A DNA stretch of 64,000 bases, from the NCBI GenBank assembly GCA_023511535.1, contig JAIMBK010000001.1:45493-109492 (forward strand), written 5' to 3'. The DNA comes from Armatimonadota bacterium (GTDB lineage Bacteria > Bacillota > Desulfotomaculia > Desulfotomaculales > Nap2-2B). Of the stretch, positions 1-64,000 are shown piece after piece. The position numbers were made by a program, and so were the translations under genes. Below the pieces are notes generated by a model, which saw nothing but the letters and a program-made list of their open reading frames with translations, did not search any database and was not told the origin of the DNA. Within the stretch, counting starts at the first letter, position 1. Each line of letters opens with the position of its first letter.

Positions 1-633
1 ACCGCGGCAACCAGGTCTTTGGAACGGCGCGCGGCGCAAACGGTGCTTTACCAGGTGCTCCACAACCTGGTGCGCCTGCTGGCGCCCGTGCTGGCCTTCA
101 CCAGCGAGGAGATCTGGCGCTGCGCCCCCAAAGAAGAGGGGGCCCCGGTAAGCGTGCAGTTGACCGACCTGCCGGAAGTAAACGAAGAGCACCTGGACAC
201 AGAACTGGAACAAAAGTGGGAGCGCCTGCTGGCGGTGCGCAGCGAGGTGACCCGGGCCCTGGAAGAGGCCAGGCGGGAAAAAACCATCGGCAACCCCCTG
301 GAAGCGGCGGTGGCTTTATACGCCGGCGGCGAGCTTTACGACTTCCTCCAGCAGTCCCTGACTGAGCTGCCGGTATTTTTCATTGTTTCGGCGGTATCCC
401 TGCACAGGTGGCAGGAAAAGCCGGACGCGGAAAACAGGCCCAACGGGGAAAAAGTGTTTCCTGCCCTGGAAATTTCCGAACTGGCGGTAGGCGTCCGGCG
501 CGCGCCGGGCGAAAAATGTGTCCGGTGCTGGAAGTACAGCGAAGGGGTGGGCAAAAATGCTGAACACCCCGCCTTGTGCCCGCGCTGCGCCGAAGTGGTC
601 AGGAACTGGAGGCCGGAAGCTGAAGAACATTAA
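1..633 (+). CDS. ileS: Isoleucyl-tRNA synthetase, C-terminal part
   Basis: This is the carboxy-terminal 210 residues of isoleucyl-tRNA synthetase, which charges tRNA-Ile in the cytoplasm. The frame is open from base 1, so the gene starts upstream of the window. The first half is the helical anticodon-binding domain (LVRLLAPVLAFTSEEIW is typical of class Ia synthetases). The end holds the terminal zinc ribbon, CVRCWKYS followed by CPRC. The gene runs convergently against the SDR gene with a hairpin between them. In many Firmicutes ileS sits downstream of the sepF/yggT division cluster on the same strand; here that cluster lies close by on the opposite strand, so the order is rearranged. The identification is secure. 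Confidence 0.95.
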   Translation, partial: TAATRSLERRAAQTVLYQVLHNLVRLLAPVLAFTSEEIWRCAPKEEGAPVSVQLTDLPEVNEEHLDTELEQKWERLLAVRSEVTRALEEARREKTIGNPLEAAVALYAGGELYDFLQQSLTELPVFFIVSAVSLHRWQEKPDAENRPNGEKVFPALEISELAVGVRRAPGEKCVRCWKYSEGVGKNAEHPALCPRCAEVVRNWRPEAEEH

Positions 634-833
634 ACCACAGAAAACATAGAGAATTTCCCGGATGGGGAATTAGAGATGGTGCAAGAGCTGGAGGAACTGG
701 AAGAAGAGCTGGCCAGGAAAAAGGAGAGACAGGGAACATAAAAAATACCGCCGGCCGGCGAAGAAAAACTGAGCTCCCGGCGGAGGCGGACTTCTTTGGA
801 ATGTATCGAGAGAAAGGCCCATTGCAAAGGGCT

Positions 834-861
834 AATAAGGGGGGGCAACACCCCCCTTATT
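834..861. terminator. Hairpin between convergent ileS and SDR genes
   Basis: An 11-bp perfect stem, aataagggggg pairing with ccccccttatt, encloses a 6-nt loop. It lies between two convergent genes. No long T-run follows on either strand, so it may be a weak bidirectional terminator or only a transcript-end stabiliser. Confidence 0.6.
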
Positions 862-895
862 TGAAACGTCATCAGGTAAGCGAAAAACGGCAGTT

Positions 896-1663
896 TTACC
901 GCGGCGGCATCCGCAGGGCGCCGTCGAGGCGGATGGTGGTACCGTTCAGCATCGGGTTTGTGACGATCTGCTCCACAAGCAGGGCGTACTCCTGCGGCCG
1001 GCCCAGGCGGGACGGGAAGGGAACCATGGCTCCCAGCGCCTCCCGGGCCTTTTCCGGCAGGCCGGCAAACATGGGGGTTTCAAAGATGCCGGGAGCAATG
1101 GTAACCACCCGGATGCCCAGCGCCGCGAACTCCCTGGCGATGGGCAGGGTCAACCCTACCACGCCCCCCTTGGAAGCGCTGTACGCCGCCTGCCCGATCT
1201 GCCCCTCGTAGGCCGCCACCGAAGCAGTGTTGATGATTACCCCCCGCTCCCCGTCTTGATTGGGCTCGTTCCGGGCCATTTTTTCCGCCGCCAGGCGAAT
1301 CACGTTAAACGTGCCCACCAGGTTGACCTGGATCACCCGGTTGAAATTTTCCAGGGGCATGGGGCCCTTTTTGCCCAAAACCTTTTCGGCCACGCCAATC
1401 CCGGCACAGTTGACCACTATGTGAATGCCCCCGAAGGCTTCCACCACCCGGTTAACGGCATTTTGCACGCTTTCGCCGTCCACCACGTTGGTGTTCACAA
1501 AGATTACTCCCTCGCCCAACCCGGCAGCCAGCTTATTTCCGGCTTCTTCGGCCAGATCGAAAATCGCCGCTTTGCCGCCCAGCGCCACCAGGCGGCGAAC
1601 CGTCGCCTCCCCCAGGCCCGACGCTCCGCCGGTTACTACCGCCACTGAACCTTTCACTTCCAT
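896..1663 (-). CDS. SDR-family 3-hydroxyacyl-CoA dehydrogenase (type II-like)
   Basis: This is a 255-residue short-chain dehydrogenase. It has the nucleotide-binding TGGASGLG at residues 11-18, NCAG at 85-88, and the catalytic Ser148, Tyr161 and Lys165 (YSASK). The overall sequence, including the insert after [11 protein letters not shown] and the ending [10 protein letters not shown]-like segment ([18 protein letters not shown]), resembles type II 3-hydroxyacyl-CoA dehydrogenases (HSD10 family), which oxidise short-chain and branched 3-hydroxyacyl-CoA with NAD. A longer frame exists upstream, but I chose the ATG at 1663 because a GGAGGGTGG ribosome site sits just before it and the Rossmann fold then starts normally. 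It is the last gene of the minus-strand run from yggS. The substrate cannot be read from sequence; a link to the acyl-CoA genes at 32-43 kb is inference. Confidence 0.85.
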
Positions 1664-1695
1664 AATTATTCCACCCTCCCTGATTTTATTAATGA

Positions 1696-1977
1696 TCAGC
1701 GCTTTCTTTGTCCAAACAACCTTTTCGTCGTTGCCACAAGCCAGTTCCAGTGCAAACAGAGGTGAATCACTACCAGTACCGAAAAAATCACCGCCAGCCA
1801 CTGGTGAAGATCAGTCCACGTGTGCCGCGTGAAAATAAATACCGATTCTCCTTCACGCCACCCCCCGCGACCGGCTCCCGGTAGAATAAGCCAGCGGACA
1901 AACCCGGATATTGCCAGCCCCAGGCCGGCCAAAAAAAGCAATCACGCCAGCAAGTAATTAAGGATCAATTTAGTCAT
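1696..1977 (-). pseudogene. DUF4405-like membrane protein with an in-frame TGA
   Basis: The gene should start at the ATG at 1977, which has a good AGGAGG site seven bases upstream and overlaps the DUF167 stop as ATGA. After 11 codons (MTKLILNYLLA) the frame hits TGA at 1944-1942, then continues open as LLFLAGLGLAISGFVRW and onward to 1696. The continuation has two hydrophobic segments and the HxWxDLHxW and HLxLHW motifs typical of DUF4405, a small haem-type membrane domain. A TTG directly after the TGA could restart translation, but it has no ribosome site and would remove part of the first helix. Explanations are a recent nonsense mutation (one base from TGG, CGA or GGA), restart at TTG, readthrough, or a sequencing error. 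Family call moderate; the in-frame stop is directly visible. Confidence 0.7.
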
Positions 1978-2282
1978 CTTCCAACCTCCTGTTGGTCGCT
2001 GAACAGTAGTTTCAGCACCTGCTCCCTGGTCAATCCAACCACCCGTACCTGTTTATTTCTTCCCTTGTGGCCGCCGACTATTTCCACGCCGGACTTCGGC
2101 ACGTTAAGTATTTTCGCCAAAAGGGAGCGGCAGGCTTCGTTGGCCTCCCCTTCTACCGGCGGAGCAGTCACCCGGACGCGCAAAGCGCCTTCGAAAAAGC
2201 CGGCCAGTTCATTTTTAGCAGCCCTGGGCTGGACGCGCACCTTAAAAAGCACCGCCTTGCCCTCCTGACGTACGTCTAACAT
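1974..2282 (-). CDS. DUF167 (YggU/UPF0235) family protein
   Basis: This 102-residue protein of unknown function belongs to the DUF167/UPF0235 family. The family pattern is clear: VRVQPRAAKNEL near residue 16, then LRVRVTAPPVEGEAN and a C-terminal GHKGRNKQVRV. Homologues commonly follow yggT in bacterial gene clusters. Here four genes, including an MNT/HEPN pair, lie between yggT and this gene. Its ATG is inside the end of the HEPN gene (TTATGTTAG) and its stop overlaps the next start as ATGA, so translation of the three genes is probably coupled. Family assignment is secure; the role is unknown. Confidence 0.9.
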   Translation of the reverse strand: MLDVRQEGKAVLFKVRVQPRAAKNELAGFFEGALRVRVTAPPVEGEANEACRSLLAKILNVPKSGVEIVGGHKGRNKQVRVVGLTREQVLKLLFSDQQEVGR

Positions 2283-2686
2283 AATTGTTCAGCCTTTAAA
2301 TAAGTTTGCACAGCGCCTAAAAATTCACCGGCGCTCTGAAGTATCTCCCTGGCATCTTCTGGTTCAATTTCGGTCATTTCTCCGTAGTCTCCCTGCTGAC
2401 GCAGTTCGAAAGCATAGTGAAGGGTTTTACTATGCTCTTTGGAAAATTTCCCGGTTTTCACAAAATGCAAGTCAAAAAGGGAAATAACTCCACTGTGTCT
2501 GGAGGAGCCTTTTCCAATGGTCAAGAGAAGAGCCAGTACGGCGTAAAACATGGCATAGTAAGCCCGGTTTACGATACTTCTTGGACTTCCCTGATGTTCG
2601 GCTAATTTGTTAGCATCCTCTAGTGATTCCTTTGCCTGGGTAAGCCGGTAATTAATCAGCGATGCTATATTTTCTTCGTGGTTCAC
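2276..2686 (-). CDS. HEPN-domain protein (putative toxin of MNT/HEPN pair)
   Basis: This 136-residue helical protein has the features of the HEPN superfamily group that partners minimal nucleotidyltransferases: SIVNRAYYAMFYAVLALL near residues 37-54 and FELRQQGDY near residues 92-100. Many HEPN toxins cut RNA through an R-x4-6-H motif; I do not see a clear one, so RNase activity is uncertain. The gene overlaps the upstream nucleotidyltransferase gene by 4 bp (ATGA) and overlaps the DUF167 start, forming a tightly coupled trio. MNT/HEPN pairs act as toxin-antitoxin systems in which the MNT protein modifies the HEPN protein (known for the family); that role is inferred here. Confidence 0.85.
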   Translation of the reverse strand: MNHEENIASLINYRLTQAKESLEDANKLAEHQGSPRSIVNRAYYAMFYAVLALLLTIGKGSSRHSGVISLFDLHFVKTGKFSKEHSKTLHYAFELRQQGDYGEMTEIEPEDAREILQSAGEFLGAVQTYLKAEQLC

Positions 2687-3000
2687 ACCAGGATACCTTC
2701 TTTCTGAATAACCTTATACAACGGTGAGGCTGAAAGGGGCCCCTTTTGAACAGCCTCCCGGGGAAACACGACCGGAGCAATGACTATATTGTGTTGAAAA
2801 CCCACCTCCCAGGCAATCTCGCTGATCAATCGCCGTTCCCGGCGCGTTAAGGAGCCGACTTCCAGATAGACATCCAGATCAGAATCGTACCGGGCGTCAC
2901 CCCTGACCCGGGAGCCGAAGACGCGCATTTCGTAAAGAGATATTCTCCCCTTAAGCTTCTTTTTTAACTTGCGGGCAACCGCCAGATCTTTTTTATTCAT
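2683..3000 (-). CDS. MNT-type nucleotidyltransferase (antitoxin candidate)
   Basis: This 105-residue minimal nucleotidyltransferase of the DNA polymerase beta-like fold shows FGSRVRGDARYDSDLDVYLE at residues 28-47, which supplies the GS-x-x-RG loop and the SDxD metal-binding aspartates. Family members transfer AMP or other nucleotides, and in MNT/HEPN modules they silence the HEPN partner. The stop overlaps the HEPN start by 4 bp. The pair is inserted between the activase gene and DUF167 within an otherwise housekeeping run of genes. Confidence 0.9.
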   Translation of the reverse strand: MNKKDLAVARKLKKKLKGRISLYEMRVFGSRVRGDARYDSDLDVYLEVGSLTRRERRLISEIAWEVGFQHNIVIAPVVFPREAVQKGPLSASPLYKVIQKEGILV

Positions 3001-3069
3001 AACCCTCTCATTCCCAATCTCATAAAGGAATGCAAACAGGGATCTGTAGAGATACCTGTTTGCTGCTGC

Positions 3070-3837
3070 CTACTTCTCCGCGGCGATCAGGGCCGCCCCG
3101 TAAGCCCCCATGAGCTGCGGGTTGGCGGGGACGTGCACGGGCTGTCCCAGGTGGCGGCTCAAAATTTCCACAATAGCGCTGTTTAAGGCGACTCCTCCCG
3201 TCATGGCCACCTCCGGCTCCACCCCCACCCGGCGGGCCATCCCTTCCAGGCGGTCGACCACCGCTTCAAAAAGCCCCCGGATAATCTCGTCCTTGGGCCG
3301 CCCCTGGGCAAGGTGGGAGATCACTTCCGATTCGGCAAAAACGGTGCACGTACTGCTGATCGGCACCGCCGCCGGCGCCTGCCGGGCCAGCCCCGCCATT
3401 TCCAAAAGATCCGTTTCCAGCGCCCTGGCCATTACCTCTAAAAAACGGCCCGTCCCGGCGGCGCACTTGTCGTTCATCACAAAATCAACGACCCGCCCGC
3501 GCCCGTCCAGGCGAATCACTTTGCTGTCCTGCCCGCCCACGTCAATAACGGTGCGTGCCGGCGGAAAGGAAGCGTGCGCGCCGCGCCCGTGGCAGCTGAT
3601 TTCGGTTACCTGTTTATCGGCAAAAGGGATATTGGCCCGCCCGTAACCGGTGGCCACGATCCTTTCCACTTTTTCCCGGCTTACCCCGGCCCGGGCGAGG
3701 GCCTTGGCCAGGGCTTCCTCGGCGCTGGCCCGGTTGTTCGTACCGGTGGGCAGCAGCGCCTCCCCCCGCCATTCCCCGTCAACGAGCACCACCGCTTTCG
3801 TGGTGGTGGAACCAACGTCAATTCCGGCCGCAATCAA
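3070..3837 (-). CDS. BadF/BadG/HgdC-type ATPase (CoA-dehydratase/reductase activase)
   Basis: This 255-residue protein belongs to the ASKHA-fold ATPases that reductively activate 2-hydroxyacyl-CoA dehydratases or benzoyl-CoA-type reductases. The start MIAAGIDVGSTTTKAVV is the phosphate-1 motif. The two cysteines that bind the bridging [4Fe-4S] cluster of the homodimer are in NDKCAAGTGRFLE and ISSTCTVFAESEV. TGGVALNSA and GAYGAALIA complete the nucleotide site. Length matches HgdC-like activators. The dehydratase or reductase subunits it would serve are not in the window, so the partner is unknown. It sits between yggT and the MNT/HEPN pair. Confidence 0.9.
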   Translation of the reverse strand: MIAAGIDVGSTTTKAVVLVDGEWRGEALLPTGTNNRASAEEALAKALARAGVSREKVERIVATGYGRANIPFADKQVTEISCHGRGAHASFPPARTVIDVGGQDSKVIRLDGRGRVVDFVMNDKCAAGTGRFLEVMARALETDLLEMAGLARQAPAAVPISSTCTVFAESEVISHLAQGRPKDEIIRGLFEAVVDRLEGMARRVGVEPEVAMTGGVALNSAIVEILSRHLGQPVHVPANPQLMGAYGAALIAAEK

Positions 3838-3876
3838 GCTTCTTTTCCCTCCTAAAGAATGGTTCTTTGTGTTTTT

Positions 3877-4140
3877 CTATAATCCGGCGGTGCGCAATAA
3901 AGCCAGCACCAGCTGCCGCAAAATTTCCAAAGCGAAAAAGGCTGCGATCGGCGAAAAATCGATCATGCCCACCGGGGGAATAAATCGCCTGAAAATCCGC
4001 AGCCACGGTTCGGTTACCTCGTAAATAAACCTGATTAACGGCTGGTAGGGATTGTGCCTGATAAACGACAAGATGATGCGGATAAAAATCAGCCAGTAAT
4101 AAACCTGAAAAATCACGTTTACAATCCGGTAAATATCCAT
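3877..4140 (-). CDS. yggT: YggT-family membrane protein
   Basis: This 87-residue integral membrane protein of the YggT/YlmG family has two hydrophobic segments (about residues 4-24 and 60-82). The family signature is between them: SFIRHNPYQPLIRFIYEVTEPWLRIFRR (the NP...ltep.L.pirr pattern). It is usually found with sepF and division genes; a part in envelope or membrane organisation is known only loosely. It follows proC closely (15 bp) and belongs to the yggS-sepF-proC-yggT run. Confidence 0.9.
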   Translation of the reverse strand: MDIYRIVNVIFQVYYWLIFIRIILSFIRHNPYQPLIRFIYEVTEPWLRIFRRFIPPVGMIDFSPIAAFFALEILRQLVLALLRTAGL

Positions 4141-4155
4141 GCTCCACCCCGTCTT

Positions 4156-4977
4156 TTATTTTAGCCCGGCGGATATCTCGGAGGACCGGCGGGTTGCCGC
4201 GCTCACTGCCTTCATTAAAGTACACCGCAGGCCGCCTTCCTCCAGGGCAAAAATCCCTTCGATGGTCGTCCCCGCCGGCGTGGTGACCAGATTTTTCAGC
4301 CGGGCCGGGTGTTCGCCGCTTTCCAGCGCCATTTTTGCCGCCCCCAGCATCGTCTGGGCGCTTAAAAGAAAGGCTGTTTCCCTGGGCAGGCCCACCCGCA
4401 GGCCGGCGTCGACCAGGGCGTCCAAAATCATGAACATATAGGCCGGGCCGCTGCCGCTCAAACCGGTGACCGCATCCATCAACCTTTCCGGAACCTCGGT
4501 CACCCTCCCGACCGCGGAAAAAATCGCCCTTGCCCGGCTTAAGTCTTCTTCACGGGCGTGCGTGCCGGCGCAAAGGGCACTGGCTCCGGCCCCAACCAGG
4601 CAGGGCGTATTGGGCATTACCCGGACCACCCCCACCGGATGTTTTAAAAACCCTTCAATATATTTTATGGGGACACCGGCGGCAATCGAAATGAGGGTCT
4701 GCCCGGAACGGAAAAGCCCCCCCGTTTCGGGCAACACCTGCCCGACAATTTGCGGCTTGACGGCCAAAACAACAAGATCGACGGTTTCCACCAGCCGGCA
4801 ATTATTCTGGGCCGCGCTTATGCCCAATTTCTGCTGCAGATAAGCCAGCCGTTTCTGCTCAACATCACTGGCGTATAAATCGGCCGGCGGAAAACCGCTT
4901 TTCACCAGCCCCGTAAAGAGCGCCTCGGCCATGGCTCCTCCGCCCAGGCTGCCGATTTTCAGTCCCGTTAACGGCAT
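4156..4977 (-). CDS. proC: Pyrroline-5-carboxylate reductase
   Basis: This 273-residue NADPH-dependent enzyme converts 1-pyrroline-5-carboxylate to proline in the cytoplasm. The Rossmann start KIGSLGGGAMAEALFTGLV, VLAVKPQ near residue 72, RVMPNTPCLVGAGASALC near 118 and the C-terminal TGLSGSGPAYMFMILDALVD (the ProC signature) are all present. Length is normal. Position within a sepF/yggT/yggS cluster is a common arrangement in Firmicutes and other bacteria. Confidence 0.95.
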   Translation of the reverse strand: MPLTGLKIGSLGGGAMAEALFTGLVKSGFPPADLYASDVEQKRLAYLQQKLGISAAQNNCRLVETVDLVVLAVKPQIVGQVLPETGGLFRSGQTLISIAAGVPIKYIEGFLKHPVGVVRVMPNTPCLVGAGASALCAGTHAREEDLSRARAIFSAVGRVTEVPERLMDAVTGLSGSGPAYMFMILDALVDAGLRVGLPRETAFLLSAQTMLGAAKMALESGEHPARLKNLVTTPAGTTIEGIFALEEGGLRCTLMKAVSAATRRSSEISAGLK

Positions 4978-5004
4978 TTGTTTACCCCTTTTCTTTTTCG
5001 AATG

Positions 5005-5442
5005 CTACCGCATCCAGGAAAAAAGTTCGCGATCCCGGGCCTGGCTTTTCAGTTCGGAAGAAATATCCACATTGCTCGGCACAAAAAGGAAAATCCCGTT
5101 GCCGACTTTTTGCGTATTCCCGTTTAGGCCGTAGGTTGCCCCGCTGACGAAATCGACCACCCGTCTGGCCAGTTCGGCATCCGCCTGCTCCAGGTTGACA
5201 ATCACGGGCCGCCTGTTTTTCAGGTGATCGACAATCCCCTGCACATCCTCGAAAACTTTCGGCTCCGCCACCACCACCCGCACCTGCCGCTGGGCGTGCA
5301 GGCTCACCACCTGCCCTTTGCGCCGGGCCGGCGAAACCATTTCGTCTTCTTCCCGGCCTTCTTTTTCCTGTTCTTCCTCTTCCAAAGGCTCCTCCTCAAA
5401 TCCGATAAAACCCAAGACCTTATCTACAAATCTCCTGGCCAT
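5005..5442 (-). CDS. sepF: Cell division protein SepF
   Basis: SepF binds the FtsZ ring and the membrane and helps septum assembly. The 145-residue protein has the expected parts: an amphipathic N-terminal helix (MARRFVDKVLGFIGF), a very acidic linker at residues 15-35, and the core domain from about residue 50, including RRPVIVNLEQ and RRVVDFVSGATYGLNG near 103-118. The ribosome site AAGGAGG lies inside the distal end of a dispersed repeat (5451-5547). That repeat separates sepF from yggS and so supplies the 5' leader of sepF. Confidence 0.95.
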   Translation of the reverse strand: MARRFVDKVLGFIGFEEEPLEEEEQEKEGREEDEMVSPARRKGQVVSLHAQRQVRVVVAEPKVFEDVQGIVDHLKNRRPVIVNLEQADAELARRVVDFVSGATYGLNGNTQKVGNGIFLFVPSNVDISSELKSQARDRELFSWMR

Positions 5443-5450
5443 CGCTCACC

Positions 5451-5547
5451 CTCCTTGAAAATAGGGATTAGGAATCAGGGGTTAGGAATTAGGGGTAAAT
5501 ACTTTTACATAATTATACTTTATGGTGAGAACGAACGTTCTTATGGG
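5451..5547 (-). repeat. Dispersed leader repeat, copy R1 (before sepF)
   Basis: First of four copies of a roughly 100-bp repeat. Read on the minus strand it runs: palindrome AGAACGTTCGTTCT, CCATAAAGTA, GTAAAAGTATTTACC, a run of CCTAATT-like units, CCTATTTTC and finally AAGGAGG, the sepF ribosome site. The other copies are at 10916-11015, 11347-11416 and 56799-56901, each in the same position and orientation relative to its gene. This copy contains a TATAAT sequence after the palindrome. Confidence 0.9.
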
Positions 5548-5589
5548 AAACTCCTTGGAAACATTGGAATAGCGTTTATCTGTGGGGCT

Positions 5590-6312
5590 TCAGTGGTCGC
5601 GGGCGCCGAAAATGGCTGTTCCCAAACGGATCAAGTTGGCTCCCTCTTCCACAGCCACCAGGTAATCATTGGTCATGCCCATCGACAGATAATCAATCCC
5701 CGCAGCGGGAAAAAGCGCCCGCGCCCGCTCGTACAAAAGGCGGAGTTCCCGGAAAACGGGCCGGACTTCTTCGGGATCGTCCACCGCCGGCGCAACGGTC
5801 ATCAGCCCCCTGATTTTCAACCCCGGAAGGGTGCTCACCGCGCCAAGAAATTCCATGACCTCGCCGGGGGGCAAACCATACTTGGTTTTTTCGCCGGCCA
5901 CGTTCACCTGCACCAAAACGGGCACCTCCCTCCCCTCTTTCCCGGCCAGCCGGCTGATGGCCTGGGCCAGACGCCAGCTGTCCAGGGAGTGGATTAAACT
6001 TACCCTGTCCAGGACATATTTTACCTTATTCGTTTGCAAGTGTCCAATAAAATGCCACTCGATCCCGGCCGGCAAAAGCGGCTGCTTGGCCAGCATCTCC
6101 TGGACGCGGTTTTCGCCCAAAATCCATACTCCCGCCGCCAAAGCGGCCTCAATTTTCTCTACGGAAACTCCTTTCGTCACGGCCACCAGCTTAACCTCCC
6201 GGGCCGACCGCCCGGCCCGGCCGGCAGCCTGGGCAATTTTTGCCCTTACCCGCCGCAAATTTTCCTGCACGTTCAAAGCATGATTCCCCTGTGCTGAAGA
6301 TACTTTCTTCAT
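5590..6312 (-). CDS. yggS: YggS/PLPBP-family PLP-binding protein
   Basis: This 240-residue pyridoxal-phosphate homeostasis protein of the YggS/YlmE family has a single TIM-barrel-like domain. The PLP lysine is in VKLVAVTKGVS (about residue 48). GENRVQEM, EWHFIGHLQTNKVKY and the C-terminal LSMGMTNDYLVAVEEGANLIRLGTAIFG are all standard. No catalytic reaction is established for the family; loss disturbs amino-acid and PLP balance. It heads the run yggS-sepF-proC-yggT, a well-known Firmicute order. Confidence 0.95.
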   Translation of the reverse strand: MKKVSSAQGNHALNVQENLRRVRAKIAQAAGRAGRSAREVKLVAVTKGVSVEKIEAALAAGVWILGENRVQEMLAKQPLLPAGIEWHFIGHLQTNKVKYVLDRVSLIHSLDSWRLAQAISRLAGKEGREVPVLVQVNVAGEKTKYGLPPGEVMEFLGAVSTLPGLKIRGLMTVAPAVDDPEEVRPVFRELRLLYERARALFPAAGIDYLSMGMTNDYLVAVEEGANLIRLGTAIFGARDH

Positions 6313-6388
6313 CGTGACAACCGTTTCTGGTCGTAGATGGTATTTTTTATTCGACGCCAGGAACAGAAATCCTGCCCTAAAAAAGGCA

Positions 6389-6420
6389 AAGGCGGGGAAA
6401 ACCCGCCTTCTTTTTAATCA
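6389..6420. terminator. Bidirectional intrinsic terminator after trpB
   Basis: The stem aaggcggg / cccgcctt has a 5-nt loop and is flanked by T-runs in both directions (CTTTTTAA on plus, TGCCTTTTTT on minus). It directly follows the trpB stop on the minus strand and lies before yggS. Confidence 0.75.
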
Positions 6421-6424
6421 TGGC

Positions 6425-7780
6425 TTAGACTTTCGGCAGCATCGCCAGGGCCTTTTGCAGTTCGTTTTCGGGCAGCGGGTAATCCTCCAGTTTACCGGAG
6501 AGGTAATTGTCGTAGGCGGCCAGGTCGAGCAGGCCGTGGCCGCTCAAGTTAAACACAATGGTCCGGGCCTCGCCGGCTTCCTTTGCCCGCAGGGCTTCCC
6601 GGATGGCCCACGCGATGGCGTGCGCCGATTCGGGAGCGGGAACAATTCCTTCGCTCCGGGCAAAGGTCACCGCCCCCTCGAACACTTCCGTCTGATTGAG
6701 GGCCTGTGCTTCCACGATCCCGTCCGCCACCAGCTGGCAGAGCAGCGGGGCATCGCCGTGGTACCGCAGCCCTCCGGCGTGAATCCCGGGCGGAATAAAC
6801 CGGGACCCCAGCGTATGCATGTATAAAAGCGGGGTAAAGCCGGCCACGTCGCCGAAGTCGTAGGTATGCAGGCCCCGCGTCAGCGTGGGGCAGGCCGTAG
6901 GTTCGACGGCGACCAGGCGCACTTGCGCGCCTTGCGTCAGTTTATCACAGGCAAAGGGAAAGGCAAAACCGCTGAAGTTGCTCCCGCCGCCCACGCAACC
7001 GATGACCACGTCGGGATAATAACCGGCTTTGGCCATTTGTTCTTTTGTTTCCAGACCGACGACCGTCTGGTGCAGGCAAACGTGATTTAAGACACTGCCC
7101 AACGAATAGTTGGTGTCCTCCCGCCCGGCGGCCTCCTCGATCGCCTCGCTGATGGCGATGCCCAGACTCCCCGGCGTGTCCGGCATTTCCGCCAGAATTT
7201 TCCGCCCGGCCTCGGTATTCTCGCTGGGGCTGGCGTACACCCGGGCGCCGAAAATCTCCATGATGGAACGCCGGTAGGGCTTTTGCTGGAAGCTGACCCT
7301 CACCATGTAAACCACACATTCCAGGCCGAAAAAGTTGCAGGCCTGGGATAGGGCCGTGCCCCACTGTCCGGCGCCGGTTTCGGTGGTCAGGCGCTTAATC
7401 CCTTCCACTTTGTTGTAGTAAGCCTGGGCCACCGCCGTGTTCAGCTTGTGGCTGCCGGCCGGACTGACCCCTTCGTATTTGTAGAAAATCCGCGCCGGGG
7501 TAGCCAGGGCCTTTTCCAGACGCCTGGCCCGGAAAAGGGGCGAAGGGCGCCACAACCGGTAAATTTCCCGGACTTCTTCCGGGATCTCGATCCAGCGTTC
7601 CCGCGACGCCTCCTGCCTGATCAAACCCATGGGAAAAATGGGCTTCAGGTCATCGGGGGTCACCGGTTGCCCGGTGGCAGGATTTAAGGGGGGCCTGGGG
7701 AGGTTGGGCAGATCTGCCTGAATGTTGTACCAGTGGGTGGGAATTTCCTTCTCCGTAAGCATAATCTTGACCTCGTCCAT
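6425..7780 (-). CDS. trpB: Tryptophan synthase beta chain, TrpB2 type
   Basis: This 451-residue PLP enzyme condenses indole with serine to give tryptophan. Length and sequence match the long TrpB2 subgroup: an N-terminal extension with [35 protein letters not shown], the PLP lysine Lys112 in [20 protein letters not shown], the phosphate-binding CVGGGSNF near residue 276 and ESAHAIAW near 396. TrpB2 proteins often stand alone, without trpA, as here, and are thought to work with free indole or other partners. A near-consensus promoter lies upstream (7821-7849). The gene stands alone between terminator and promoter. Confidence 0.93.
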
Positions 7781-7820
7781 GCTTGTCTCAACTCCTCTCT
7801 TCTAAAAAAATGATAGTACT

Positions 7821-7849
7821 ATTGTATTGAATTAATTAAATGAAATCAA
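7821..7849 (-). promoter_or_regulatory. Sigma-A promoter of trpB2
   Basis: On the minus strand TTGATT (7849-7844) and TACAAT (7826-7821) are 17 bp apart. A perfect 10-bp palindrome, ATAGTACTAT (7813-7822), overlaps the -10 edge and the likely start site; it could be a repressor operator (inference). Confidence 0.65.
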
Positions 7850-7978
7850 GGGTTAAAAAGGCACAAAACCTCTGGATTATTTTCCCACCCGGGCTCAATT
7901 AATTATTATAAATTGATAAGAGCAAATTTAACCCTAAAGACAGAAAAAAGAAAATTCCTTTGGGATTTAAATTAATTG

Positions 7979-8007
7979 TTGACAGCCCAGGCAATTATCA
8001 ATATAAT
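7979..8007 (+). promoter_or_regulatory. Consensus sigma-A promoter of otsA
   Basis: TTGACA (7979-7984) and TATAAT (8002-8007) with exactly 17 bp between are a perfect match to the sigma-A consensus. The expected start is near 8014, giving a leader of about 125 bases before otsA. Confidence 0.85.
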
Positions 8008-8023
8008 ATTCTTATCTATTATT

Positions 8024-8048
8024 GGTTGGTTCAGAGTCTGAACCAACC
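8024..8048 (+). promoter_or_regulatory. Perfect inverted repeat in the otsA leader
   Basis: GGTTGGTTCAG and CTGAACCAACC, 11-bp perfect arms with a 3-base centre (AGT), begin about 10 bases after the expected transcription start. There is no T-run, so it is not a terminator. It looks like an operator or an mRNA 5' stem-loop. Confidence 0.7.
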
Positions 8049-8141
8049 GGCAACTTATATATTATTATAATGTGTCAGTTAGAATTTACCATAACCGACG
8101 GACTGCAACGGGGATAACCAAAATTTTGGGAGGTGAAAGCG

Positions 8142-9626
8142 GTGCAAACTCCGTTTAATCCCAACAGACAGGCCGGTAAGCTGGTCGTTGTCTCGAACCG
8201 CGCGAGCTATGTCTTTGCCGAAGATGCCGGGCAAATTACCTGGAAGCGTGCCGTAAGCGGTCTGGTATCTGCCGTTGAACCGGTTTTAAATTCAGCAAAC
8301 GGGACCTGGGTGGCCTGGTGCGGCCGCCTGGGCAGTCCTCAGGGCAAGGGTGTCCGGATTGGCGTTCCCGCCGGCTCACCCCGTTACTTCCTTCAGGAAG
8401 TAGTTCTTGATCAGGAAGATTACCGCGGTTATTATCACGGATTTGCCAACAGCTGCCTGTGGCCCCTGGCCCACCAGATGATCGATAAATGCGATTTTCA
8501 GGGGCAATACTGGCAGGCCTACCGGAAAGTCAACCATCAGTTTGCCCGGACGGTGCTCGAGTGCGCCCGGGCAGAGAGCATTTTTTGGGTTCACGATTAT
8601 CACCTGGCCATCGTGCCCCAGCTCATTCGCCGGCGCCTCCCCGGGGCGAAAATAGCCTTCTTCTGGCATATTCCCTTCCCGCCCCCGGACGTTTTCGCGG
8701 TGCTGCCGTGGGGCAGGCAGGTGCTGCACGGTTTGCTGGGAAACGACTTGATTGCCTTCCATACCCGGTCCTATTTAGAAAATTTCCTGGCCTGCGCAAA
8801 AAAATATTTCCGCCTCAAAATCAATCCGGAACACGGGCTGATCTGGTTTGGCGACCGCCGGATCATCACCCGGGCCGTACCGGTGGGAATTAACTGGCAG
8901 CACTTCGAGCAGCTGGCGGACGACCCGGAAGTTAAGGCCCAGGCGCAACAGATCCGCCGGTCGACGGGAGCCAGGCATCTTTTCCTGGGCATTGACCGGC
9001 TGGACTACACCAAGGGAATTCCGGAAAGAATCAAAGCCTTTGGGGCTTTTTTGGATAAATTTCCGCAGTACCGGGGGAAAGCGACCCTTTTACAAATTGC
9101 CGTGCCCACCAGAAACGGCGTGGAAGCTTACGACCGGTTAAAAGAAGAGGTGGAACGCCTGGTCGGGAAAATCAATGGCGCTTACGACCACGGCTGCGGG
9201 GCCGTGCCCGTCCGCTACCTGCACCGCTCCTTAAACGAAAAGGAACTGGTCGCCCACTACCTGGCGGCGGACGTCATGCTGGTAACCGCCCTGCGCGACG
9301 GCCTCAACCTGATCGCCAAAGAATTTATCGCCGCGCGGACCGACGGGCGGGGGGTGCTCCTGCTCAGCCCCTTTGCCGGAGTCGCCGACGAGTTGACCAG
9401 CGCCCTGCTGGCCAATCCGTACAATGTTACCCAGCTGGCCAATCGCATGAAGACGGCCCTGGAAATGCCCCCGGAAGAAAAACGGGAAAGGCTCCGGGCG
9501 CTTCAGCAAACAGTGAAAAACAAAGATTCCCGGTGGTGGTGGCAGACCCAGCTCAAGCTGATCTCCCTGCCCCAGGGCCGGCTCACGCCTGAAAAGCCCC
9601 TTGCCGCCAACCAGACGGCAACGTAG
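8142..9626 (+). CDS. otsA: Trehalose-6-phosphate synthase-like glycosyltransferase
   Basis: This 494-residue GT20 family enzyme would transfer glucose from a nucleotide sugar to glucose-6-phosphate, giving trehalose-6-phosphate. Visible landmarks are VVVSNRASY at the start, FWVHDYHLAIVPQLIRRRLP near residue 148, FFWHIPFPPPDVF, GNDLIAFHT, GIDRLDYTKGIPERIKAF near 285 and DVMLVTALRDGLNLIAKEF near 385. The family also contains glucosylglycerol-phosphate synthases, so the acceptor is not certain. I start at GTG 8142, eight bases after GGGAGG, rather than GTG 8133, which overlaps that site. No phosphatase (otsB) is next to it. The promoter is near-perfect sigma-A. Confidence 0.88.
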   Translation: MQTPFNPNRQAGKLVVVSNRASYVFAEDAGQITWKRAVSGLVSAVEPVLNSANGTWVAWCGRLGSPQGKGVRIGVPAGSPRYFLQEVVLDQEDYRGYYHGFANSCLWPLAHQMIDKCDFQGQYWQAYRKVNHQFARTVLECARAESIFWVHDYHLAIVPQLIRRRLPGAKIAFFWHIPFPPPDVFAVLPWGRQVLHGLLGNDLIAFHTRSYLENFLACAKKYFRLKINPEHGLIWFGDRRIITRAVPVGINWQHFEQLADDPEVKAQAQQIRRSTGARHLFLGIDRLDYTKGIPERIKAFGAFLDKFPQYRGKATLLQIAVPTRNGVEAYDRLKEEVERLVGKINGAYDHGCGAVPVRYLHRSLNEKELVAHYLAADVMLVTALRDGLNLIAKEFIAARTDGRGVLLLSPFAGVADELTSALLANPYNVTQLANRMKTALEMPPEEKRERLRALQQTVKNKDSRWWWQTQLKLISLPQGRLTPEKPLAANQTAT

Positions 9627-9640
9627 CGCATTAATAGGGG

Positions 9641-9880
9641 ATAGGGAAAATAGAGGCACAAAGGCAGCAGGCACAGAGGCATAAAGAGAAAGATGCCTGC
9701 TTTAGTGCTTACCTCCGGGCCGCGCCCCCTGATCCATTTGCCCTTTGTGCCTTTGCCCCTTGTCGCCTCTTGTTTCTTTATTCCTTTGGGCCTTTGTGTT
9801 TGCGCCTCTGTGCTTTTTGCCTTTGTCTCTCTGTCCCTTTTGCCTGTGCGCCCCTTTTGCCTTTGTGCCTTTCGCACCCG
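9641..9880. repeat. Low-complexity GGCACAAAGG-type array
   Basis: Degenerate short units: gaggcacaaaggcagc and relatives on the left (about 9651-9690), and their reverse complement, CCTTTGTGCCTTTG-like units, repeated many times on the right (about 9735-9875). The two parts could pair. It fills the space between convergent otsA and the lyase-like gene. Reading frames across it are low complexity and I do not believe them. Confidence 0.75.
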
Positions 9881-9885
9881 AGCGC

Positions 9886-10905
9886 TTACTTATGCCCCGT
9901 GGGCCCTTTGGGGATGCGGCCCGTCCGGATGCACTCGCTTCTCAGCCGGCGGCCGACGATCTTTTCCGTCATCCGGCCGATTTCCAGCACCCGGTCCACG
10001 TTCACCCCGGTATCGATGCCCATTTCGTCCATCATGACCACCATGTCCTCGGTGGAAACGAGGCCGACAATGTTGGGATCCTGGTAATAGTACGAACCCG
10101 TCCCGGCCACGGGCACGCCGTCCACGAAGTTGGCCGGCTGGCCGCCGATGCCGCCCAGGGTGCTCTCGAAGTGGGTAATCCCGGCCTGCAGGGCCGCCAG
10201 CACGTTGGCCAGACCCCAGCCGCGGGTCACGTGGAAGTGGGCGATGTGCAGGTCGGGGTTGGGGAAGGCGTCGAGGACCATGGAAAAATATTCGTACACC
10301 TTATTGGGCGGGGCGGAGCCGTCGTGATCGGCGTGTTCAATGTCGTCGGCCCCCAGTTCTAAAAAGCGTCTGGTCACTTCCACCGCCGCCTTTAGCTCCG
10401 TGGGCCCTTCGATGGGGCAGCCCCAGATGGTGCTCACCGTGCCGTTAAACTTCATCCCGGCGTCGTGGACCTTTTGAATGCAGCGCTCCACCTCGGCCCA
10501 GTAACCTTTATGATCGAGCCCGGAGTTTTTCACCTGGTGCGATTCGGAGGTGGATACCATCATCAGTACGCGGTCCGGGCCGTATCCTTCCTTTCTGGCC
10601 TGGATGGCCCGGTCCACCGCCCTTTCCCGGATGGTGACGGCGGTCAACTCCACGCCGGCCAGCTTATCCTTAACTTTTTTGCTGGCGCGCAAAAGCTTAA
10701 ACAGCTCGTCAGCGTCGGCAAACTGGGGCATTCCCCGGGGGTTTCCGTAATTGGTGACTTCCAGGCGCTTAAACCCCGCCAGGATCAGTTCTTCTAAAAC
10801 CCAGAGCTTGGCCAGGGTGGGGATAAACTTTTCCTCGTGCTGGAAGCCGTCCCGGACGGTTATTTCTCCCAAAACTACCTTTTTCGGATACTTTAATTCG
10901 GCCAT
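9886..10905 (-). CDS. HMG-CoA lyase-like DRE-TIM metallolyase
   Basis: This 339-residue protein of the HMG-CoA lyase / homocitrate-synthase superfamily cleaves or forms C-C bonds at a divalent metal. It opens with VLGEITVRDGFQHEE, the equivalent of the RDG metal/substrate motif. DIEHADHDGSAPP and HIAHFHVTRGWGLANVLAAL carry the histidines expected to bind metal, and ESTLGGIGGQP follows. Closest functional guess is HMG-CoA lyase (acetoacetate plus acetyl-CoA), but it diverges from textbook lyases and may use another substrate. Its promoter (11044-11073) is nearly the same as that of the carboxyltransferase at 42-43 kb. The leader contains repeat copy R2, whose end is the ribosome site. Confidence 0.75.
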   Translation of the reverse strand: MAELKYPKKVVLGEITVRDGFQHEEKFIPTLAKLWVLEELILAGFKRLEVTNYGNPRGMPQFADADELFKLLRASKKVKDKLAGVELTAVTIRERAVDRAIQARKEGYGPDRVLMMVSTSESHQVKNSGLDHKGYWAEVERCIQKVHDAGMKFNGTVSTIWGCPIEGPTELKAAVEVTRRFLELGADDIEHADHDGSAPPNKVYEYFSMVLDAFPNPDLHIAHFHVTRGWGLANVLAALQAGITHFESTLGGIGGQPANFVDGVPVAGTGSYYYQDPNIVGLVSTEDMVVMMDEMGIDTGVNVDRVLEIGRMTEKIVGRRLRSECIRTGRIPKGPTGHK

Positions 10906-10915
10906 CTCTCCCTAG

Positions 10916-11015
10916 CCTCCTTTGAAAATAGGGATTGGGAATTAGGGAATGGGAATTAGGGGAGTAAATACTGTTACATTTTTCATTTCTTTATGGTGAG
11001 AATGAACGTTCCCAT
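10916..11015 (-). repeat. Dispersed leader repeat, copy R2 (before lyase-like gene)
   Basis: Second copy of the repeat; minus-strand order is GGGAACGTTCATTCT, CACCATAAAG, GTAACAGTATTTACT, CCCTAATT-type units, CCTATTTTC and AAAGGAGG. The palindrome has one change (CATTC for CGTTC). It lies wholly inside the leader downstream of the promoter at 11044-11073. Confidence 0.88.
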
Positions 11016-11043
11016 CAACTCCCCGGTCAATGATTTTAGAAAA

Positions 11044-11073
11044 ATTATATAATAATTGCGCATCGGTTATCAA
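11044..11073 (-). promoter_or_regulatory. Sigma-A promoter of the lyase-like gene, with upstream element
   Basis: On the minus strand TTGATA (11073-11068) and TATAAT (11049-11044) are 18 bp apart. The 27 bp around and upstream of the -35 (plus strand atcaactagaaaattaaaaa and the bases that follow) match 43742-43768 before the carboxyltransferase with about two mismatches. The spacing there is also 18 bp. Confidence 0.75.
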
Positions 11074-11175
11074 CTAGAAAATTAAAAATTAAACCTTAAT
11101 TCAAGGTGCACCGTAATCCCGGCCAACAGGGAATTGCCGCAAAAATTCATTTATCGGTTTTTGACTGGGGTTAGC

Positions 11176-11200
11176 AGGATTTTTGTCCGTTACTCAGAAT
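11176..11200 (+). promoter_or_regulatory. Sigma-H-type promoter ahead of carB
   Basis: GCAGGATTT and CAGAATAC match the Bacillus sigma-H pattern RNAGGAWWW-N11-12-RNNGAATWW, with 17 bases between AGGA and GAAT; the -10 side has two off-consensus bases. A terminator hairpin follows 55 bases downstream, before carB. Confidence 0.5.
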
Positions 11201-11254
11201 ACAATAGTTATTGAAGAAAATCTTCGTTTTCCGGAGCAGTTGGCAAGGAGGCCG

Positions 11255-11283
11255 GCGCCACCAGCAATGGAGTGGCGCTTTTT
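11255..11283 (+). terminator. Intrinsic terminator in the carB leader
   Basis: GCGCCAC pairs with GTGGCGC over a 10-base loop and is followed by TTTTT. It lies between the sigma-H-type promoter and carB, so it either ends a short RNA of about 75 bases or serves as an attenuator for carB. Confidence 0.75.
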
Positions 11284-11346
11284 AACGACTTTTAACTCAA
11301 AAGGGTGGTAGAATACAATTCCCAATTCCTGTTTTTCGAGGATTTT

Positions 11347-11416
11347 CCCATGGGAACGTTCGTTCTATCCATAAAGTATTTATCCCTATTCCCTAACCCC
11401 TATTTTTTGAGGAGGG
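11347..11416 (+). repeat. Dispersed leader repeat, copy R3 (before carB), shortened
   Basis: Third copy: GGGAACGTTCGTTCT, CCATAAAGTATTTA, CCCTATTCCCTAACCCCTA, TTTTTTGAGGAGGG. About 25-30 bases of the middle (the GTAAAAGT part) are missing compared with R1 and R4. Its end is the carB ribosome site. Confidence 0.88.
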
Positions 11417-11420
11417 CGTC

Positions 11421-14400
11421 ATGCCGAAGCGAACCGACTTGCAAAAGATCATGATTATCGGCTCCGGCCCGATTATCATTGGCCAGGCCTGCGAATTCGA
11501 CTATTCCGGCTCCCAGGCCTGCCGGGCTTTAAGGCAGGAAGGATACCAGGTGGTTCTGCTCAACAGCAACCCGGCCACCATCATGACCGATCCCGAAATG
11601 GCCGACCGGACCTACATCGAACCGATCACCCCGGAAGTGGCGGAAAAAATCATCCGGCGTGAGCGCCCCGACGCCCTGTTGCCCACCCTCGGCGGGCAGA
11701 CCGGCTTAAACCTGGCCGCCGAACTGCACCGGCGCGGGGTTTTGGCCCGGTACGGGGTGGAACTGATCGGCGCCAAATTTGAGGCCATCGAAAAGGCCGA
11801 GAAAAGAGATCTCTTTAAAGCGGCCATGGAGCGGATCGGCCTCGCCGTCTGCCGCAGCCGCTACGTCAACTCGGTGGTGGAAGCCCTGGCCTTTGCCCGG
11901 GAAACCGGCTACCCCGTGATCGTCCGCCCTTCCTACACCCTCGGCGGAACCGGCGGCGGGGTCGCCCACAACGTCGACGAACTGCGCGAACTGGCCGCCC
12001 GCGGCATCGAACACAGCCCGGTAGGGGAGATCCTGGTGGAGGAATCCGTCATCGGCTGGAAGGAATACGAGCTGGAAGTGATGCGGGACCGGGCCGACAA
12101 CGTGGTGATCGTCTGCTCCATCGAAAACTTCGACCCGATGGGCATCCACACCGGGGATAGCATTACCGTCGCCCCCGCCCAGACCCTCACGGACAGGGAG
12201 TACCAGGAGATGCGCAACGCGGCCATCCGCATTATCCGGGAAATCGGGGTGGAAACCGGGGGTTCCAATATCCAGTTTGCGGTGCACCCCGAAACCGGGC
12301 GGATGGTGGTGGTGGAGATGAACCCGCGGGTTTCCCGGTCATCCGCCCTGGCCTCCAAAGCTACCGGCTTCCCCATCGCCAAAATTGCGGCCAAGTTAGC
12401 CGTGGGTTACACGCTGGACGAACTGCCCAACGACATCACCCGGGAAACGCCGGCCTGCTTTGAACCGACCATCGATTACTGCGTGGTCAAAATCCCGCGC
12501 TGGGACTTCGCCAAGTTCCCCGGCGCCGACCGGACCCTGACCACTCAGATGAAATCGGTGGGGGAAGTGATGGCCGTCGGCCGCAACTTTAAGGAGGCCC
12601 TGCAAAAGGCCATCCGCTCCTTAGAGCAGGACCGCTACGGCCTGGGCGTGGACGGCAAAGACGAGCTGGCCGGGCTGTTCCCCGCCCTTCCGGAAAATCG
12701 CCCCGGGGAGCCAGAAGCGTCAAAACGGCGGGAAGAAAAGCTGCGGGAGGAAGTCCGGGCCAGGCTGATTACCCCCTGCCCGGAACGGATTTTTTACCTG
12801 CGCCACGCGTTGCGCCTGGGTCTGACCGTGGATGAGATTTACGCCTGCACCGGCATCGACCGCTGGTTTCTCCACAACCTCCGGGAACTGGTCGAGTTTG
12901 AGCAGAAGCTGGCCGGGGCGCTCGCCGATGGAGCGGGGAATTTGCCCCCGGACCTCCTGGAGCAGGCGAAAAAATACGGTTTTTCCGACCGCCAGCTGGC
13001 CTATCTGGCGCAAACGGAGGAGTCTTCCATCCGCCGGCGCCGGCTGGCGAGCCAAATCCGGGCGGTCTTCAAAATGGTCGACACCTGCGCGGCGGAATTT
13101 GAAGCCTATACTCCTTATTTTTATTCCACCTACGGCCGGGAAAACGAGGCCGTCCCGTCCCGGCAGAAAAAGGTCATGATCATCGGCAGCGGCCCCAACC
13201 GGATCGGCCAGGGCATTGAATTCGACTACTGCTGCGTCCAGGCCGCCTATGCCTTGCGGGAAGAGGGCTGCCAGGTGATCATGGTCAACTGCAACCCGGA
13301 AACGGTGAGCACCGACTACGACACCTCCGACCGGCTTTACTTCGAACCGCTGACCTTAGAAGACGTCCTCAACATCTGTGGCGTGGAACAGCCGGACGGA
13401 ATCATTCTGCAGTTCGGCGGCCAGACGCCGCTGAAGCTCGCCCGCTCTCTGGAAAAAGAGGGGCTGCCCATCATCGGCACCGCGCCAGCCAGCATCGACC
13501 TGGCCGAAGACCGGGAAAAGTTTTCGGCGCTTTTGCGGCGGCTCGGCCTCAAACAGCCGGCCAGCGGCACCGGCCGCTCGGTGGCCGAGGCCCGGCGGAT
13601 TGCCCGGGAGATCGGCTACCCCGTGCTGCTGCGGCCTTCTTACGTGCTGGGGGGGCGGGCGATGGAAGTGGTTTACGACGAGGAGTCCCTGGTCGATTAC
13701 ATGAACCGGGCGGTGGCGGTTTCGGCCGGGCACCCGGTGCTGATCGACAAGTTCCTGGAGGGGGCCGTGGAAGTGGACGTGGACGCCCTTTCCGACGGCC
13801 GCCTGACCGTGATCGGCGGTTTAATGGAGCACATCGAGGAGGCCGGGGTGCACTCCGGGGACAGCGCCTGCTCCCTGCCCCCCTTTAGCCTGGCCCCCAC
13901 GCACATTGCGGAAATGAAAAGGCAAACGGAACTTCTGGCGCGGGAACTGGCAGTGGTGGGGCTGCTCAACGTCCAGTTCGCCGTCGAAAACGGCGAAATT
14001 TACGTGCTGGAAGCAAACCCGCGGGCTTCCCGGACAGTCCCCTTCGTCAGCAAAGCCACGGGAATTCCCCTGGCCAGGCTGGCCACCAGGGTGATGCTGG
14101 GCAAAAAGCTGGCCGAACTCGGCTTCACCCGCGAATTGATCCCTGACCACGTGGCCGTGAAAGAAGCGGTCTTTCCTTTCATAAAATTTCCCGGGGTGGA
14201 CATCGTCTTAGGTCCGGAGATGCGCTCCACCGGGGAAGTAATGGGCATTGACGACAATTTCGGCCTGGCTTTTGCCAAGTCCCAGATAGCGGCCGGGGTT
14301 CCCCTGCCGCTCAAAGGAACGGTGCTGCTCACCGTGGCCGATAAGGACAAGGGGGCGCTGCCGGCGGTGGCCCGGGGATTTGCGCAGCTGGGATTCAAGC

Positions 14401-14726
14401 TGCTGGCCACCCGGGGGACGGCCCGCCTGCTGGCCGATCACGGTCTCATCGTGAAGACGGTCAAAAAAATGGGCGAAGGCCGGCCCAACATCGTGGACCA
14501 CATCAAAAACGGGGAGATTGACCTGATCATCAATACTCCCCTGGGGAAAGGGCCGAAATACGACGAGTACCACCTGCGCCGGCAGGCCATGATCAGCAAC
14601 GTCCCGATCATCACCACCATCCGGGGCGCCCAGGCGGCCCTGGAGGGAATCGCCAAAATGCGCGGCGGCCTGCGGGTAAAATCGCTCCAGGAATATCACC
14701 GGGAGGCTTCGTCCAAAATCATTTGA
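11421..14726 (+). CDS. carB: Carbamoyl-phosphate synthase large chain
   Basis: This 1101-residue protein makes carbamoyl phosphate from bicarbonate, ammonia (from the small chain) and two ATP, for arginine and pyrimidine synthesis. It contains the duplicated ATP-grasp arrangement: the first half begins [20 protein letters not shown] and the second, near residue 585, [24 protein letters not shown]-type NIQFAV and NVQFAV motifs occur in both halves, and an MGS-like regulatory domain ends the protein (from about residue 930). It is full length. No carA is adjacent: upstream is a divergent lyase-like gene, downstream a toxin-antitoxin pair. The ribosome site comes from repeat copy R3. Confidence 0.97.
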
Positions 14727-15178
14727 ACGAGTTTTTTACTGAGGCGAAAACCAATTATCCGCCAGGCATCTAAAATTTCATAAACTTCTTTTACAGAAAG
14801 AAGATTCCTCCTTAGGCTCAACATTATAACTCCTACGGAACCACTGATTTTAAAACCTGCTGAAACAGCAACCTTTCTTGCAAATAGATCATCGATCAGG
14901 GTAAGATCCGCTTCCATTTTTTGTGCAAGCAATAAACAGTGGGCTTCCCCGCTTGTCGGGTCCAAAGGCAGAAAAGTATCTTCTTCTGAAAAAGGACAAA
15001 CTTTTAACCAACCATTCTCTACTGCCTTGACCACTTCAGAATATCCAGGTCTGCCAACACTTATTTCCGCTAAAACCCTCTGTGGAACAAAAACGACCTT
15101 CCACAACTTATGTAGAAGGTCGAGCCTTTCCGCTGCCCCTAAAGCAATCAGTACCGAGGTATCAGCGATAACGATCAT
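14696..15178 (-). CDS. PIN-like DUF3368 family protein (putative toxin)
   Basis: This 160-residue protein has the DUF3368 PIN-like layout: [20 protein letters not shown] supplies the first acidic residue, [12 protein letters not shown] the next, then [10 protein letters not shown] and [11 protein letters not shown]. Members are predicted RNases and are usually paired with a UPF0175 protein, as here, with a 4-bp overlap. The 3' end overlaps the carB 3' end by 31 bp on the opposite strand, an odd convergent overlap. Base composition is visibly more AT-rich than carB, in keeping with acquisition. The toxin role is inference from the family. Confidence 0.85.
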
Positions 15179-15441
15179 AGTTCTTCCAGCTCTCTTAAAG
15201 TTTTTAGATCCTCTTCAAGGTGTTCCTCGGTATACATTGGACCCAAACCTAACTTTCCAACCAGATCAAGGAAGTCGCTGTAAGACATGTCTGCCAATGC
15301 TGCTGCACTTCCCATGCTCAATTTTCCTTCGGCATATAATCCTATTGCCAAATACCTTCTTACTTCCCGTGTTACGTTTTGTTTCTGTTGGGCTATTACA
15401 GATAAAAACCGGTCCGGCAAATTTACTGTTAATGATGCCAT
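15175..15441 (-). CDS. UPF0175 family protein (putative antitoxin)
   Basis: This protein of 88 residues starts MASLTVNLPDRFL and continues with VTREVRRYLAIGLYAEGKLSMGSAA and MSYSDFLDLV, the helix-turn-helix-like UPF0175 pattern seen in antitoxins of DUF3368 PIN proteins. A longer start at 15462 is unlikely because the bases there form the -10 of the promoter; AGGGGTG precedes the ATG at 15441. It probably binds its own promoter and neutralises the PIN partner (inference). Confidence 0.85.
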   Translation of the reverse strand: MASLTVNLPDRFLSVIAQQKQNVTREVRRYLAIGLYAEGKLSMGSAAALADMSYSDFLDLVGKLGLGPMYTEEHLEEDLKTLRELEEL

Positions 15442-15460
15442 ATTAGTCACCCCTGCAACC

Positions 15461-15488
15461 ATTATACCACATACCTTTCCTTAGTAAA
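15461..15488 (-). promoter_or_regulatory. Promoter of the UPF0175/PIN pair
   Basis: Minus strand TTTACT, 16 bp, then TATAAT with an extended TG one base before it. The leader would be only about a dozen bases long, which suits a self-regulated toxin-antitoxin operon. Confidence 0.55.
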
Positions 15489-15537
15489 TAAAAAATAAGC
15501 CGGTGCCCATGCCAGGGCGCGCAGAAAATAAAAAACC

Positions 15538-16560
15538 TTAAAGGTATTTTCTAATCTCCTGCACTACCTCCGCCAAAGAAGAAGTCCCCGCAAACCAGGG
15601 GCGGCCGGTGACTTCGTTGGCGTAGGCGCAGTAGAGCCGGGAAATCAGTTCCTTTAAACGCGGCGGCAACGGCGGGGGAGACTGCTCAACCAGCTCTTTC
15701 CATTTAATTTTATCTTTCTTTTTGGCCGCTTCAACCTCCCGGTACCAGGCCGTTTCCTTGTAAAAAATCCGGGCCGCTTCCTTGCTCACCGGAATCCCCT
15801 GAAAAGTAAAGCGGCATTCGTCCAGGGTGCCCAAAGCGTCGATAACCAGCAGGTTGCGCTCCCCGTCGAAACCGAACTCCACTTTTCCGTCCTCGTTAAC
15901 CAGCCCGGCCTTGCCGGCTTCCGCCGCGATCAGCCCGCCGATCGTCAGCGCGGCCCGTTTAATTTCGGCAACCTCCCCTTCGGTCAGCCCGGCCAGCTCT
16001 TTTGCCTCCGCCCAGCTAAGGTAACGGTCGCTGGCCTCCAGCTTCGTGGAAACGTCCAGCAGGGGCCTCTCCAGAACCTGGCCCGGCACTGGCCTTTCCG
16101 CCAGACCAAGGTCTTCCGGCTTTAAGCTGCCTTCCCGAAGCCGCCGGAAAACGCTGGAACCCGGCGGCAGAGCATGGCGGTAGATTACCTCCAGGGGAAT
16201 CAGGAAATTTCCTTTCTTTTCCTGGTAGACCGAATAGTCGTAGCCGCCTTCTTTAACCGCCGGCTCGATTACCCGGAGCAGCCCGACCTCCATGACGGCA
16301 ACCGGCCCCGTCAGCTCCGTCAGCCTTTTTACCGCGCCGTTCTCCACCAACCCCCGGTAGTGGGTCCTGATTCCTTTTTCCTCCAGGCGTTCAAAAAAGT
16401 AGGCGCTGACCAGGCACAGGGAAGCCCCTTTATGAGGGATATGGTCGGGCATTTCCCCCCAGTCAAAAACCGAGTAGCGGTCCGAAAAGGAAAACCGCCC
16501 CACACCGCCCGCCTCTTCTGTGGGCGGCACAAGCACCTGCAGATCTTTTACGCTGCCCAA
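15538..16560 (-). CDS. purC: SAICAR synthetase (long PurC form)
   Basis: Phosphoribosylaminoimidazole-succinocarboxamide synthase joins aspartate to CAIR in purine synthesis. At 340 residues it is longer than the usual 240-residue PurC. The family features are FSFSDRYSVFDWGEMPDHIPHKG near residues 23-45, NFLIPLEVIYRHALPPGSS near 118 and VIDALGTLDECRF near 240. No other purine gene is beside it. The identification is good; the long form is known in some bacteria and archaea. Confidence 0.88.
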   Translation of the reverse strand: MGSVKDLQVLVPPTEEAGGVGRFSFSDRYSVFDWGEMPDHIPHKGASLCLVSAYFFERLEEKGIRTHYRGLVENGAVKRLTELTGPVAVMEVGLLRVIEPAVKEGGYDYSVYQEKKGNFLIPLEVIYRHALPPGSSVFRRLREGSLKPEDLGLAERPVPGQVLERPLLDVSTKLEASDRYLSWAEAKELAGLTEGEVAEIKRAALTIGGLIAAEAGKAGLVNEDGKVEFGFDGERNLLVIDALGTLDECRFTFQGIPVSKEAARIFYKETAWYREVEAAKKKDKIKWKELVEQSPPPLPPRLKELISRLYCAYANEVTGRPWFAGTSSLAEVVQEIRKYL

Positions 16561-16869
16561 AATAAATCTCTCCTATCCTTATCTGATCACAAAAACTATC
16601 GTTTTAGATTTTCAGTAATGGGCGCTATGGGCAATTGGAACAATTTCAATCAAATCGTCTCTTCATCCTTTTCACCTGTTATTTTACCACTCCCGGCGGT
16701 CCTTTTCCAGCACCACCAGCAGTTTGCGGCGCATATTTTCAGGAATCTTTGTTATGCTAAACCAAAATAAAGGGAGAGAGGAAGCTGTTCCGGAAGGAAA
16801 TTGAGGAAGTTTTCCAGGAGCTGGCTACCGGCCCGCAAGGGCTTTAGCCGGGAGGAGACCGCCCGGCGA
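16561..16869. other. Intergenic region, purC / ABC transporter
   Basis: A 309-bp spacer. A hairpin (GCCGGG/CCCGGC, 16847-16867) directly follows the transporter stop and may end its transcript, though it lacks a T-run. A 20-codon open stretch near 16788-16848 (LFRKEIEEVFQELATG) looks like a gene remnant without a start. Nothing else is evident. Confidence 0.5.
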
Positions 16870-18588
16870 TCAAACCAAATCTCTGAAGGCCTCTCTCAAG
16901 AGTCTTTTTGTATAAACGTGTTCCGGGTTTTCGAATATTTCAAAGGATACACCCGTTTCCACTATTTCACCTCGATACATAACGTAAACTTTATCGGCAA
17001 TTTTACGGGCCAGATGCAAATCGTGAGTAATATACAGCATGGCAAATCCATGCCTGTTCTGGAGCGCTTTCAGCTCCCTTAAAAGATTGGCCTGGGTGGA
17101 AGGGTCCAGCATCGAGGTTACTTCGTCAGCAATCAATAATTTCGGCTTTGTTACCAGGGCGCGCGCGATGGCCAGACGTTGTCGCTGTCCTCCACTTAAG
17201 GCGTAACAGTAACGATTTAAAAATTCCGGGGAGACGGGCAACTGTACCTTCTGTAAAGCCTTCATTGCTTCTTCTTCCCTTTCATCTCTTTTGCCCCACT
17301 TAATTATGTCCAGCGGTTCTCTAACCACTTCCAGAACCTTCAGGCGGTGACTGGTGGCAGAGAATGGATCCTGGAAGATTATTTGCATACCCCCCACCAT
17401 TTTAGTGGCCCATCTTCCCTCCACCTTTTTGTTTTTAAAAAATACCTGGCCCGCATCGGCCGGCAAAACCCCTGCCAAAATGTGGGCAAGCGTAGATTTG
17501 CCGGAACCGGATTCCCCCACCAGGGCCACCACCTCACCGCTTTTAATTTCCAGGCTGACTCCTTTTACCGCCTCAATTTCTCTCTCCTTCAAGATGTATT
17601 TTTTTCGAATCCCTTCCGCCCTGAGAAACGTTTCGATGCCTCCCTTGTGACAGGCTACCATGCGCTCAAGGGCTACATACCTGAGGGGAGGTCTGGCCTG
17701 ACGGCAACTTTCTTCTCCCTGACAACACCGGGGATAAAAAGCACAACCTTCTATCGAGCCTCCCGGGGGAGGCTCTCCGCCGATTCCCCACAGGTCTTTA
17801 TACCTAAAGAAATTGGGGGAAGAATTCAGCAAGCCGCGGGTATAACAGTGCAGGGGATTTTTAAGCACCTCCGAGGTAATCCCCAGCTCGACCACGCGCC
17901 CACAGTACAGGGTCATCACTCTGGAGGTAAGCTTTTTAACTGCTCCCAAATCATGGGAGATTAAAATCATGGCAAAGCCCGACTTTTTCTGCAATTTCTG
18001 CAGCAACTGCAAAACTTCATTTTTACTTGCCGGGTCCAGCGACGTGGTAGGCTCATCCACAATCAGCAGTTCCGGATCACAGGACAAAGCCATGGCCAAA
18101 AGTACCCGCTGCCTCATTCCCCCTGATAACTGGTGCGGGTAACAGTGCCGCCACTCCGGCTCAAGGCCTGCCATTTCTAATAATTTTACAACCTTTTGGT
18201 CAATCTCCAGGGGGGATAAGTTATAATGAGCCCGCAAAGGCTCTCCTATTTGTTCTCCAATGCTGAGGACGGGATTAAGCACTTCCAGAGAGTTTTGAAA
18301 CACCATGGCCATATCTTTCCAGCGATAATTCCTCAGCCTCTTTTCCGGCAACCCCACCAGGTTTTGACCCCTGTAAATTATTTCCCCTTCAACGCCAACC
18401 TGTTTTAGCAACCCCATTATCCCCAGGGCCAGGGTACTTTTCCCACACCCGGATTCCCCAATAATCCCCAGGCTCTCTCCTTTTCGAAGCTGCAGGGACA
18501 CGCCGTCAACGGCCTTTACCGGCGGGTGTACGGCGTGATACGTAATGGACAGGTTTTTTATTTCCAGCAAATATTGCTCAGCGGTCAC
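16870..18588 (-). CDS. Fused dual ABC ATPase of a peptide/metallophore-type importer
   Basis: About 572 residues carry two complete ABC ATPase domains, equivalent to DppD plus DppF in one chain. The first has GESGCGKST and LSGGMRQRV and ends with the oligopeptide-family cysteine region CAFYPRCCQGEESC. The second has GESGSGKST and LSGGQRQRL, followed by ADEVTSMLDPS. It would power uptake through the two permeases encoded upstream. I prefer the GTG at 18588 (25 bp after the permease stop) to the longer frame from 18654, which would overlap the permease gene. Substrate class (peptide, nickel or chelated metal) is not decided by sequence; the FmdE-like gene in front hints at metal metabolism. Confidence 0.88.
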   Translation of the reverse strand: MTAEQYLLEIKNLSITYHAVHPPVKAVDGVSLQLRKGESLGIIGESGCGKSTLALGIMGLLKQVGVEGEIIYRGQNLVGLPEKRLRNYRWKDMAMVFQNSLEVLNPVLSIGEQIGEPLRAHYNLSPLEIDQKVVKLLEMAGLEPEWRHCYPHQLSGGMRQRVLLAMALSCDPELLIVDEPTTSLDPASKNEVLQLLQKLQKKSGFAMILISHDLGAVKKLTSRVMTLYCGRVVELGITSEVLKNPLHCYTRGLLNSSPNFFRYKDLWGIGGEPPPGGSIEGCAFYPRCCQGEESCRQARPPLRYVALERMVACHKGGIETFLRAEGIRKKYILKEREIEAVKGVSLEIKSGEVVALVGESGSGKSTLAHILAGVLPADAGQVFFKNKKVEGRWATKMVGGMQIIFQDPFSATSHRLKVLEVVREPLDIIKWGKRDEREEEAMKALQKVQLPVSPEFLNRYCYALSGGQRQRLAIARALVTKPKLLIADEVTSMLDPSTQANLLRELKALQNRHGFAMLYITHDLHLARKIADKVYVMYRGEIVETGVSFEIFENPEHVYTKRLLREAFRDLV

Positions 18589-18613
18589 GGCGAATACCCC
18601 CAGGTATAAACGT

Positions 18614-19477
18614 TTACCTTCCCAGGCGCGGGTCGACCATTCGTTCCAGCTCACGGCTGATCAAGGCCAGGGAAATTACCATTATAATCAGGGCCAGCCA
18701 CGGGTAGAGCAACCACCATTTCCAGAAGTCCGTATAGTATATCCCCTTAAAATTGGTAGCATGGTGAATGATTAAACCCCAGCTTTTGGAAGTAGGGTCC
18801 CCCAACCCCAGAAAGGAAAGCCCGGCTTCGGCAACAATTGCCCTCCCCGAAAGCCTGATCATATTTACTGCCACCAAAGGGAAAACTTCCGGGAGAAAAT
18901 GCTTCCCCAGCAGATACCAGACGCCGGCGCCATATGTCTCCGCCGATTTGATATAGCTCCGTTCCTTCACCATCAGGATCTGGGAACGCACGATTCTGGC
19001 GGGGAAAACCCAGGAAAACAGGGCCAGCACGAAAATGATATTGAGCAGACTGGGACCGAAAAAAGCTGCCAGCACAATCATCACCGGCAGGTCCGGCAAC
19101 ACAATCATAATATCAATTAACCTCATGAAAACCTTATCGGGCCACCCGCCCAGGTACCCCGAAACAATGCCAATCAGGCCGCCGCCCAGGGCTGCCAATA
19201 AGGCCGTGCCGAAACCCACGAGCAGGCTGACCCTGGCCCCGTAGCACAGCTGGGCCCAAAGGTCAATACCAAGCTCGTCGGTACCCAAAGGGTGCCCTCC
19301 TCCCGGCGGCACAAGAGGCGGTCCCGATGAGATATTGTGGGGATGGATGGAAATATAAGGAGCCAGGATAGCTGCCAGCAGGACAACCAGAATCACCGCC
19401 AGACCGGCTTTTCCCGGCAGGGAAAATTCTTTTCCCCCTTCGACTATTTTCACCAACAACTCCGGCGTTCTCCCCAA
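18614..19477 (-). CDS. ABC importer permease, DppC type
   Basis: This 287-residue inner-membrane permease has an N-terminal helix at about 19-40 (AVILVVLLAAILAPYI) and several later helices. GTDELGIDLWAQLCYGARVSL is the DppC/OppC hallmark near residue 67, and the cytoplasmic coupling loop EAGLSFLGLGDPTSKSWG lies near 217-234. It starts two bases after the DppB-type stop at a TTG with a GGGGG site, so it is in one operon with its partner permease. Confidence 0.92.
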   Translation of the reverse strand: MGRTPELLVKIVEGGKEFSLPGKAGLAVILVVLLAAILAPYISIHPHNISSGPPLVPPGGGHPLGTDELGIDLWAQLCYGARVSLLVGFGTALLAALGGGLIGIVSGYLGGWPDKVFMRLIDIMIVLPDLPVMIVLAAFFGPSLLNIIFVLALFSWVFPARIVRSQILMVKERSYIKSAETYGAGVWYLLGKHFLPEVFPLVAVNMIRLSGRAIVAEAGLSFLGLGDPTSKSWGLIIHHATNFKGIYYTDFWKWWLLYPWLALIIMVISLALISRELERMVDPRLGR

Positions 19478-19479
19478 GG

Positions 19480-20481
19480 TTATCCCCCACGTATCCCGCT
19501 ATAGTCACCAATCCGCGGGTCAAGCTTCCTGTAAACTAAATCGGCGAGAAAATTGGCCAGCAAAACACATATGGTCACCACCAGGAAAATCCCCTGAACA
19601 AGCGGATAATCGTGGACCATGACGGCTTCCCTCATTAAATGCCCCAGCCCCGGGTAGGCAAAAACATTTTCCACCAGAATTGCGCCCCCCACAAGGGAAC
19701 CAAGGCTTAAAAACACCCGCGTTACGATGGGAAGCAGGGCATTCCTCAAGGCATGGCGAAAAATGATCCGTTTTTGGGGAAGTCCTTTGGCCCAGGCAGT
19801 ACGCAGGTAATCTTTTTCCAGCACGGTCGTCATACTGTTTCTGGAAAGCAAATACATACCGCCCAGCCGGGCAATGGTCAGGGCCATTACGGGCAGGAAA
19901 GCATGATGCAAGATATCAAGCAACTTTTCCCACCAACTACTATAACTGGCAAAATGCGTGATGGCCCCCGACAAGGGGAATAATCCCAACCCCGCGGCAA
20001 ATGTAAAAAGTAAAACGAGACCCAGGAGAAAGGCCGGAACCTCCGATAGAAGAATCAAGTGAAAAAACAGAAGTTTGTCCAGCAACTTCTCCCGGTACCA
20101 GGCGGATAGGCTGCCCAGAATAGTACCGGAAACAGTGCTCAGCAGCACCGCCGCCATGACCAGAAAAGTTGTCCACGGTAACCGGCGCAGGATGATCGCG
20201 CTCACCGGTTCATTATAGTACAAACTGTACCCTAAATCCCCCCGCAACAAATCAGCCAGGTAAGACAGGTACTGCCCGGCAACAGGCCGGTCCAGCCCGT
20301 AGTATTCAAGATAATACTGTCTCTGTTCTTCCGAAAACCTCGCCACCTCCTGGCCTTCGTCTGCAGACAGGTACAAAAAGGGATCGCCGGGCATGGCCCG
20401 GGGAAGGAAGAAGTTGAGGGTCACTAAGACCCAAATGGTAAAAAGATATTCCATCAGCCTGGTGACCCTCTTCCATTTCAA
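19480..20481 (-). CDS. ABC importer permease, DppB type
   Basis: This 333-residue permease partner has the N-terminal helix TIWVLVTLNFFLPRAMPGDP, the periplasmic region with DRPVAGQYLSYLADLLRGDLGYS typical of DppB/OppB/NikB, and the coupling loop near LPQKRIIFRHALRNALLPIVT (residues 235-255). It lies six bases after the binding-protein gene. The start is a TTG behind AAAGGGG. Confidence 0.92.
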   Translation of the reverse strand: MKWKRVTRLMEYLFTIWVLVTLNFFLPRAMPGDPFLYLSADEGQEVARFSEEQRQYYLEYYGLDRPVAGQYLSYLADLLRGDLGYSLYYNEPVSAIILRRLPWTTFLVMAAVLLSTVSGTILGSLSAWYREKLLDKLLFFHLILLSEVPAFLLGLVLLFTFAAGLGLFPLSGAITHFASYSSWWEKLLDILHHAFLPVMALTIARLGGMYLLSRNSMTTVLEKDYLRTAWAKGLPQKRIIFRHALRNALLPIVTRVFLSLGSLVGGAILVENVFAYPGLGHLMREAVMVHDYPLVQGIFLVVTICVLLANFLADLVYRKLDPRIGDYSGIRGG

Positions 20482-20487
20482 TTAAGA

Positions 20488-22110
20488 TTAACCCCTTTCC
20501 AGGTAAGACAGTTTACTATGAGTTAAAGAATGGTGGTCAAACATGAACATCCAGCCGTCATATTTGGCCGGCCTGAACACGTTGTAACCGGTAGTGTAGT
20601 AAAGGGGTATTTCGGGGACATCTTCAGCCAGGATTTCCTGGATTTTAAAGATTAATTGCTTGCGTTTTTGATCATCCATTTCCAGGCGCTGTTTTTCTAA
20701 CAAGTTGTTTAATTCATCGTTGTTATAGCCCCGCAAGCCTGAAGCGGAAGGAGAAAGTCCTCCCCGGGAGCGGCCGGCGAACCTTTCGCGCAGGTAATCC
20801 GGGTCGTTGCCCCAACCCCCGTGCCCGATGATAGCCAGCTGGTACTCATTGTTTCGCACCCGGGCGTCCCGGGTCTTCATATCCACGCTTTGCACTTTTA
20901 TCTCGATCCCTGCTTTGGCCAGTTGCTCCTTCAATACTTCCGCCAGCCTGACTTCCTCCCCGACAAGCATGTTGAAGGAAAGTTTTTCACCGCTCTGGTT
21001 TTGGCGAATTCCGTTCTGGTCCAGCCTGTCGTAACCCAGCTTCACCAGCAGCTCTTCCGCCTTCTTTAAATCAAGGTCATATTGCCTGACATCGGGATTA
21101 TACATGACGTGGTCGGGAGGCAGGATCCCCGCACTGCCGGGGACAGCGGCGCCGCGGGCCACTTTTTCAATCAATTCTTTTGCATCAATAGCGGAAGCGA
21201 TGGCCTGCCTGAGTTCCCTCTGCCGCAAAGCCGGGTATTCGCCCATGTTGAACAGCAAGCGGTACCCCCAGAAGCCCGGATTGACCACAATTTTGTACTG
21301 CGGGTCATTTTGAAAACGGGGCAATACGTCGGGAGTAACACCGGCCAGATCAATTTCCCCTTTTTCAAAGGCCAAAATTTCTTCACTAACCGGCACAAAC
21401 TCAATAACCTTGACTCTCTGCCCGGGCCCCCAGAAATCCTCGAAAGCTTCAAAGCGGTAAGTGCCGTGTTCCTTGTTGTAGTCCGTCAGGCGGTAGGGGC
21501 CGGTTCCGATGACTGCTTCCGGCTTTGTAAACTCCTTCGGGTTATCAACGTTTTCCCAGATGTGTTTAGGAATGATGCGGGTCAAACCCAGGTTATAAAG
21601 CATAGCTGCGTTCGGTTCCGAAACGGTAATCAAAACCTGGCGATCTCCCACCACTTCCACTTTTTCAATATCCTCAGCGCCGATATATGACGACACCATG
21701 GGATGTTTACTTGCATATTCAAAAGTGAATTTAACATCCCCGGCAGTTAAAGGCTTCCCATCTTGCCATTTAACGCCATCTCGAATGGTAAACAGGTACT
21801 GTTTACCACCTTCTTTAATTTCATATTTTTCAGCCAGCCAGGGAATGAGCCCCTTTTCATCCCGCTCCAAAAGACCGTCAAAAATCAGGCCCATCTTAAA
21901 AATCCCCGGCCCTCTGGGATAATGGGCATAAGGACTCGGGTAACCCCAATCTCCCCCGGCCAGCCTGATCATCTCTACCGGCTGCTGTCCCCCGCCCTTC
22001 GCTCCGTCGGGTTTCCGGTCATCCCCGGCTTGATCCGTTCCACAGCCAAACAGAAGAAGGCTTAATGAGATGACCAGCAGGAGGGCGATTGATAACCATT
22101 TCCGGGACAT
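20488..22110 (-). CDS. ABC importer solute-binding lipoprotein (SBP family 5)
   Basis: This 540-residue extracellular binding protein of the DppA/OppA/NikA family has a signal peptide whose lipobox, LSLLLFGCG, puts the lipid-anchored cysteine at about residue 23. The family signature GVKWQDGKPLTAGDVKFTFE is near residue 112. The ligand may be a peptide or a metal-chelate; I cannot tell from sequence. GGAGGTGGCACA precedes the ATG. It follows the FmdE-like gene by 53 bp and leads the transporter operon. Confidence 0.9.
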   Translation of the reverse strand: MSRKWLSIALLLVISLSLLLFGCGTDQAGDDRKPDGAKGGGQQPVEMIRLAGGDWGYPSPYAHYPRGPGIFKMGLIFDGLLERDEKGLIPWLAEKYEIKEGGKQYLFTIRDGVKWQDGKPLTAGDVKFTFEYASKHPMVSSYIGAEDIEKVEVVGDRQVLITVSEPNAAMLYNLGLTRIIPKHIWENVDNPKEFTKPEAVIGTGPYRLTDYNKEHGTYRFEAFEDFWGPGQRVKVIEFVPVSEEILAFEKGEIDLAGVTPDVLPRFQNDPQYKIVVNPGFWGYRLLFNMGEYPALRQRELRQAIASAIDAKELIEKVARGAAVPGSAGILPPDHVMYNPDVRQYDLDLKKAEELLVKLGYDRLDQNGIRQNQSGEKLSFNMLVGEEVRLAEVLKEQLAKAGIEIKVQSVDMKTRDARVRNNEYQLAIIGHGGWGNDPDYLRERFAGRSRGGLSPSASGLRGYNNDELNNLLEKQRLEMDDQKRKQLIFKIQEILAEDVPEIPLYYTTGYNVFRPAKYDGWMFMFDHHSLTHSKLSYLERG

Positions 22111-22163
22111 TGTGCCACCTCCAGTTCTAAATTATCCACCAGCAAAATCATATTTTATCCAAA

Positions 22164-23501
22164 TTAATTTACGGTAATATGAACGGTTTGGGTATCCTCC
22201 TCCCACTCCACGCTTGCTCCCAGCGCTTCGCTGATAAATCTTAACGGCACCATGGCCCGATCATTTATAATCTGCGCCGGTTGAGCTAATTGAACTGTTT
22301 TACCATTCTTTGTTGCAGCTTCGGCGCCGATTTTCAAAACGATATCAGCGCCCCCTTTAGTTTCTTTCATCAGCCCAATTTCAACCAGAGGGTTCACTCC
22401 GGCCGCTTGAAGGGCAGCAAGCTCATCTGCATCAACTTTAAAACGTTTTAACGTAGTAATCAGTGTTTCCGGGTTATCCAAATATTCCATTAACTCCATA
22501 TTCATTTTTAACTTCGATATCCATTCAGGTCCGGAGTAATCTGCCACCCCGGCCAATTTTCTTACTTTATCGAAGTCGAATCCCAGCGCCAGTCCGTCTC
22601 CCGAACCGGATTTTCCGTCCCAGCGAATATATAATCCGGCAATGGTCTTTGCTTCCGGCGGAAGTTTTTCTTCTTGCTCTTTTGTCAGGGCTTTTACATA
22701 GATTCCCTTCTTACCTACGGTTGTATCGAGGATAACCTGGAAGGCATCATCCTTGCACCAGGGAGGGCAGGCTATAATTTTATATTCCTGGCCTGGCTGC
22801 AGCGGCAACATCTTGTCCAGATACTTAATAATCAAATACCCGCTGTTTACACCGGGGCAGACGTGGTTATGAAATTGGATTACCTGTAAAAAATCATACG
22901 TGCATTTGGGATGAGCCCAGACATTAGCAATGCCGATCAAGCTGAACTCATTGCCTTCGAATACCTTGTTCTTCACTTTTTCTTCCCATTGCCCGGGATT
23001 ATTCAACAGATCATTTAATCCAATACTTTCTTTAGTAATTTTTACAAATATCTCTTTATCCGTTAGTTTATTTATTTCAGTTAACGGTTTACCAGCCACG
23101 GCATTATTTACCTGCAGGTAAACGAGCTCTTTAGTATCTTTTTTGAAAAAGGCAAACCAAAGCGGTTTTTCCTTACTGCGGTGAATCAATAATAAATTGC
23201 CCTTGCCTACGGTACAGCCGCTGACCGCCGTTACCCCGTCAATGCACTTTTCGGTAGTTTGCCCGTTAATTATTGCATACCCCGCATTGGTCATGGCCAG
23301 TACATTTTCATCGCCTTTGGTAAACGACAGCTGTTCCATTGCAATGCTTGCGGCCTTCGCGCCCAATAAGTGCCAGGAAGTTACATTTTCTTTGCCGGTA
23401 AAATTTTCCACGTCCTGGATTATTCCCGACGCTGACGCAAGCACAGGGAAAACCAGAAGCAAAGCCATAATAACGGGAACTATAACTGTTTTCATTCTCA
23501 T
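22164..23501 (-). CDS. Secreted FmdE-like protein with C-terminal stalk/copper-amine-oxidase N domain
   Basis: About 445 residues. A signal peptide (MALLLVFPVLASASG) is followed by a large domain whose region VIQFHNHVCPGVNSGYLIIKY (middle of the protein) and IACPPWCKDDAFQVILDTTVGKKG match FmdE, the subunit-E-type protein of formylmethanofuran dehydrogenase operons. The last 60 residues (MVPLRFISEALGASVEWEEDTQTVHITV) form the copper-amine-oxidase N-terminal-like repeat common on Firmicute surface proteins. The ATG at 23501 has GAGGAGGG seven bases upstream. It is the first gene of an operon with the ABC importer. FmdE function is poorly known; the C-x-x-x-x HNHVCPG motif suggests metal or corrinoid/tetrapyrrole-type binding (inference). 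Confidence 0.85.
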   Translation of the reverse strand: MRMKTVIVPVIMALLLVFPVLASASGIIQDVENFTGKENVTSWHLLGAKAASIAMEQLSFTKGDENVLAMTNAGYAIINGQTTEKCIDGVTAVSGCTVGKGNLLLIHRSKEKPLWFAFFKKDTKELVYLQVNNAVAGKPLTEINKLTDKEIFVKITKESIGLNDLLNNPGQWEEKVKNKVFEGNEFSLIGIANVWAHPKCTYDFLQVIQFHNHVCPGVNSGYLIIKYLDKMLPLQPGQEYKIIACPPWCKDDAFQVILDTTVGKKGIYVKALTKEQEEKLPPEAKTIAGLYIRWDGKSGSGDGLALGFDFDKVRKLAGVADYSGPEWISKLKMNMELMEYLDNPETLITTLKRFKVDADELAALQAAGVNPLVEIGLMKETKGGADIVLKIGAEAATKNGKTVQLAQPAQIINDRAMVPLRFISEALGASVEWEEDTQTVHITVN

Positions 23502-23617
23502 TAAGGAACCCTCCTCTAAGATCATTTTTTACAGTTCCGGATTAATAAACTTGTTACCCAACTTTTGCCTGTCAACAAATCTATTTTTCCTTAGATCACC
23601 GCCTTTCTTGATCAGAA

Positions 23618-23680
23618 TAAAAAAAGCCACCGGAAATCCCTTCCTGCCTTCAGGCGGGAAGAAGGCCTTCGTGGCCCATT
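23618..23680 (-). ncRNA. Hairpin RNA element, copy 1 (FmdE leader)
   Basis: Read on the minus strand: GGCCACGAAGGCC, an inner hairpin CTTCCCGCC-TGAA-GGCAGGAAG, then TTTCCGGTGGC and seven Ts. The outer stem CCAC/GTGG is extended after a small bulge. Layout and conserved bases match the elements at 23733, 25370 and 56695. It ends in a terminator-like T-run ahead of the FmdE-like gene. Confidence 0.6.
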
Positions 23681-23732
23681 TTCTTCCAATATCCAACTTT
23701 GCTGCGTCTCCACCTGCTTTTCAGCAAGAAAA

Positions 23733-23790
23733 CAAAAAGCCACGGAACCTCCTTCCCCCCAGAGAAGGAATTTTTGGGCCTCCGTGGCCG
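23733..23790 (-). ncRNA. Hairpin RNA element, copy 2 (FmdE leader)
   Basis: Minus strand: GCCACGGA pairs perfectly with TCCGTGGC (8 bp), with an inner CCTTC/GAAGG stem, and ends in TTTTTG. Compared with copy 4 the outer stem keeps pairing through two double changes (C-G for T-A, G-C for A-T), which argues that RNA structure is what is conserved. Confidence 0.65.
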
Positions 23791-24221
23791 ATAATTCTTA
23801 CCTTCTGCGGTTGACGAAAAATATAATTTGTCCGTGTCGTTCCCGTCTCCGCTACGGGGTTAAAGACAGGACAACTTTCGTCATAACGTTACCACGTCAT
23901 CACGGCGCTGTCAAGTCATTCGGTTAAAGATCCAGGATAACTTTCGTCCTCACCCATTCGACCAAAATTATGTGAAGCCTCTCCCGCCTCCCAAGAGGTA
24001 AGAGCCCAAAAACAGGAAGGCGCGACATCTTTTCCCGCCCTGTTCTGACCACTATATCCGGGCAAAAATTTCCTTAACCTCCACCTCCAGCCCATCCCAA
24101 AACAAGCGATTTAACTTGCTATTTTAAGTGGGTAAACGTATGTTCCCCTCATACCCAGACCGTCTTTTTGAACTGGTAGCCAAAAATGGAGAGATCCAGA
24201 TTTATCGTCTCCCGGCAGCGG

Positions 24222-25340
24222 CTACCGGCTTAACCTCTTTTTGGCAATGATTATTTTGGAATCCAGTGCATCGCCAATCTTTCCCAGCGAGGGGCCGGCA
24301 AATGCAGCCGTTTCAATCACCTTTTCAATGGAGAAATATCCAGACAGCAGTTCCAGGTAATCTTCAAAGGAAAGATCTCCTTCAAAACTGTACACCCTGT
24401 CTCCTTTTTTCACGCCGGCGAAGGTGGTCAGATTCCACTCCAGATCCAGGAAAATATCTTTTGTTTCTTCACCTTTCCGGTAAAAGCAGTGCTTGCTGAC
24501 AAAAAGCCCGCCCTCGTTTAAGCTGGCGTGGATTTTAGGCACCAGTCCCGGATTTTTACCGCCGGGATTGTAGGCAAAAAAGACCAGGTCGTAGCCGCTG
24601 CCCAGGTCGTCTTGAAAAAAGTTCCCGGCCATGACTGTTACCTTTGCCCCGTGTTTTTCAATGTACGCCCTTGTTTTTTGCGTAACCCCGGGAAGATCGT
24701 AGACGAATACCCGCAACCCCGGGTTTAATTTGGAAAACGCAATGGCGTACAGGCCGTGGCCGCTACCGAGATCGAGAAGTTTTCTTGCTTTTTGAAATTC
24801 CGGAAGTCCGGCCACAATCCGGACTGTTTTTGGCAGTTCCCCGGTCAGGTGTTCTGCGGCTATGGCGTGGATGTGGTCCTCCCCGAAAAACTCTTCTTCG
24901 CGGATCTTAACCGGTCCGCCCTTCAAAACTTCGGGCAATTTTTCCCAGAGCCGGAATGTGCCCCGTAAGGTTTTCAAAACATTCTCCTGCGCCAGGGGGG
25001 AACCGGTTCGCAAATAAAGGTTGCTGATTTCAGCATTTTGATAAGCACCGTTTACTTCAACGAGGAAACCAAGCTTTTCCAGACACTTGCAGACGATGCG
25101 GGCGATCCGCGGGTTTAAGCCCAGTTCACGGGAAAGCTCAACGGTCGGGCGCGGGGCTTCCAGGTGGTCAAAAAGGCCGGTTTCAACGGCCGCCGACAGA
25201 AGGCAAAACACTTTATAATTTACGGCGCAATTATTTAAGAGTGAATATAATGGCTGAACGTCAACAAATGGCTCCTGGCCAAACAAATCTCCGTGAACAT
25301 CTTCCCCGAGACCAGTGATAACCGGATGTACCTTTTTCAA
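24222..25340 (-). CDS. SAM-dependent O-methyltransferase-like protein
   Basis: This 372-residue protein resembles dimeric O-methyltransferases (acetylserotonin/hydroxyneurosporene type). The N-terminal winged-helix region (residues about 35-100, CLLSAAVETGLFDHLEAPRPTVEL) is followed by a Rossmann SAM domain with KLLDLGSGHGLYAIAFSKLNP (about 190-210) and VFVYDLPGVTQKT. The acceptor is unknown. It starts with TTG behind an AAAGGGGG site, 30 bp downstream of hairpin element copy 3, so its mRNA probably begins at the sigma-H-type promoter 25469-25493 and must pass that terminator-like hairpin. Confidence 0.8.
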   Translation of the reverse strand: MKKVHPVITGLGEDVHGDLFGQEPFVDVQPLYSLLNNCAVNYKVFCLLSAAVETGLFDHLEAPRPTVELSRELGLNPRIARIVCKCLEKLGFLVEVNGAYQNAEISNLYLRTGSPLAQENVLKTLRGTFRLWEKLPEVLKGGPVKIREEEFFGEDHIHAIAAEHLTGELPKTVRIVAGLPEFQKARKLLDLGSGHGLYAIAFSKLNPGLRVFVYDLPGVTQKTRAYIEKHGAKVTVMAGNFFQDDLGSGYDLVFFAYNPGGKNPGLVPKIHASLNEGGLFVSKHCFYRKGEETKDIFLDLEWNLTTFAGVKKGDRVYSFEGDLSFEDYLELLSGYFSIEKVIETAAFAGPSLGKIGDALDSKIIIAKKRLSR

Positions 25341-25369
25341 TCCGCTCAGCCCCCTTTAAACCGAACGTT

Positions 25370-25462
25370 AAAAAACAAAAAGACCATGAAAGCCCTTCAT
25401 CCATTCCTGGATTTTCTTCCTCCTGGAAGAATCCGGCGCCTCCATGGCTACCATAATTAAAT
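25370..25462 (-). ncRNA. Hairpin RNA element, copy 3 (methyltransferase leader)
   Basis: Minus strand: GCCATGGAGGCGCC, inner hairpin TTCTTCC-AGGA-GGAAGAA, then GAAGGGCTTTCATGGT and TTTTTGTTTTTT. The outer stem is CCATGGA with TTCATGG (one G-T pair). It begins about seven bases after the -10 of the promoter at 25469-25493, so promoter, structured RNA and terminator form a compact unit of about 90 bases. Confidence 0.65.
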
Positions 25463-25468
25463 TACCTT

Positions 25469-25493
25469 ATTCTGCACGGCAGGGAGAAATCCT
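25469..25493 (-). promoter_or_regulatory. Sigma-H-type promoter of hairpin copy 3
   Basis: Minus strand AGAGGATTT, 11 bases, GCAGAATAA. This fits RNAGGAWWW-N11-12-RNNGAATWW, the Bacillus sigma-H consensus, at every defined position. Confidence 0.65.
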
Positions 25494-25517
25494 CTCGGGG
25501 GGAAAATTTTTTTTATT

Positions 25518-26232
25518 ATGTTCGTTCATGCGGCCATCGCGCTGCCTGCGACTTTTACCCTCAGCATTTCGGTCTTTATATTAGTATAGACAACCACTAC
25601 TGTCAGCCAGGCCGTTTACCAGGCAGTTTACAGCGGGAGCAGTTCATCCCCTCCGCTGACCGTCGATGTAACCTATTCCACCCTTTATCAAAAACCGGAA
25701 TTAACTGTTTTCGCCCAGGCAGTGGAGACAGTAAATCAGGCTGTTTATGCTGCCCTTACTCCTCCAGCGGGGGGCGTCGGCCGGCTGGAGGAGCTTTACC
25801 AAAGCGTTTATGCCGGCGTAGATGAGGCTTCCCTGGGAAGCGAGTTGCCACCGGGAACTTTTGATTCCTTTGCCAGCTATTATGACTGGTACAGGCTAAG
25901 CGGCCGCTTTAAAGAAGGAGCTCCCTGGGCAGGCATTATCTGTTACAACACCTATTTTATCAATAATGACCTGGATATGCATACGGCCCTGCTGGATAAC
26001 CTGGAGAAAAAGGGGTTAAATGTGCTCCTGGCCTTTACCGATGCCGACAGAAAAGCCCTGCTCGATGAATTCTTCCTTCAGGACGGGCGCAGCCGGGTTG
26101 ATGTGTTGATGACCTGTATGGGATTTAATTTCATTTATGGCCGGCCTGAAGCCGGCATTGAACCTGTTTAAGCAGCTCAATGTCCCGGTGCTGGCCCCGG
26201 TGTACAGCAGCAATTTGGAAGCATGGCAGGTA
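25518..26232 (+). pseudogene. Decayed cobN-like (cobaltochelatase large subunit) gene
   Basis: Remains of a CobN/magnesium-chelatase-H-like gene. An ATG at 25518 opens a hydrophobic start (MFVHAAIALPATFTLSI) that meets TAG at 25587. The same frame resumes (VSQAVYQAVY and onward) and runs to 26171, including GAPWAGIICYNTYFINNDLD and SRVDVLMTCMGFNFIYG, which match the N-terminal part of CobN. A one-base frameshift near 26145 then moves the homology to another frame (ALNLFKQLNVPVLAP, SSNLEAWQ), and it stops near 26232, against the DUF362 gene. CobN proteins exceed 1000 residues; only about 220 remain. Three lesions make loss of function certain; the ancestral metal is unknown. Confidence 0.8.
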
Positions 26233-26246
26233 TTTAGCGTTCACTT

Positions 26247-27539
26247 TTACTTCCAGTACAGACCCAGGTCAAAGCCTTCCTTGTCCTTATAACGATTAAA
26301 TATATAATGGCGATATTTTATGTAATCATCATAATTGCAGTTAATACCTTCACCCCGCATCGCCTTTTCGAACTTCTTTAAATCAGGGGGGCACCCCCGG
26401 ATGGGAACGGCTTTTTTGATGTTCGGATTATCTTTATTGAGTTCACAGGCGCATTTGCCAAAAAGAACCGTTTTTTCAAACCCTTTGCTGGCTAATTGTT
26501 TTTTGCCGGTGATCACTTCCACGCCCGGAAAGGGTTCGCCTTTAAAAGCAGACATGAACATGATGAGCATGGGGTTGTACACGCTCGAACACCCCGTGCA
26601 CAACGTGCTGTCGTATTTCCTGACGACAAGCCCGGTTATGCCGCGTTTGGCAAAGCCGGTCGGCCCGGTGTCTTCTTTGGTCCACTCCCAGTCGTAATCA
26701 ACGAAAAAGCGGTGCTTTTCGATTTCTTCACCCCTTACTTCCATGTCCGCAAGATCAGTGCTTCGCCCGTGACGTTCGGCAAAGTATCTCAAATGCGAGA
26801 CTTCTGCAGCGGGATAACCCATGATTTCCGCCCCCACAACATCACAGGCAAAAGGATCGCGGGAAGCGATGAAGAGGTCTTTTCTGTAGGCCTTGCCGGT
26901 GGGTCCAGGACCCCTTTCCAGGGTAAAGATTCCGTCGATAATTGTCAACGCAACCGGCACTTTTTCGATTATGCGCGGAAATATATGGTCAAGATCCAGA
27001 TTAACGTTATGGCAGAACATTTTCGATTTTCTATCCAGAACACCTTTTAAGTTTTTTATCCCCAGGGAAACCTTGCACTGGTTGTGGGTCTTGAGCACCG
27101 GCACGTTGATGATTTTATCCGCTTCCAGGGCCTTTCGGGCAATGGACAGCTGAAAGCCGCCAAAATCTACCGGCTCAAATTTTTCTTCATTGAAGTCAAC
27201 CAATTCAACGCCGTATTTTTCTTTAAGCTTTTCGTAGCCGAGGGCCTTATAGATGGCTCTTCCCTGCGTCTTGGGCACGGGCCGGGAGGCTTCGCCAATC
27301 GTGATGTGCCGAAATCCTTCTTCAGCCAGGATTTGCACGAGGGCAAACATCACAGCGCTGGTGGTTACCACCCCAAAAGGCGGAAAAGGCAAAACAAAGT
27401 CCCAGGCAACGATGTTTGGTTTGATTAAGATTTTGTCGTCTTTTCTAAGCCCGGAAAGACCGCTGCAGAGCTCTATCGCTTCCCTTAAAGAATGGTACGG
27501 ATCTTTGAATTTTACGAGAGAAACAACCGCCTTTGCCAT
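26247..27539 (-). CDS. DUF362 domain protein
   Basis: This 430-residue protein has the DUF362 core. KILIKPNIV near residue 38, TIGEAS near 80, INVPVLKTHNQCKVSLGIKNLKG near 143-165 and DGIFTLERGPGPTG near 202 are family landmarks. The C-terminal part carries cysteines in LCTGCSSVYNP, GKCACELN and RGCPPDLKKFEKA, which could bind a metal cluster. Biochemical function is unknown. It is the last gene of the minus-strand run TAXI-TRAP-CoA-transferase-DUF362 and may act on or near the transported acid (inference only). Confidence 0.85.
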   Translation of the reverse strand: MAKAVVSLVKFKDPYHSLREAIELCSGLSGLRKDDKILIKPNIVAWDFVLPFPPFGVVTTSAVMFALVQILAEEGFRHITIGEASRPVPKTQGRAIYKALGYEKLKEKYGVELVDFNEEKFEPVDFGGFQLSIARKALEADKIINVPVLKTHNQCKVSLGIKNLKGVLDRKSKMFCHNVNLDLDHIFPRIIEKVPVALTIIDGIFTLERGPGPTGKAYRKDLFIASRDPFACDVVGAEIMGYPAAEVSHLRYFAERHGRSTDLADMEVRGEEIEKHRFFVDYDWEWTKEDTGPTGFAKRGITGLVVRKYDSTLCTGCSSVYNPMLIMFMSAFKGEPFPGVEVITGKKQLASKGFEKTVLFGKCACELNKDNPNIKKAVPIRGCPPDLKKFEKAMRGEGINCNYDDYIKYRHYIFNRYKDKEGFDLGLYWK

Positions 27540-27631
27540 CTTAAACCCTCCATTACTTACAGAGCTTGTTTTTCGGCTTTTCTTAATGCGGTTTCCTTTC
27601 GCCCGGCATTCTCTGCTTGTGCCAAATAGTG

Positions 27632-28978
27632 TTACAGTTTCTTGTTGGTTTTAGTCCAGATTTTCATTTTTTCTGCTTGCTTAATCAATTCGTCTCTAAA
27701 ATCAGGGTGAGCGATATTGATTAACATTTCCGCCCTCTGCCAAGCTGATTTTCCTTTCAAGTTTACTTTTCCGTATTCAGTCACTATAAAGGGGGCTACC
27801 GTTCTTGGAAGGGTTATTATTCCTCCCGGCGTAATAGTTGGCACAATCCTGGAGACAAGATTATCGTTTACAAGCTTCATTGAACTTATACAGATAAAAG
27901 CTTTGCCCCCTCTGGAAAGAAAGGCTCCGTAAGTAAAGTCAAACTGGCCGCCAGTTCCGGAAATCTGCCTGGTTCCGACCGATTCCGAACACACCTGTCC
28001 AAATAAATCTACTTCGATGGCATTGTTAATGGCAATCTGTTTATCATTTTGGGAGATTACAAAAGGTGAGTTGGTATAATCTACCGGATAGGTCGCACAA
28101 GCCGGGTTGCTGTCAACAAATTCATACAACCTGGCGTTGCCCAAAGCAAAAGTAAACACCATTTTATAGCGATCTACCGTTTTCTTTGATCCGGTTATCT
28201 TTCCTGCATTATACAGGTCTAAAAACGCACCGCACAACATTTCACTATGTACGCCCAAATCTTTTAAATCTGATTCGGCAAGCATTTTTCCTATAGTGTT
28301 AGGCAATCCCCCAATGCCTAACTGGAGGCAGGCCCCATCTTCTATTTCTTCAACTATATAAGAAGCTATCTTTTTGTCCACTTCGTCGGCAAGGTGATCG
28401 GACAGTTCTATTAATGGTTCGTTATTACCCTGGACAATGTAATCTACCTCAGAAATATGGATACACTCCTGGTCACCCCCAAGGCAACGTGGGGCTCTTT
28501 CATTTACTTCTACGATGACAATTTTTGCCATATCACAGATTGCCCGCGCATATGAATTAGCCACACTGAAGTTAAAGAAGCCATCCTTGTCCATGGGGGT
28601 AGTAACTATCATGGCAACATCCGGCGGCGGTGAATATCCCTTCCGGAGGTTAACCGGGGACTCTGCATACAAACCGGGAACATGATAGCAAGCACCCTGG
28701 TCGTGCAATTTCCTGTCGTTGCCACTAAAGAAACCGCTATGATAAATAAAATGCTTTTGTTCCGGATCTACCTGGGCTACCTTCACCGGATATACAGAGC
28801 AAACTCCTTTTATCTTAACGTTGGTTAACTCGTCTTTTCTTTTCGCCAGGGCTTCGTCTAAAACTCTGGGAGTGCAGGCAAAATGGCTGTAATAAACCCA
28901 ATCGCCAGATTTTACTACCTTTACAGCTTCATCGGCTGTTACCAGCTTACTCTTATACATGTCTTTATAACGGCTCAT
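27632..28978 (-). CDS. Acetyl-CoA hydrolase/transferase family CoA-transferase
   Basis: This 448-residue enzyme has the 4-hydroxybutyrate/butyryl-CoA:acetate CoA-transferase fold. It would exchange CoA between acetyl-CoA (or another acyl-CoA) and an incoming acid. ERAPRCLGGD, LQLGIGGLPNTIGKML, the segment FGQVCSESVGTRQISGTGGQFDF (holding the expected catalytic glutamate and the GTGGQxDF loop) and ITPGGIITLPR are visible. It follows the TRAP transporter genes by 57 bp, which suggests it activates the acid they bring in. The reading GACYHVPGLYAESP agrees with the transferase rather than the pure hydrolase branch, but this is not decisive. Confidence 0.88.
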   Translation of the reverse strand: MSRYKDMYKSKLVTADEAVKVVKSGDWVYYSHFACTPRVLDEALAKRKDELTNVKIKGVCSVYPVKVAQVDPEQKHFIYHSGFFSGNDRKLHDQGACYHVPGLYAESPVNLRKGYSPPPDVAMIVTTPMDKDGFFNFSVANSYARAICDMAKIVIVEVNERAPRCLGGDQECIHISEVDYIVQGNNEPLIELSDHLADEVDKKIASYIVEEIEDGACLQLGIGGLPNTIGKMLAESDLKDLGVHSEMLCGAFLDLYNAGKITGSKKTVDRYKMVFTFALGNARLYEFVDSNPACATYPVDYTNSPFVISQNDKQIAINNAIEVDLFGQVCSESVGTRQISGTGGQFDFTYGAFLSRGGKAFICISSMKLVNDNLVSRIVPTITPGGIITLPRTVAPFIVTEYGKVNLKGKSAWQRAEMLINIAHPDFRDELIKQAEKMKIWTKTNKKL

Positions 28979-29035
28979 TTTATTAACCCCCGTCTTAGAT
29001 CTTATTGAACAATTAATATCTCGACTTTAAAGATT

Positions 29036-30934
29036 TTAGTCAACCGTACTCTTTCTTTGTTTTAGTATGTAGCTAAAAATACCCTGTCTAAATAACACAA
29101 TCAAAAAGAGCACAAACCCTATATAATCGAATACACCGAATGGGATTAATAAAAACAAGCCGGCAACTAGTGCCAGAGTCCGATCTAGCGGTCCCAAATC
29201 CCTGATAAAGTAGCCGCTTATCCCGGTAGCGAAAATGATCAGGCCAGGAATTACAAAAACAATAAAACGAAAGACTTCATGTAAGCTCCAATAATCGGGA
29301 ATAAGCAAATATGCCGGACTGTACGCAAAGATAAACGGTATAATATATGTCATTATACCTAGCTTGCAGGCGACAAAGCCCGTTTTCATAGGGTCTTCGC
29401 GGGCTATCTGAGCGCCAGCGTAAGAGGCAAACGCTACAGGGGGGGTTATTGAGTAAAGTGTGGCGTAATAAAAGCAAAAAATGTGCGCTACTTCAGGAAT
29501 AACCCCCAGCTTAATCAGGGCCGGTCCAAATATAGCTATACCAGTAATATATGCCGGAATAGAAGGCATCCCCATACTCATTATTAAAATACCCAGCGCC
29601 GAGAGCATAAGGGCTAAAAACAGGTTATTTTGCCCAAAAACGATAACCATATTGGCAAATTTTAAATTTAGCCCGGTTTCTACCAAAAAGCCTGTTATGA
29701 TACCGGCGGCAGCGCACGCAATGGCAATATAAACAGAAGTTCTTCCTGTTCGAGCCAAAATTGTGTATAAAGTTTTTAAATCTAGCCGGTTGTTCTTTCT
29801 GACTACTCCTAACCCCAAGGCAATTATACAGGCATAAAAGGCAGCCAGGCCAACAGGGTAGAATTTAAATAAAAAGTACAATAAAACAGCAATCGTAATT
29901 AAAAATATATAAAATCCTTTAAGCATTATATCTTTGTAAGAAATTGTCGGAATTGGATGGGCTTTAATCCCTAACTTCTTGGTTTCAAAATGTATTGTCG
30001 CGAAAAAAACGAAATAAAAGAGCAATGCCGGAAGTAATGTGTACTGGCATACCTTGATATACGGAACGCCCATGTACTGGGCGACAACAAAAGCTGCCAC
30101 TCCCAACATTGGAGGCATCAGCTGTGCCGCCGTTCCCACCACCGCAGCTATAGCACCCGCCGTTCTCGGGGGGTACCCCACCTTAATCATCTCCGGAATC
30201 GTAGGGAAACCGATCAAGTAGGTTGTGGACATAGGCATCCCGCTCGCCATGCCAACCAGGGTACCGGCAACTACTGAGGTTTTAGCCGGCGCCCCCGGCG
30301 ATTTGCCCAATAACCTGTTGGCAAAGTCCAGGAAAGACTTTAAAATACCCATGTTTTCCAGGATCACGCCGTAGAATATAAAAGGGAATGCTAGAGTGAT
30401 AACAACCCACAGAGGGGTACCGAAAATTCCTTTGGAAGTTAAAAACATCGTCTCAATAATCCAGTCTAAAGAAAAACCGGAATGTCCAAACGGCGGAGGC
30501 AAAGCCTGTCCGAGCCAGGCGTAACCGAAAAATATTAATGCGATAAGCGCCATCGGCAATCCAATGGCTCTTCGCGTAGCTTCCAATACGGTAGCAATGG
30601 CGACAAAACCAAGAACATACTCTACCGGCGTTACAGGAGTTATATATTCAACCCTTGTCAAGATATGTTTGGAATTAAAAATCAAATAACCTATAGCGAC
30701 GGCAGAAATCAAGGCAAGGGCCATATCTACAACGTTTATTTTGGCCATGAAAGAAGATTTTCCGCCGGGATATATAATAAAGGTAAGGGGCAGGGCAAAA
30801 AAAAGGAAAATTGCCAGGGAAACCAAGTACCCCAAGAGAGGACCCAAAACTATTAGTTGAAGGGCAAATATAGTTAATAACACACTAAAAAAATCTACTA
30901 CCTTGCCGGCTGTTCCTTCTGTGCTCCTACTCAT
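29036..30934 (-). CDS. TRAP transporter fused permease (4TM/12TM)
   Basis: This 632-residue polytopic membrane protein joins the small (DctQ-like) and large (DctM-like) TRAP subunits. About four N-terminal helices are followed by some twelve more. Markers of the large subunit are VVAGTLVGMASGMPMSTTYLIG near 225, GTAAQLMPPMLGVAAFVVAQ near 270 and SMGMPSIPAYITG near 460. Such fused permeases work with TAXI binding proteins and use an ion gradient to import carboxylates. The TAXI gene lies upstream. The coding region is visibly AT-richer than the flanking enzyme genes. Confidence 0.92.
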   Translation of the reverse strand: MSRSTEGTAGKVVDFFSVLLTIFALQLIVLGPLLGYLVSLAIFLFFALPLTFIIYPGGKSSFMAKINVVDMALALISAVAIGYLIFNSKHILTRVEYITPVTPVEYVLGFVAIATVLEATRRAIGLPMALIALIFFGYAWLGQALPPPFGHSGFSLDWIIETMFLTSKGIFGTPLWVVITLAFPFIFYGVILENMGILKSFLDFANRLLGKSPGAPAKTSVVAGTLVGMASGMPMSTTYLIGFPTIPEMIKVGYPPRTAGAIAAVVGTAAQLMPPMLGVAAFVVAQYMGVPYIKVCQYTLLPALLFYFVFFATIHFETKKLGIKAHPIPTISYKDIMLKGFYIFLITIAVLLYFLFKFYPVGLAAFYACIIALGLGVVRKNNRLDLKTLYTILARTGRTSVYIAIACAAAGIITGFLVETGLNLKFANMVIVFGQNNLFLALMLSALGILIMSMGMPSIPAYITGIAIFGPALIKLGVIPEVAHIFCFYYATLYSITPPVAFASYAGAQIAREDPMKTGFVACKLGIMTYIIPFIFAYSPAYLLIPDYWSLHEVFRFIVFVIPGLIIFATGISGYFIRDLGPLDRTLALVAGLFLLIPFGVFDYIGFVLFLIVLFRQGIFSYILKQRKSTVD

Positions 30935-31262
30935 AAAAACATTCCCCCTTGTCTGATCGTAAGTGGTGCCGGTTTAAGACTACACCCTAACCGCAACCGC
31001 CTACCCGCATGCTTACCCGCCCTGCAGACCCGTTTTTCAGTCCGGAGAGCAGCAGGCGACTGCGGCAGAGATCACCGCTCCAGAAACTGTCGCGGCCGAG
31101 TTCCAGAAGGCGGCCCGAAATTTGCTACAGAGATCACAGAGCAAGCGGTTTATATGGCAAAAATACTGGCAAAAATCTGTAACGCTTAATCCAATATTTT
31201 ACCCTGTGATCTCTATAGTATCAGTTCCGTCAGCTGCACAATTTCTCCATCCCTTGCCGGAA
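30935..31262. other. Intergenic region, TRAP permease / TAXI receptor
   Basis: A 328-bp spacer, unusually large between two genes of one transporter. It contains an inverted repeat of two 17-bp arms, 31125-31141 and 31202-31218 (two mismatches), and a third half-copy (gcagagatcacc) near 31063. No gene or clear terminator is visible. Confidence 0.6.
31125..31218. repeat. Short element bounded by 17-bp inverted repeats
   Basis: ctacagagatcacagag at the left and ccctgtgatctctatag at the right are reverse complements at 15 of 17 positions, about 60 bp apart. It could be a tiny non-autonomous mobile element or a long-range mRNA stem. No flanking duplication is obvious. Confidence 0.5.
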
Positions 31263-32327
31263 CTAAATCGCACCCTTTTCCTTGTAAAATTTTTCGGCAC
31301 CGGGGTGAAGCGGTAGTTGTTTACCCTTACCGTACAAACGTGCCAGGTCTTTAGCTGTAAAACCTTTGAATTCGCTATTGCCTACCTGGGCCATGGCATC
31401 CATGTTCTCCAACAGGCAACTTAAAATTTTATCCACAGTATCCTCAGGTATATCTTTCCGAACTACCCAGGTAGTTACATCAGCCAGTACTTTGGTATCT
31501 TCTTTGATACTTTTATGTAGACCTTTGGGCACCGTATCAATTGACACAGGAATTTCTTTAACGAGATCAGCAATTGCATCTTCGTTGAGCTTAAGGATCT
31601 TAAATTCCTTTTGGGCTTCGAGTTCCGACAAGGCTGACGATTGGGCGTTTAAGGCCATGGTATAAGCTATAACATCAGCCTGTCCTTTAGCTAAAAGATC
31701 ACAGGCTTCCTCATATTTCCCTACAATAATGACTTTTCCTTTGGCGTCCTCAATACTTTTGTGCGTTATGCCATGAGCTTCCAATATTTTTTCGGGAACG
31801 TACCTGGCCGTAAAGCCGGATGGATAAGTTACGTACTTAACAGGCTTGCCTTTTAAGTCTTCCACAGTTTCGTAGGGAGAATCGGCGTCAACGAGCAATA
31901 CGTAAGCTGCAGTTGTTGTATAACAAAGGGTACGGACATTTTTTAGCGGTTCCTTGAAATACTCGGTTTCTCCTATCTTGGCAACAACTTTTCCTCCTGC
32001 CATGGCAGGCAGGTATGACGAAAAGGTTAAACCTATATCCGCCTTGCCATTTTCAACTTGAATAACGTTGCTTATCGCAGAGCCGGTCAATACATCTACG
32101 GTCATCCCGAGATTTTTTGAAGCTATACCGGAAAAAGCCGAAGCCTGTGCATACCAGGTTGTTCCTGTCGGTCCTGATAAAAATTTTACATTTTGGATTT
32201 GAGCGGGTGGCTTACTGGTTGTTTGCTGCTCCCCCTGACCTTGCTTATCCTGTTTAGCACAACCTGCCAGAATACCGGCTAAAACAAAAGCCCCTGCCAA
32301 TAACAACGCAAAAACCTTTTTACTCAC
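31263..32327 (-). CDS. TAXI-family TRAP solute-binding lipoprotein
   Basis: This 354-residue extracellular receptor has a lipoprotein signal peptide (LAGAFVLAGILAGCAKQ, lipid-bearing cysteine at about 23). The TAXI signature is in the mature protein: FLSGPTGTTWYAQASAFSGIA near 50-70, then VENGKADIGLTFSSYLPAM. It starts with GTG behind AAGGGGAG. Together with the fused permease it would import an organic acid, probably the substrate for the CoA-transferase and beta-oxidation genes around it (inference). Confidence 0.92.
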   Translation of the reverse strand: MSKKVFALLLAGAFVLAGILAGCAKQDKQGQGEQQTTSKPPAQIQNVKFLSGPTGTTWYAQASAFSGIASKNLGMTVDVLTGSAISNVIQVENGKADIGLTFSSYLPAMAGGKVVAKIGETEYFKEPLKNVRTLCYTTTAAYVLLVDADSPYETVEDLKGKPVKYVTYPSGFTARYVPEKILEAHGITHKSIEDAKGKVIIVGKYEEACDLLAKGQADVIAYTMALNAQSSALSELEAQKEFKILKLNEDAIADLVKEIPVSIDTVPKGLHKSIKEDTKVLADVTTWVVRKDIPEDTVDKILSCLLENMDAMAQVGNSEFKGFTAKDLARLYGKGKQLPLHPGAEKFYKEKGAI

Positions 32328-32539
32328 TTTCTCCCCTTCCTTTCGTTACTTAAATAATAATGAAAAGTACAAACCTTTAAAAAAACGACTATTAAAAAAT
32401 CTTTAGAAAAACCTTCTTGATCACCCCTTAAATTATGCAGATTTTTTAAAAACATCTAACTCCACCACAACACTATTACCAACTGGTCAATTTTATAAAT
32501 AAATAAGATCCAACATATTTGCCCAGAAAATAGCTACAA

Positions 32540-33688
32540 TTAACCATAATCCTTTAACAATTGAGCGGCGATAATATTTTTTTGGATTTCCGAGGTGCCT
32601 TCATAAATGCGGCAAATGCGGGCGTCACGGTAATAGCGTTCAATGGGGAGATCTTTCATATATCCCATTCCACCAAAAATTTGCACCGCCCTGTCGGCCA
32701 CCCGGCAATAAGCTTCCGAGGCAAAATACTTTACCATGGCAGCCTCTTTGATTACCTTCATCTTTTGATCGACCATCCAGGCCACGCGGTAAACCATCGA
32801 GCGCGTCAATTCAATGTCTACAGCCATGTCCGCGAGCATATGCTGAACCGCCTGAAAAGAACTTATGGGCACATCGAATTGCACCCGTTCCTGAGCGTAT
32901 TTAATCGACAGCTCCAACAGTTTTTGCATGGAGCCGAGATTCCTGGCGGCCAGCCCGGCCCTGCCGTTAGTCAAAATCTTAAGTGCATTCGTATAACCTT
33001 CGCCTCCCCGCCCCAGTACATTTTCTGCCGGCACTTCGCAGTCCTCAAAAATAACCTCGGCAGTTTGGGACCCCTTCAGGCCCATCTTGCGCTCCACAGT
33101 ACCCAACTTAAAGCCGGGAAAACTTTTCTCCACAATAAAAGACGTGATCCCTTTAGCTCCCTTCGATTTATCCGTAACTGCCATAACTGTAAAAACTTCC
33201 GCAATAGTAGCGTTCGTAATAAAATGTTTTGTCCCGTTGAGGATATATTTGTCTCCCTTGCGAACAGCCGTTGTTTTGATGTTCGCTGCATGCGAGCCTG
33301 CCTGCGGTTCCGTTAGGGCAAAGGCGCCTATTTTATCTCCCGCAGCCATGGGAGGGAGATATTTTCTTTTTTGTTCCTCTGTGCCCGACTCTACTATCCC
33401 TACGGTTCCAATGCCGGTATGCCCGCCAATTACGGTGGTGAATCCATTGGAAGTCCGGCCGAGCTGCTCGTAGATCAGGCACTTACCCACCATGCCGATG
33501 CCGGCACCGCCATACTCGGCAGGTATGCTCAGGCCAAAAAGACCCATTTCTTTGCACTTTTTCATAATATCTTCCGGAATGCGATCAGTTTCTTCAATAA
33601 TGTGGCTGACCGGGTCAACTTCGTTATCAACGAAATCCTTTACTGTTTTAATCATTAAACTTAGTTCTTGATCGATGCAAAAGTCCAT
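32540..33688 (-). CDS. Acyl-CoA dehydrogenase, 382 residues
   Basis: FAD enzyme that introduces the 2,3 double bond in an acyl-CoA. Length and motifs are those of short or branched-chain dehydrogenases: FALTEPQAGSHAANIKTTA near 123, the substrate loop GRAGLAARNLGSMQKLLELS, FGGMGYMKDLPIERYYRDARI and the catalytic glutamate region RIYEGTSEIQKNIIAAQLL at the end. Butyryl-, isovaleryl- or 2-methylbutyryl-CoA are all possible; an isovaleryl-CoA role would fit the carboxyltransferase operon. It follows the IclR gene by 14 bp and is the last gene of the beta-oxidation operon. Confidence 0.92.
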   Translation of the reverse strand: MDFCIDQELSLMIKTVKDFVDNEVDPVSHIIEETDRIPEDIMKKCKEMGLFGLSIPAEYGGAGIGMVGKCLIYEQLGRTSNGFTTVIGGHTGIGTVGIVESGTEEQKRKYLPPMAAGDKIGAFALTEPQAGSHAANIKTTAVRKGDKYILNGTKHFITNATIAEVFTVMAVTDKSKGAKGITSFIVEKSFPGFKLGTVERKMGLKGSQTAEVIFEDCEVPAENVLGRGGEGYTNALKILTNGRAGLAARNLGSMQKLLELSIKYAQERVQFDVPISSFQAVQHMLADMAVDIELTRSMVYRVAWMVDQKMKVIKEAAMVKYFASEAYCRVADRAVQIFGGMGYMKDLPIERYYRDARICRIYEGTSEIQKNIIAAQLLKDYG

Positions 33689-33702
33689 TTTTTAGCAGCC
33701 CC

Positions 33703-34500
33703 CTATTGGTCCTGTGCTTTTTGCCCTCCCAGGGCTTTTGTTATTTCAAGGGCAATTTCCTTGACTTTTTCGCCGTAAGCCGTGATTTTTTCTTCATCCA
33801 CATACGCTGCCACTCCCAGGCAGGCAATGATCATACTCACCCTGCCGTTCAGATCAAATATGGGTGCGGCAATACCAACCACGCCGGGAGTATGTTCTTC
33901 GTAGCTTACTGCATATCCCCTGCGCACAACCTGTTTTAAATTTTCCCTCAGCTCATCTACATTTGTAATGGTTTTAGGGGTAAACTGCCTTATCCCAACC
34001 TCTTTTATTATTTGATCAAGCTTAGTTTTATCCATAAAGGCCAGGTAACATTTCCCGAATGATGTCGTGGTTACAGGGAAATACTGCCCAAGAGTGACAT
34101 TTACTCTAATGCCTACATCCGGCTCTTCTTTTAGCACGTACATAAGGCGGTGATCAGACGCCGGTTGAAGGAGCACGCTGGTCAGCTGGGTCTCTTCCAT
34201 TAGCCGGCGTAGGTAAGGCCTGACTATTTCCAAATGATCCGAAAATTCGGCGGCCCTTGCTCCCAAAACCACCAGGTATACTCCCAGGCCATATTTTTTG
34301 GTTTCCTCATCGTAAGATACAAATTGGTATTTTTTAAGCACTCTTAAAATTCGCAGGCAAGTACTTTTATTTAGCCCGAGTTTTTGGCAAATTTCGGTCA
34401 ATGTGCTGCGCTTGTGTTTATACCTGCTTAAAAAATCAAGAATTCTTGCCGCTGCCTCTACAGAAGGAACATCAGATTTTTCTTCCTCATTCATCAACAA
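33703..34500 (-). CDS. IclR-family transcription regulator
   Basis: This 265-residue regulator has an N-terminal winged helix-turn-helix (residues about 15-75: SVEAAARILDFLSRYKHKRS, LTEICQKLGLNKSTCLRILRVL) and a C-terminal ligand-binding domain containing SFGKCYLAFMDK and GVVGIAAPIFDLNGR. IclR proteins respond to small organic acids or aromatic compounds. Lying inside the beta-oxidation operon, it most likely controls that operon. Candidate operators are the GTTCCATATATGAAAC palindrome and the GAAAC-TAC-GTTTC repeat downstream of the promoter near 41 kb (inference). Confidence 0.92.
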   Translation of the reverse strand: MLMNEEEKSDVPSVEAAARILDFLSRYKHKRSTLTEICQKLGLNKSTCLRILRVLKKYQFVSYDEETKKYGLGVYLVVLGARAAEFSDHLEIVRPYLRRLMEETQLTSVLLQPASDHRLMYVLKEEPDVGIRVNVTLGQYFPVTTTSFGKCYLAFMDKTKLDQIIKEVGIRQFTPKTITNVDELRENLKQVVRRGYAVSYEEHTPGVVGIAAPIFDLNGRVSMIIACLGVAAYVDEEKITAYGEKVKEIALEITKALGGQKAQDQ

Positions 34501-34578
34501 AACATCTCACCTTAACTGTTTAAATTTTTAAGCAACAGATATAAACTTGTCCGGTTTTGGGGATTTTATACCCTTATG

Positions 34579-35355
34579 TCACTTTCCCTTAAAGCCTGGT
34601 TTTCTTTTTTCTAAAAAAGCGGTAGTACCTTCAAGGCGATCTTCCGTAAAAAACGCCACTGTCTGGGCAAATTTTTCAAACTGCAGGCCGGTTACAATGT
34701 CGGCGTCGGCCCCGATATTAATCGCCGCTTTCGAAAGACTGATCGCCAGGGGGGCTTTGGCCGCTATTTTATCGGCCATTTCCCGCGCTGCAGACAATAA
34801 TTCTTCGGGCGGAACAACCTTGTTCACCAGACCGATCCGTTCCGCCTCGGCCGCACTGATAATTTCCCCGGTGAAGATCAGTTCTTTTGCCTTACCGATC
34901 CCCACCAAGCGCTGCAGGCGTTGGGTGCCGCCGGCGCCGGGGATAATACCCAGATTTACTTCCGGCTGGCCCAACCGGGAACGGTCTGTGGCTATCCTGA
35001 GATCGCAGGCCATCGCCAGCTCGCAACCGCCGCCGAGGGCAAAACCATCAATGGCCGCTATGACCGGCTTGTTTAAATTTTCTATGTCATTGAGAGTTTC
35101 TTGGGTTTCGCTCTTTAGCACATCCAACGCCCGGCGCTCCCGCAAAGAACGGATATCGGCTCCGGAGGCAAAGGCTTTTCCGCCGGCGCCGGTAATTATA
35201 ACCACCCGCACCCCGTCATCTGTTTTGCACTTTCGGATTGCGTCGCGAAGTTCCGCCCAGGTCCGGGGATCAAGGGCGTTATGAACTTCCGGGCGGTTTA
35301 AGGTAATGAAAGCAATATTTCCGTCTTTTTCGAACAAAATGTTTTGATAAGCCAA
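34579..35355 (-). CDS. Enoyl-CoA hydratase (crotonase family), first copy
   Basis: This 258-residue crotonase-fold enzyme hydrates 2-enoyl-CoA to 3-hydroxyacyl-CoA. The CoA oxyanion-hole motifs are FASGADIRSL and DGFALGGGCELAMACDLRIA. The two catalytic glutamates are in the expected regions (GGGCELAMAC and LGQPEVNLGIIPGAGGTQRL). The start is TTG behind GGGAGG. It sits between the hydroxyacyl-CoA dehydrogenase and iclR in the same operon and supplies the second beta-oxidation step. Confidence 0.92.
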   Translation of the reverse strand: MAYQNILFEKDGNIAFITLNRPEVHNALDPRTWAELRDAIRKCKTDDGVRVVIITGAGGKAFASGADIRSLRERRALDVLKSETQETLNDIENLNKPVIAAIDGFALGGGCELAMACDLRIATDRSRLGQPEVNLGIIPGAGGTQRLQRLVGIGKAKELIFTGEIISAAEAERIGLVNKVVPPEELLSAAREMADKIAAKAPLAISLSKAAINIGADADIVTGLQFEKFAQTVAFFTEDRLEGTTAFLEKRKPGFKGK

Positions 35356-35415
35356 GCCTGATTTACCTCCCTGGTTCCAAAGTCGTTCTTCCAGTACATT
35401 GGAGCGCTGTTGCCG

Positions 35416-36294
35416 TCAGCTGTTCTGTGGATAATCATAAAAGCCCTTGCCGGTTTTGCGCCCCCATTCTCCCTTGACAAACTTTTCTACTATTACAGGT
35501 GAAGGCTTGTGGGCGGGATCCCCGCTTTCCCGGTATCTTTCCATGTGGACGGAGTAGGAAAGATCGATCCCGGTAAGGTCCAGCAATTGAAAAGGCCCCA
35601 TGGGGTGGCCAAGGCCGTGGACTACGGCTTTGTCTATATCCTCAAAGGAAGCAACGCCCAGGTCGTAAAGGCATAAAGCTTCGCTCCGGATAGCCGTAAG
35701 AATCCGGTTGACTAAAAAACCATAAATTTCTTTTTGCAGCAGTACGGGGATCTTGCCCATTTTTTTGGCTGCTTCCATAGTTGACTCCACGGTTTCTTCC
35801 GCCGTATGGGGGCCTTTGACAACCTCCACGAGTTTCATCACCAGGGCAGGATTAAAAAAGTGCATATTGCAGACTTTCCCGGGCCGCTTCGTCGCGTCGG
35901 CTATTTTTGAACTGACAATGTAAGAGCTGTTGGTGGCCAGAATGGTGTGCGGCGGGCAAATTTCATCCAGCTGAGAAAAGACTCTTCTTTTGAGATCCAG
36001 TTTTTCCAGCACAGCTTCGACAACTAAATCGGCGTCACCAGCAGCTTCTTTTAAATCCGTGGTAAAAGATATGCTGGACCGTGCACCTTCCGCGACTTCC
36101 CGGGAAAGCTTGCCCTTATCTACCCGCTCTGAAAGGTAAGTATCGGCAAACTCCTTTGCTTTCTGCAATATTTCCTCATGAATGTCGCAACATTTTACCT
36201 TAAACCCGTTTATTGCAGCACAAAGGGCTATTTGATGCCCCATATTACCGGCCCCGACCACGCAAATATTTTCTATTTTAATCATCTCTTTCAC
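35416..36294 (-). CDS. 3-Hydroxyacyl-CoA (3-hydroxybutyryl-CoA) dehydrogenase
   Basis: This 292-residue NAD enzyme oxidises L-3-hydroxyacyl-CoA. It has the Rossmann start VVGAGNMGHQIALCAAINGF (residues 12-31), VEAVLEKLDLKRRVF, ATNSSYIVSSKIA, NMHFFNPALVMKLVEVV with the catalytic histidine near residue 145, and the dimerisation domain ending DLTGIDLSYSVHMERYRE. The length is that of stand-alone short-chain enzymes. It lies between the large acyl-CoA dehydrogenase and the hydratase gene with spacings of about 60 bp. Confidence 0.93.
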   Translation of the reverse strand: MKEMIKIENICVVGAGNMGHQIALCAAINGFKVKCCDIHEEILQKAKEFADTYLSERVDKGKLSREVAEGARSSISFTTDLKEAAGDADLVVEAVLEKLDLKRRVFSQLDEICPPHTILATNSSYIVSSKIADATKRPGKVCNMHFFNPALVMKLVEVVKGPHTAEETVESTMEAAKKMGKIPVLLQKEIYGFLVNRILTAIRSEALCLYDLGVASFEDIDKAVVHGLGHPMGPFQLLDLTGIDLSYSVHMERYRESGDPAHKPSPVIVEKFVKGEWGRKTGKGFYDYPQNS

Positions 36295-36352
36295 AACCCC
36301 TATTTCCTAAAATATTTCCTTTCTAAGTTTATTTATTTAAAATAACACTTAA

Positions 36353-38188
36353 TCAGGTAAGGAAAGATTCTTCCGGACATTCCAGCGCGCTTGCATCCGC
36401 ACATTTAATTATTTCTGTTAAAGTATAAACATTGGGCAGTATATTATGAATAAAGTATTTTGCAGAGGCAATTTTACCCGCGTAAAAATGATGCTCGTGG
36501 CAATCCGGCCCGGCTTCTTCAATTTTTCTTTTTGAAACGATTGCCTGCTCCAGCAAGCATTCGGCGACAAACAATTGGGCACAGCAGCTAAGCACCCGCA
36601 AAGCGTATAACGGTACTAGCTTACCTTTCTCGGAAAAGTTGCTATAATAACCTTCTAAAATTTTCTTGATCTCCACCACGCATTCGTAAGCTTTTTCCAA
36701 TTTTTTAATTTCTGCTTGAAAGACATTTAATTTTCTATTTTTGGCGATAAATTCTTCCCGGTCGCCCAGCCAGGCAGCAAACAGCTTACCGCCTTCCATC
36801 CTCATCTTTCGACCAACCAGATCCAGCGCCTGGATAAATGAGGTACCTTCCCAGATTGTTAAAATTTTAACGTCGCGCGCATATTGGGAAACAGGATATT
36901 CCTCCGTGTAGCCGACGCCACCGTGCACCTGGATCGCCTGGGCAACCACCGACCAGGCAGTTTCGCTGGCGTAAGTCTTAATCAGCGGGGTCAGAATCTC
37001 GCCCAACCAGCGGCACTTTTTCGCCTTCTCTTTATCGTCGCTGTGCCCGGCCACGTCCAGGTAATAAAAACCCTTAAAAATCATCGCCCTGATGCCTTCC
37101 ACCCGGGACTTCATTTCCATCAACATTCTTTTCACGTCTTCGTGCCTGATAATCGGCACCCGGTCCGCCTTCGGGTCGGTGAAAGGCCTTCCCTGAATCC
37201 GTTCGGCGGCGTAGCGGGAAGCGAAGTAATACGCCGCCGCCATTTGCGCAAGGGCGTTGTGGCCCGTCCCGATGCGCGATTCATTCATCATGTGGAACAT
37301 CATGGCTAACCCTTGCGATCTGCCTTCGCGATCCGGCGGGTCGCCCACAAGGATTCCCCGGCAATGGTCGCTATCGCCAAAACTCAACATCGCCGTGGCG
37401 GATGCTTTCAAGCCCATTTTGCTCTCTACGGCGATACAGGTAACGTCATTCGGCTCACCGAGGCTCCCGTCCCCGTTCACCCAAATCTTGGGCACGATAA
37501 AAAGCCCCAAACCCTTCGTCCCCGGGGCGCCTCCGGCGGGGCGGGCCAGGACCATGTGGATGATGTTTTCGGTCATGTCCACTTCCCCGCCGGTAATGAA
37601 CATCTTGGTGCCTTTTATCTTGTAGATCCGGGGATCGTCGGTCGGGTAGGCCCTGGTGTTCGCCTCCCCCACGTCGGAACCGGCGTGCGGTTCGGTCAGG
37701 CACATTGTTCCGCTCCATTGCCCGGAGAGCATTTTCTCTAAAAATAATTTTTTATCCCTTTCCGTGCCAAACCGGTATATAAGGTTCGCCGCCCCGGTGG
37801 TCAACTTAATGTAAGAACACAGCGCCGGGCAGGCGGCCATAAACATTTCGTGGTACGCCCTGTACAGAGTAAGCGGCATGTGCGTCTCCGAAGCAATGCT
37901 TTCGTTGGCGGAACCCCACCCGTTTTCTTGCAAAAATTTATAAGCCTTTTTATATCCCGGCGGCAGTTTTGCCACCCCATTTTCAAGTTGAACCCCAATT
38001 TTGTCTCCTTCCCGGTTAAGCGGGTAAATTACTTCTTTTGCAATTTTATATGCCTCATTTAATATAAAATCGATGTCTTCAAGCGTATAGTTCTCTTTAA
38101 AGCGCTCGTAATTCAGTATCTCTTCCAGATTAAGCCATTCTTTTAAAATAAACTTTAAATCCCTGAGATCGTATGTAAACTCCGTCAT
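36353..38188 (-). CDS. Large acyl-CoA dehydrogenase with C-terminal extension
   Basis: This 611-residue flavoprotein belongs to the long acyl-CoA dehydrogenase subgroup (about 600 residues) with an extra C-terminal helical domain, seen for alkylsuccinyl- and other unusual acyl-CoAs. MCLTEPHAGSDVGEANTRAY, MNESRIGTGHNALAQMAAAYYFA and IQVHGGVGYTEEYPVSQYARDVKI with TIWEGTSFIQALDL (catalytic glutamate) are visible. A longer frame reaches 38422 through the end of the thiolase gene, but the ATG at 38188 has GGGAGGGG six bases before it and begins at the family start. The substrate is unknown. Confidence 0.92.
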   Translation of the reverse strand: MTEFTYDLRDLKFILKEWLNLEEILNYERFKENYTLEDIDFILNEAYKIAKEVIYPLNREGDKIGVQLENGVAKLPPGYKKAYKFLQENGWGSANESIASETHMPLTLYRAYHEMFMAACPALCSYIKLTTGAANLIYRFGTERDKKLFLEKMLSGQWSGTMCLTEPHAGSDVGEANTRAYPTDDPRIYKIKGTKMFITGGEVDMTENIIHMVLARPAGGAPGTKGLGLFIVPKIWVNGDGSLGEPNDVTCIAVESKMGLKASATAMLSFGDSDHCRGILVGDPPDREGRSQGLAMMFHMMNESRIGTGHNALAQMAAAYYFASRYAAERIQGRPFTDPKADRVPIIRHEDVKRMLMEMKSRVEGIRAMIFKGFYYLDVAGHSDDKEKAKKCRWLGEILTPLIKTYASETAWSVVAQAIQVHGGVGYTEEYPVSQYARDVKILTIWEGTSFIQALDLVGRKMRMEGGKLFAAWLGDREEFIAKNRKLNVFQAEIKKLEKAYECVVEIKKILEGYYSNFSEKGKLVPLYALRVLSCCAQLFVAECLLEQAIVSKRKIEEAGPDCHEHHFYAGKIASAKYFIHNILPNVYTLTEIIKCADASALECPEESFLT

Positions 38189-38241
38189 TAGAAGCCCCTC
38201 CCGTACGGACGGTAAAACCTGCAGCCAAAACCCCGACCCAG

Positions 38242-39429
38242 TCAGTCCTTCCGGCCAAAAATCGCCACCGCACAGGTAAAATGCCCGGGGTGTCCGCCAA
38301 GGTTGTGCGTAAGACCCAGATCGGCCTTCTTCACCTGCCTTGGCCCGGCCTTGCCCTGCAGCTGCTTGTAAATTTCGTAGATCATGCGCAGCCCGCTGGC
38401 TCCGATCGGGTGCCCGAAGCACTTCAGGCCGCCGTCGGTATTGACGGGCAGCCCTCCCTCCAGGGTAAAGAAGCCGGCATCCACGTCTTCTTTTGCCCTT
38501 CCCCGGGGGCTGAAGCCGAGGTCTTCGTAGATCAAAAGCTCGGTTATGGTGAAGCAGTCGTGAACCACGGCCAGATCGATCTCCTCCCGGGGATTTTTTA
38601 TCCCTGCGTCCTGATAAGCGCTGTTTGCTGCCGTAACTGTTTCTTCAAAATGAACCATGTCGTAGTCGTCGTTAAGGAGCGCCTGTCTGGCGCCGCAGCT
38701 CAAACCCAGCCCCTTGACCAGGACGTAGTCGCTCCTTGTGCTTTTGGCTATCTCGGGCCTGGCAATAATTGCCGCGGCAGCCCCGTCGCTGACTCCGCAG
38801 CAATCGAACAGGCCCAAAGGCCAGGCGATCATGGGGGCGTTTAAAACCTGCTCGATGGTAATTTCTCTTTGGAAGTGGGCCCTGGGGTTTAAGGAACCAT
38901 TGTGATGGTTCTTGACGGCAATTTTGGCCAGGGTTTTTTTTCCTTCCTCGAAACTTAAGCCATAGTGATGAAAATACCTGGTGGCCGCCAGGGCGAACTG
39001 AACCGGCGCGGGCACGGGCGGTTCCACGCGCGACCCCCAGAAAGGCGCGTAAGAAACCGGCAGGCCGGATAAGCCGGAGTCTTTTAATTTTTCCACCCCC
39101 ATCACGAGCACAAGGTCGTAAACCCCCGCGGCCACGGCGAAACAGGCGTTTCGAAACGCGTCGGTTCCCGTGCAGCAGGCGTTTTCCACCCTGGTGACGG
39201 GGATGTAATTCAGCTTTAAGGCGTGGGCCAGCATCGTCCCCCGGGCGGAACCGAAGGAATACTGCAAGCCGAGCCAGGCCGCCTGGATATCTTTTGGATC
39301 TATGCCGGCGTCTTCGTAGGCTTCGTAAGCCGCCTCAACCATCAAATCCTCGGCGCTTTTGTCCCAATGCTCGCCGAATTTCGTGCACCCCATGCCAATA
39401 ATGGCCACTCTATCTTTAATTCCACCCAT
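38242..39429 (-). CDS. SCP-x-type thiolase
   Basis: This 395-residue thiolase of the sterol-carrier-protein-x / lipid-transfer group would cleave a 3-ketoacyl-CoA with CoA. The nucleophilic cysteine is in RVENACCTGTDAFRNA (about residue 86). The histidines are in VVHDCFTITELL and KCFGHPIGASGLRM. All expected catalytic residues are thus present. It lies 16 bp after an HMG-CoA-synthase-like/DUF35 fusion. In archaea and in benzylsuccinate degraders such thiolases form complexes with DUF35 proteins, so a stable complex with that neighbour is likely (inference). Confidence 0.92.
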   Translation of the reverse strand: MGGIKDRVAIIGMGCTKFGEHWDKSAEDLMVEAAYEAYEDAGIDPKDIQAAWLGLQYSFGSARGTMLAHALKLNYIPVTRVENACCTGTDAFRNACFAVAAGVYDLVLVMGVEKLKDSGLSGLPVSYAPFWGSRVEPPVPAPVQFALAATRYFHHYGLSFEEGKKTLAKIAVKNHHNGSLNPRAHFQREITIEQVLNAPMIAWPLGLFDCCGVSDGAAAAIIARPEIAKSTRSDYVLVKGLGLSCGARQALLNDDYDMVHFEETVTAANSAYQDAGIKNPREEIDLAVVHDCFTITELLIYEDLGFSPRGRAKEDVDAGFFTLEGGLPVNTDGGLKCFGHPIGASGLRMIYEIYKQLQGKAGPRQVKKADLGLTHNLGGHPGHFTCAVAIFGRKD

Positions 39430-39445
39430 AACCTGTCTCCTTTCC

Positions 39446-40858
39446 TTAACCTCTTGTCGGCATGCATTTCCAGTAGTAATTATGAATACCGCCTACTGTA
39501 TGCAATTTCCGGAAGCTCATTTCCAACGGCATGCCCACCTTGATTTCTTCGATCGTGCGGTCGGTCATGATGCACTGCATCCTTCCCCCGCCCTCAAAGT
39601 CAATAAAACAAATCACCAGCGGGGGATCCGGAGTGGGCCCCAGGTAGTCCAGCGAGTAGGTGAAAAGGGTGGCCTTTTGGTCGGAAAACCTTACCGGCGC
39701 GAACTGATCTCTGGTCCGGCACTTCGTGCATACCCTTTGCGGCGGGTACTGCTGGTAGCCGCAATGTTTGCATTTGACCCCGTACAGCCGGACGTTCTGT
39801 TTGCGCTCGCGATAAACGGCCGCCGGGGAGGGGGGATCGAGCGGGGGGCGGCGCGCGGGCGGGGCGGCGTCGATAAGCGCACGCCATCTGGCGTAAGTGA
39901 GGTAGTCGGGAAGAATTTTTTTCGATTTTAAGTGGCCCCTTACTCCGCGCCGGGACCCCAGGTTTTTTATTTCTTCGGTAACTCTTAATACAAAAGCATC
40001 CGCCCCGTCGCCGTAGCCGGCCAAAAGAATGCGGTCCCCGGGTTTGGCCTCTTCCAGGGCCGCGGCCAGCATCAAAAGTGAGAAAGCCGTCCCCGTGTTG
40101 CCCGCTTTATTGAAAAGCGGCTCCTGCACCTGGGTCTGCAGGTCAAAACCCAACCGGCGGGCCATTTCTCTGTGTCTTCTGGCGTCGGGGGCGTAAAAAA
40201 CGGCTTTCGTGAAATCCCGGGGAGTCAACTTGCACTTTTCAAAAAGACCCTTAACTGCCAGAGGGAGGATTTTTAGATAACCCTCTTCGCTGGCGAAGCG
40301 ATCTTCGGCGGAACGAACGAAAGGATCGCCTGCCGCCCTCCAGAGATCAAGAATTTCATGGGAAAGGGAATAACTCTCTTCAATTTCAGCGATCACGTTT
40401 TCTCTTCCCACGATAATTGCTGCCGCTCCGTCGCCAAAGACCGCTTCGAACTCCGAACGGGGCTGGGGCAGGCGCATGTCGGCCGCCACTACCAGCACCT
40501 GCTTAGCCGAGCCTGCCTTTACAGAATCGAGCGCGGCCCGCAACGCCTGCGTCCCCGCTCTTAATGAATTGGCAAAGTCCGCTGTAAAAATGTCTTCCCG
40601 CAGGTCGAGGGCTTCCGCCACGATTGCCGCCCCTTGCTTTTCCAGGTACGGAACAGTAGTGGTGGCCAGATACAGGCCGTCGACCATTTGCCGCTCCATG
40701 CCGTTCAAACAATCAATTCCCGCCGCCACGGCCATCGTTATGCTGTCTTCGTCATAACTGGCAACTGCTTTTTCAATGCGCGCGTTCCACCCCGCCGTTC
40801 CTTCACCAAGGCGGAACAGCGGAATATAAGCGCCGTAAGAGGTGATGCCGGCCATCAT
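39446..40858 (-). CDS. HMG-CoA-synthase-like protein fused to a DUF35 zinc-ribbon/OB domain
   Basis: This 470-residue fusion has two parts. Residues 1 to about 320 resemble the thiolase-fold HMG-CoA synthase of archaeal type (AGITSYGAYIPLFRL, VFGDGAAAIIVG, EPLFNKAGNTGTAFSLLMLAAAL). The segment where the synthase cysteine normally sits reads FANSLRAGTQALRAAL, with no cysteine, so classical condensation chemistry is doubtful. Residues about 360-470 are DUF35: a zinc ribbon (VKCKHCGYQQYPPQRVCTKC) followed by an OB fold. It precedes the SCP-x thiolase by 16 bp. A role as scaffold or CoA-handling partner of that thiolase is more likely than HMG-CoA synthesis (inference). It starts the operon; the promoter is at 41005-41033. 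Confidence 0.85.
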   Translation of the reverse strand: MMAGITSYGAYIPLFRLGEGTAGWNARIEKAVASYDEDSITMAVAAGIDCLNGMERQMVDGLYLATTTVPYLEKQGAAIVAEALDLREDIFTADFANSLRAGTQALRAALDSVKAGSAKQVLVVAADMRLPQPRSEFEAVFGDGAAAIIVGRENVIAEIEESYSLSHEILDLWRAAGDPFVRSAEDRFASEEGYLKILPLAVKGLFEKCKLTPRDFTKAVFYAPDARRHREMARRLGFDLQTQVQEPLFNKAGNTGTAFSLLMLAAALEEAKPGDRILLAGYGDGADAFVLRVTEEIKNLGSRRGVRGHLKSKKILPDYLTYARWRALIDAAPPARRPPLDPPSPAAVYRERKQNVRLYGVKCKHCGYQQYPPQRVCTKCRTRDQFAPVRFSDQKATLFTYSLDYLGPTPDPPLVICFIDFEGGGRMQCIMTDRTIEEIKVGMPLEMSFRKLHTVGGIHNYYWKCMPTRG

Positions 40859-40973
40859 TTACCCGTCCTTTCCATCAGCATTATTACCTTTTTCCGCAGA
40901 TAATCAGTAAACTTACAATGTAAAAAGGGTAAGGCTACACTATAAAAAATTAAAAGATAACTTTGCTTGTTCC

Positions 40974-40993
40974 ATATATGAAACTACGTTTCC
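40974..40993 (-). promoter_or_regulatory. Palindromes downstream of the beta-oxidation promoter (operator candidates)
   Basis: Plus-strand GTTCCATATATGAAAC is a 16-bp palindrome with one mismatch, and it overlaps GAAAC-TAC-GTTTC, a perfect 5-bp inverted repeat. Both lie about 10-30 bases beyond the -10. They are reasonable sites for the IclR-family protein encoded in the same operon, but this is inference. Confidence 0.45.
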
Positions 40994-41004
40994 TATATAG
41001 ATTA

Positions 41005-41033
41005 ATTATAATGCGTTTTGTACAACTAGTCAA
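41005..41033 (-). promoter_or_regulatory. Sigma-A promoter of the beta-oxidation operon
   Basis: Minus strand TTGACT (41033-41028), 17 bp, TATAAT (41010-41005). This is close to consensus. It would drive the run from the HMG-CoA-synthase-like gene through the acyl-CoA dehydrogenase at 32540. Confidence 0.75.
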
Positions 41034-41160
41034 TAACCATTTTTTAAGATCTACAGGTGATGTTTTTTCTAAAATAGTATAGAGTCAAAAGTTCTTGGTC
41101 CCCCTAAGCAGCATCCTCAACATACAAATGCCAACAATTCTTTTCTACGCTTTAAAAAAC

Positions 41161-41192
41161 AAAAACTCCCCTCGCCCGGCGGTCAAGGGGAG
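41161..41192 (-). terminator. Intrinsic terminator after the AUH-like hydratase
   Basis: Minus strand CTCCCCT and AGGGGAG (7 bp, 13-base loop) followed by TTTTTGTTTTTT. It separates the carboxyltransferase/hydratase operon from the beta-oxidation operon. Confidence 0.85.
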
Positions 41193-41207
41193 CTCAAGCA
41201 AATGTTC

Positions 41208-41990
41208 TTACCTGTTTTTATAGACGGGTTTGCGCTTCTCGTTAAAGGCCCGCAGGCCCTCGTCCCGGTCTTCGGAATACAGGCAGGCGTTGTAGCATTC
41301 GGCCTCCAGGGCCAGGGCGGTGTTCAGGTCCAGTTCCACCCCCAGGTTGATCGCCCGCTTGGCCTGCCTTAAGGCGATCGGGCCGTTCTTGACGATTTCG
41401 GCCATGATTTCCATGGTTTTATCCATCAGTTCCGCCGGGGGAACCACGTAGTTAACCAGTCCCAGCCGGCAGGCTTCGGCGGCGGAAATGCGCCGGCCGG
41501 TGAAGATCAACTCTTTCGCTTTATTGCGCCCGATAACGCGGGGCAGCAACTGGGTGCCGCCGCCGCCGGGGATGATGGCCAGCCCCACTTCCGGCAGGCC
41601 GAAGGCGGCGTTTTCGGAAGCGATAATAAAATCGCAGCCCAGGGCAAACTCACAGCCGCCGCCCAGGGCGTAGCCGTTCACCGCCGCCACCAGGGGCTTG
41701 GGAAACGCGGCCACGGCGGTAAAGGCCCGGACGAAAAGGGCGCGCTGTTTTTTCATGTCTTCCTTGCTCATGTCTTTTCTTTCTTTCAGGTCCGCCCCTA
41801 CACAAAAAGCCCGGTCCCCTTCGGCGGTAAGAACGGCGGCGAATACTTCGTCGTCCAGCTCCAGTTCCTCTAAGGCGGCCAGCAGTTCCCGGGCCATCTG
41901 GGTGGAGATGGCGTTCATGGCCCGGGGGCGGTTGAAGGAAAGGATGCCCACGTGGCCTTCTTTTTGCAGTTTAATGGTTTCGTAACTCAT
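41208..41990 (-). CDS. Enoyl-CoA hydratase, methylglutaconyl-CoA hydratase-like
   Basis: A 260-residue crotonase-family protein. FCVGADLKERKDMS, GYALGGGCEFALGCDFIIA and LAIIPGGGGTQLLPRVIGRNKAKELIF are close to AUH-type enzymes, which hydrate 3-methylglutaconyl-CoA to HMG-CoA in leucine breakdown. The start at 41990 has GGGGGTG six bases upstream; a longer frame to 42095 is not supported. It follows the carboxyltransferase gene by 112 bp and is closed by a terminator, so the two form one operon. AUH-like specificity would fit a methylcrotonyl-CoA carboxylase partner, but crotonase specificities are hard to read. Confidence 0.88.
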   Translation of the reverse strand: MSYETIKLQKEGHVGILSFNRPRAMNAISTQMARELLAALEELELDDEVFAAVLTAEGDRAFCVGADLKERKDMSKEDMKKQRALFVRAFTAVAAFPKPLVAAVNGYALGGGCEFALGCDFIIASENAAFGLPEVGLAIIPGGGGTQLLPRVIGRNKAKELIFTGRRISAAEACRLGLVNYVVPPAELMDKTMEIMAEIVKNGPIALRQAKRAINLGVELDLNTALALEAECYNACLYSEDRDEGLRAFNEKRKPVYKNR

Positions 41991-42102
41991 GATTTTCACC
42001 CCCGCAATCAATTTGATGCCTGTCCTTCGTTTACCGCTTGCTCCCCTGCTCTTCAGAACAAAATGTGTTAGAGGGGCACGGACGGCAACGCCCAACCGCT
42101 CC

Positions 42103-43650
42103 TTACACCGGGTAAACCGGGTGCTTGCGCGCGGAGAAGTGCCGGGTCTTGGACGCGTACAGGTTGAAGCGGGCGATCAGTTCGCTGCGCAGGTCCCGGC
42201 CCCGGACGATGTGGTCCACCACCAGCTCGGAGGCCAGCCGGTAAATGTCGATGTCCTTGACGTATTCCTCCTGCTTTTGCCGGATAAAGGCCGGCCTTTC
42301 CTCCGGCGCCAACGCGTTGATGTAATTATCGTAGACGGCCTTCACCGCCGCCTGCGGCCCCATGACGGCGATCTGGGCGCTGGGCAGGGCCAGGCAGCAG
42401 TCGGGATCGTAGGCCGGGCCGCACATGGCGTATAAGCCCGCTCCGTAGGCTTTGCGCACGACCACGGAAATCTTCGGCACCGTGGCTTCCGAAACGGCGG
42501 AAATGAATTTTGCCCCGTGGCGGATGATCCCCTGCCTCTCCACGTCCTCGCCGACCATAAAGCCGGGCACGTCCGCCAGGAAGAGCAAGGGGATGTTAAA
42601 GGCGTCGCACAGGTTGACGAACCGGGCGCCCTTATCGGCGGAATCCACGAAAAGGACGCCGCCCATGTGCAGGGGCTGGTTGGCCAGAATGCCTACGGGG
42701 CGCCCGCCGATCCGGCAAAGGCCGGTAATCAGTTCCCGGGCAAACAGCTCCTTGATTTCAAACCAGCTGTCCCGGTCGATAATCCGGTGAATCACTTCGT
42801 ACATATCAAAGGGTTCGCTTTCCAGGGGAGGGATGATCTCTTCGATTTCTCTGCCCTCGGCCGGGGGAAGGGCCTCGGCCGAAGAGGGCCTGTCCAGATA
42901 GTTTTGCGGCATGTAGGTAAGATACCGGCGGCAGGCCGCGATGGCTTCTTCCTCCGTTTTGCACAGCAGGTCCCCGCACCCGCTCACCGTGCAGTGCATG
43001 CGCGCCCCGCCCAGGTCCTCCAGGGTGGTTTTTTCGCCGATCACCATCTCCACCATCCGGGGAGAGCCCAGGTACATGCTGGCGTTTCCTTCCACCATAA
43101 AAACCACGTCGCAAAATGCGGGGATATAGGCTCCGCCGGCGGCCGAAGGGCCGAAAAGCAGGCAGATCTGCGGGACCACCCCCGATAATTTTACTTCGTT
43201 ATAAAAAATAGCCCCGGCTCCCCGCCGGCCGGGAAACATTTCCACCTGGTCGGTGATCCTGGCCCCGGCGGAATCCACCAGATAAAGCATGGGCACTTTT
43301 AAATCCATGGCCGTTTCCTGAATGCGCAGGATTTTTTCCACCGTCCGCCAGCCCCAGGAACCGGCCTTGACCGTGGAATCGTTGGCCATCACGCAGACCG
43401 TCCGTCCATGGATTTTCCCCACCCCGCAGACGACCCCGTCGGCGGGCAGATCCCCGGCCAGGTTGTTGGCCCAAAAGCCGTCTTCGCAAAACGGCTCCCC
43501 GGGATCGAAAAGGAGTCTCAGCCTTTCCCGGGCGAACAACTTTCCCCGGGCGGCGTTGGCCTGGTGATATTTGGGGGCCCCGCCGGCTCTGATCCGCTTT
43601 TCTTTCTCGGTTAACTCCTCGTTCAAGGACTTGCGATCAACCTCATCCAT
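42103..43650 (-). CDS. Acyl-CoA carboxylase carboxyltransferase subunit, methylcrotonyl-like
   Basis: This 515-residue protein has two crotonase-like carboxyltransferase domains. MLYLVDSAGARITDQVEMFPG near 118, FGPSAAGGAYIPAFCDVVFMV near 165 and, in the second domain, LANQPLHMGGVLFVDSADKGARFV and LLFLADVPGFMVGEDVERQG. The first domain (IFYNEVKLSG, AGGAYIPA, ARMHCTVSG) resembles the methylcrotonyl-CoA carboxylase beta chain more than propionyl-CoA carboxylase, in my reading. No biotin carboxylase or biotin carrier gene is in the window, so partners must be elsewhere, or it works as part of a decarboxylase. The downstream AUH-like hydratase and the promoter shared with the lyase-like gene at 10 kb support a leucine/isovalerate role (inference). 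Confidence 0.85.
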   Translation of the reverse strand: MDEVDRKSLNEELTEKEKRIRAGGAPKYHQANAARGKLFARERLRLLFDPGEPFCEDGFWANNLAGDLPADGVVCGVGKIHGRTVCVMANDSTVKAGSWGWRTVEKILRIQETAMDLKVPMLYLVDSAGARITDQVEMFPGRRGAGAIFYNEVKLSGVVPQICLLFGPSAAGGAYIPAFCDVVFMVEGNASMYLGSPRMVEMVIGEKTTLEDLGGARMHCTVSGCGDLLCKTEEEAIAACRRYLTYMPQNYLDRPSSAEALPPAEGREIEEIIPPLESEPFDMYEVIHRIIDRDSWFEIKELFARELITGLCRIGGRPVGILANQPLHMGGVLFVDSADKGARFVNLCDAFNIPLLFLADVPGFMVGEDVERQGIIRHGAKFISAVSEATVPKISVVVRKAYGAGLYAMCGPAYDPDCCLALPSAQIAVMGPQAAVKAVYDNYINALAPEERPAFIRQKQEEYVKDIDIYRLASELVVDHIVRGRDLRSELIARFNLYASKTRHFSARKHPVYPV

Positions 43651-43716
43651 CCCCTTAAAACTCCTCCCTTTCCATAAAATCTCTGCTTTTTCCAGATCAT
43701 CCTGGACGTTTTAAAA

Positions 43717-43746
43717 ATTATACAATAAATTTTAACTTACAATCAA
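43717..43746 (-). promoter_or_regulatory. Sigma-A promoter of the carboxyltransferase operon
   Basis: Minus strand TTGATT (43746-43741), 18 bp, TATAAT (43722-43717). The sequence at and upstream of the -35 is almost identical to that of the lyase-like gene's promoter (11044-11073), including the 18-bp spacing, while the spacers themselves differ. Confidence 0.75.
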
Positions 43747-43918
43747 CTAAAAAATTAAAAATCAAACCCGCGTTTAAAAAACATGCGGGCGGGAACTCTA
43801 ATCACATAGAACGGGTTCATTCCGGAAAAATATAAAAATATATAAGAAAAAAGTATAAAAACTAAACTCCCCGGGGACAAAAAAGGAAAATACACGACGT
43901 AATTGTGAAATAAGGAAC

Positions 43919-43948
43919 TTGTCTGGATTGTTCTTCCCGGTGTACAAT
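43919..43948 (+). promoter_or_regulatory. Sigma-A promoter of the acyl-CoA synthetase gene
   Basis: TTGTCT (43919-43924), 18 bp, TACAAT (43943-43948). The leader is about 40 bases. Confidence 0.6.
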
Positions 43949-43994
43949 AAACCCGGCACGTGCTCGAAATAAGGAAAGATGGGAGATTCGTAAC

Positions 43995-46094
43995 GTGACG
44001 CTGTCCAGCCTCCTGAAACCAGAAGCGGTAGCAATCGTCGGCGCCTCCAGGACTCCCGGAAAAATAGGCAACTTTCTGGTGAAAAATATCATCGAGTCAG
44101 GCTACGGAGGGAAAGTTTACCCGATCAACCCCAGGGAGGTAGAAATCGAAGGACTAAAATGTTATCCTGATCTGGCGGCCGTGCAAAAGAAGATCGATCT
44201 GGCGGTGGTCGCCGTCCCGGCGGCCCGCACCCCGGAAGCGGCCGAACAGTGCGGACGGGCCGGGGTAAAGGGCCTCGTTGTTATTTCCGCCGGCTTCAAG
44301 GAAGTGGGGCCGGCCGGAATGGCTTTAGAAAAGGAACTTTTGCGCATCTGCCGGAATTACGGAATGCGCCTGGTGGGACCCAATTGCGTAGGTGTCATCG
44401 ACACCCACACCCCGCTGAACGCTTCTTTCTCCGGAACCTATCCGCAGCCGGGAAACATCGCCTTTATCTCCCAGAGCGGAGCCATGCTGGTGGCCATTCT
44501 GGACTGGTCGCGCAAGAGCAGGCTCGGCTTTTCGAAAGTAATCAGCCTGGGCAACAAAACAGATTTAAACGAAGCTGATTTTATCGCCGACGCTGCCGAC
44601 GATCCCGAGACAAAGGTAATCCTCTGCTATATCGAAGACGTGGCCGACGGCTCCCAGTTTTTAGAAGTTGCCCGCGCGGCCAGCCGCAAAAAACCGGTGA
44701 TTGTTTATAAAAGCGGAACCAGCGCCGCGGGCGCCCGGGCGGCCTCTTCCCACACCGGCGCCCTGGCCGGCAGTGACCTGGCTTACGAAACGGCCTTCCG
44801 GCAGGCAGGAGTAATCCGGGCCCGCAGCATGGCGGAATTATTCGACCTGGCCGGAGCTTTCGTCACCCAGCCGGTCCCGGACGGCGATAAAGTGGCCGTG
44901 GTCACCAACGCAGGCGGCCCGGGCATCATCACTACCGATAATATTGAAAAGATCAATCTGAAGATGGCCCGCTTCCAGAAGGAGACCACCGAAGCCCTGC
45001 GCGCCCGGCTGCCCGCGGCGGCGGCCATTTACAACCCGGTGGACGTGCTCGGCGACGGCGGCCCCGACCGCTACCGAAGCGCCTTCGAGCTCGTCCTGGC
45101 CGACCCGGGAGTAGACAGCGTGCTGGTTCTCCTCTGTCCTGCCGCGGCCACCGACAGCGAAAAGATTGCCCGCGCCCTGCTGGAGGTGCAGCGCCACAAC
45201 CGGCACAAGCCCGTTTTCGGCGTTTTTTTAGGCGGCGAATTCCTGGGCAAAGGCAGGAGCCTCTTCGAACAGGCCGGCATCCCCTGTTTTACCTTTCCCG
45301 AACCGGCCGTCCTGGCCATCGGGGGAATGGTCCGCTTCAGCCAGCTGAAAAAGATCCCCGCCGATGAGCCGGCGGAACAATTCAATAACTTGCAGCAAGA
45401 TATCGTCCAAAACACTCTCGAAAAGGTGAAAAATGAAGGCCGGCTGGTTCTTTTAGGCAGCGAGGCGGCCCGGGTGGTCTCCGCTTACGGCATCCCGGCG
45501 GCCCCCATCCACCTGGCCACCACCCCGGAAGAAGCGGCCGAAATAGCGCAAGCAATCGGCTTCCCGGTGGTCATGAAAGTAGCCTCCCCCCAGATCATGC
45601 ATAAAACCGACGTGGGCGGCATCCTGACCAATCTCCAAACGGCCGGCGAGGTCCGGAAAGGTTTCATTCAAATCAGCGAAAACGTTCACCGCTATTTCCC
45701 GGACCTGGCCATCCACGGAGTGGAAGTGCAAAAAATGATGCCCAGGGGCGACGAGGTGTTGATCGGCATGACCAGGGACGTTCAATTCGGCCCGCTGATC
45801 GCCTTCGGCCTGGGCGGGATTTACGTCAATTTACTCAAAGATGTCGCCTTCCGGCTGGCCCACCGGTTGACCAGAAGAGAAATCCGGAGCATGATTATGG
45901 AAACGAAGGCTTACACGCTTCTGCGGGGTTACCGGGGAGAAAAACCCAAGGACATCAAATCCCTGGTGGAAATAATCGCCCGGGCGGCCAGGCTGGCCGT
46001 GGATTTCCCGGCCATCACCGAAATGGACATCAACCCGCTTTTTGCTTACCCGGACGGGGCAGTTGCCCTGGATGTTAAAATTACTATCTCATGA
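43995..46094 (+). CDS. ADP-forming acyl-CoA synthetase, fused alpha-beta
   Basis: This 699-residue enzyme interconverts acyl-CoA, ADP and phosphate with acid, CoA and ATP. The CoA-binding domain begins LLKPEAVAIVGASRTPGKIGN. The ligase domain has the phospho-histidine loop SSHTGALAGSD near residue 252 and TNAGGPGI near 302. The C-terminal ATP-grasp part has VVMKVASPQIMHKTDVGGI near 533 and ITEMDINPL at the end. It can make ATP from acyl-CoA at the end of an oxidation or activate an acid. The start is GTG behind GGGAG. It is followed by a DRTGG-domain gene in the same operon, a pairing I know from other anaerobes. Confidence 0.93.
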   Translation: MTLSSLLKPEAVAIVGASRTPGKIGNFLVKNIIESGYGGKVYPINPREVEIEGLKCYPDLAAVQKKIDLAVVAVPAARTPEAAEQCGRAGVKGLVVISAGFKEVGPAGMALEKELLRICRNYGMRLVGPNCVGVIDTHTPLNASFSGTYPQPGNIAFISQSGAMLVAILDWSRKSRLGFSKVISLGNKTDLNEADFIADAADDPETKVILCYIEDVADGSQFLEVARAASRKKPVIVYKSGTSAAGARAASSHTGALAGSDLAYETAFRQAGVIRARSMAELFDLAGAFVTQPVPDGDKVAVVTNAGGPGIITTDNIEKINLKMARFQKETTEALRARLPAAAAIYNPVDVLGDGGPDRYRSAFELVLADPGVDSVLVLLCPAAATDSEKIARALLEVQRHNRHKPVFGVFLGGEFLGKGRSLFEQAGIPCFTFPEPAVLAIGGMVRFSQLKKIPADEPAEQFNNLQQDIVQNTLEKVKNEGRLVLLGSEAARVVSAYGIPAAPIHLATTPEEAAEIAQAIGFPVVMKVASPQIMHKTDVGGILTNLQTAGEVRKGFIQISENVHRYFPDLAIHGVEVQKMMPRGDEVLIGMTRDVQFGPLIAFGLGGIYVNLLKDVAFRLAHRLTRREIRSMIMETKAYTLLRGYRGEKPKDIKSLVEIIARAARLAVDFPAITEMDINPLFAYPDGAVALDVKITIS

Positions 46095-46104
46095 GGTGAA
46101 AAAA

Positions 46105-47163
46105 ATGAAAAATTTGTCGATCATCGGCACGGCAGGCAGCGGCAAAACAGCCGTTGCGCTCGGCCTGGCCCTGAAATTTCAGGAGCAGGGGTACCGGGTA
46201 GCCTACTTTAAGCCGGTCGGCCGTCCCCCCGGCGTAAAGGGGCAGGAGGACGAAGACGGGCTCCTGATGCAGCAGGTGCTGGGCCTTCCCCAGCCGCTCG
46301 AAACCATCGTCCCCTTCACCATCGGACCCTCTTATCTCTCCGGAAACCGGCCGGGCAACGTGACAGAGCAAATCCAGGAAGCTTACCGGCAGGTCGCCGA
46401 GGGAATGGATCTCGTCATTATCGGGGGGGCGGAATACCCCTATTTGATGGGCAGCCTGGGCGCGGACGCGCTGGCGCTGGCCCGGCTTTTCCAGGCGGCG
46501 GTTCTTTTTACCGTCCAGATTAAAAACGACTTCAGCCTGGACGAGGTAATTTTCTTCAACAATTATTTCGCTCAGGCGGGGGTTAATGTGCTGGGCAATA
46601 TTTTCAACAACGTCCCCCGGCCCTTCCTGGCCAAAACCGAGGGAGTTTACCGTTCCCTGCTGGCGGAAAGGGGCTACCGCACGCTGGGCGTGATCCCGAG
46701 CCGGCCGGAGATTGCCTGCCCGACCGTGGCCGAATATTACGAAGTGCTGGGCGGGGAGGTCCTTACCGGCGAGGACCGGCTGGAAAGAATCGTGGAAAAC
46801 GTGGTCATCGGCGCCATGACCATGGAAAGCGCCCTGGGGTATTTCCGGCGCTCGCCCAATAAAGCCGTGATTACCGGGGGAGACCGGGCTGACGTGGCTT
46901 TAGCCGCCCTGGAAACCAGCACCTCCGTAATCATCCTGACCGGCGGCCTTTACCCCGACGTCCGGGTGATCGCCCGCGCCGGCGAAAAGCGCGTCCCGGT
47001 CATTCTGGTTCATTACGACACTTACACCACCATCGAAAAAATCAGCGAAACCGAACGGCGCATTCACCCCGGTGACCGGCGGGGGATTGAAATGGCCCGG
47101 GAAAACGTGGAAAAATACTGCGATTGGGCGGGAATTCTGGAGGCCCTGGGCAAGCTTCCTTGA
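46105..47163 (+). CDS. BioD/CobQ-like P-loop plus DRTGG domain protein
   Basis: A 352-residue protein. The N-terminal P-loop domain (SIIGTAGSGKTAVALGLAL, residues 4-22; FKPVGRPPG near 38) is of the dethiobiotin-synthase/CobQ-like type found at the N-terminus of some phosphotransacetylases. The second half holds a DRTGG domain (TVAEYYEVLGGEVLTGEDRL, VVIGAMTMESALGYFRR, AVITGGDRADVALAALE). It resembles the regulatory N-terminal part of Pta without the catalytic domain. It lies 10 bp after the ADP-forming synthetase gene, so a role in regulating that enzyme is likely. I start at the ATG at 46105 behind GAGGTGA rather than the TTG inside the upstream gene. Confidence 0.85.
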   Translation: MKNLSIIGTAGSGKTAVALGLALKFQEQGYRVAYFKPVGRPPGVKGQEDEDGLLMQQVLGLPQPLETIVPFTIGPSYLSGNRPGNVTEQIQEAYRQVAEGMDLVIIGGAEYPYLMGSLGADALALARLFQAAVLFTVQIKNDFSLDEVIFFNNYFAQAGVNVLGNIFNNVPRPFLAKTEGVYRSLLAERGYRTLGVIPSRPEIACPTVAEYYEVLGGEVLTGEDRLERIVENVVIGAMTMESALGYFRRSPNKAVITGGDRADVALAALETSTSVIILTGGLYPDVRVIARAGEKRVPVILVHYDTYTTIEKISETERRIHPGDRRGIEMARENVEKYCDWAGILEALGKLP

Positions 47164-47208
47164 TTTTCTTTCCATTTGAAAAAGAATTATAAAACTTTAA
47201 AAAAGAAG

Positions 47209-47242
47209 AATGAGCAAATAAATCATTTGCTCATTTTTTTTA
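47209..47242 (+). terminator. Intrinsic terminator after the DRTGG gene
   Basis: AATGAGCAAAT and ATTTGCTCATT pair perfectly (11 bp, 5-base loop) and are followed by a run of Ts. It ends the synthetase operon. Confidence 0.92.
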
Positions 47243-47368
47243 ATTATCCATGCCGGTAATTTCGCGGACACAATGGACAATATTGACAACCCGGCACGGC
47301 CGCCATGAGCTGGTTCCAGGTCTCGCGTTCTTCGTTTTAAACCGGGCGGACAATCAGTTCTCTTTCCA

Positions 47369-48796
47369 TCAGGCTGTTCCGGTTCCCCGGCTGTTTTGAA
47401 TCTCCTTTAGCTTTTCCCAGAGTTCATCCACCTGCTTTTGAGTCTCTTCCAGCGTACCCTCGTTATGGATGACAAAGTCGGCGTAACCCACCTTTTCTTC
47501 GATGGGCAGCTGGGCTTTCAGCCTGTTAACCGCTTCCTCGCGGCTGATCCCGTCCCGCTCCATAAGCCTTTTGATCTGTACCTCCTCCGGAGTATAAACG
47601 ACCAAAAGCTTGTGGAACATGTACTGGAGGTTGAGCTCGATCATCAAGGGAATATCCACCTGGATGATCGCATTTGGATCTTTAGAAATCAATTTTTCAA
47701 GCTCCTTGACAAACTCCTCGTTAATCCTGGGGTGAGTAAAACTTTCCAGTTTTTTCCTTTTCTCTATATCCCGGAAAACGATATCCGACAGCTTCTTACG
47801 GTCCAGGGTCCGGTCCTCCTGGAGAACCTGCTCGCCGAAATAGGCCACAATATCCCTCCAGGCCGGCTGATCCGGCTCCACCACCTTGCGGGCCAGCAGG
47901 TCAAAATCAATTACCGGGGCCCCCTTTTTCTTCAGCATCTCAACCACAGTACTTTTCCCCGTTGCAATCCCCCCGGTTACCCCCAGAAGCAGGCGGCGAT
48001 CATTCTTTCCCCGGATCGCCTCCACCTGTCCAATGGTCCCGTAGGAACCGGGGAAGGCATTGGTCAGATCCTGTTCGGCCCCGGCAAAGCTGATCGGGTA
48101 GCGGATTCCCCGGCGGTAAAGGGCCTCCATCCCCCGCAGAGCCTTTTCCATCTGATCCGCCGGCACGGCCATGACCAGGTCTTCGTCCTGGGCGTGGCCG
48201 TAACGCCTTTCTCCGTAACAGGGAATGGTCAGCGAAGGCTTTCCCGTCAGGTAGCACCGGGCGATGGCGTCGGAGCAGGATGACTCGCCCACGCAGGAAA
48301 AATGCATAACCTCGTAGTCTTCAAACTGGAGGGAGTTGATCAAAAGCATCATCTGGGCCGGGTTGGCATAGATGAGAACGAGATCGGGTTCAAAAGGGTT
48401 GTAAACCAGGGGGGCCATGGCTACCGCCTCGTATTTTCCCAGCGGGAGCCGGGGAATGGAGGCCTCGTATTTCCTGGCGTCCGCACGGGTCTTCACCCAG
48501 ACGATGCTCCGGAACGTTCCGTCCTTATAAATCTCGGGAATTTCCGTCAAACCCAGGATGGAAGGACAGACCGGAGAGACGAAGTCGGACAGTTCGGCCC
48601 CGACCGTCCAGTCAAAATTTCTGACCAGGGTGATCAACTGGCAAAGGGTAACCTTTTTGGCCAGCCGGCGCATGAAGGGGATCTTTTCCAGTTCCGTCTT
48701 GTCCGCGAGCATCTTGAAGGCTACCGGAAACGATTTCAGCCGCATCAGCAGTTCCATTCTCCGGATGATTTTTTCCCAGTCTCTTTTTGTTTGCAT
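47369..48796 (-). CDS. coaE: DUF169-dephospho-CoA kinase fusion
   Basis: A 475-residue fusion. Residues 1 to about 260 are a DUF169 domain (SFPVAFKMLADKTELEKIP, KVTLCQLITLVRNFDWTV, ISFAGAEQDL-type region), with a cysteine-bearing stretch FSCVGESSCSDAIARCYLTG near residues 165-184. Residues about 265-466 are a full dephospho-CoA kinase: P-loop GVTGGIATGKSTVVEML, DFDLLARKVVEPD, FTHPRINEEF and VDIPLMIELNL. The kinase phosphorylates dephospho-CoA to CoA, the last step of CoA synthesis. DUF169 has no agreed function. It is the last gene of a three-gene operon with two DUF2889-like proteins. Whether this is the cell's only CoaE cannot be told. Confidence 0.9.
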   Translation of the reverse strand: MQTKRDWEKIIRRMELLMRLKSFPVAFKMLADKTELEKIPFMRRLAKKVTLCQLITLVRNFDWTVGAELSDFVSPVCPSILGLTEIPEIYKDGTFRSIVWVKTRADARKYEASIPRLPLGKYEAVAMAPLVYNPFEPDLVLIYANPAQMMLLINSLQFEDYEVMHFSCVGESSCSDAIARCYLTGKPSLTIPCYGERRYGHAQDEDLVMAVPADQMEKALRGMEALYRRGIRYPISFAGAEQDLTNAFPGSYGTIGQVEAIRGKNDRRLLLGVTGGIATGKSTVVEMLKKKGAPVIDFDLLARKVVEPDQPAWRDIVAYFGEQVLQEDRTLDRKKLSDIVFRDIEKRKKLESFTHPRINEEFVKELEKLISKDPNAIIQVDIPLMIELNLQYMFHKLLVVYTPEEVQIKRLMERDGISREEAVNRLKAQLPIEEKVGYADFVIHNEGTLEETQKQVDELWEKLKEIQNSRGTGTA

Positions 48797-48849
48797 ATTC
48801 TTCTCCTTTCACCACCGCCAAAGGCTTAAAAAGTGTTTCCCGGCCGGGA

Positions 48850-49962
48850 TCAATCCGGGCAGCGGTTTCTAAACACGACGGGGGAATAACCTCCCTTTTT
48901 CAAGGCCTCGATAAGATCCCGCTCGTTTTGGATCGGGCCGGGGAACCGGGTGGCGTAGAGCCCCACCTCCCCGGCCCCGTGGGCATCGCTCCCGCCGGTC
49001 ACCGGAAGACGGAGGCCCTGCGCCACTTTTGCCGCAAAACTGTTTTCCCGCTCCGCTACCTTGCCGTTTAAAACCTCTACGGCGTCCACCAATTTGAAGA
49101 GCGGTCTTTCCATGGCCTTTTCCACCGTCAGGCCCAGGTAGCCGATGCCGAAGGTCAAAAAGCCCCGGAACGGATGAGCCGCAATCATAAAACCGTTAGC
49201 CGCCAGGGCTTTTTTTCTGAGTTCGGCCAGGGTAATGATTCCCTTGATGTCTTCTTCCAGGCCAAAGACCAGGATATCTCCCTGATCCGTAGTGATTTCA
49301 TTTCCCCTCAGGATCAAAAAACCATGCTTCTGCCTTAAATCTTCCACCTTCCGGGGCTCCCACCAATGGTTGTGGTCGGTCAGGCAAATCCCGTCCAGCC
49401 CAATCTCTTTTGCCTCTTCGATCAGTTCCCGAAGGGAAATGGAGCTGCAGGGCGAAGCGGGAAAGGAGTGCACGTGGAGATCGATCACCACACCGCCGGC
49501 AACCCGGTTGTCCGGTTCGCCGTCTTTTTCCGGCCGTTCGGCTTTGGGAACATCCTTTGCCTTGCCGAAAAGATGAGCGACCGTCAGACCGGCCTCCTTT
49601 TCCTTGTCCCCCTCCCTCTGGATGATGGCGGCGGCATCTCTGGCCGCCTCACAACATTCCAGAATCAGGTCGGCAAAATGCCGGCACGCCTTGCGACCCA
49701 CAATCTTCTGGACCTTCCGGACAAAGTCCTCCTCCAGGCGAAACCCCACGGCCTCCTGCAGAAAAGGGATCGCCCGCGGGCATTGGGAATTCTCCATGCG
49801 GTTCCATTTTCCCCGGATGGCCAGGATCTCCATCCTGGAAAAATCCAGGTCCAGGTCTACCTCCAGCCCGTAAATGTCGTCTTCCAGAACGCCGTGCACC
49901 GACAGAGTCTTCCCGTCCTTCCGGTAAACGCTCGCCAGCTTGTTCCGGGTAAATTTCAGCAT
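48850..49962 (-). CDS. DUF2889-like domain fused to a PHP phosphoesterase domain
   Basis: A 370-residue protein. The first 115 residues resemble DUF2889 (VDLDLDFSRMEILAIRGKW, CPRAIPFLQEAVGFRLEEDF, RKACRHFADLILECCEAARD). After a charged linker comes a PHP domain from about residue 160: VIDLHVHSFPASPCSSISLREL, GICLTDHNHW, LILRGNEITTDQGDILVFGL and a late GGSDAHGAGEVG, giving the HxH, H, E and DxH metal ligands. PHP domains hydrolyse phosphoesters. Substrate unknown; position next to a CoA-kinase fusion suggests a nucleotide or CoA-related compound (speculation). GGAGG lies five bases before the ATG. Confidence 0.82.
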   Translation of the reverse strand: MLKFTRNKLASVYRKDGKTLSVHGVLEDDIYGLEVDLDLDFSRMEILAIRGKWNRMENSQCPRAIPFLQEAVGFRLEEDFVRKVQKIVGRKACRHFADLILECCEAARDAAAIIQREGDKEKEAGLTVAHLFGKAKDVPKAERPEKDGEPDNRVAGGVVIDLHVHSFPASPCSSISLRELIEEAKEIGLDGICLTDHNHWWEPRKVEDLRQKHGFLILRGNEITTDQGDILVFGLEEDIKGIITLAELRKKALAANGFMIAAHPFRGFLTFGIGYLGLTVEKAMERPLFKLVDAVEVLNGKVAERENSFAAKVAQGLRLPVTGGSDAHGAGEVGLYATRFPGPIQNERDLIEALKKGGYSPVVFRNRCPD

Positions 49963-49977
49963 GTTTACCTCCGCAGG

Positions 49978-50484
49978 TCAATCATTATCCTTATCCAGTT
50001 CCAATCCTTCCATGAGAGGGCTGTCCGCAGAAAGGGCCGCGCAGCTGTTGTACAATCGCGGATTGGCCCTGACCATGCCGGCAAAGAACTCTCTCTCCCC
50101 CGCCCTGTCCTTCGGCGCGTGGACGAGAACGTCTTTGGTAAAGGACAGGATAACGCCGTTGCAACATTCATCCACCAGGGTCGCCACCTGCTCCGCATGG
50201 GCTGAATGCCCAAGGAGGCCCCGGATAATCTTCTTGATGCCCGGCCCCACGCGGGAGCCGGTTAATTTCTGAAGATCGTCCGTGACGTCCCTCTCCTTTT
50301 CTTCCGGAGACCGTCTGATTTCACCCTTAACCTGGACGATTTCCAGGTCGGGGGCCTTGACCAGAATCTCCACCCAGGCCTCCCGGAGGGTATCCTGGAC
50401 CCGGCAGGTTGCCCGGAAGGTCCGGTCGTCCATCTGCTCCACAGATGTCCACCTGTTTCTGGAAAATACAAGAATCTCGGCCAT
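49978..50484 (-). CDS. Stand-alone DUF2889-like protein
   Basis: This 168-residue protein is distantly similar to the first domain of the next gene: RTFRATCRVQDTLREAWVEI, LEIVQVKGEIRRSPEE, a KLTGSRVGPGIKKIIRGLLG segment and LVDECCNGVILSF. The double cysteine after LVDE matches LECCEA in the downstream protein. Function unknown. It is first of the operon; the downstream gene starts 15 bp after it. GGAGGG precedes the ATG, and a strong promoter lies at 50552-50580. Confidence 0.7.
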   Translation of the reverse strand: MAEILVFSRNRWTSVEQMDDRTFRATCRVQDTLREAWVEILVKAPDLEIVQVKGEIRRSPEEKERDVTDDLQKLTGSRVGPGIKKIIRGLLGHSAHAEQVATLVDECCNGVILSFTKDVLVHAPKDRAGEREFFAGMVRANPRLYNSCAALSADSPLMEGLELDKDND

Positions 50485-50551
50485 TGGCTACCCTCCTTCG
50501 GCAACTAAATAAGCCGGGTCATTTTGGTTATTTGAACAACAGACCATAATA

Positions 50552-50580
50552 ATTTTATGCCGGTTACGAAATTATGTCAA
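50552..50580 (-). promoter_or_regulatory. Sigma-A promoter of the DUF2889/PHP/CoaE operon
   Basis: Minus strand TTGACA (50580-50575), 17 bp, TAAAAT (50557-50552). The -35 overlaps the last codons of the displaced modC 3' frame. Confidence 0.75.
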
Positions 50581-50742
50581 TTTATTGTCCGGTTTTTCCC
50601 GAAAAATATTGATTACCGCCGGCGGGATGGAACAATAAACCTCCCGGCCGGGAAACAGGCCAAGCCTGCCGCCCTCTCTTTTCGCCACCAGGACAGAAAG
50701 CTTTTCCCCGGCATCAATCGTTACCTTGAAGAATAACCCCTT
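50572..50742 (-). pseudogene. Out-of-frame TOBE end of modC
   Basis: Read in another minus-strand frame, these 57 codons give KGLFFKVTIDAGEKLSVLVA, then EGGRLGLFPGREVYCSIPPA and a TAA. This is the normal end of a ModC-type TOBE domain. It continues the upstream protein exactly where that protein's own frame runs into nonsense (CCEGVILQGND), so a frameshift has separated the two parts. Confidence 0.85.
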
Positions 50743-51658
50743 CGCAGCAAATGAGAATTTTTCCCCGCAGACAATTGCCGGGTTGCGGGGAATTATTCAG
50801 CAGAATATCCTCCGGCCGGACGGAAAAGCCCACCGGACCGGATAAGCCGGTATTCACTTCGAGCAAAGCTCCGTCCAGGCGAACAAATTTTTTCCCATCC
50901 CGGCAGATAATCTCGCCGGTAAAGATATTTTCCGCCCCTACAAAGCGGGCCGCCGCCGCCGAGCGGGGCCGGGCAAAAATTTCTTCGGGCGGGCCTACTT
51001 GCAGCAGCCGCCCCCCGTCCAAGACAGCGATGCGGTCGGCCAGGAAAAACGCTTCTTCAAAATCGTGGGTCACCTGCAGGGTCAGCGTCCCGGCAATTTT
51101 GTGCAGCTGCCGCAACTCTTGCTGAAGCGCCTCCCTGTTCCGGGGGTCGAGAGCCGCCAAAGGTTCGTCGAGCAAAAGGATTTGGGGTTCCGTCACCAGG
51201 GCGCGGGCCAGGGCCACGCGCTGCTGCTCCCCGCCGCTGAGGGTGCCGGGAAAACGCCGGAGAAGGTGGGAAATACCTAATAAGGCCGCAATATCTTCGA
51301 TTTTCTTTTCCAGGCCGTTTTTTGACCAGCGGTTTACCCTTGCTCCGAAAGCAATATTCTGCTTTACATTTAAATGGGGAAAAAGAACGTAGTCCTGGTA
51401 AACAAAGCCGAACCGCCGCTGTTCCGGCGGCCAGGCGGTAATGTTGACGCCGTCGAACCAGATTTCCCCGGCGTCTACAGAATGGATGCCGGCGACCGTT
51501 TCCAGCAGCACCGTCTTCCCCGCCCCCGTTGGCCCCAGGACGACAAAATATTCACCGGGGGCAACCTCCAATGAAATATCCTGCAGAGAAAAGCCGCCGA
51601 TCTTTTTTGTTACCCCGGATAGCCGAAGCTTTCCCGCTTCCGGCAAACTGTTTCTCAC
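50714..51658 (-). CDS. modC: Molybdate/tungstate-type ABC ATPase, frameshifted at its 3' end
   Basis: This 314-residue product contains a complete ABC ATPase: GPTGAGKTVLLETVAG (Walker A), VYQDYVLFPHLNVKQNIAFG (Q-loop), TLSGGEQQRVALARAL and ILLLDEPLAALD. A regulatory TOBE part starts near residue 240 (ENIFTGEIICRDGKK, GFSVRPEDILL). The last eleven residues are out of frame; the real ending is in the frame at 50572-50742. The nucleotide-binding domain is intact, so the protein may still work. The start overlaps modB by 4 bp (ATGA). An apparent frameshift may also be a sequencing error. Confidence 0.85.
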   Translation of the reverse strand: MRNSLPEAGKLRLSGVTKKIGGFSLQDISLEVAPGEYFVVLGPTGAGKTVLLETVAGIHSVDAGEIWFDGVNITAWPPEQRRFGFVYQDYVLFPHLNVKQNIAFGARVNRWSKNGLEKKIEDIAALLGISHLLRRFPGTLSGGEQQRVALARALVTEPQILLLDEPLAALDPRNREALQQELRQLHKIAGTLTLQVTHDFEEAFFLADRIAVLDGGRLLQVGPPEEIFARPRSAAAARFVGAENIFTGEIICRDGKKFVRLDGALLEVNTGLSGPVGFSVRPEDILLNNSPQPGNCLRGKILICCEGVILQGND

Positions 51659-52446
51659 AGGCCGGACACCCGCCCGGGGAGGCCGGCTCCTTTCCTTTCC
51701 AAAGCGGCCAGCGAAATTAAAGAAATCAGGATCAAAATGGTTGCGGAAGCCATCAGCGCGTCCAGGTCGCCGGTGGACATGTGCAGGTAGATGGAAACCG
51801 GCAGGGTTTCCGTCTTAAAGCGAATCGCCCCGGCCAGCATGAGAACGGCCCCGAATTCTCCTAAAGCCTTGCTCCAGGTAAGAATCAACCCGGCTAACAG
51901 ACCATTTTTAATCAGGGGCAGAGTGACCCTGGTAAAAGCCCGTCCCGGACTGCAGCCAAGTGTTCTGGCCACGTATTCCAGGCGCACGTCGACCGCTTCA
52001 ATGGCTCCTTTGAGCACGGTTATCAGTCCGGAAACGTTGACAAAAAATTGGGCCATGATAATTCCCGGCACGGTAAAAACAAAGTGCAGGCCAATTCTTT
52101 CCAGCGCTTCCCCGCAAGCCGTGGTGCCGAAAAAGAGCAGCAGGCAAACACCGGAAACCAGGGGCGGCAGGCTTAAGGGAATTCTCAAGAGGCTGGCGAC
52201 CGCCCCCCGGCCGGGCAAACGGTAGCGGGCGAGCGCGTAGGCTGCCGGCAGCGCAACAAGCAAACACAAGGCCGTCGAAACAAAAGATGTATACAGGCTT
52301 AATTTGACCGCAAAAACAATCTCCGGCACTTTTAAAGCCCTGTAAAGGCCGGGCAGCCCCCGGACGAAAACGGTGCCCACGACAGCCAGGATAAAAAACA
52401 AGAGAAGATAGGTCACAACGAGATTGCCAAGCTTAAATAATTTCAT
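51655..52446 (-). CDS. modB: Molybdate/tungstate-type ABC permease
   Basis: This 263-residue inner-membrane permease has about six helices (residues 12-32, 46-72, 84-105 and so on). The coupling-loop region ARTLGCSPGRAFTRVTLPLIKNGLLAG near 160-186 is the EAA motif of the ModB/CysT/WtpB group, and SKALGEFGAVLMLAG near 190 is a further family mark. It is preceded by the binding-protein gene (45 bp) and overlaps modC. Confidence 0.9.
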   Translation of the reverse strand: MKLFKLGNLVVTYLLLFFILAVVGTVFVRGLPGLYRALKVPEIVFAVKLSLYTSFVSTALCLLVALPAAYALARYRLPGRGAVASLLRIPLSLPPLVSGVCLLLFFGTTACGEALERIGLHFVFTVPGIIMAQFFVNVSGLITVLKGAIEAVDVRLEYVARTLGCSPGRAFTRVTLPLIKNGLLAGLILTWSKALGEFGAVLMLAGAIRFKTETLPVSIYLHMSTGDLDALMASATILILISLISLAALERKGAGLPGRVSGL

Positions 52447-52491
52447 TGCCCGCCTTCCCCCTCCTTTCCCGGTTGGGGCGGTCCACCGGAG

Positions 52492-53307
52492 CTATGACTT
52501 GACCGGTTTGTAGCCCCATTTTTCCCAGATCTGTTGCGCGGGAGCGGAAATCATAAATTCCGCCAGTTGCCGGGCCGCCGCTGTTTCCTGCGAACAGGCC
52601 AGCACCGCTACCGGAACAGTCTTCTTAAATTTTTCTAATTCCGGCAAAGTAATCAATTCTACTTTATCCTCGACACCGCGGTAATTTTCCTCCCAGATAA
52701 TCGCGGCGTCGACCTGCCGCGTGCTTACGTAAACGACCAGTTCGTTTACCGTCGGCGTCCGGACGACTACGTTTTTATTCACGGCTTCGGCCAGCCCGGA
52801 TGCTTGCAAAAGCCGGTCGGCCAGCTTGCCGATCGGGTTGGCCTGAGGGTCGCCCAGGGCGACTTTTACCCCGGGACGCCCCAGGTCGGCCAGGGTGCGC
52901 ACCCCGGCGGGATTAGTTTTCGGCACGGCCAGCGCGGGAAGGTGGTAAACCACGTCCTTTTTCCATTTTACCATTTCTTTCAGCGGTGCTAATTCCTCAA
53001 CGTCTCCGGGGAGATAGACGTCCCCTTTTTTAGTGAGAAGGATCTGGCTGTTCAGCTGGGCCGAACCGCCGAAGGTATAGGTGACTTTTATTCCCGTCTG
53101 CTTTTGAAAGGCGGCGCCGATTTCTTCAACGGGCTTTTTCAAACCGGCGCCGCTATACACTAAAAGCGTTGCCGGGGCCGGCTCGCCGGCCTTGCCGCCG
53201 TCCTGGTTGCGCCCGCCTCCGCAGCCCGCCATAGCTGCCAGCAAACCCAGCAGAAGGATCCCGGCCAGACCATAAAGCCAGCTTCTTTTTGCGCTCATGT
53301 CAGTCAA
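52492..53307 (-). CDS. modA: Molybdate/tungstate-type binding lipoprotein
   Basis: This 271-residue binding protein has a lipobox LLAAMAGCGGG (cysteine at about residue 29). LLVYSGAGLKKPVEEIGAAFQKQ, TYTFGGSAQLNSQI and GDVYLPGDVEELAPL are typical of the ModA/WtpA group, which bind oxyanions such as molybdate or tungstate. An anaerobe of this type could use either. The operon order binding protein, permease, ATPase is standard. Confidence 0.88.
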   Translation of the reverse strand: MTDMSAKRSWLYGLAGILLLGLLAAMAGCGGGRNQDGGKAGEPAPATLLVYSGAGLKKPVEEIGAAFQKQTGIKVTYTFGGSAQLNSQILLTKKGDVYLPGDVEELAPLKEMVKWKKDVVYHLPALAVPKTNPAGVRTLADLGRPGVKVALGDPQANPIGKLADRLLQASGLAEAVNKNVVVRTPTVNELVVYVSTRQVDAAIIWEENYRGVEDKVELITLPELEKFKKTVPVAVLACSQETAAARQLAEFMISAPAQQIWEKWGYKPVKS

Positions 53308-53367
53308 TACCTCCGTCCCCGGGCCATAATCTCCGAAAGGACCGTTTGGGGAAAATCCTCGCCAACT

Positions 53368-54093
53368 TTAGCGGCCGCAATAGCAATACTGCTCAAGCCC
53401 GGCCAGCCGGGCCACCCCTGCCACCGTTACGCCGTAAAAAACAACCGGCTTGCGGCCGAGCAGCGGCTGCAGCGTTCCGTTTACCGCCGTACTGCCGGTG
53501 GCCAGCACGATCTCTCCCCAGGAAAGAACCTCCTCATTGCGCTGGGCGTCTTCAATCAGCACGCCGCACCGGCGCCGGCCGATATTGTCCGGATCCAGGT
53601 CGGTAACCCGGATGGCGAAGTGGGCGGCCAGGCTCTCCACCATGGCCGGCTGCAAGCCGATAAAGGCAATGCGTGGATTGCCGAAACGCTCCCGCACGTA
53701 TTCGACCAGGCGGCCGGCACATAATCCGGGTTCCTGATCACGGCAATGGATCGTTTTTTCCACCAGTTTCAAGTGCCGCAGAACAGCGTTCAGGGAGGCG
53801 ATGAAGACGGCCCGTTGAAAATTATTGCGCAACGGAAGAGCAAGTACTTCGCTTAAGGGGCCGCGATAGTTGCCCGGCTGATCCGTATAGGCCTGGCCCA
53901 GGCCATCCCGGAAAGTAGCCTGGATCATTACTTCTTTTCCTTTTAAAAGGGGAAAGTCCCGGCGGTCCGGGCTGCCGATGGCTTCCTCCGGGGAAAGCGG
54001 CCGGGCGCTGACCACCTGCACCTCCTCTTCCGCCAAACAGTTTTGCTCCACCAGAGAAGCAAACCGGGTTTTGATTTGATCAAGAAAATTCAC
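53368..54093 (-). CDS. DUF364 (putative heavy-metal chelation) protein
   Basis: A 241-residue protein with the DUF364/DUF4213 layout: an N-terminal region with MIQATFRDGLGQAYTDQPGNYRG and LNAVLRHLKL (about 50-110), and a C-terminal Rossmann-like part with IAFIGLQPAMVESLA, VTDLDPDNIGR and ATGSTAVNGTLQPLLG. The family is suspected to act in metal handling, as its fold has a metal-chelation-type active site. Position just ahead of the modABC genes supports a metal role (inference). The promoter at 54172-54197 is of sigma-H type. Confidence 0.82.
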   Translation of the reverse strand: MNFLDQIKTRFASLVEQNCLAEEEVQVVSARPLSPEEAIGSPDRRDFPLLKGKEVMIQATFRDGLGQAYTDQPGNYRGPLSEVLALPLRNNFQRAVFIASLNAVLRHLKLVEKTIHCRDQEPGLCAGRLVEYVRERFGNPRIAFIGLQPAMVESLAAHFAIRVTDLDPDNIGRRRCGVLIEDAQRNEEVLSWGEIVLATGSTAVNGTLQPLLGRKPVVFYGVTVAGVARLAGLEQYCYCGR

Positions 54094-54171
54094 GGGTTCA
54101 CTCCCTCCTGCGCAAATTTTTGAAGGTACGCCGGGATATACTCAACCTAGTATAACGCTTTTAAATAATGT

Positions 54172-54197
54172 ATTCTCCCTTCAGGGGAACTTTTCCT
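54172..54197 (-). promoter_or_regulatory. Sigma-H-type promoter before DUF364-modABC
   Basis: Minus strand AGAGGAAAA, 12 bases, GGAGAATAC. This matches RNAGGAWWW-N11-12-RNNGAATWW with one departure at the end. The leader is about 75 bases. Confidence 0.6.
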
Positions 54198-54255
54198 CTC
54201 CGCTCAAAAAATTTTTTTCTTCTCCGCCACTCTCTTTGGTCAACCACCACTACCT

Positions 54256-54813
54256 TTAAGTCAGATCAAAGTACTTTTGCATTTTTAAAATCTGAAAGTA
54301 CTCGCCGAAGAGGTCTTTCCTGTAGATATTCAGACAGGCCAGGTGATCCTCGGGAGGATAAGCAGTACAGCAATCTTCCAGGATAACGGTTTTAAAACCG
54401 TAGCAGAGGGCGTCCAGGGCAGTCAAAAGAACGCAGAAGGGAGTGGCGATTCCAGCCACGGCCACCCTTTCCACCCCGTTGTCACGCAGGGTTATATCCA
54501 GGTCGGTTTTAAAAAAAGCGCTCATCCGTCTTTTTTCCAAAATAATGTCCCCCGGCTCCGGTTTCAGCTCGGTAATCACCTGCACGCCGGCGGTTCCCCG
54601 CAGGGCGTGCGGCTTCACCCGCCCGCGGAAGATTACGTCGGTGGGATAAAAACTGTCGTTGGCGTAAACCACCAGAAACCCTTTTTGCCGGGCCGTAGCC
54701 AGCAACGACTGGAGGTTGGGGATAATCTTGCGGGCTTCGCCGCTGATTCCCGTATGCAGGCTGGTATTGACATTATCCTTGACCATGTCAACTACAATTA
54801 CAGCATCCTTCAT
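54256..54813 (-). CDS. Isochorismatase/nicotinamidase-like cysteine hydrolase
   Basis: This 185-residue protein of the isochorismatase family has DAVIVVDMVKDN at the start (catalytic aspartate), ILEKRRMSAFFKTDL (lysine) and VAVAGIATPFCVLLTALDAL (cysteine), the usual D-K-C triad. Substrates in the family include nicotinamide and isochorismate; none can be assigned here. The ATG at 54813 follows GGAAGG by eight bases; the longer frame is unsupported. Confidence 0.88.
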   Translation of the reverse strand: MKDAVIVVDMVKDNVNTSLHTGISGEARKIIPNLQSLLATARQKGFLVVYANDSFYPTDVIFRGRVKPHALRGTAGVQVITELKPEPGDIILEKRRMSAFFKTDLDITLRDNGVERVAVAGIATPFCVLLTALDALCYGFKTVILEDCCTAYPPEDHLACLNIYRKDLFGEYFQILKMQKYFDLT

Positions 54814-54952
54814 TATGTAAACCTTCCTTTCCTTGATCCTGGTCGCCACCGCCTCAAAAAGAACAGCGGAACGCTTCTGTGCGAAGCCCCCCGCTTTCCA
54901 TTACATAAACTCATTTTTTAGACAATTTATTCTTTAGCAGGATAGATTTTCA

Positions 54953-55132
54953 TTATTCTTCTAACGTAATTGCTTCTTCGGGGCACTCCATCATACACTG
55001 CTCACAGGCGGTGCAATCATCGGGATGAATGACCTGGGATTTATCATCCACTATTTCAAACACTTCGTTCGGACATACATCCGCACACGTCCCACAACCA
55101 GTACATTTTTCCAGATCAACCCTTGGTGGCAT
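54953..55132 (-). CDS. 2[4Fe-4S] ferredoxin
   Basis: This 59-residue electron carrier has two clusters, bound by CTGCGTCADVCP near the start and CTACEQCMMECP near the end. It begins MPPRVDLEK, and AGGAGAGG lies eight bases before the ATG at 55132. It stands alone between the isochorismatase and radical SAM genes, so its redox partner is unknown. Confidence 0.93.
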   Translation of the reverse strand: MPPRVDLEKCTGCGTCADVCPNEVFEIVDDKSQVIHPDDCTACEQCMMECPEEAITLEE

Positions 55133-55313
55133 AAAGCAATCCTCTCCTTTCTTAAAAAATTTACCCTGCAAAATAATAACAAAGCATTTTTACATATGTC
55201 AACAACCACCGGAAAACTACTTTCGTTCAATCCCTGCACCTGGTTTTTCAAAGGTCAGCTTCTTTAACTGATTAATTTTCCCGGATGAACCACCCCCTCA
55301 AAAGAGGCTTCCC

Positions 55314-56444
55314 CTATTCGTTTTGCGCGCAGGAAAGCTTCGGACACTCCCGGCAGAAGGCCGTTAACCGCCCGGTGGAAAAAGAGCGCCGAAAATTGAC
55401 ATAATCCTTTTGCCGCCAGATGCGGAACAAATCGTGATCGTGAACGTTGCCAAAGGTCATCCGCCCGTACCGGCGGACCGCTCCGCGAACCAGAAACGTT
55501 GCCCGGGCAACCGGAACATTGGCAAAAACACAGGGAGAAACCAGGCCGTCGGCAGAAATAAAGAGCGCCCGCTGAACGTTCTCGGAACAGACCTGTTTTC
55601 TTTGGCCCGGCACACTTAACTGATAGTAAATGGAAAGGCCCCTTTCTTTACCCCGGGCCGCCACTTCTTGAAGAGAAGAAAGCAATTCCTCGGCCGCCGT
55701 CCTTTCCGTGAGAAACAGGCTTTCCTCCACCAGGGCCGGGGAGGAAACGAAGTCGAGGGTGGTGATGACCACCTGGTCAATGCCGTAACCTTCCAGCAGG
55801 TCCGGCAACTGAGGCAGTTCATCAATTCCAGAACGCAACAACAGGTAGGCGATGTGGACCGCCGGCCGCGCCGCTCCCGCTTCTTCCTTCGCTTTTTGCA
55901 AAAACCGGATTGCTTCCAGGACTTTTTCCAGCCTTGTTCCCCGGCGAAAGAAATCGTTTTTTTCCGCCGTCGTCCCGGCCAGGGAAAAGGCTACAAAATC
56001 GAGGCCGCCGGCCACCAGCCGGGCAGCCACAGAAGCGTCCACCAGCTTTCCGTTGGTTGCCGTTCCGACCCGGCAGCCGGCCTGCCGGGCCAGGGAAACC
56101 ATGGTGAAAAAGTCCGGGTGCAAAAGAGGTTCCCCCCAGCCCTGGAGATGCACGAGCCCCGCTTTCCGGAAAGCCGGCCGCAGCTTTTGAAAAGTATCCA
56201 GGGGGAGGTGGCGGTTTAACCAGTTGTCCCGGTAAATAGTGTGCGGGCAATAAACGCAGGCCGCGTTGCAATAAGAAGTAACCTCCACCTGGAGCCAGTC
56301 GAACGCCGGTGCAATGAAGGCAAAGGGGAACCCGAACACAGCCCAGCCACCACCCGACACGGCATATTCAATGCCTGACCACAATTGCCTGCCGCAGTTC
56401 TTCTTCGGTAGATACCTGTCCAGGTACTCCATGATATGGAGCAC
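55314..56444 (-). CDS. Radical SAM protein with C-terminal cysteine (SPASM-like) region
   Basis: A 376-residue protein. The radical SAM cluster motif is CNAACVYCP (about residues 59-67), followed by LQGWGEPLLHPDF (GGEP-like) and TNGKLVD. The C-terminal part has CSENVQRALFISADGLVSPC and CRECPKLSC, resembling the auxiliary cluster domain of SPASM proteins, which often modify peptides or proteins. No precursor peptide gene is obvious beside it. A moderate promoter is at 56602-56630. Reaction unknown. Confidence 0.88.
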   Translation of the reverse strand: MLHIMEYLDRYLPKKNCGRQLWSGIEYAVSGGGWAVFGFPFAFIAPAFDWLQVEVTSYCNAACVYCPHTIYRDNWLNRHLPLDTFQKLRPAFRKAGLVHLQGWGEPLLHPDFFTMVSLARQAGCRVGTATNGKLVDASVAARLVAGGLDFVAFSLAGTTAEKNDFFRRGTRLEKVLEAIRFLQKAKEEAGAARPAVHIAYLLLRSGIDELPQLPDLLEGYGIDQVVITTLDFVSSPALVEESLFLTERTAAEELLSSLQEVAARGKERGLSIYYQLSVPGQRKQVCSENVQRALFISADGLVSPCVFANVPVARATFLVRGAVRRYGRMTFGNVHDHDLFRIWRQKDYVNFRRSFSTGRLTAFCRECPKLSCAQNE

Positions 56445-56601
56445 TCAGTTCAGGGGGTTTGGATAAATCCGATAAACTAAACCACAGAGGACATAGAGAA
56501 TATATGGATTCGGAAACAAGTAGCCGGTTTTTTAAATTCTAAGCCACATTATCCAGTATCTGGAAAGCAGGAAAGAGTAAATTCCTGCAGATTTAAATAA
56601 T

Positions 56602-56630
56602 ACAATAAACCGGATCCGGCTTCCGGTCAA
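56602..56630 (-). promoter_or_regulatory. Candidate promoter of the radical SAM gene
   Basis: Minus strand TTGACC, 17 bp, TATTGT. A perfect palindrome ccggatccgg lies in the spacer. The match is moderate. Confidence 0.4.
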
Positions 56631-56663
56631 TAGAAAATATGACAAAAAAATTTTTTCTCCAGA

Positions 56664-56689
56664 AGGATTTTCACCTCCTCAAGGAGAAT
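56664..56689 (+). promoter_or_regulatory. Sigma-H-type promoter of hairpin copy 4
   Basis: GAAGGATTT, 12 bases, GGAGAATAA fits RNAGGAWWW-N11-12-RNNGAATWW at every defined position. The expected transcript starts at about 56697 and runs straight into the hairpin element. Confidence 0.65.
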
Positions 56690-56694
56690 AAATA

Positions 56695-56786
56695 TGGAGA
56701 GTGATAGCGGCAGCCATGAAGGCGCCTGAAATCTTCCTGAAGGAAGAGCGGGGAGGAAAAGGGCATTCATGGTTTTTTGTTTTTAA
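56695..56786 (+). ncRNA. Hairpin RNA element, copy 4
   Basis: GCCATGAAGGCGCC, inner hairpin TCTTCC-TGAA-GGAAGA, then AAAGGGCATTCATGG and TTTTTTGTTTTT. The outer stem CCATGAA (56714-56720) with TTCATGG (56766-56772) is perfect. With its own promoter and terminator it is a complete small transcription unit of about 90 bases. It lies upstream of the metal transporter, separated from it by repeat R4. Confidence 0.68.
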
Positions 56787-56798
56787 AAGGAGGAGTTG

Positions 56799-56901
56799 CC
56801 CATGAGAACGTTCGTTCTCTCCATAAAGTAATGAAAATATGTAAAAGTATTTACCCCTATTTCCTAACCCCTAATTCCTGATTCCTATTTTTTGAGGAGG
56901 G
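56799..56901 (+). repeat. Dispersed leader repeat, copy R4 (before metal-binding protein gene)
   Basis: The fullest copy: AGAACGTTCGTTCT, CTCCATAAAGTAATG, GTAAAAGTATTTACC, several CCTAATT-like units, CCTATTTTTTGAGGAGGG. The last bases form the ribosome site of the TTG start at 56909. Confidence 0.9.
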
Positions 56902-56908
56902 ACGATTA

Positions 56909-57757
56909 TTGAGGAGGGTTCAGCCACTTCTCGCCGGGATTATTTTAACGGTCATTTTGCTGGCTCTTGTTGGGTGTGCGGCAAAGGAAAGCAAAAAGCT
57001 CAAAGTTGCTGCGGGGACTACGTTGATCGCCGGGATCGTGCAGGAAGTAGGCGGCGACAAAGTAGAGGTGGTAAATATTGTTCCCCCGGGCCAGTGCCCC
57101 GGCCACTTCGATTTAAAGCCGGAGGACGTGCGGAAGCTGGCGGACGCAAAACTGCTTTTGCGCCACGACTGGCAGGGGGGGATGTTTACCAAAGAGCTCC
57201 TTGACTCGGTGCACAATAAGGAGCTGGAGGTGGTGGAAATAGCCGTGGCCGGCAACTGGATGGCGCCGCCGGCGCAAAAAGAGGCGGTGCAAAAAATTAC
57301 CGGGGTGTTGACGGAAAAAGATCCGGCAAACAAAGCTTACTACGAGGAAAAAACCAACCGGCTGGCCGCGCTGATCGAGACAAAAGACAGGGAAACCCGG
57401 GCCAGGCTCCAGGCTGCTGACGTAAGCAGCGTAAAGGTAATGTGTTCGGAGATGCAGCAAGGTTTCCTGAAATGGGCCGGTTTTGACGTGGTGGCCACCT
57501 ACGGGCGGCCGGAAGAACTCAACCCGCAAAAAATCCAGGAACTGCTCAACAAGGGGAAACAGGCCGGCGTAAAACTGGTGGTGGACAACCTGCAGAGCGG
57601 CCCGGACGCCGGCCAGGGCATTGCCAAAGAGTTGGGAGCGGCGCAGGTGACCATCTCCAACTTCCCCGGCGGCCTGCCGCAAACCGAAACCTGGAGCGCC
57701 GCCCTGGAGAAAAATGTGGAACTGCTTCTGGATGCCCTGAAGAAAAGCCGGAGCTAA
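56909..57757 (+). CDS. Zinc/manganese-type ABC binding lipoprotein (ZnuA family)
   Basis: This 282-residue protein of the metal-binding cluster A-I family has a lipobox LLALVGCAAKE (cysteine at about residue 23). IVPPGQCPGHFDLKPEDVRKL near 57-77 contains the first metal-binding histidine in a form changed from the usual HxYEP. MCSEMQQGFLKWAGFDVVATYG replaces the usual second His segment, and LVVDNLQSGPDAG follows. The metal is unknown (zinc, manganese or iron). The TTG start follows GGAGGG, supplied by repeat R4. It leads an operon with the ATPase and permease genes. Confidence 0.85.
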   Translation: MRRVQPLLAGIILTVILLALVGCAAKESKKLKVAAGTTLIAGIVQEVGGDKVEVVNIVPPGQCPGHFDLKPEDVRKLADAKLLLRHDWQGGMFTKELLDSVHNKELEVVEIAVAGNWMAPPAQKEAVQKITGVLTEKDPANKAYYEEKTNRLAALIETKDRETRARLQAADVSSVKVMCSEMQQGFLKWAGFDVVATYGRPEELNPQKIQELLNKGKQAGVKLVVDNLQSGPDAGQGIAKELGAAQVTISNFPGGLPQTETWSAALEKNVELLLDALKKSRS

Positions 57758-57922
57758 ATGAGGAAACTTTTCGCGCCCGTTCAAGCCCGCAGTTACAAAT
57801 TAGCCTTGCTGTTCAGCGCCCTCACCATTCCCGTTTAAGGAAGGGCGGGGTGAAAACGACCCGGACAGGGGGGAAAAGCAATTCCGGGAGAAGCAATTGC
57901 TCTTTCCAAAGAGTGGAAAAAT

Positions 57923-58747
57923 GTGCCGGAGCACCTGCCTCCCACGGAGGACGTGCTGATTAAAATTGAAAACGCGGTGGTTTCCTACCGGGAAGACGTG
58001 GCCCTGCGGGGAGTTTCGCTGGCGCTGCACAGGGGGGAACTGGCCGGGATCATCGGGCCCAACGGGGCGGGAAAAACCACCCTGCTCACCCTGGTGAACG
58101 GGCTGGGCAGGCTGCTCCGGGGGCGGGTGGAGGTGCTGGGCTGCCTGCTGAACGGCGGCTGCCCGGCCTTTTTGCGCCGGCGCATCGGTTACGTTCCGCA
58201 AATCCAGAACATCGACCCCCGGATGCCGGTGAGCGCCCGGGAAGTAGTCATGATGGGGCGCTACGGCCGCCTGGGCCTGTTGCGCCGCCCGGGGCCGGCC
58301 GACCGGCAGGTGGTGGACGGCATGTTGAAGCTGGTGGGCATGAGCCACCTGGCCTCCCGCCCCATCGGTCATCTTTCGGGAGGTGAGCAGCAGCGGGTGG
58401 CCATCGCCCGCGCCCTGGCCCAGGAGCCGGAGATCCTGCTTTTGGACGAGCCGACGGCCTCCCTGGACCGCCGGGCGCGGGTGGAGATCATGACTCTGGT
58501 CAGCGAAATCCACCGCTCCCGCCGCCTGACCACCCTGATGGTGACCCACGAACTGAAGACAGCGGCAGCCGTTTGCGACCGGCTGATTTTAATGAAGGAA
58601 GGACGCATCTGGGCCCAGGGCCGGCCGGAAGAAGTCCTGCGGGAAGATATCCTGGATCCTCTGTACGGCGGCGAAAGCACGGCCGAAAACACGATCACTG
58701 TTTTTAACGGCACCGCCAGGGAGAAACGCGGTAAGCCAGGCGGCTGA
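57923..58747 (+). CDS. Metal ABC transporter ATPase (ZnuC type)
   Basis: This 274-residue ATPase has GPNGAGKTTLLTLV (Walker A), IGYVPQIQNIDPRMPVSAREVVMMG, HLSGGEQQRVAIARALAQ and ILLLDEPTASLD. The VPQ...P.t..e.V.mG pattern after Walker A is typical for zinc/manganese importers. The start is a GTG near 57923 with only a weak ribosome site; the open frame extends back to 57854 without a usual start codon, so the start is uncertain. The gap after the binding-protein gene is 165 bp. Confidence 0.88.
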   Translation: MPEHLPPTEDVLIKIENAVVSYREDVALRGVSLALHRGELAGIIGPNGAGKTTLLTLVNGLGRLLRGRVEVLGCLLNGGCPAFLRRRIGYVPQIQNIDPRMPVSAREVVMMGRYGRLGLLRRPGPADRQVVDGMLKLVGMSHLASRPIGHLSGGEQQRVAIARALAQEPEILLLDEPTASLDRRARVEIMTLVSEIHRSRRLTTLMVTHELKTAAAVCDRLILMKEGRIWAQGRPEEVLREDILDPLYGGESTAENTITVFNGTAREKRGKPGG

Positions 58748-58836
58748 TTTTACCGGCCACCCGCCGGAAAAAAATCGCGACGCATTAGAGCCAATAATCA
58801 CTGCCCAAAAAAGCAAGCCGCCGGCTGCAACCGGGG

Positions 58837-59685
58837 GTGATCAGTCTGGACCTTTCCATTTTTGGCTACCAGTTCATGCAAAACGCCATCCTGGCCGGCC
58901 TGCTGGGGGGCGCGGCCTGTTCCGTGATCGGGGTTTTCGTCGTCACGATGAACCTTTCCTTTATCGGGGTAGCCATCTCCCACGCCGCTTTCGCCGGCGC
59001 CCTGTGCGGTGCATGGCTGGGTTTCAGTCCGCAGGCGGGGGCCTTTATTTTCAGTCTGGTAGCCGCAGCAGTTATCGGGCCGCTGGCCGACCGGGGGGAG
59101 TTCAACCCCGACACCCCCATCGGGATCGTTTTTTCCGTTACGATGGGACTGGCCTTTTTGTTCATGGGCCTTTTGCCCGGCCCGAAAACCCAGGCCCTGG
59201 AACTTTTGTGGGGGAGCATCCTGACGGTTACCGATCGCGATCTTCTCCTGCTGGCCGTGGTGGCCGTAATCGTCCTGCTCCTGGTAGCCCTCTTCTTTAA
59301 AGAAATCCAGGCCGTGATTTTTCACCGGGAAGCCGCCCTGGCCGTGGGCATCCCGGCCGGCCTGATCTTTTACGGGCTGCTCTTTCTCACCGGCACGGTC
59401 ATCACCGTTACTTTGCGCAGCATCGGCGGCCTGCTTATCTTTAACCTGATCCTGAACCCCGCAGCGGCGGCCTACCAGCTTACCTACAACCTCCGGGTGA
59501 TGTTTGCGCTTGCCGCTCTCTTCGGCATCCTTTCCACCTGGCTGGGGCTTTTTCTTTCCTGCCTGTTTAACGTGCCCAGCGGGGCCACCATCGTGATTGT
59601 TTCCGCGGTCATCTTTATCCTCGCCGCCGCCTTTTCGCCTAAACGAAAGGTAAAGAAATGGGAGGAGGTTATAAACGGGAAGTAA
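58837..59685 (+). CDS. Metal ABC transporter permease (ZnuB type)
   Basis: This 282-residue permease of the ABC-3 family has about eight hydrophobic segments from residue 15 on. FMQNAILAGLLGGAACSVIGVFVVTMNLSFIGVAISHAAF is the classic N-terminal run, and TLRSIGGLLIFNLILNPAAAA near 190-210 is the coupling-helix region. The GTG start lies just after CCGGGGG. It is the third gene of the metal-uptake operon. Confidence 0.9.
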   Translation: MISLDLSIFGYQFMQNAILAGLLGGAACSVIGVFVVTMNLSFIGVAISHAAFAGALCGAWLGFSPQAGAFIFSLVAAAVIGPLADRGEFNPDTPIGIVFSVTMGLAFLFMGLLPGPKTQALELLWGSILTVTDRDLLLLAVVAVIVLLLVALFFKEIQAVIFHREAALAVGIPAGLIFYGLLFLTGTVITVTLRSIGGLLIFNLILNPAAAAYQLTYNLRVMFALAALFGILSTWLGLFLSCLFNVPSGATIVIVSAVIFILAAAFSPKRKVKKWEEVINGK

Positions 59686-60357
59686 ATGATTGACAATAGC
59701 CACTACCTTGTAAAAGGACCAGGGGGAAAAATACAGGAAAGGAAGGTAGCAAAAGAAAATATGGACCACCGCGCTTATTTTAACGAAATGGCAGGCCGCT
59801 GGGACGACCTGCTTACCGACGAGGTAAGGACGCGTTTAAAGGGAATTATCGACGATCTCTCCCTTGCCCGGGGCAGCAAAGTGCTGGACGTGGGGACGGG
59901 CACCGGCGTGCTCATTCCTTTTCTGGCGGATGCGGTCGGCCCCGCGGGAACAGTGGTGGCGGTGGACTTTGCCGCCGAAATGCTGGCCGTCGCCCGTAAA
60001 AAGTACCCGTGGCCGAACGTTCAGTATATCGAGGCCGAGGTGACCGCTCTCCCGTTCCCTGACGAAACTTTCGACGAAGTGATCTGCAACTCGGCCTTCC
60101 CCCATTTTGCCGACTGCCGGCAAGCGGCAAAAGAAATGGCCAGAGTGCTTAGGGCGGGGGGAAGAATTGCCGTCTGCCACCCGCACAGCAGAGATTACGT
60201 GAATAACCTCCACCGGTCCATCGGCGGCGTCGTCGGCAACGACCTTTTGCCGGACGACGAAACCATGCGCGCCATTTTTTCCGCAGCCGGCTTCCGGAAT
60301 ATCGTCATTGCCGACGGCGCCGGGCGCTATCTTTTGGTAGCCCGGAAAAATCCTTAA
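59686..60357 (+). CDS. Class I SAM-dependent methyltransferase
   Basis: This 223-residue methyltransferase of the UbiE/type 11 group has VLDVGTGTGVLIPFLADAVGP near 67-87, AVDFAAEMLAVARKKYP, ALPFPDETFDEVICNSAFPHF and MARVLRAGGRIAVCHPHSR. The start overlaps the permease stop as TAAATG, so it is translated with the transporter. A later ATG at 59761 is an alternative that fits many homologues. Such methyltransferases are often linked to metal transporters in anaerobes; the acceptor is unknown. Confidence 0.85.
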   Translation: MIDNSHYLVKGPGGKIQERKVAKENMDHRAYFNEMAGRWDDLLTDEVRTRLKGIIDDLSLARGSKVLDVGTGTGVLIPFLADAVGPAGTVVAVDFAAEMLAVARKKYPWPNVQYIEAEVTALPFPDETFDEVICNSAFPHFADCRQAAKEMARVLRAGGRIAVCHPHSRDYVNNLHRSIGGVVGNDLLPDDETMRAIFSAAGFRNIVIADGAGRYLLVARKNP

Positions 60358-60377
60358 AAATAGCCAAAATATTCGCT

Positions 60378-60809
60378 TCACTGTCCCCCTTTAAACCAGC
60401 CTATCCGGGCCTCCGGAACAGAATCGATCCCGGCGGAATACGGTTTGAGGTCCAGCAGCGGGCTTTTGTCCAGGGCATCACACCCCCGCACGTGCAGGCA
60501 GTTTCCTTCTCTTTTCAACAGCTCCACGACGCTAAAGGCAATGGGGTTGGGGCGGGAGGGGGAGCGGCAGGCAAAAACCCCGCGGATTTCCGGCCCGTGA
60601 GGAGTGCGGGTCTGCAACCGCTCCCGGTCCGCCCGGTCGCACCAGTAAAGGACGATCAGGTGGCTGGCCTGCTCCACGTCTTTCAGCCCGGCCGCAAATT
60701 CGGGAAAAATTTCGACTACCGCCGTTTCCCGCGTATGCCGCCCCTGGTGAGGAGCCTCCCCGGGAATTTGAAACGGGGAGTGAATGATGCCGATCGCTTT
60801 CAGTTCCAT
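60378..60809 (-). CDS. trmO: tRNA (N6-threonylcarbamoyladenosine37-N6)-methyltransferase TrmO family
   Basis: This 143-residue TsaA/TrmO family protein methylates t6A at position 37 of certain tRNAs with SAM. IGIIHSPFQIPGEAPHQGR, LIVLYWCDRADRERLQT, RGVFACRSPSRPNPIAFSVVELL and DALDKSPLLDLKPYSAGID are the family pattern. Bacterial homologues in metal-related operons may have other roles. It lies 69 bp after the ABC ATPase gene on the same strand and could be cotranscribed. The ATG at 60809 follows AAGGAA. Confidence 0.88.
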   Translation of the reverse strand: MELKAIGIIHSPFQIPGEAPHQGRHTRETAVVEIFPEFAAGLKDVEQASHLIVLYWCDRADRERLQTRTPHGPEIRGVFACRSPSRPNPIAFSVVELLKREGNCLHVRGCDALDKSPLLDLKPYSAGIDSVPEARIGWFKGGQ

Positions 60810-60878
60810 AACATTTTCCTTTCTGAACGACAATTTCCTGAAAGTGAAAAATATTTTCCGCTTAAATTTTATCGACGA

Positions 60879-61631
60879 TCACAACGGTACGACCACAGGA
60901 ATATTGCCTAATTTTTCCACGGTCACCGGCACCCCGTAAACGCCGGCAATATTTTCCGGAGTCATGATTTCCAATCCGCCGCAGGCAAAGATCGTCCTGT
61001 TTTTTAAAAGCAGGAATTTATCGGCGAAGCGCAGCGCCAGGTTGAGGTCGTGCATAACCACCACCGCCGCAATGTTCTGCTCCCTGACCACGTTTTTCAC
61101 GGTTTGCAAAACTTCTAATTGATTCTTTAAATCCAGGTTGCTGGTGGGCTCGTCGAGCAAAAGAATCCGCGGTTCCTGGGCCAGCGCCCGGGCAACGACC
61201 ACTTTTTGCAACTCGCCGCCGCTCAATTCGTCCAGATAACACAAAGATAATTTTTCCAGGTTGAGGATTCTTAAAATCCGCCGGACAATTTCGTGATCCC
61301 GGGCGGTGGCGTCCCACTTGATGTGGGGTTTGCGACCCAAAAGCACGGCGTCAAAAACGGTAAACCGCGCGCTCTCACTGCGCTGCGCCACGTACCCGAT
61401 CCTTTTGGCCACTTCCAGCCGGCTTAAAGCCAAAATGTCTGTTTTTTCCACCAGGATGGCGCCCGCCTGGGGCTTTAAGATTTTGTTCAGGCACTTTAAA
61501 AGGGTGGTTTTGCCGGCACCGTTGTTACCGAGAACGGCAAACAACTCTCCTCTTTCCACGGCAAACCGGATCTTTTTTAAGACCGCCCGGCTCCGGTAAC
61601 TGAAGCTTAATCCGTCTACCGTTAAATTCAT
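60879..61631 (-). CDS. ABC transporter ATPase, FecE/BtuD type
   Basis: This 250-residue ATPase has NNGAGKTTLLKCLN (Walker A), RIGYVAQRSESARFTVFDAVLLG, DELSGGELQKVVVARALAQE and ILLLDEPTSNLD. It energises the BtuC-like permease and overlaps that gene by 4 bp (ATGA). A longer open frame continues far upstream, but that part is the wrong frame of the permease gene. Substrate: iron-siderophore, haem or corrinoid type. Confidence 0.92.
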   Translation of the reverse strand: MNLTVDGLSFSYRSRAVLKKIRFAVERGELFAVLGNNGAGKTTLLKCLNKILKPQAGAILVEKTDILALSRLEVAKRIGYVAQRSESARFTVFDAVLLGRKPHIKWDATARDHEIVRRILRILNLEKLSLCYLDELSGGELQKVVVARALAQEPRILLLDEPTSNLDLKNQLEVLQTVKNVVREQNIAAVVVMHDLNLALRFADKFLLLKNRTIFACGGLEIMTPENIAGVYGVPVTVEKLGNIPVVVPL

Positions 61632-62701
61632 CTTTTCCCCACTCCCCTGGAGAGAAGATAAAGGAATAAAGGCGCGCCCATAAACGCGGTCACCGCCCCC
61701 ACCGGCAGCACCACCGGAGCTATCACGGTCCGGGCCAGGGTATCGGAAGCAAGCAGCAAAAGCCCACCCATCACGCTGGCCCCCGGAATCAAAAAGCGGT
61801 GGTCGCCGCCGAGCAACCGGCGCATCAGATGCGGTCCCACCAGGCCGATAAAGCCGATAATCCCCAGAAAAGAAACCACCACGGCGGTAACCAGGGAAGC
61901 CAGCAGCATGCCGGTCAGCCGGACTTTTTCCACCTCCACCCCCAGCCCCTTGGCCGTTTCCTCCCCGCTGTCCAGGGCGTTGTAATTCCACCGGTTGGCC
62001 AGGAAGTAAAGCAGCGCTGCGCCGGTTACGGCGGCCATGACCGTCAGCTCGCGCCAGGAAGCCCGGCCGATGTCGCCGAAGGTCCAGAAGACAACGGCGG
62101 CCACCTGGACGTCTTCGGCGAAATACTGGAGGATCACTGTGGCGGCCGAAAAAAGAGAGCCCAGCGCCACCCCCGCCAGGACCATCGCCTCCGGGGTCAC
62201 CCCTTTCAGCCGGGCCAGGGAGAGGACGACCAGGGTCGTCGCCATCGCCCCCAGAAAGGCAGCTCCGCTGACCAGGTAAGGGTTGTTGATGATCACCGCG
62301 TCGGCGCTGGTGCTCCCGGTGCTCCCCGCACCCAGGGCGATGATGGCCACGGCGGCGCCGAAGGCGGCACCCTGGGAAATGCCCAGGGTAAAGGGGGAGG
62401 CCAGGGGGTTGCGCAAAATGTTTTGCATCACGCAACCCGCCACGGAAAGGCCCACCCCGGCAGTGATCGCCGCCAGGATGCGGGGGAGCCGGATGTTCCA
62501 GATAATAATACTTAAACGTTCCTTTTCCTGGCCCAGCAATGTCAGCAGCACCTGCGCCGGCGATGTTTGCGCCGACCCGGCGTTGATGGCGTAGATACCC
62601 AGCAAGACGGTGAGAAGGATCAGCAGGCAAATGATGAAAATTTTTCTTTGGGTGTACTGCAGATAACTTTCCGGGATGTTTTCCATTGCTGCCGGCCGCA
62701 T
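61628..62701 (-). CDS. FecCD/BtuC-type ABC permease
   Basis: This 357-residue permease has about ten helices. NIRLPRILAAITAGVGLSVAGCVMQNILRNPLASPFTLGISQGAAFGA (near 70-120) is the FecCD signature region, and GIIGFIGLVGPHLMRRLLGGDHR near 275-297 is the coupling loop. It follows the binding-protein gene by 22 bp. Confidence 0.93.
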   Translation of the reverse strand: MRPAAMENIPESYLQYTQRKIFIICLLILLTVLLGIYAINAGSAQTSPAQVLLTLLGQEKERLSIIIWNIRLPRILAAITAGVGLSVAGCVMQNILRNPLASPFTLGISQGAAFGAAVAIIALGAGSTGSTSADAVIINNPYLVSGAAFLGAMATTLVVLSLARLKGVTPEAMVLAGVALGSLFSAATVILQYFAEDVQVAAVVFWTFGDIGRASWRELTVMAAVTGAALLYFLANRWNYNALDSGEETAKGLGVEVEKVRLTGMLLASLVTAVVVSFLGIIGFIGLVGPHLMRRLLGGDHRFLIPGASVMGGLLLLASDTLARTVIAPVVLPVGAVTAFMGAPLFLYLLSRGVGKR

Positions 62702-62723
62702 ATTTTTTCTATCTCCTTAAGGA

Positions 62724-63848
62724 TTACTTACCAGCAATATCCAGCTTTTTAAATCCACCGTAATATTTTGCAATCTGGTCATATACAGGTTTGCCTAAAA
62801 GGAACCGGTAAATCTCATCGATCTTTTGAACCGGGTCAATGTCTTTAAATTGCTCGGGGAAAATCACTTTTCCGGCGTAATAGGCGTCGGCAATGGCGGT
62901 GCCGATGTTCGTGTGATAGTAATTATAAGGAATCTGGCCGTAAACCTGCCCGTTTTTCACGGCCTGCAGGGACTGGTATAATTGCGGGTTTTTCTTGTAA
63001 TCCTCCTGCACCAGGGAAAGGCCCGCCTCATCGATAAAAATAATGTCTGGATCCCAAATGAGAAGTTTTTCCTTGTCAATCATTACGCTTCCTTTTTGGC
63101 CTGTCTCGTCAACCACATTATATGCATTAATAAGAACAAAGGGCGGGTATTGGGCCTGGGTGCTCTCGATGCCATGGCATCCAGCCATCCCCAAGGCACC
63201 CACGTAAACTTTCAGCTTTTTATCCGCCGGGATGTCCTTTGTCCTCATGTTTAAGTCCTGCATCCAGTTATTCAGGTAAGCAACCACTTTCTGCGCTCTT
63301 TTTTCGTTGCCGACAATTTTACCGGCCAGCACCAGCGATTGATAAAAGTCCTGGCTTAAGATGCCCTGCGGTCCATAACTCAACACAACCACCGGAATAT
63401 TCGTTTTGGCTTGAAGTTCATCCGCCTGAGCTCTGTCCACCAGGGAGGCGACAAAAATCACATCTGGTTTAACAGTGACCAGCTTTTCCGCATCCGGGGT
63501 GGACCTGGGCCCGCCCTGGCCAATGGAGGGCAAATCTTTTAATTCGGGATGGGCCAAAATATACGGCCGGCCTTCGGGTTCCCACTGTTTTTCCACGTCT
63601 TCCACCCCCACCACCTTATCCGCGCCGTTCACGTAGCAAACCAGCCGCAGGGCGCCGGGGCCGATGGCCACCACCTTATTTGCCGGAACGGGAACTTCCA
63701 CCTGCCGGCCGGCCAGGTCGGTGACAACGGCTTTCGGCGGCGCCGCCGTATCCTGCCCGGGCGTTTTCGCGCCGCACCCGCTTAAGACAACCAGGGTCAT
63801 TAATAATCCGATCAGCAGAAAACCTGCCTTCAGCGCTTTTGTCCGCAT
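62724..63848 (-). CDS. Iron/corrinoid-type ABC binding lipoprotein (BtuF/FepB family)
   Basis: This 374-residue periplasmic-binding protein of the TroA-like fold has a lipobox LVVLSGCGAK (cysteine at about residue 25). TDLAGRQVEVPVPANKVVAI opens the mature domain. DLPSIGQGGPRSTPDAEKLVTVKPDVIFVA and LLIWDPDIIFIDEAG are the two lobe landmarks. It is longer than BtuF and resembles chelate-binding proteins of anaerobes. The upstream sequence has a fragment resembling part of a cobalamin riboswitch, a weak hint of a corrinoid ligand. Confidence 0.9.
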   Translation of the reverse strand: MRTKALKAGFLLIGLLMTLVVLSGCGAKTPGQDTAAPPKAVVTDLAGRQVEVPVPANKVVAIGPGALRLVCYVNGADKVVGVEDVEKQWEPEGRPYILAHPELKDLPSIGQGGPRSTPDAEKLVTVKPDVIFVASLVDRAQADELQAKTNIPVVVLSYGPQGILSQDFYQSLVLAGKIVGNEKRAQKVVAYLNNWMQDLNMRTKDIPADKKLKVYVGALGMAGCHGIESTQAQYPPFVLINAYNVVDETGQKGSVMIDKEKLLIWDPDIIFIDEAGLSLVQEDYKKNPQLYQSLQAVKNGQVYGQIPYNYYHTNIGTAIADAYYAGKVIFPEQFKDIDPVQKIDEIYRFLLGKPVYDQIAKYYGGFKKLDIAGK

Positions 63849-64000
63849 TTCTTTCTCCTCCCCTTTTGAATGTACTGGATATCGCCAATACCTGCCCCTT
63901 TCACCGGAATCTCTGTTCCCTTAAAAACGCCGCCTCCGGCGCAGATCCCTCCGGGCGGGATAACTCCTACCCGTTTTTGCCGGTAAAAGCAGGGGCTTCG

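Follow-up and report, generated by a model that had tools for sequence, protein, structure and literature searches.

The window, by which we mean the entire 64,000-nucleotide stretch of DNA analyzed here from a bacterium that GTDB places among the Bacillota, carries an uninterrupted frame from ATG to stop in which a DUF169 domain is followed by a dephospho-CoA kinase (CoaE) domain (Table 1). The start codon is preceded by a good ribosome-binding site (GGAGAAGAAT-ATG), and both domains score far above their Pfam cutoffs of 27 bits: DUF169 (PF02596) reaches 178.8 bits (E 1.7e-52) and is covered nearly completely, from position 2 to 207 of the 209 in the profile, and CoaE (PF01121) reaches 189.5 bits (E 5.5e-56), with another 184.5 bits against a cutoff of 65.55 for the dephospho-CoA kinase equivalog TIGR00152 on the fusion protein. 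Ordinary bacterial CoaE has about 200 residues, to which the fusion adds an N-terminal half of about 265. The original prediction had spoken of a 260-residue DUF169 domain, a length that fits this half as a whole but not the Pfam domain itself, which spans 207 residues and leaves a remainder that includes a low-confidence linker.

Two partner genes lie upstream on the same strand. The first, 53 bases from the fusion gene, encodes a DUF2889 protein that also carries the PHP and PHP_C domains of a phosphoesterase, and the second, 15 bases further, encodes another DUF2889 protein that aligns to the DUF2889 part of the first at 99.6% in hhalign. Genes for the ATP-binding and permease components of an ABC transporter are found upstream of this group (50714-52446, reverse strand); their nearest model is tungstate WtpC, whose cutoff of 440 bits they miss with a score of 339. 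On the other side (43995-47163, forward strand), an acyl-CoA synthetase with CoA-binding and ATP-grasp domains is followed by a DRTGG/AAA_26 protein that resembles the N-terminal part of phosphate acetyltransferase, a pair that is not conserved beside the fusion elsewhere.

Table 1. Features of the fusion gene and its partner genes, in window coordinates.
Feature	Position	Strand	Basis
DUF169-CoaE fusion gene, 475 aa	47369..48796	(-)	Open frame; Pfam/NCBIfam; 47 loci elsewhere
CoaE (dephospho-CoA kinase, PF01121), residues 270-450	47447..47989	(-)	Pfam, TIGR00152; only CoaE found in genome
P-loop GVTGGIATGKST, residues 272-283	47948..47983	(-)	Alignment with solved CoaE chains
Inter-domain stretch, residues 221-269	47990..48136	(-)	No stop, no start with ribosome-binding site
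DUF169 domain (PF02596), residues 14-220	48137..48757	(-)	Pfam; AlphaFold2 pLDDT 87.9, pTM 0.85
CVGESSCSDAIARC segment with C168, C174, C181	48254..48295	(-)	51 fusions; 32 stand-alone rows compared
C52, invariant cysteine	48641..48643	(-)	All 47 DUF169 rows examined
DUF2889 fused to PHP phosphoesterase, 370 aa	48850..49962	(-)	Pfam; CehA/McbA-like at cutoff; neighbor conservation
Second DUF2889 protein, 168 aa	49978..50484	(-)	Pfam at cutoff; hhalign 99.6%; neighbor conservation

A stop or start between the two domains had been named beforehand as the sign that they are made separately. There is no stop, and the single in-frame ATG, GTG or TTG in this stretch, a GTG at codon 258, lacks a Shine-Dalgarno match, so the fusion survives this test. 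The same architecture was sought elsewhere by scanning GTDB contigs with the window protein, which returned 62 relatives, and by counting frames with profiles on their six-frame translations, which found both domains in one frame at 47 of the 62. These 47 further loci rule out an artefact of sequencing or assembly, and the fusion is real; the predicted union of DUF169 and CoaE in one protein is borne out alike by the open frame, the Pfam and NCBIfam matches and the fused loci in other genomes.

Hosts of the fusion are mostly Desulfobacterota, the exceptions being Desulfallas sp. Bu1-1 (L034, 87% identity), Peptococcaceae BRH_c8a (L035, 82%) and a record labelled SAR324 (L078). Among evenly drawn genomes, the fusion was found in 28 of 296 from the phylum of Desulfonema magnum and, apart from the window genome, in none of 300 from the window's own phylum. 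All fused rows form one clade (100*) in a tree of the DUF169 halves, the lone member without an in-frame CoaE half being a broken fusion (L136), and as far as this tree shows the fusion is single in origin. Its three Bacillota rows form a group (96*) nested within the Desulfobacterota rows, a placement that fits one apparent lateral transfer into a small group of Bacillota including the window genome. In the tree of the CoaE halves, a clade (99*) combines 27 fused with 12 unfused rows. The position of these unfused rows inside the fused clade suggests that some fusions came apart, and they are probably either kinase halves that separated again or relatives from before the fusion. At one locus (L085, 1941-3876), a DUF169 gene adjoins a CoaE gene close to the fused type, the two being separate genes in opposite orientation.

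The kinase half resembles solved CoaE proteins (PF01121, TIGR00152; 2if2, 1n3b) in matching at full length above the equivalog cutoff and in having the P-loop and conserved residues. The P-loop GVTGGIATGKST is accompanied by D297, D299, R303, H355, R414 and N445; which of these positions are catalytic we take from general knowledge of the family. All fusions examined except one (L075, see below) have the P-loop and the other conserved active-site positions intact, with R303K in L034 and D415E in L128 as conservative changes. Multidomain dephospho-CoA kinases as such are known: the CoaE of Mycobacterium tuberculosis is joined to UPF0157, which differs from DUF169 and sits C-terminally and to which the title of PMC2765170 assigns a role in kinase folding, and bifunctional CoA synthase (2f6r) likewise has a different partner domain. 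The window protein stays below the cutoff of NF002879, the model for the M. tuberculosis-type CoaE with UPF0157 (178 vs 215 bits). Nothing in the literature searched joins DUF169 with CoaE or dephospho-CoA kinase, and the architecture may well be visible in domain databases.

The fusion is the one PF01121 match of the window genome, where a second CoaE may have been missed because the genome is 91.6% complete. Including this genome, none of 11 genomes checked has the archaeal-type kinase PF04019 (PMC6650551 deals with the archaeal dephospho-CoA kinase). In 44 of the 52 genomes that carry the fusion unbroken (22/26, 21/25 and the window genome), no other CoaE was found; among these are the chromosome-level records NZ_CP061800.1 (Desulfonema magnum), CP070746.1 and CP070694.1, and the even sample of the phylum gave the same status for 24 of 28 fusion genomes. 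CoA synthesis, including the CoaE step, is essential, and since the fusion is the only CoaE found in these 44 genomes, the fused kinase should be active wherever it is the sole copy.

The partner genes are conserved along with the fusion. Same-strand neighbors at the 47 fused loci include PHP at 40, DUF2889 at 40 and both at 39; 6 loci have neither partner nearby, with 3 of these 6 short of flanking sequence, and in about 9 loci the gene order is reversed, with the fusion first and the partners after it. The same families also stand in the same order with an unfused DUF169 gene in four relatives of the window genome (G001, G002, G005 and G039) and at two loci of Desulfobacterota (L141 and L142), and CoaE lies elsewhere in those of these genomes where we looked for it. 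Since the same operon thus occurs with a stand-alone DUF169, it is simplest to assume that the operon is older and that CoaE would have joined it later.

Like the CehA/McbA PHP phosphoesterases, the 370-residue operon partner combines PHP with PHP_C, and it scores exactly at the domain cutoff of that group. Among substrate models, even the nearest are too weak; the PHP type of nucleoside 3',5'-bisphosphatase, for instance, gives 27 bits against an equivalog cutoff of 400. The confident model of DUF2889 (pLDDT 93.7) has no structural match in the PDB by Foldseek, and the literature found on this family gives no function. Its C-x-x-A and C-R-H-x-A-N-L motifs had raised the idea of an IscU/NifU-like protein, which was rejected with an hhalign probability below 1% and no such fold among the Foldseek hits listed.

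The fused DUF169 half matches the whole family profile (PF02596, COG2043; 179 bits) and carries C52, C77, C174 and C193 in common with stand-alone members, the form in which the mostly uncharacterized DUF169 proteins examined elsewhere usually occur. C52, which lies outside the CVGESSCSDAIARC segment, is found in 47 of 47 DUF169 rows, fused and unfused, and C77, C174 and C193 are almost invariant across both kinds. The CVGESSCSDAIARC segment had been picked out as conserved-looking from the window alone, and rightly so: C168, C174 and C181 vary little or not at all among 51 fusions, C174 recurs in 30 of 32 stand-alone rows, and C168 and C181 extend to the nearer subfamily. The fold is predicted with confidence, Foldseek found no structural relative in the PDB with E <= 0.001, and a search for relatives by sequence profile found none; in the literature, DUF169/COG2043 receives passing mentions only.

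Two loci retain DUF169 next to a decayed kinase half. At the first (L075, 5983-7407, forward strand; genome G648), the frame is open and encodes a pseudokinase half with K281T, S282A, D297N, R303A, H355Q, R414W and N445D, while the DUF169 half is 83% identical to that of the window and keeps C52, C77, C168, C174, C181 and C193; another CoaE is encoded separately in this genome. At the second (L136, 5254-6614, reverse strand; genome G355), frameshifts disrupt the kinase half but leave DUF169 intact, and the genome again has a second CoaE. Both come from draft or metagenome assemblies, so that the frameshifts of L136 are possibly sequencing errors, an explanation that is harder to apply to the replacements in L075. 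In genomes with a second CoaE, the kinase half was lost at 2 of 9 fusion loci examined, and no such loss was seen without a second CoaE among the fusions examined, both small numbers. Because the kinase half decayed twice in the presence of a second CoaE while DUF169 stayed intact, DUF169 appears to have a job of its own that works without an active kinase, and not to be just a kinase switch.

Several DUF169 genes are found among genes of acyl-CoA metabolism. The broken fusion L136 sits in a cluster of acyl-CoA dehydrogenase-like, thiolase and acyl-CoA ligase genes; DUF169 genes at L136 and L139 adjoin acyl-CoA ligases, thiolases and ChsH2-type proteins; at L094 the neighbors are an HGD-type dehydratase component and a BadF/BcrA-type ATPase; and on a Cupriavidus plasmid DUF169 adjoins a long-chain acyl-CoA ligase. 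Around 18 distant Bacillota DUF169 genes, the 90 neighbors scanned were mixed (TauE/SafE 6, AMP-binding 4) and not decisive, and we claim no enrichment of acyl-CoA genes there.

Other neighborhoods are recorded here as separate observations. The TauE/SafE exporters beside the distant Bacillota genes (L194-L213) recall Dde_0597/0598 of Desulfovibrio alaskensis (TauE and DUF169), whose interruption was associated with high fitness under nitrate (PMC4001038). The window genome itself has a second, distant stand-alone DUF169 gene on contig C60 (L167, 6566-7450, forward strand) with 23% identity to that of the fusion. At three Dehalococcoidia-type loci (L088, L086 and L093), as read from the sequence, DUF169 comes after YidC- and Jag-like genes near ribosomal genes, with an isoleucyl-tRNA synthetase-like gene following it.

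With a probability of about 0.6, we interpret the fusion as a working kinase and a separate operon unit, DUF169, that were joined once within Desulfobacterota and passed laterally to a few Bacillota. The product would be one two-part protein in which the C-terminal CoaE completes coenzyme A synthesis by adding the 3'-phosphate, and DUF169 would be a separate, cysteine-rich functional unit of the conserved operon of DUF2889, DUF2889-PHP and DUF169. Beyond this, DUF169 and the PHP phosphoesterase may work on coenzyme A or a compound derived from it, and the fusion may couple CoA production to a CoA-using process. Such a CoA-linked role for DUF169 is the one we favor, as an unproven best guess based on guilt by association. 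A more specific version is quite speculative: the operon could be an undescribed CoA-handling module of anaerobes in which DUF169, by means of its cysteines, would be an enzyme or carrier for CoA or an acyl-CoA, the PHP protein would remove phosphate from a CoA-derived nucleotide, and the fusion would have placed the sole CoaE inside the module.

Alternatively, the fusion may be neutral packaging, in which adjacent duf169 and coaE genes with unrelated jobs lost a stop codon and co-expression is the only benefit. Mere adjacency of two genes can fix a fusion, and the single origin, the apparent later separations and the independent retention of DUF169 all fit two independent halves. We nevertheless consider this unlikely, given that the fusion is retained in most descendants, that it reached Bacillota and 2 of the 3 genomes there (L034 and L035) still have a separate CoaE, and that some stand-alone DUF169 genes lie inside acyl-CoA gene clusters. 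The original prediction had suggested that DUF169 may be a regulatory or redox/metal-sensing domain, and its cysteines could bind a metal or an iron-sulfur cluster to control the fused kinase and with it CoA supply. The conserved C52, C77, C174 and C193, the anaerobic groups from which most fusion hosts come (judged from record titles) and the maintenance of the fusion across 63-87% identity would suit such a sensor, but DUF169 stands alone in the same operon, it is intact in two lineages with a dead or broken kinase and another CoaE, and Foldseek found no structural relative in the PDB with such a role. Since DUF169 persists even in the absence of an active kinase, sensing is possible but improbable and not the simplest reading. 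It is hardly credible, finally, that the window encodes two separate proteins through an internal start or an assembly error: the domains do form separate genes in other genomes, but the 47 other fused loci refute an assembly error and the window gene has no internal start with a ribosome-binding site.

Returning to our preferred interpretation of a working kinase joined to a separate DUF169 unit, the fusion is functionally important; the CoaE step is essential, and being fused to CoaE is a strong hint about DUF169. It hints that the operon deals with coenzyme A and makes this idea testable, with natural controls in a genome whose fused kinase is dead and in genomes that have the same operon unfused. 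In this way, the fusion ties the uncharacterized families DUF169 and DUF2889, together with a PHP phosphoesterase, to the step that completes CoA synthesis in sulfate reducers of environmental importance.
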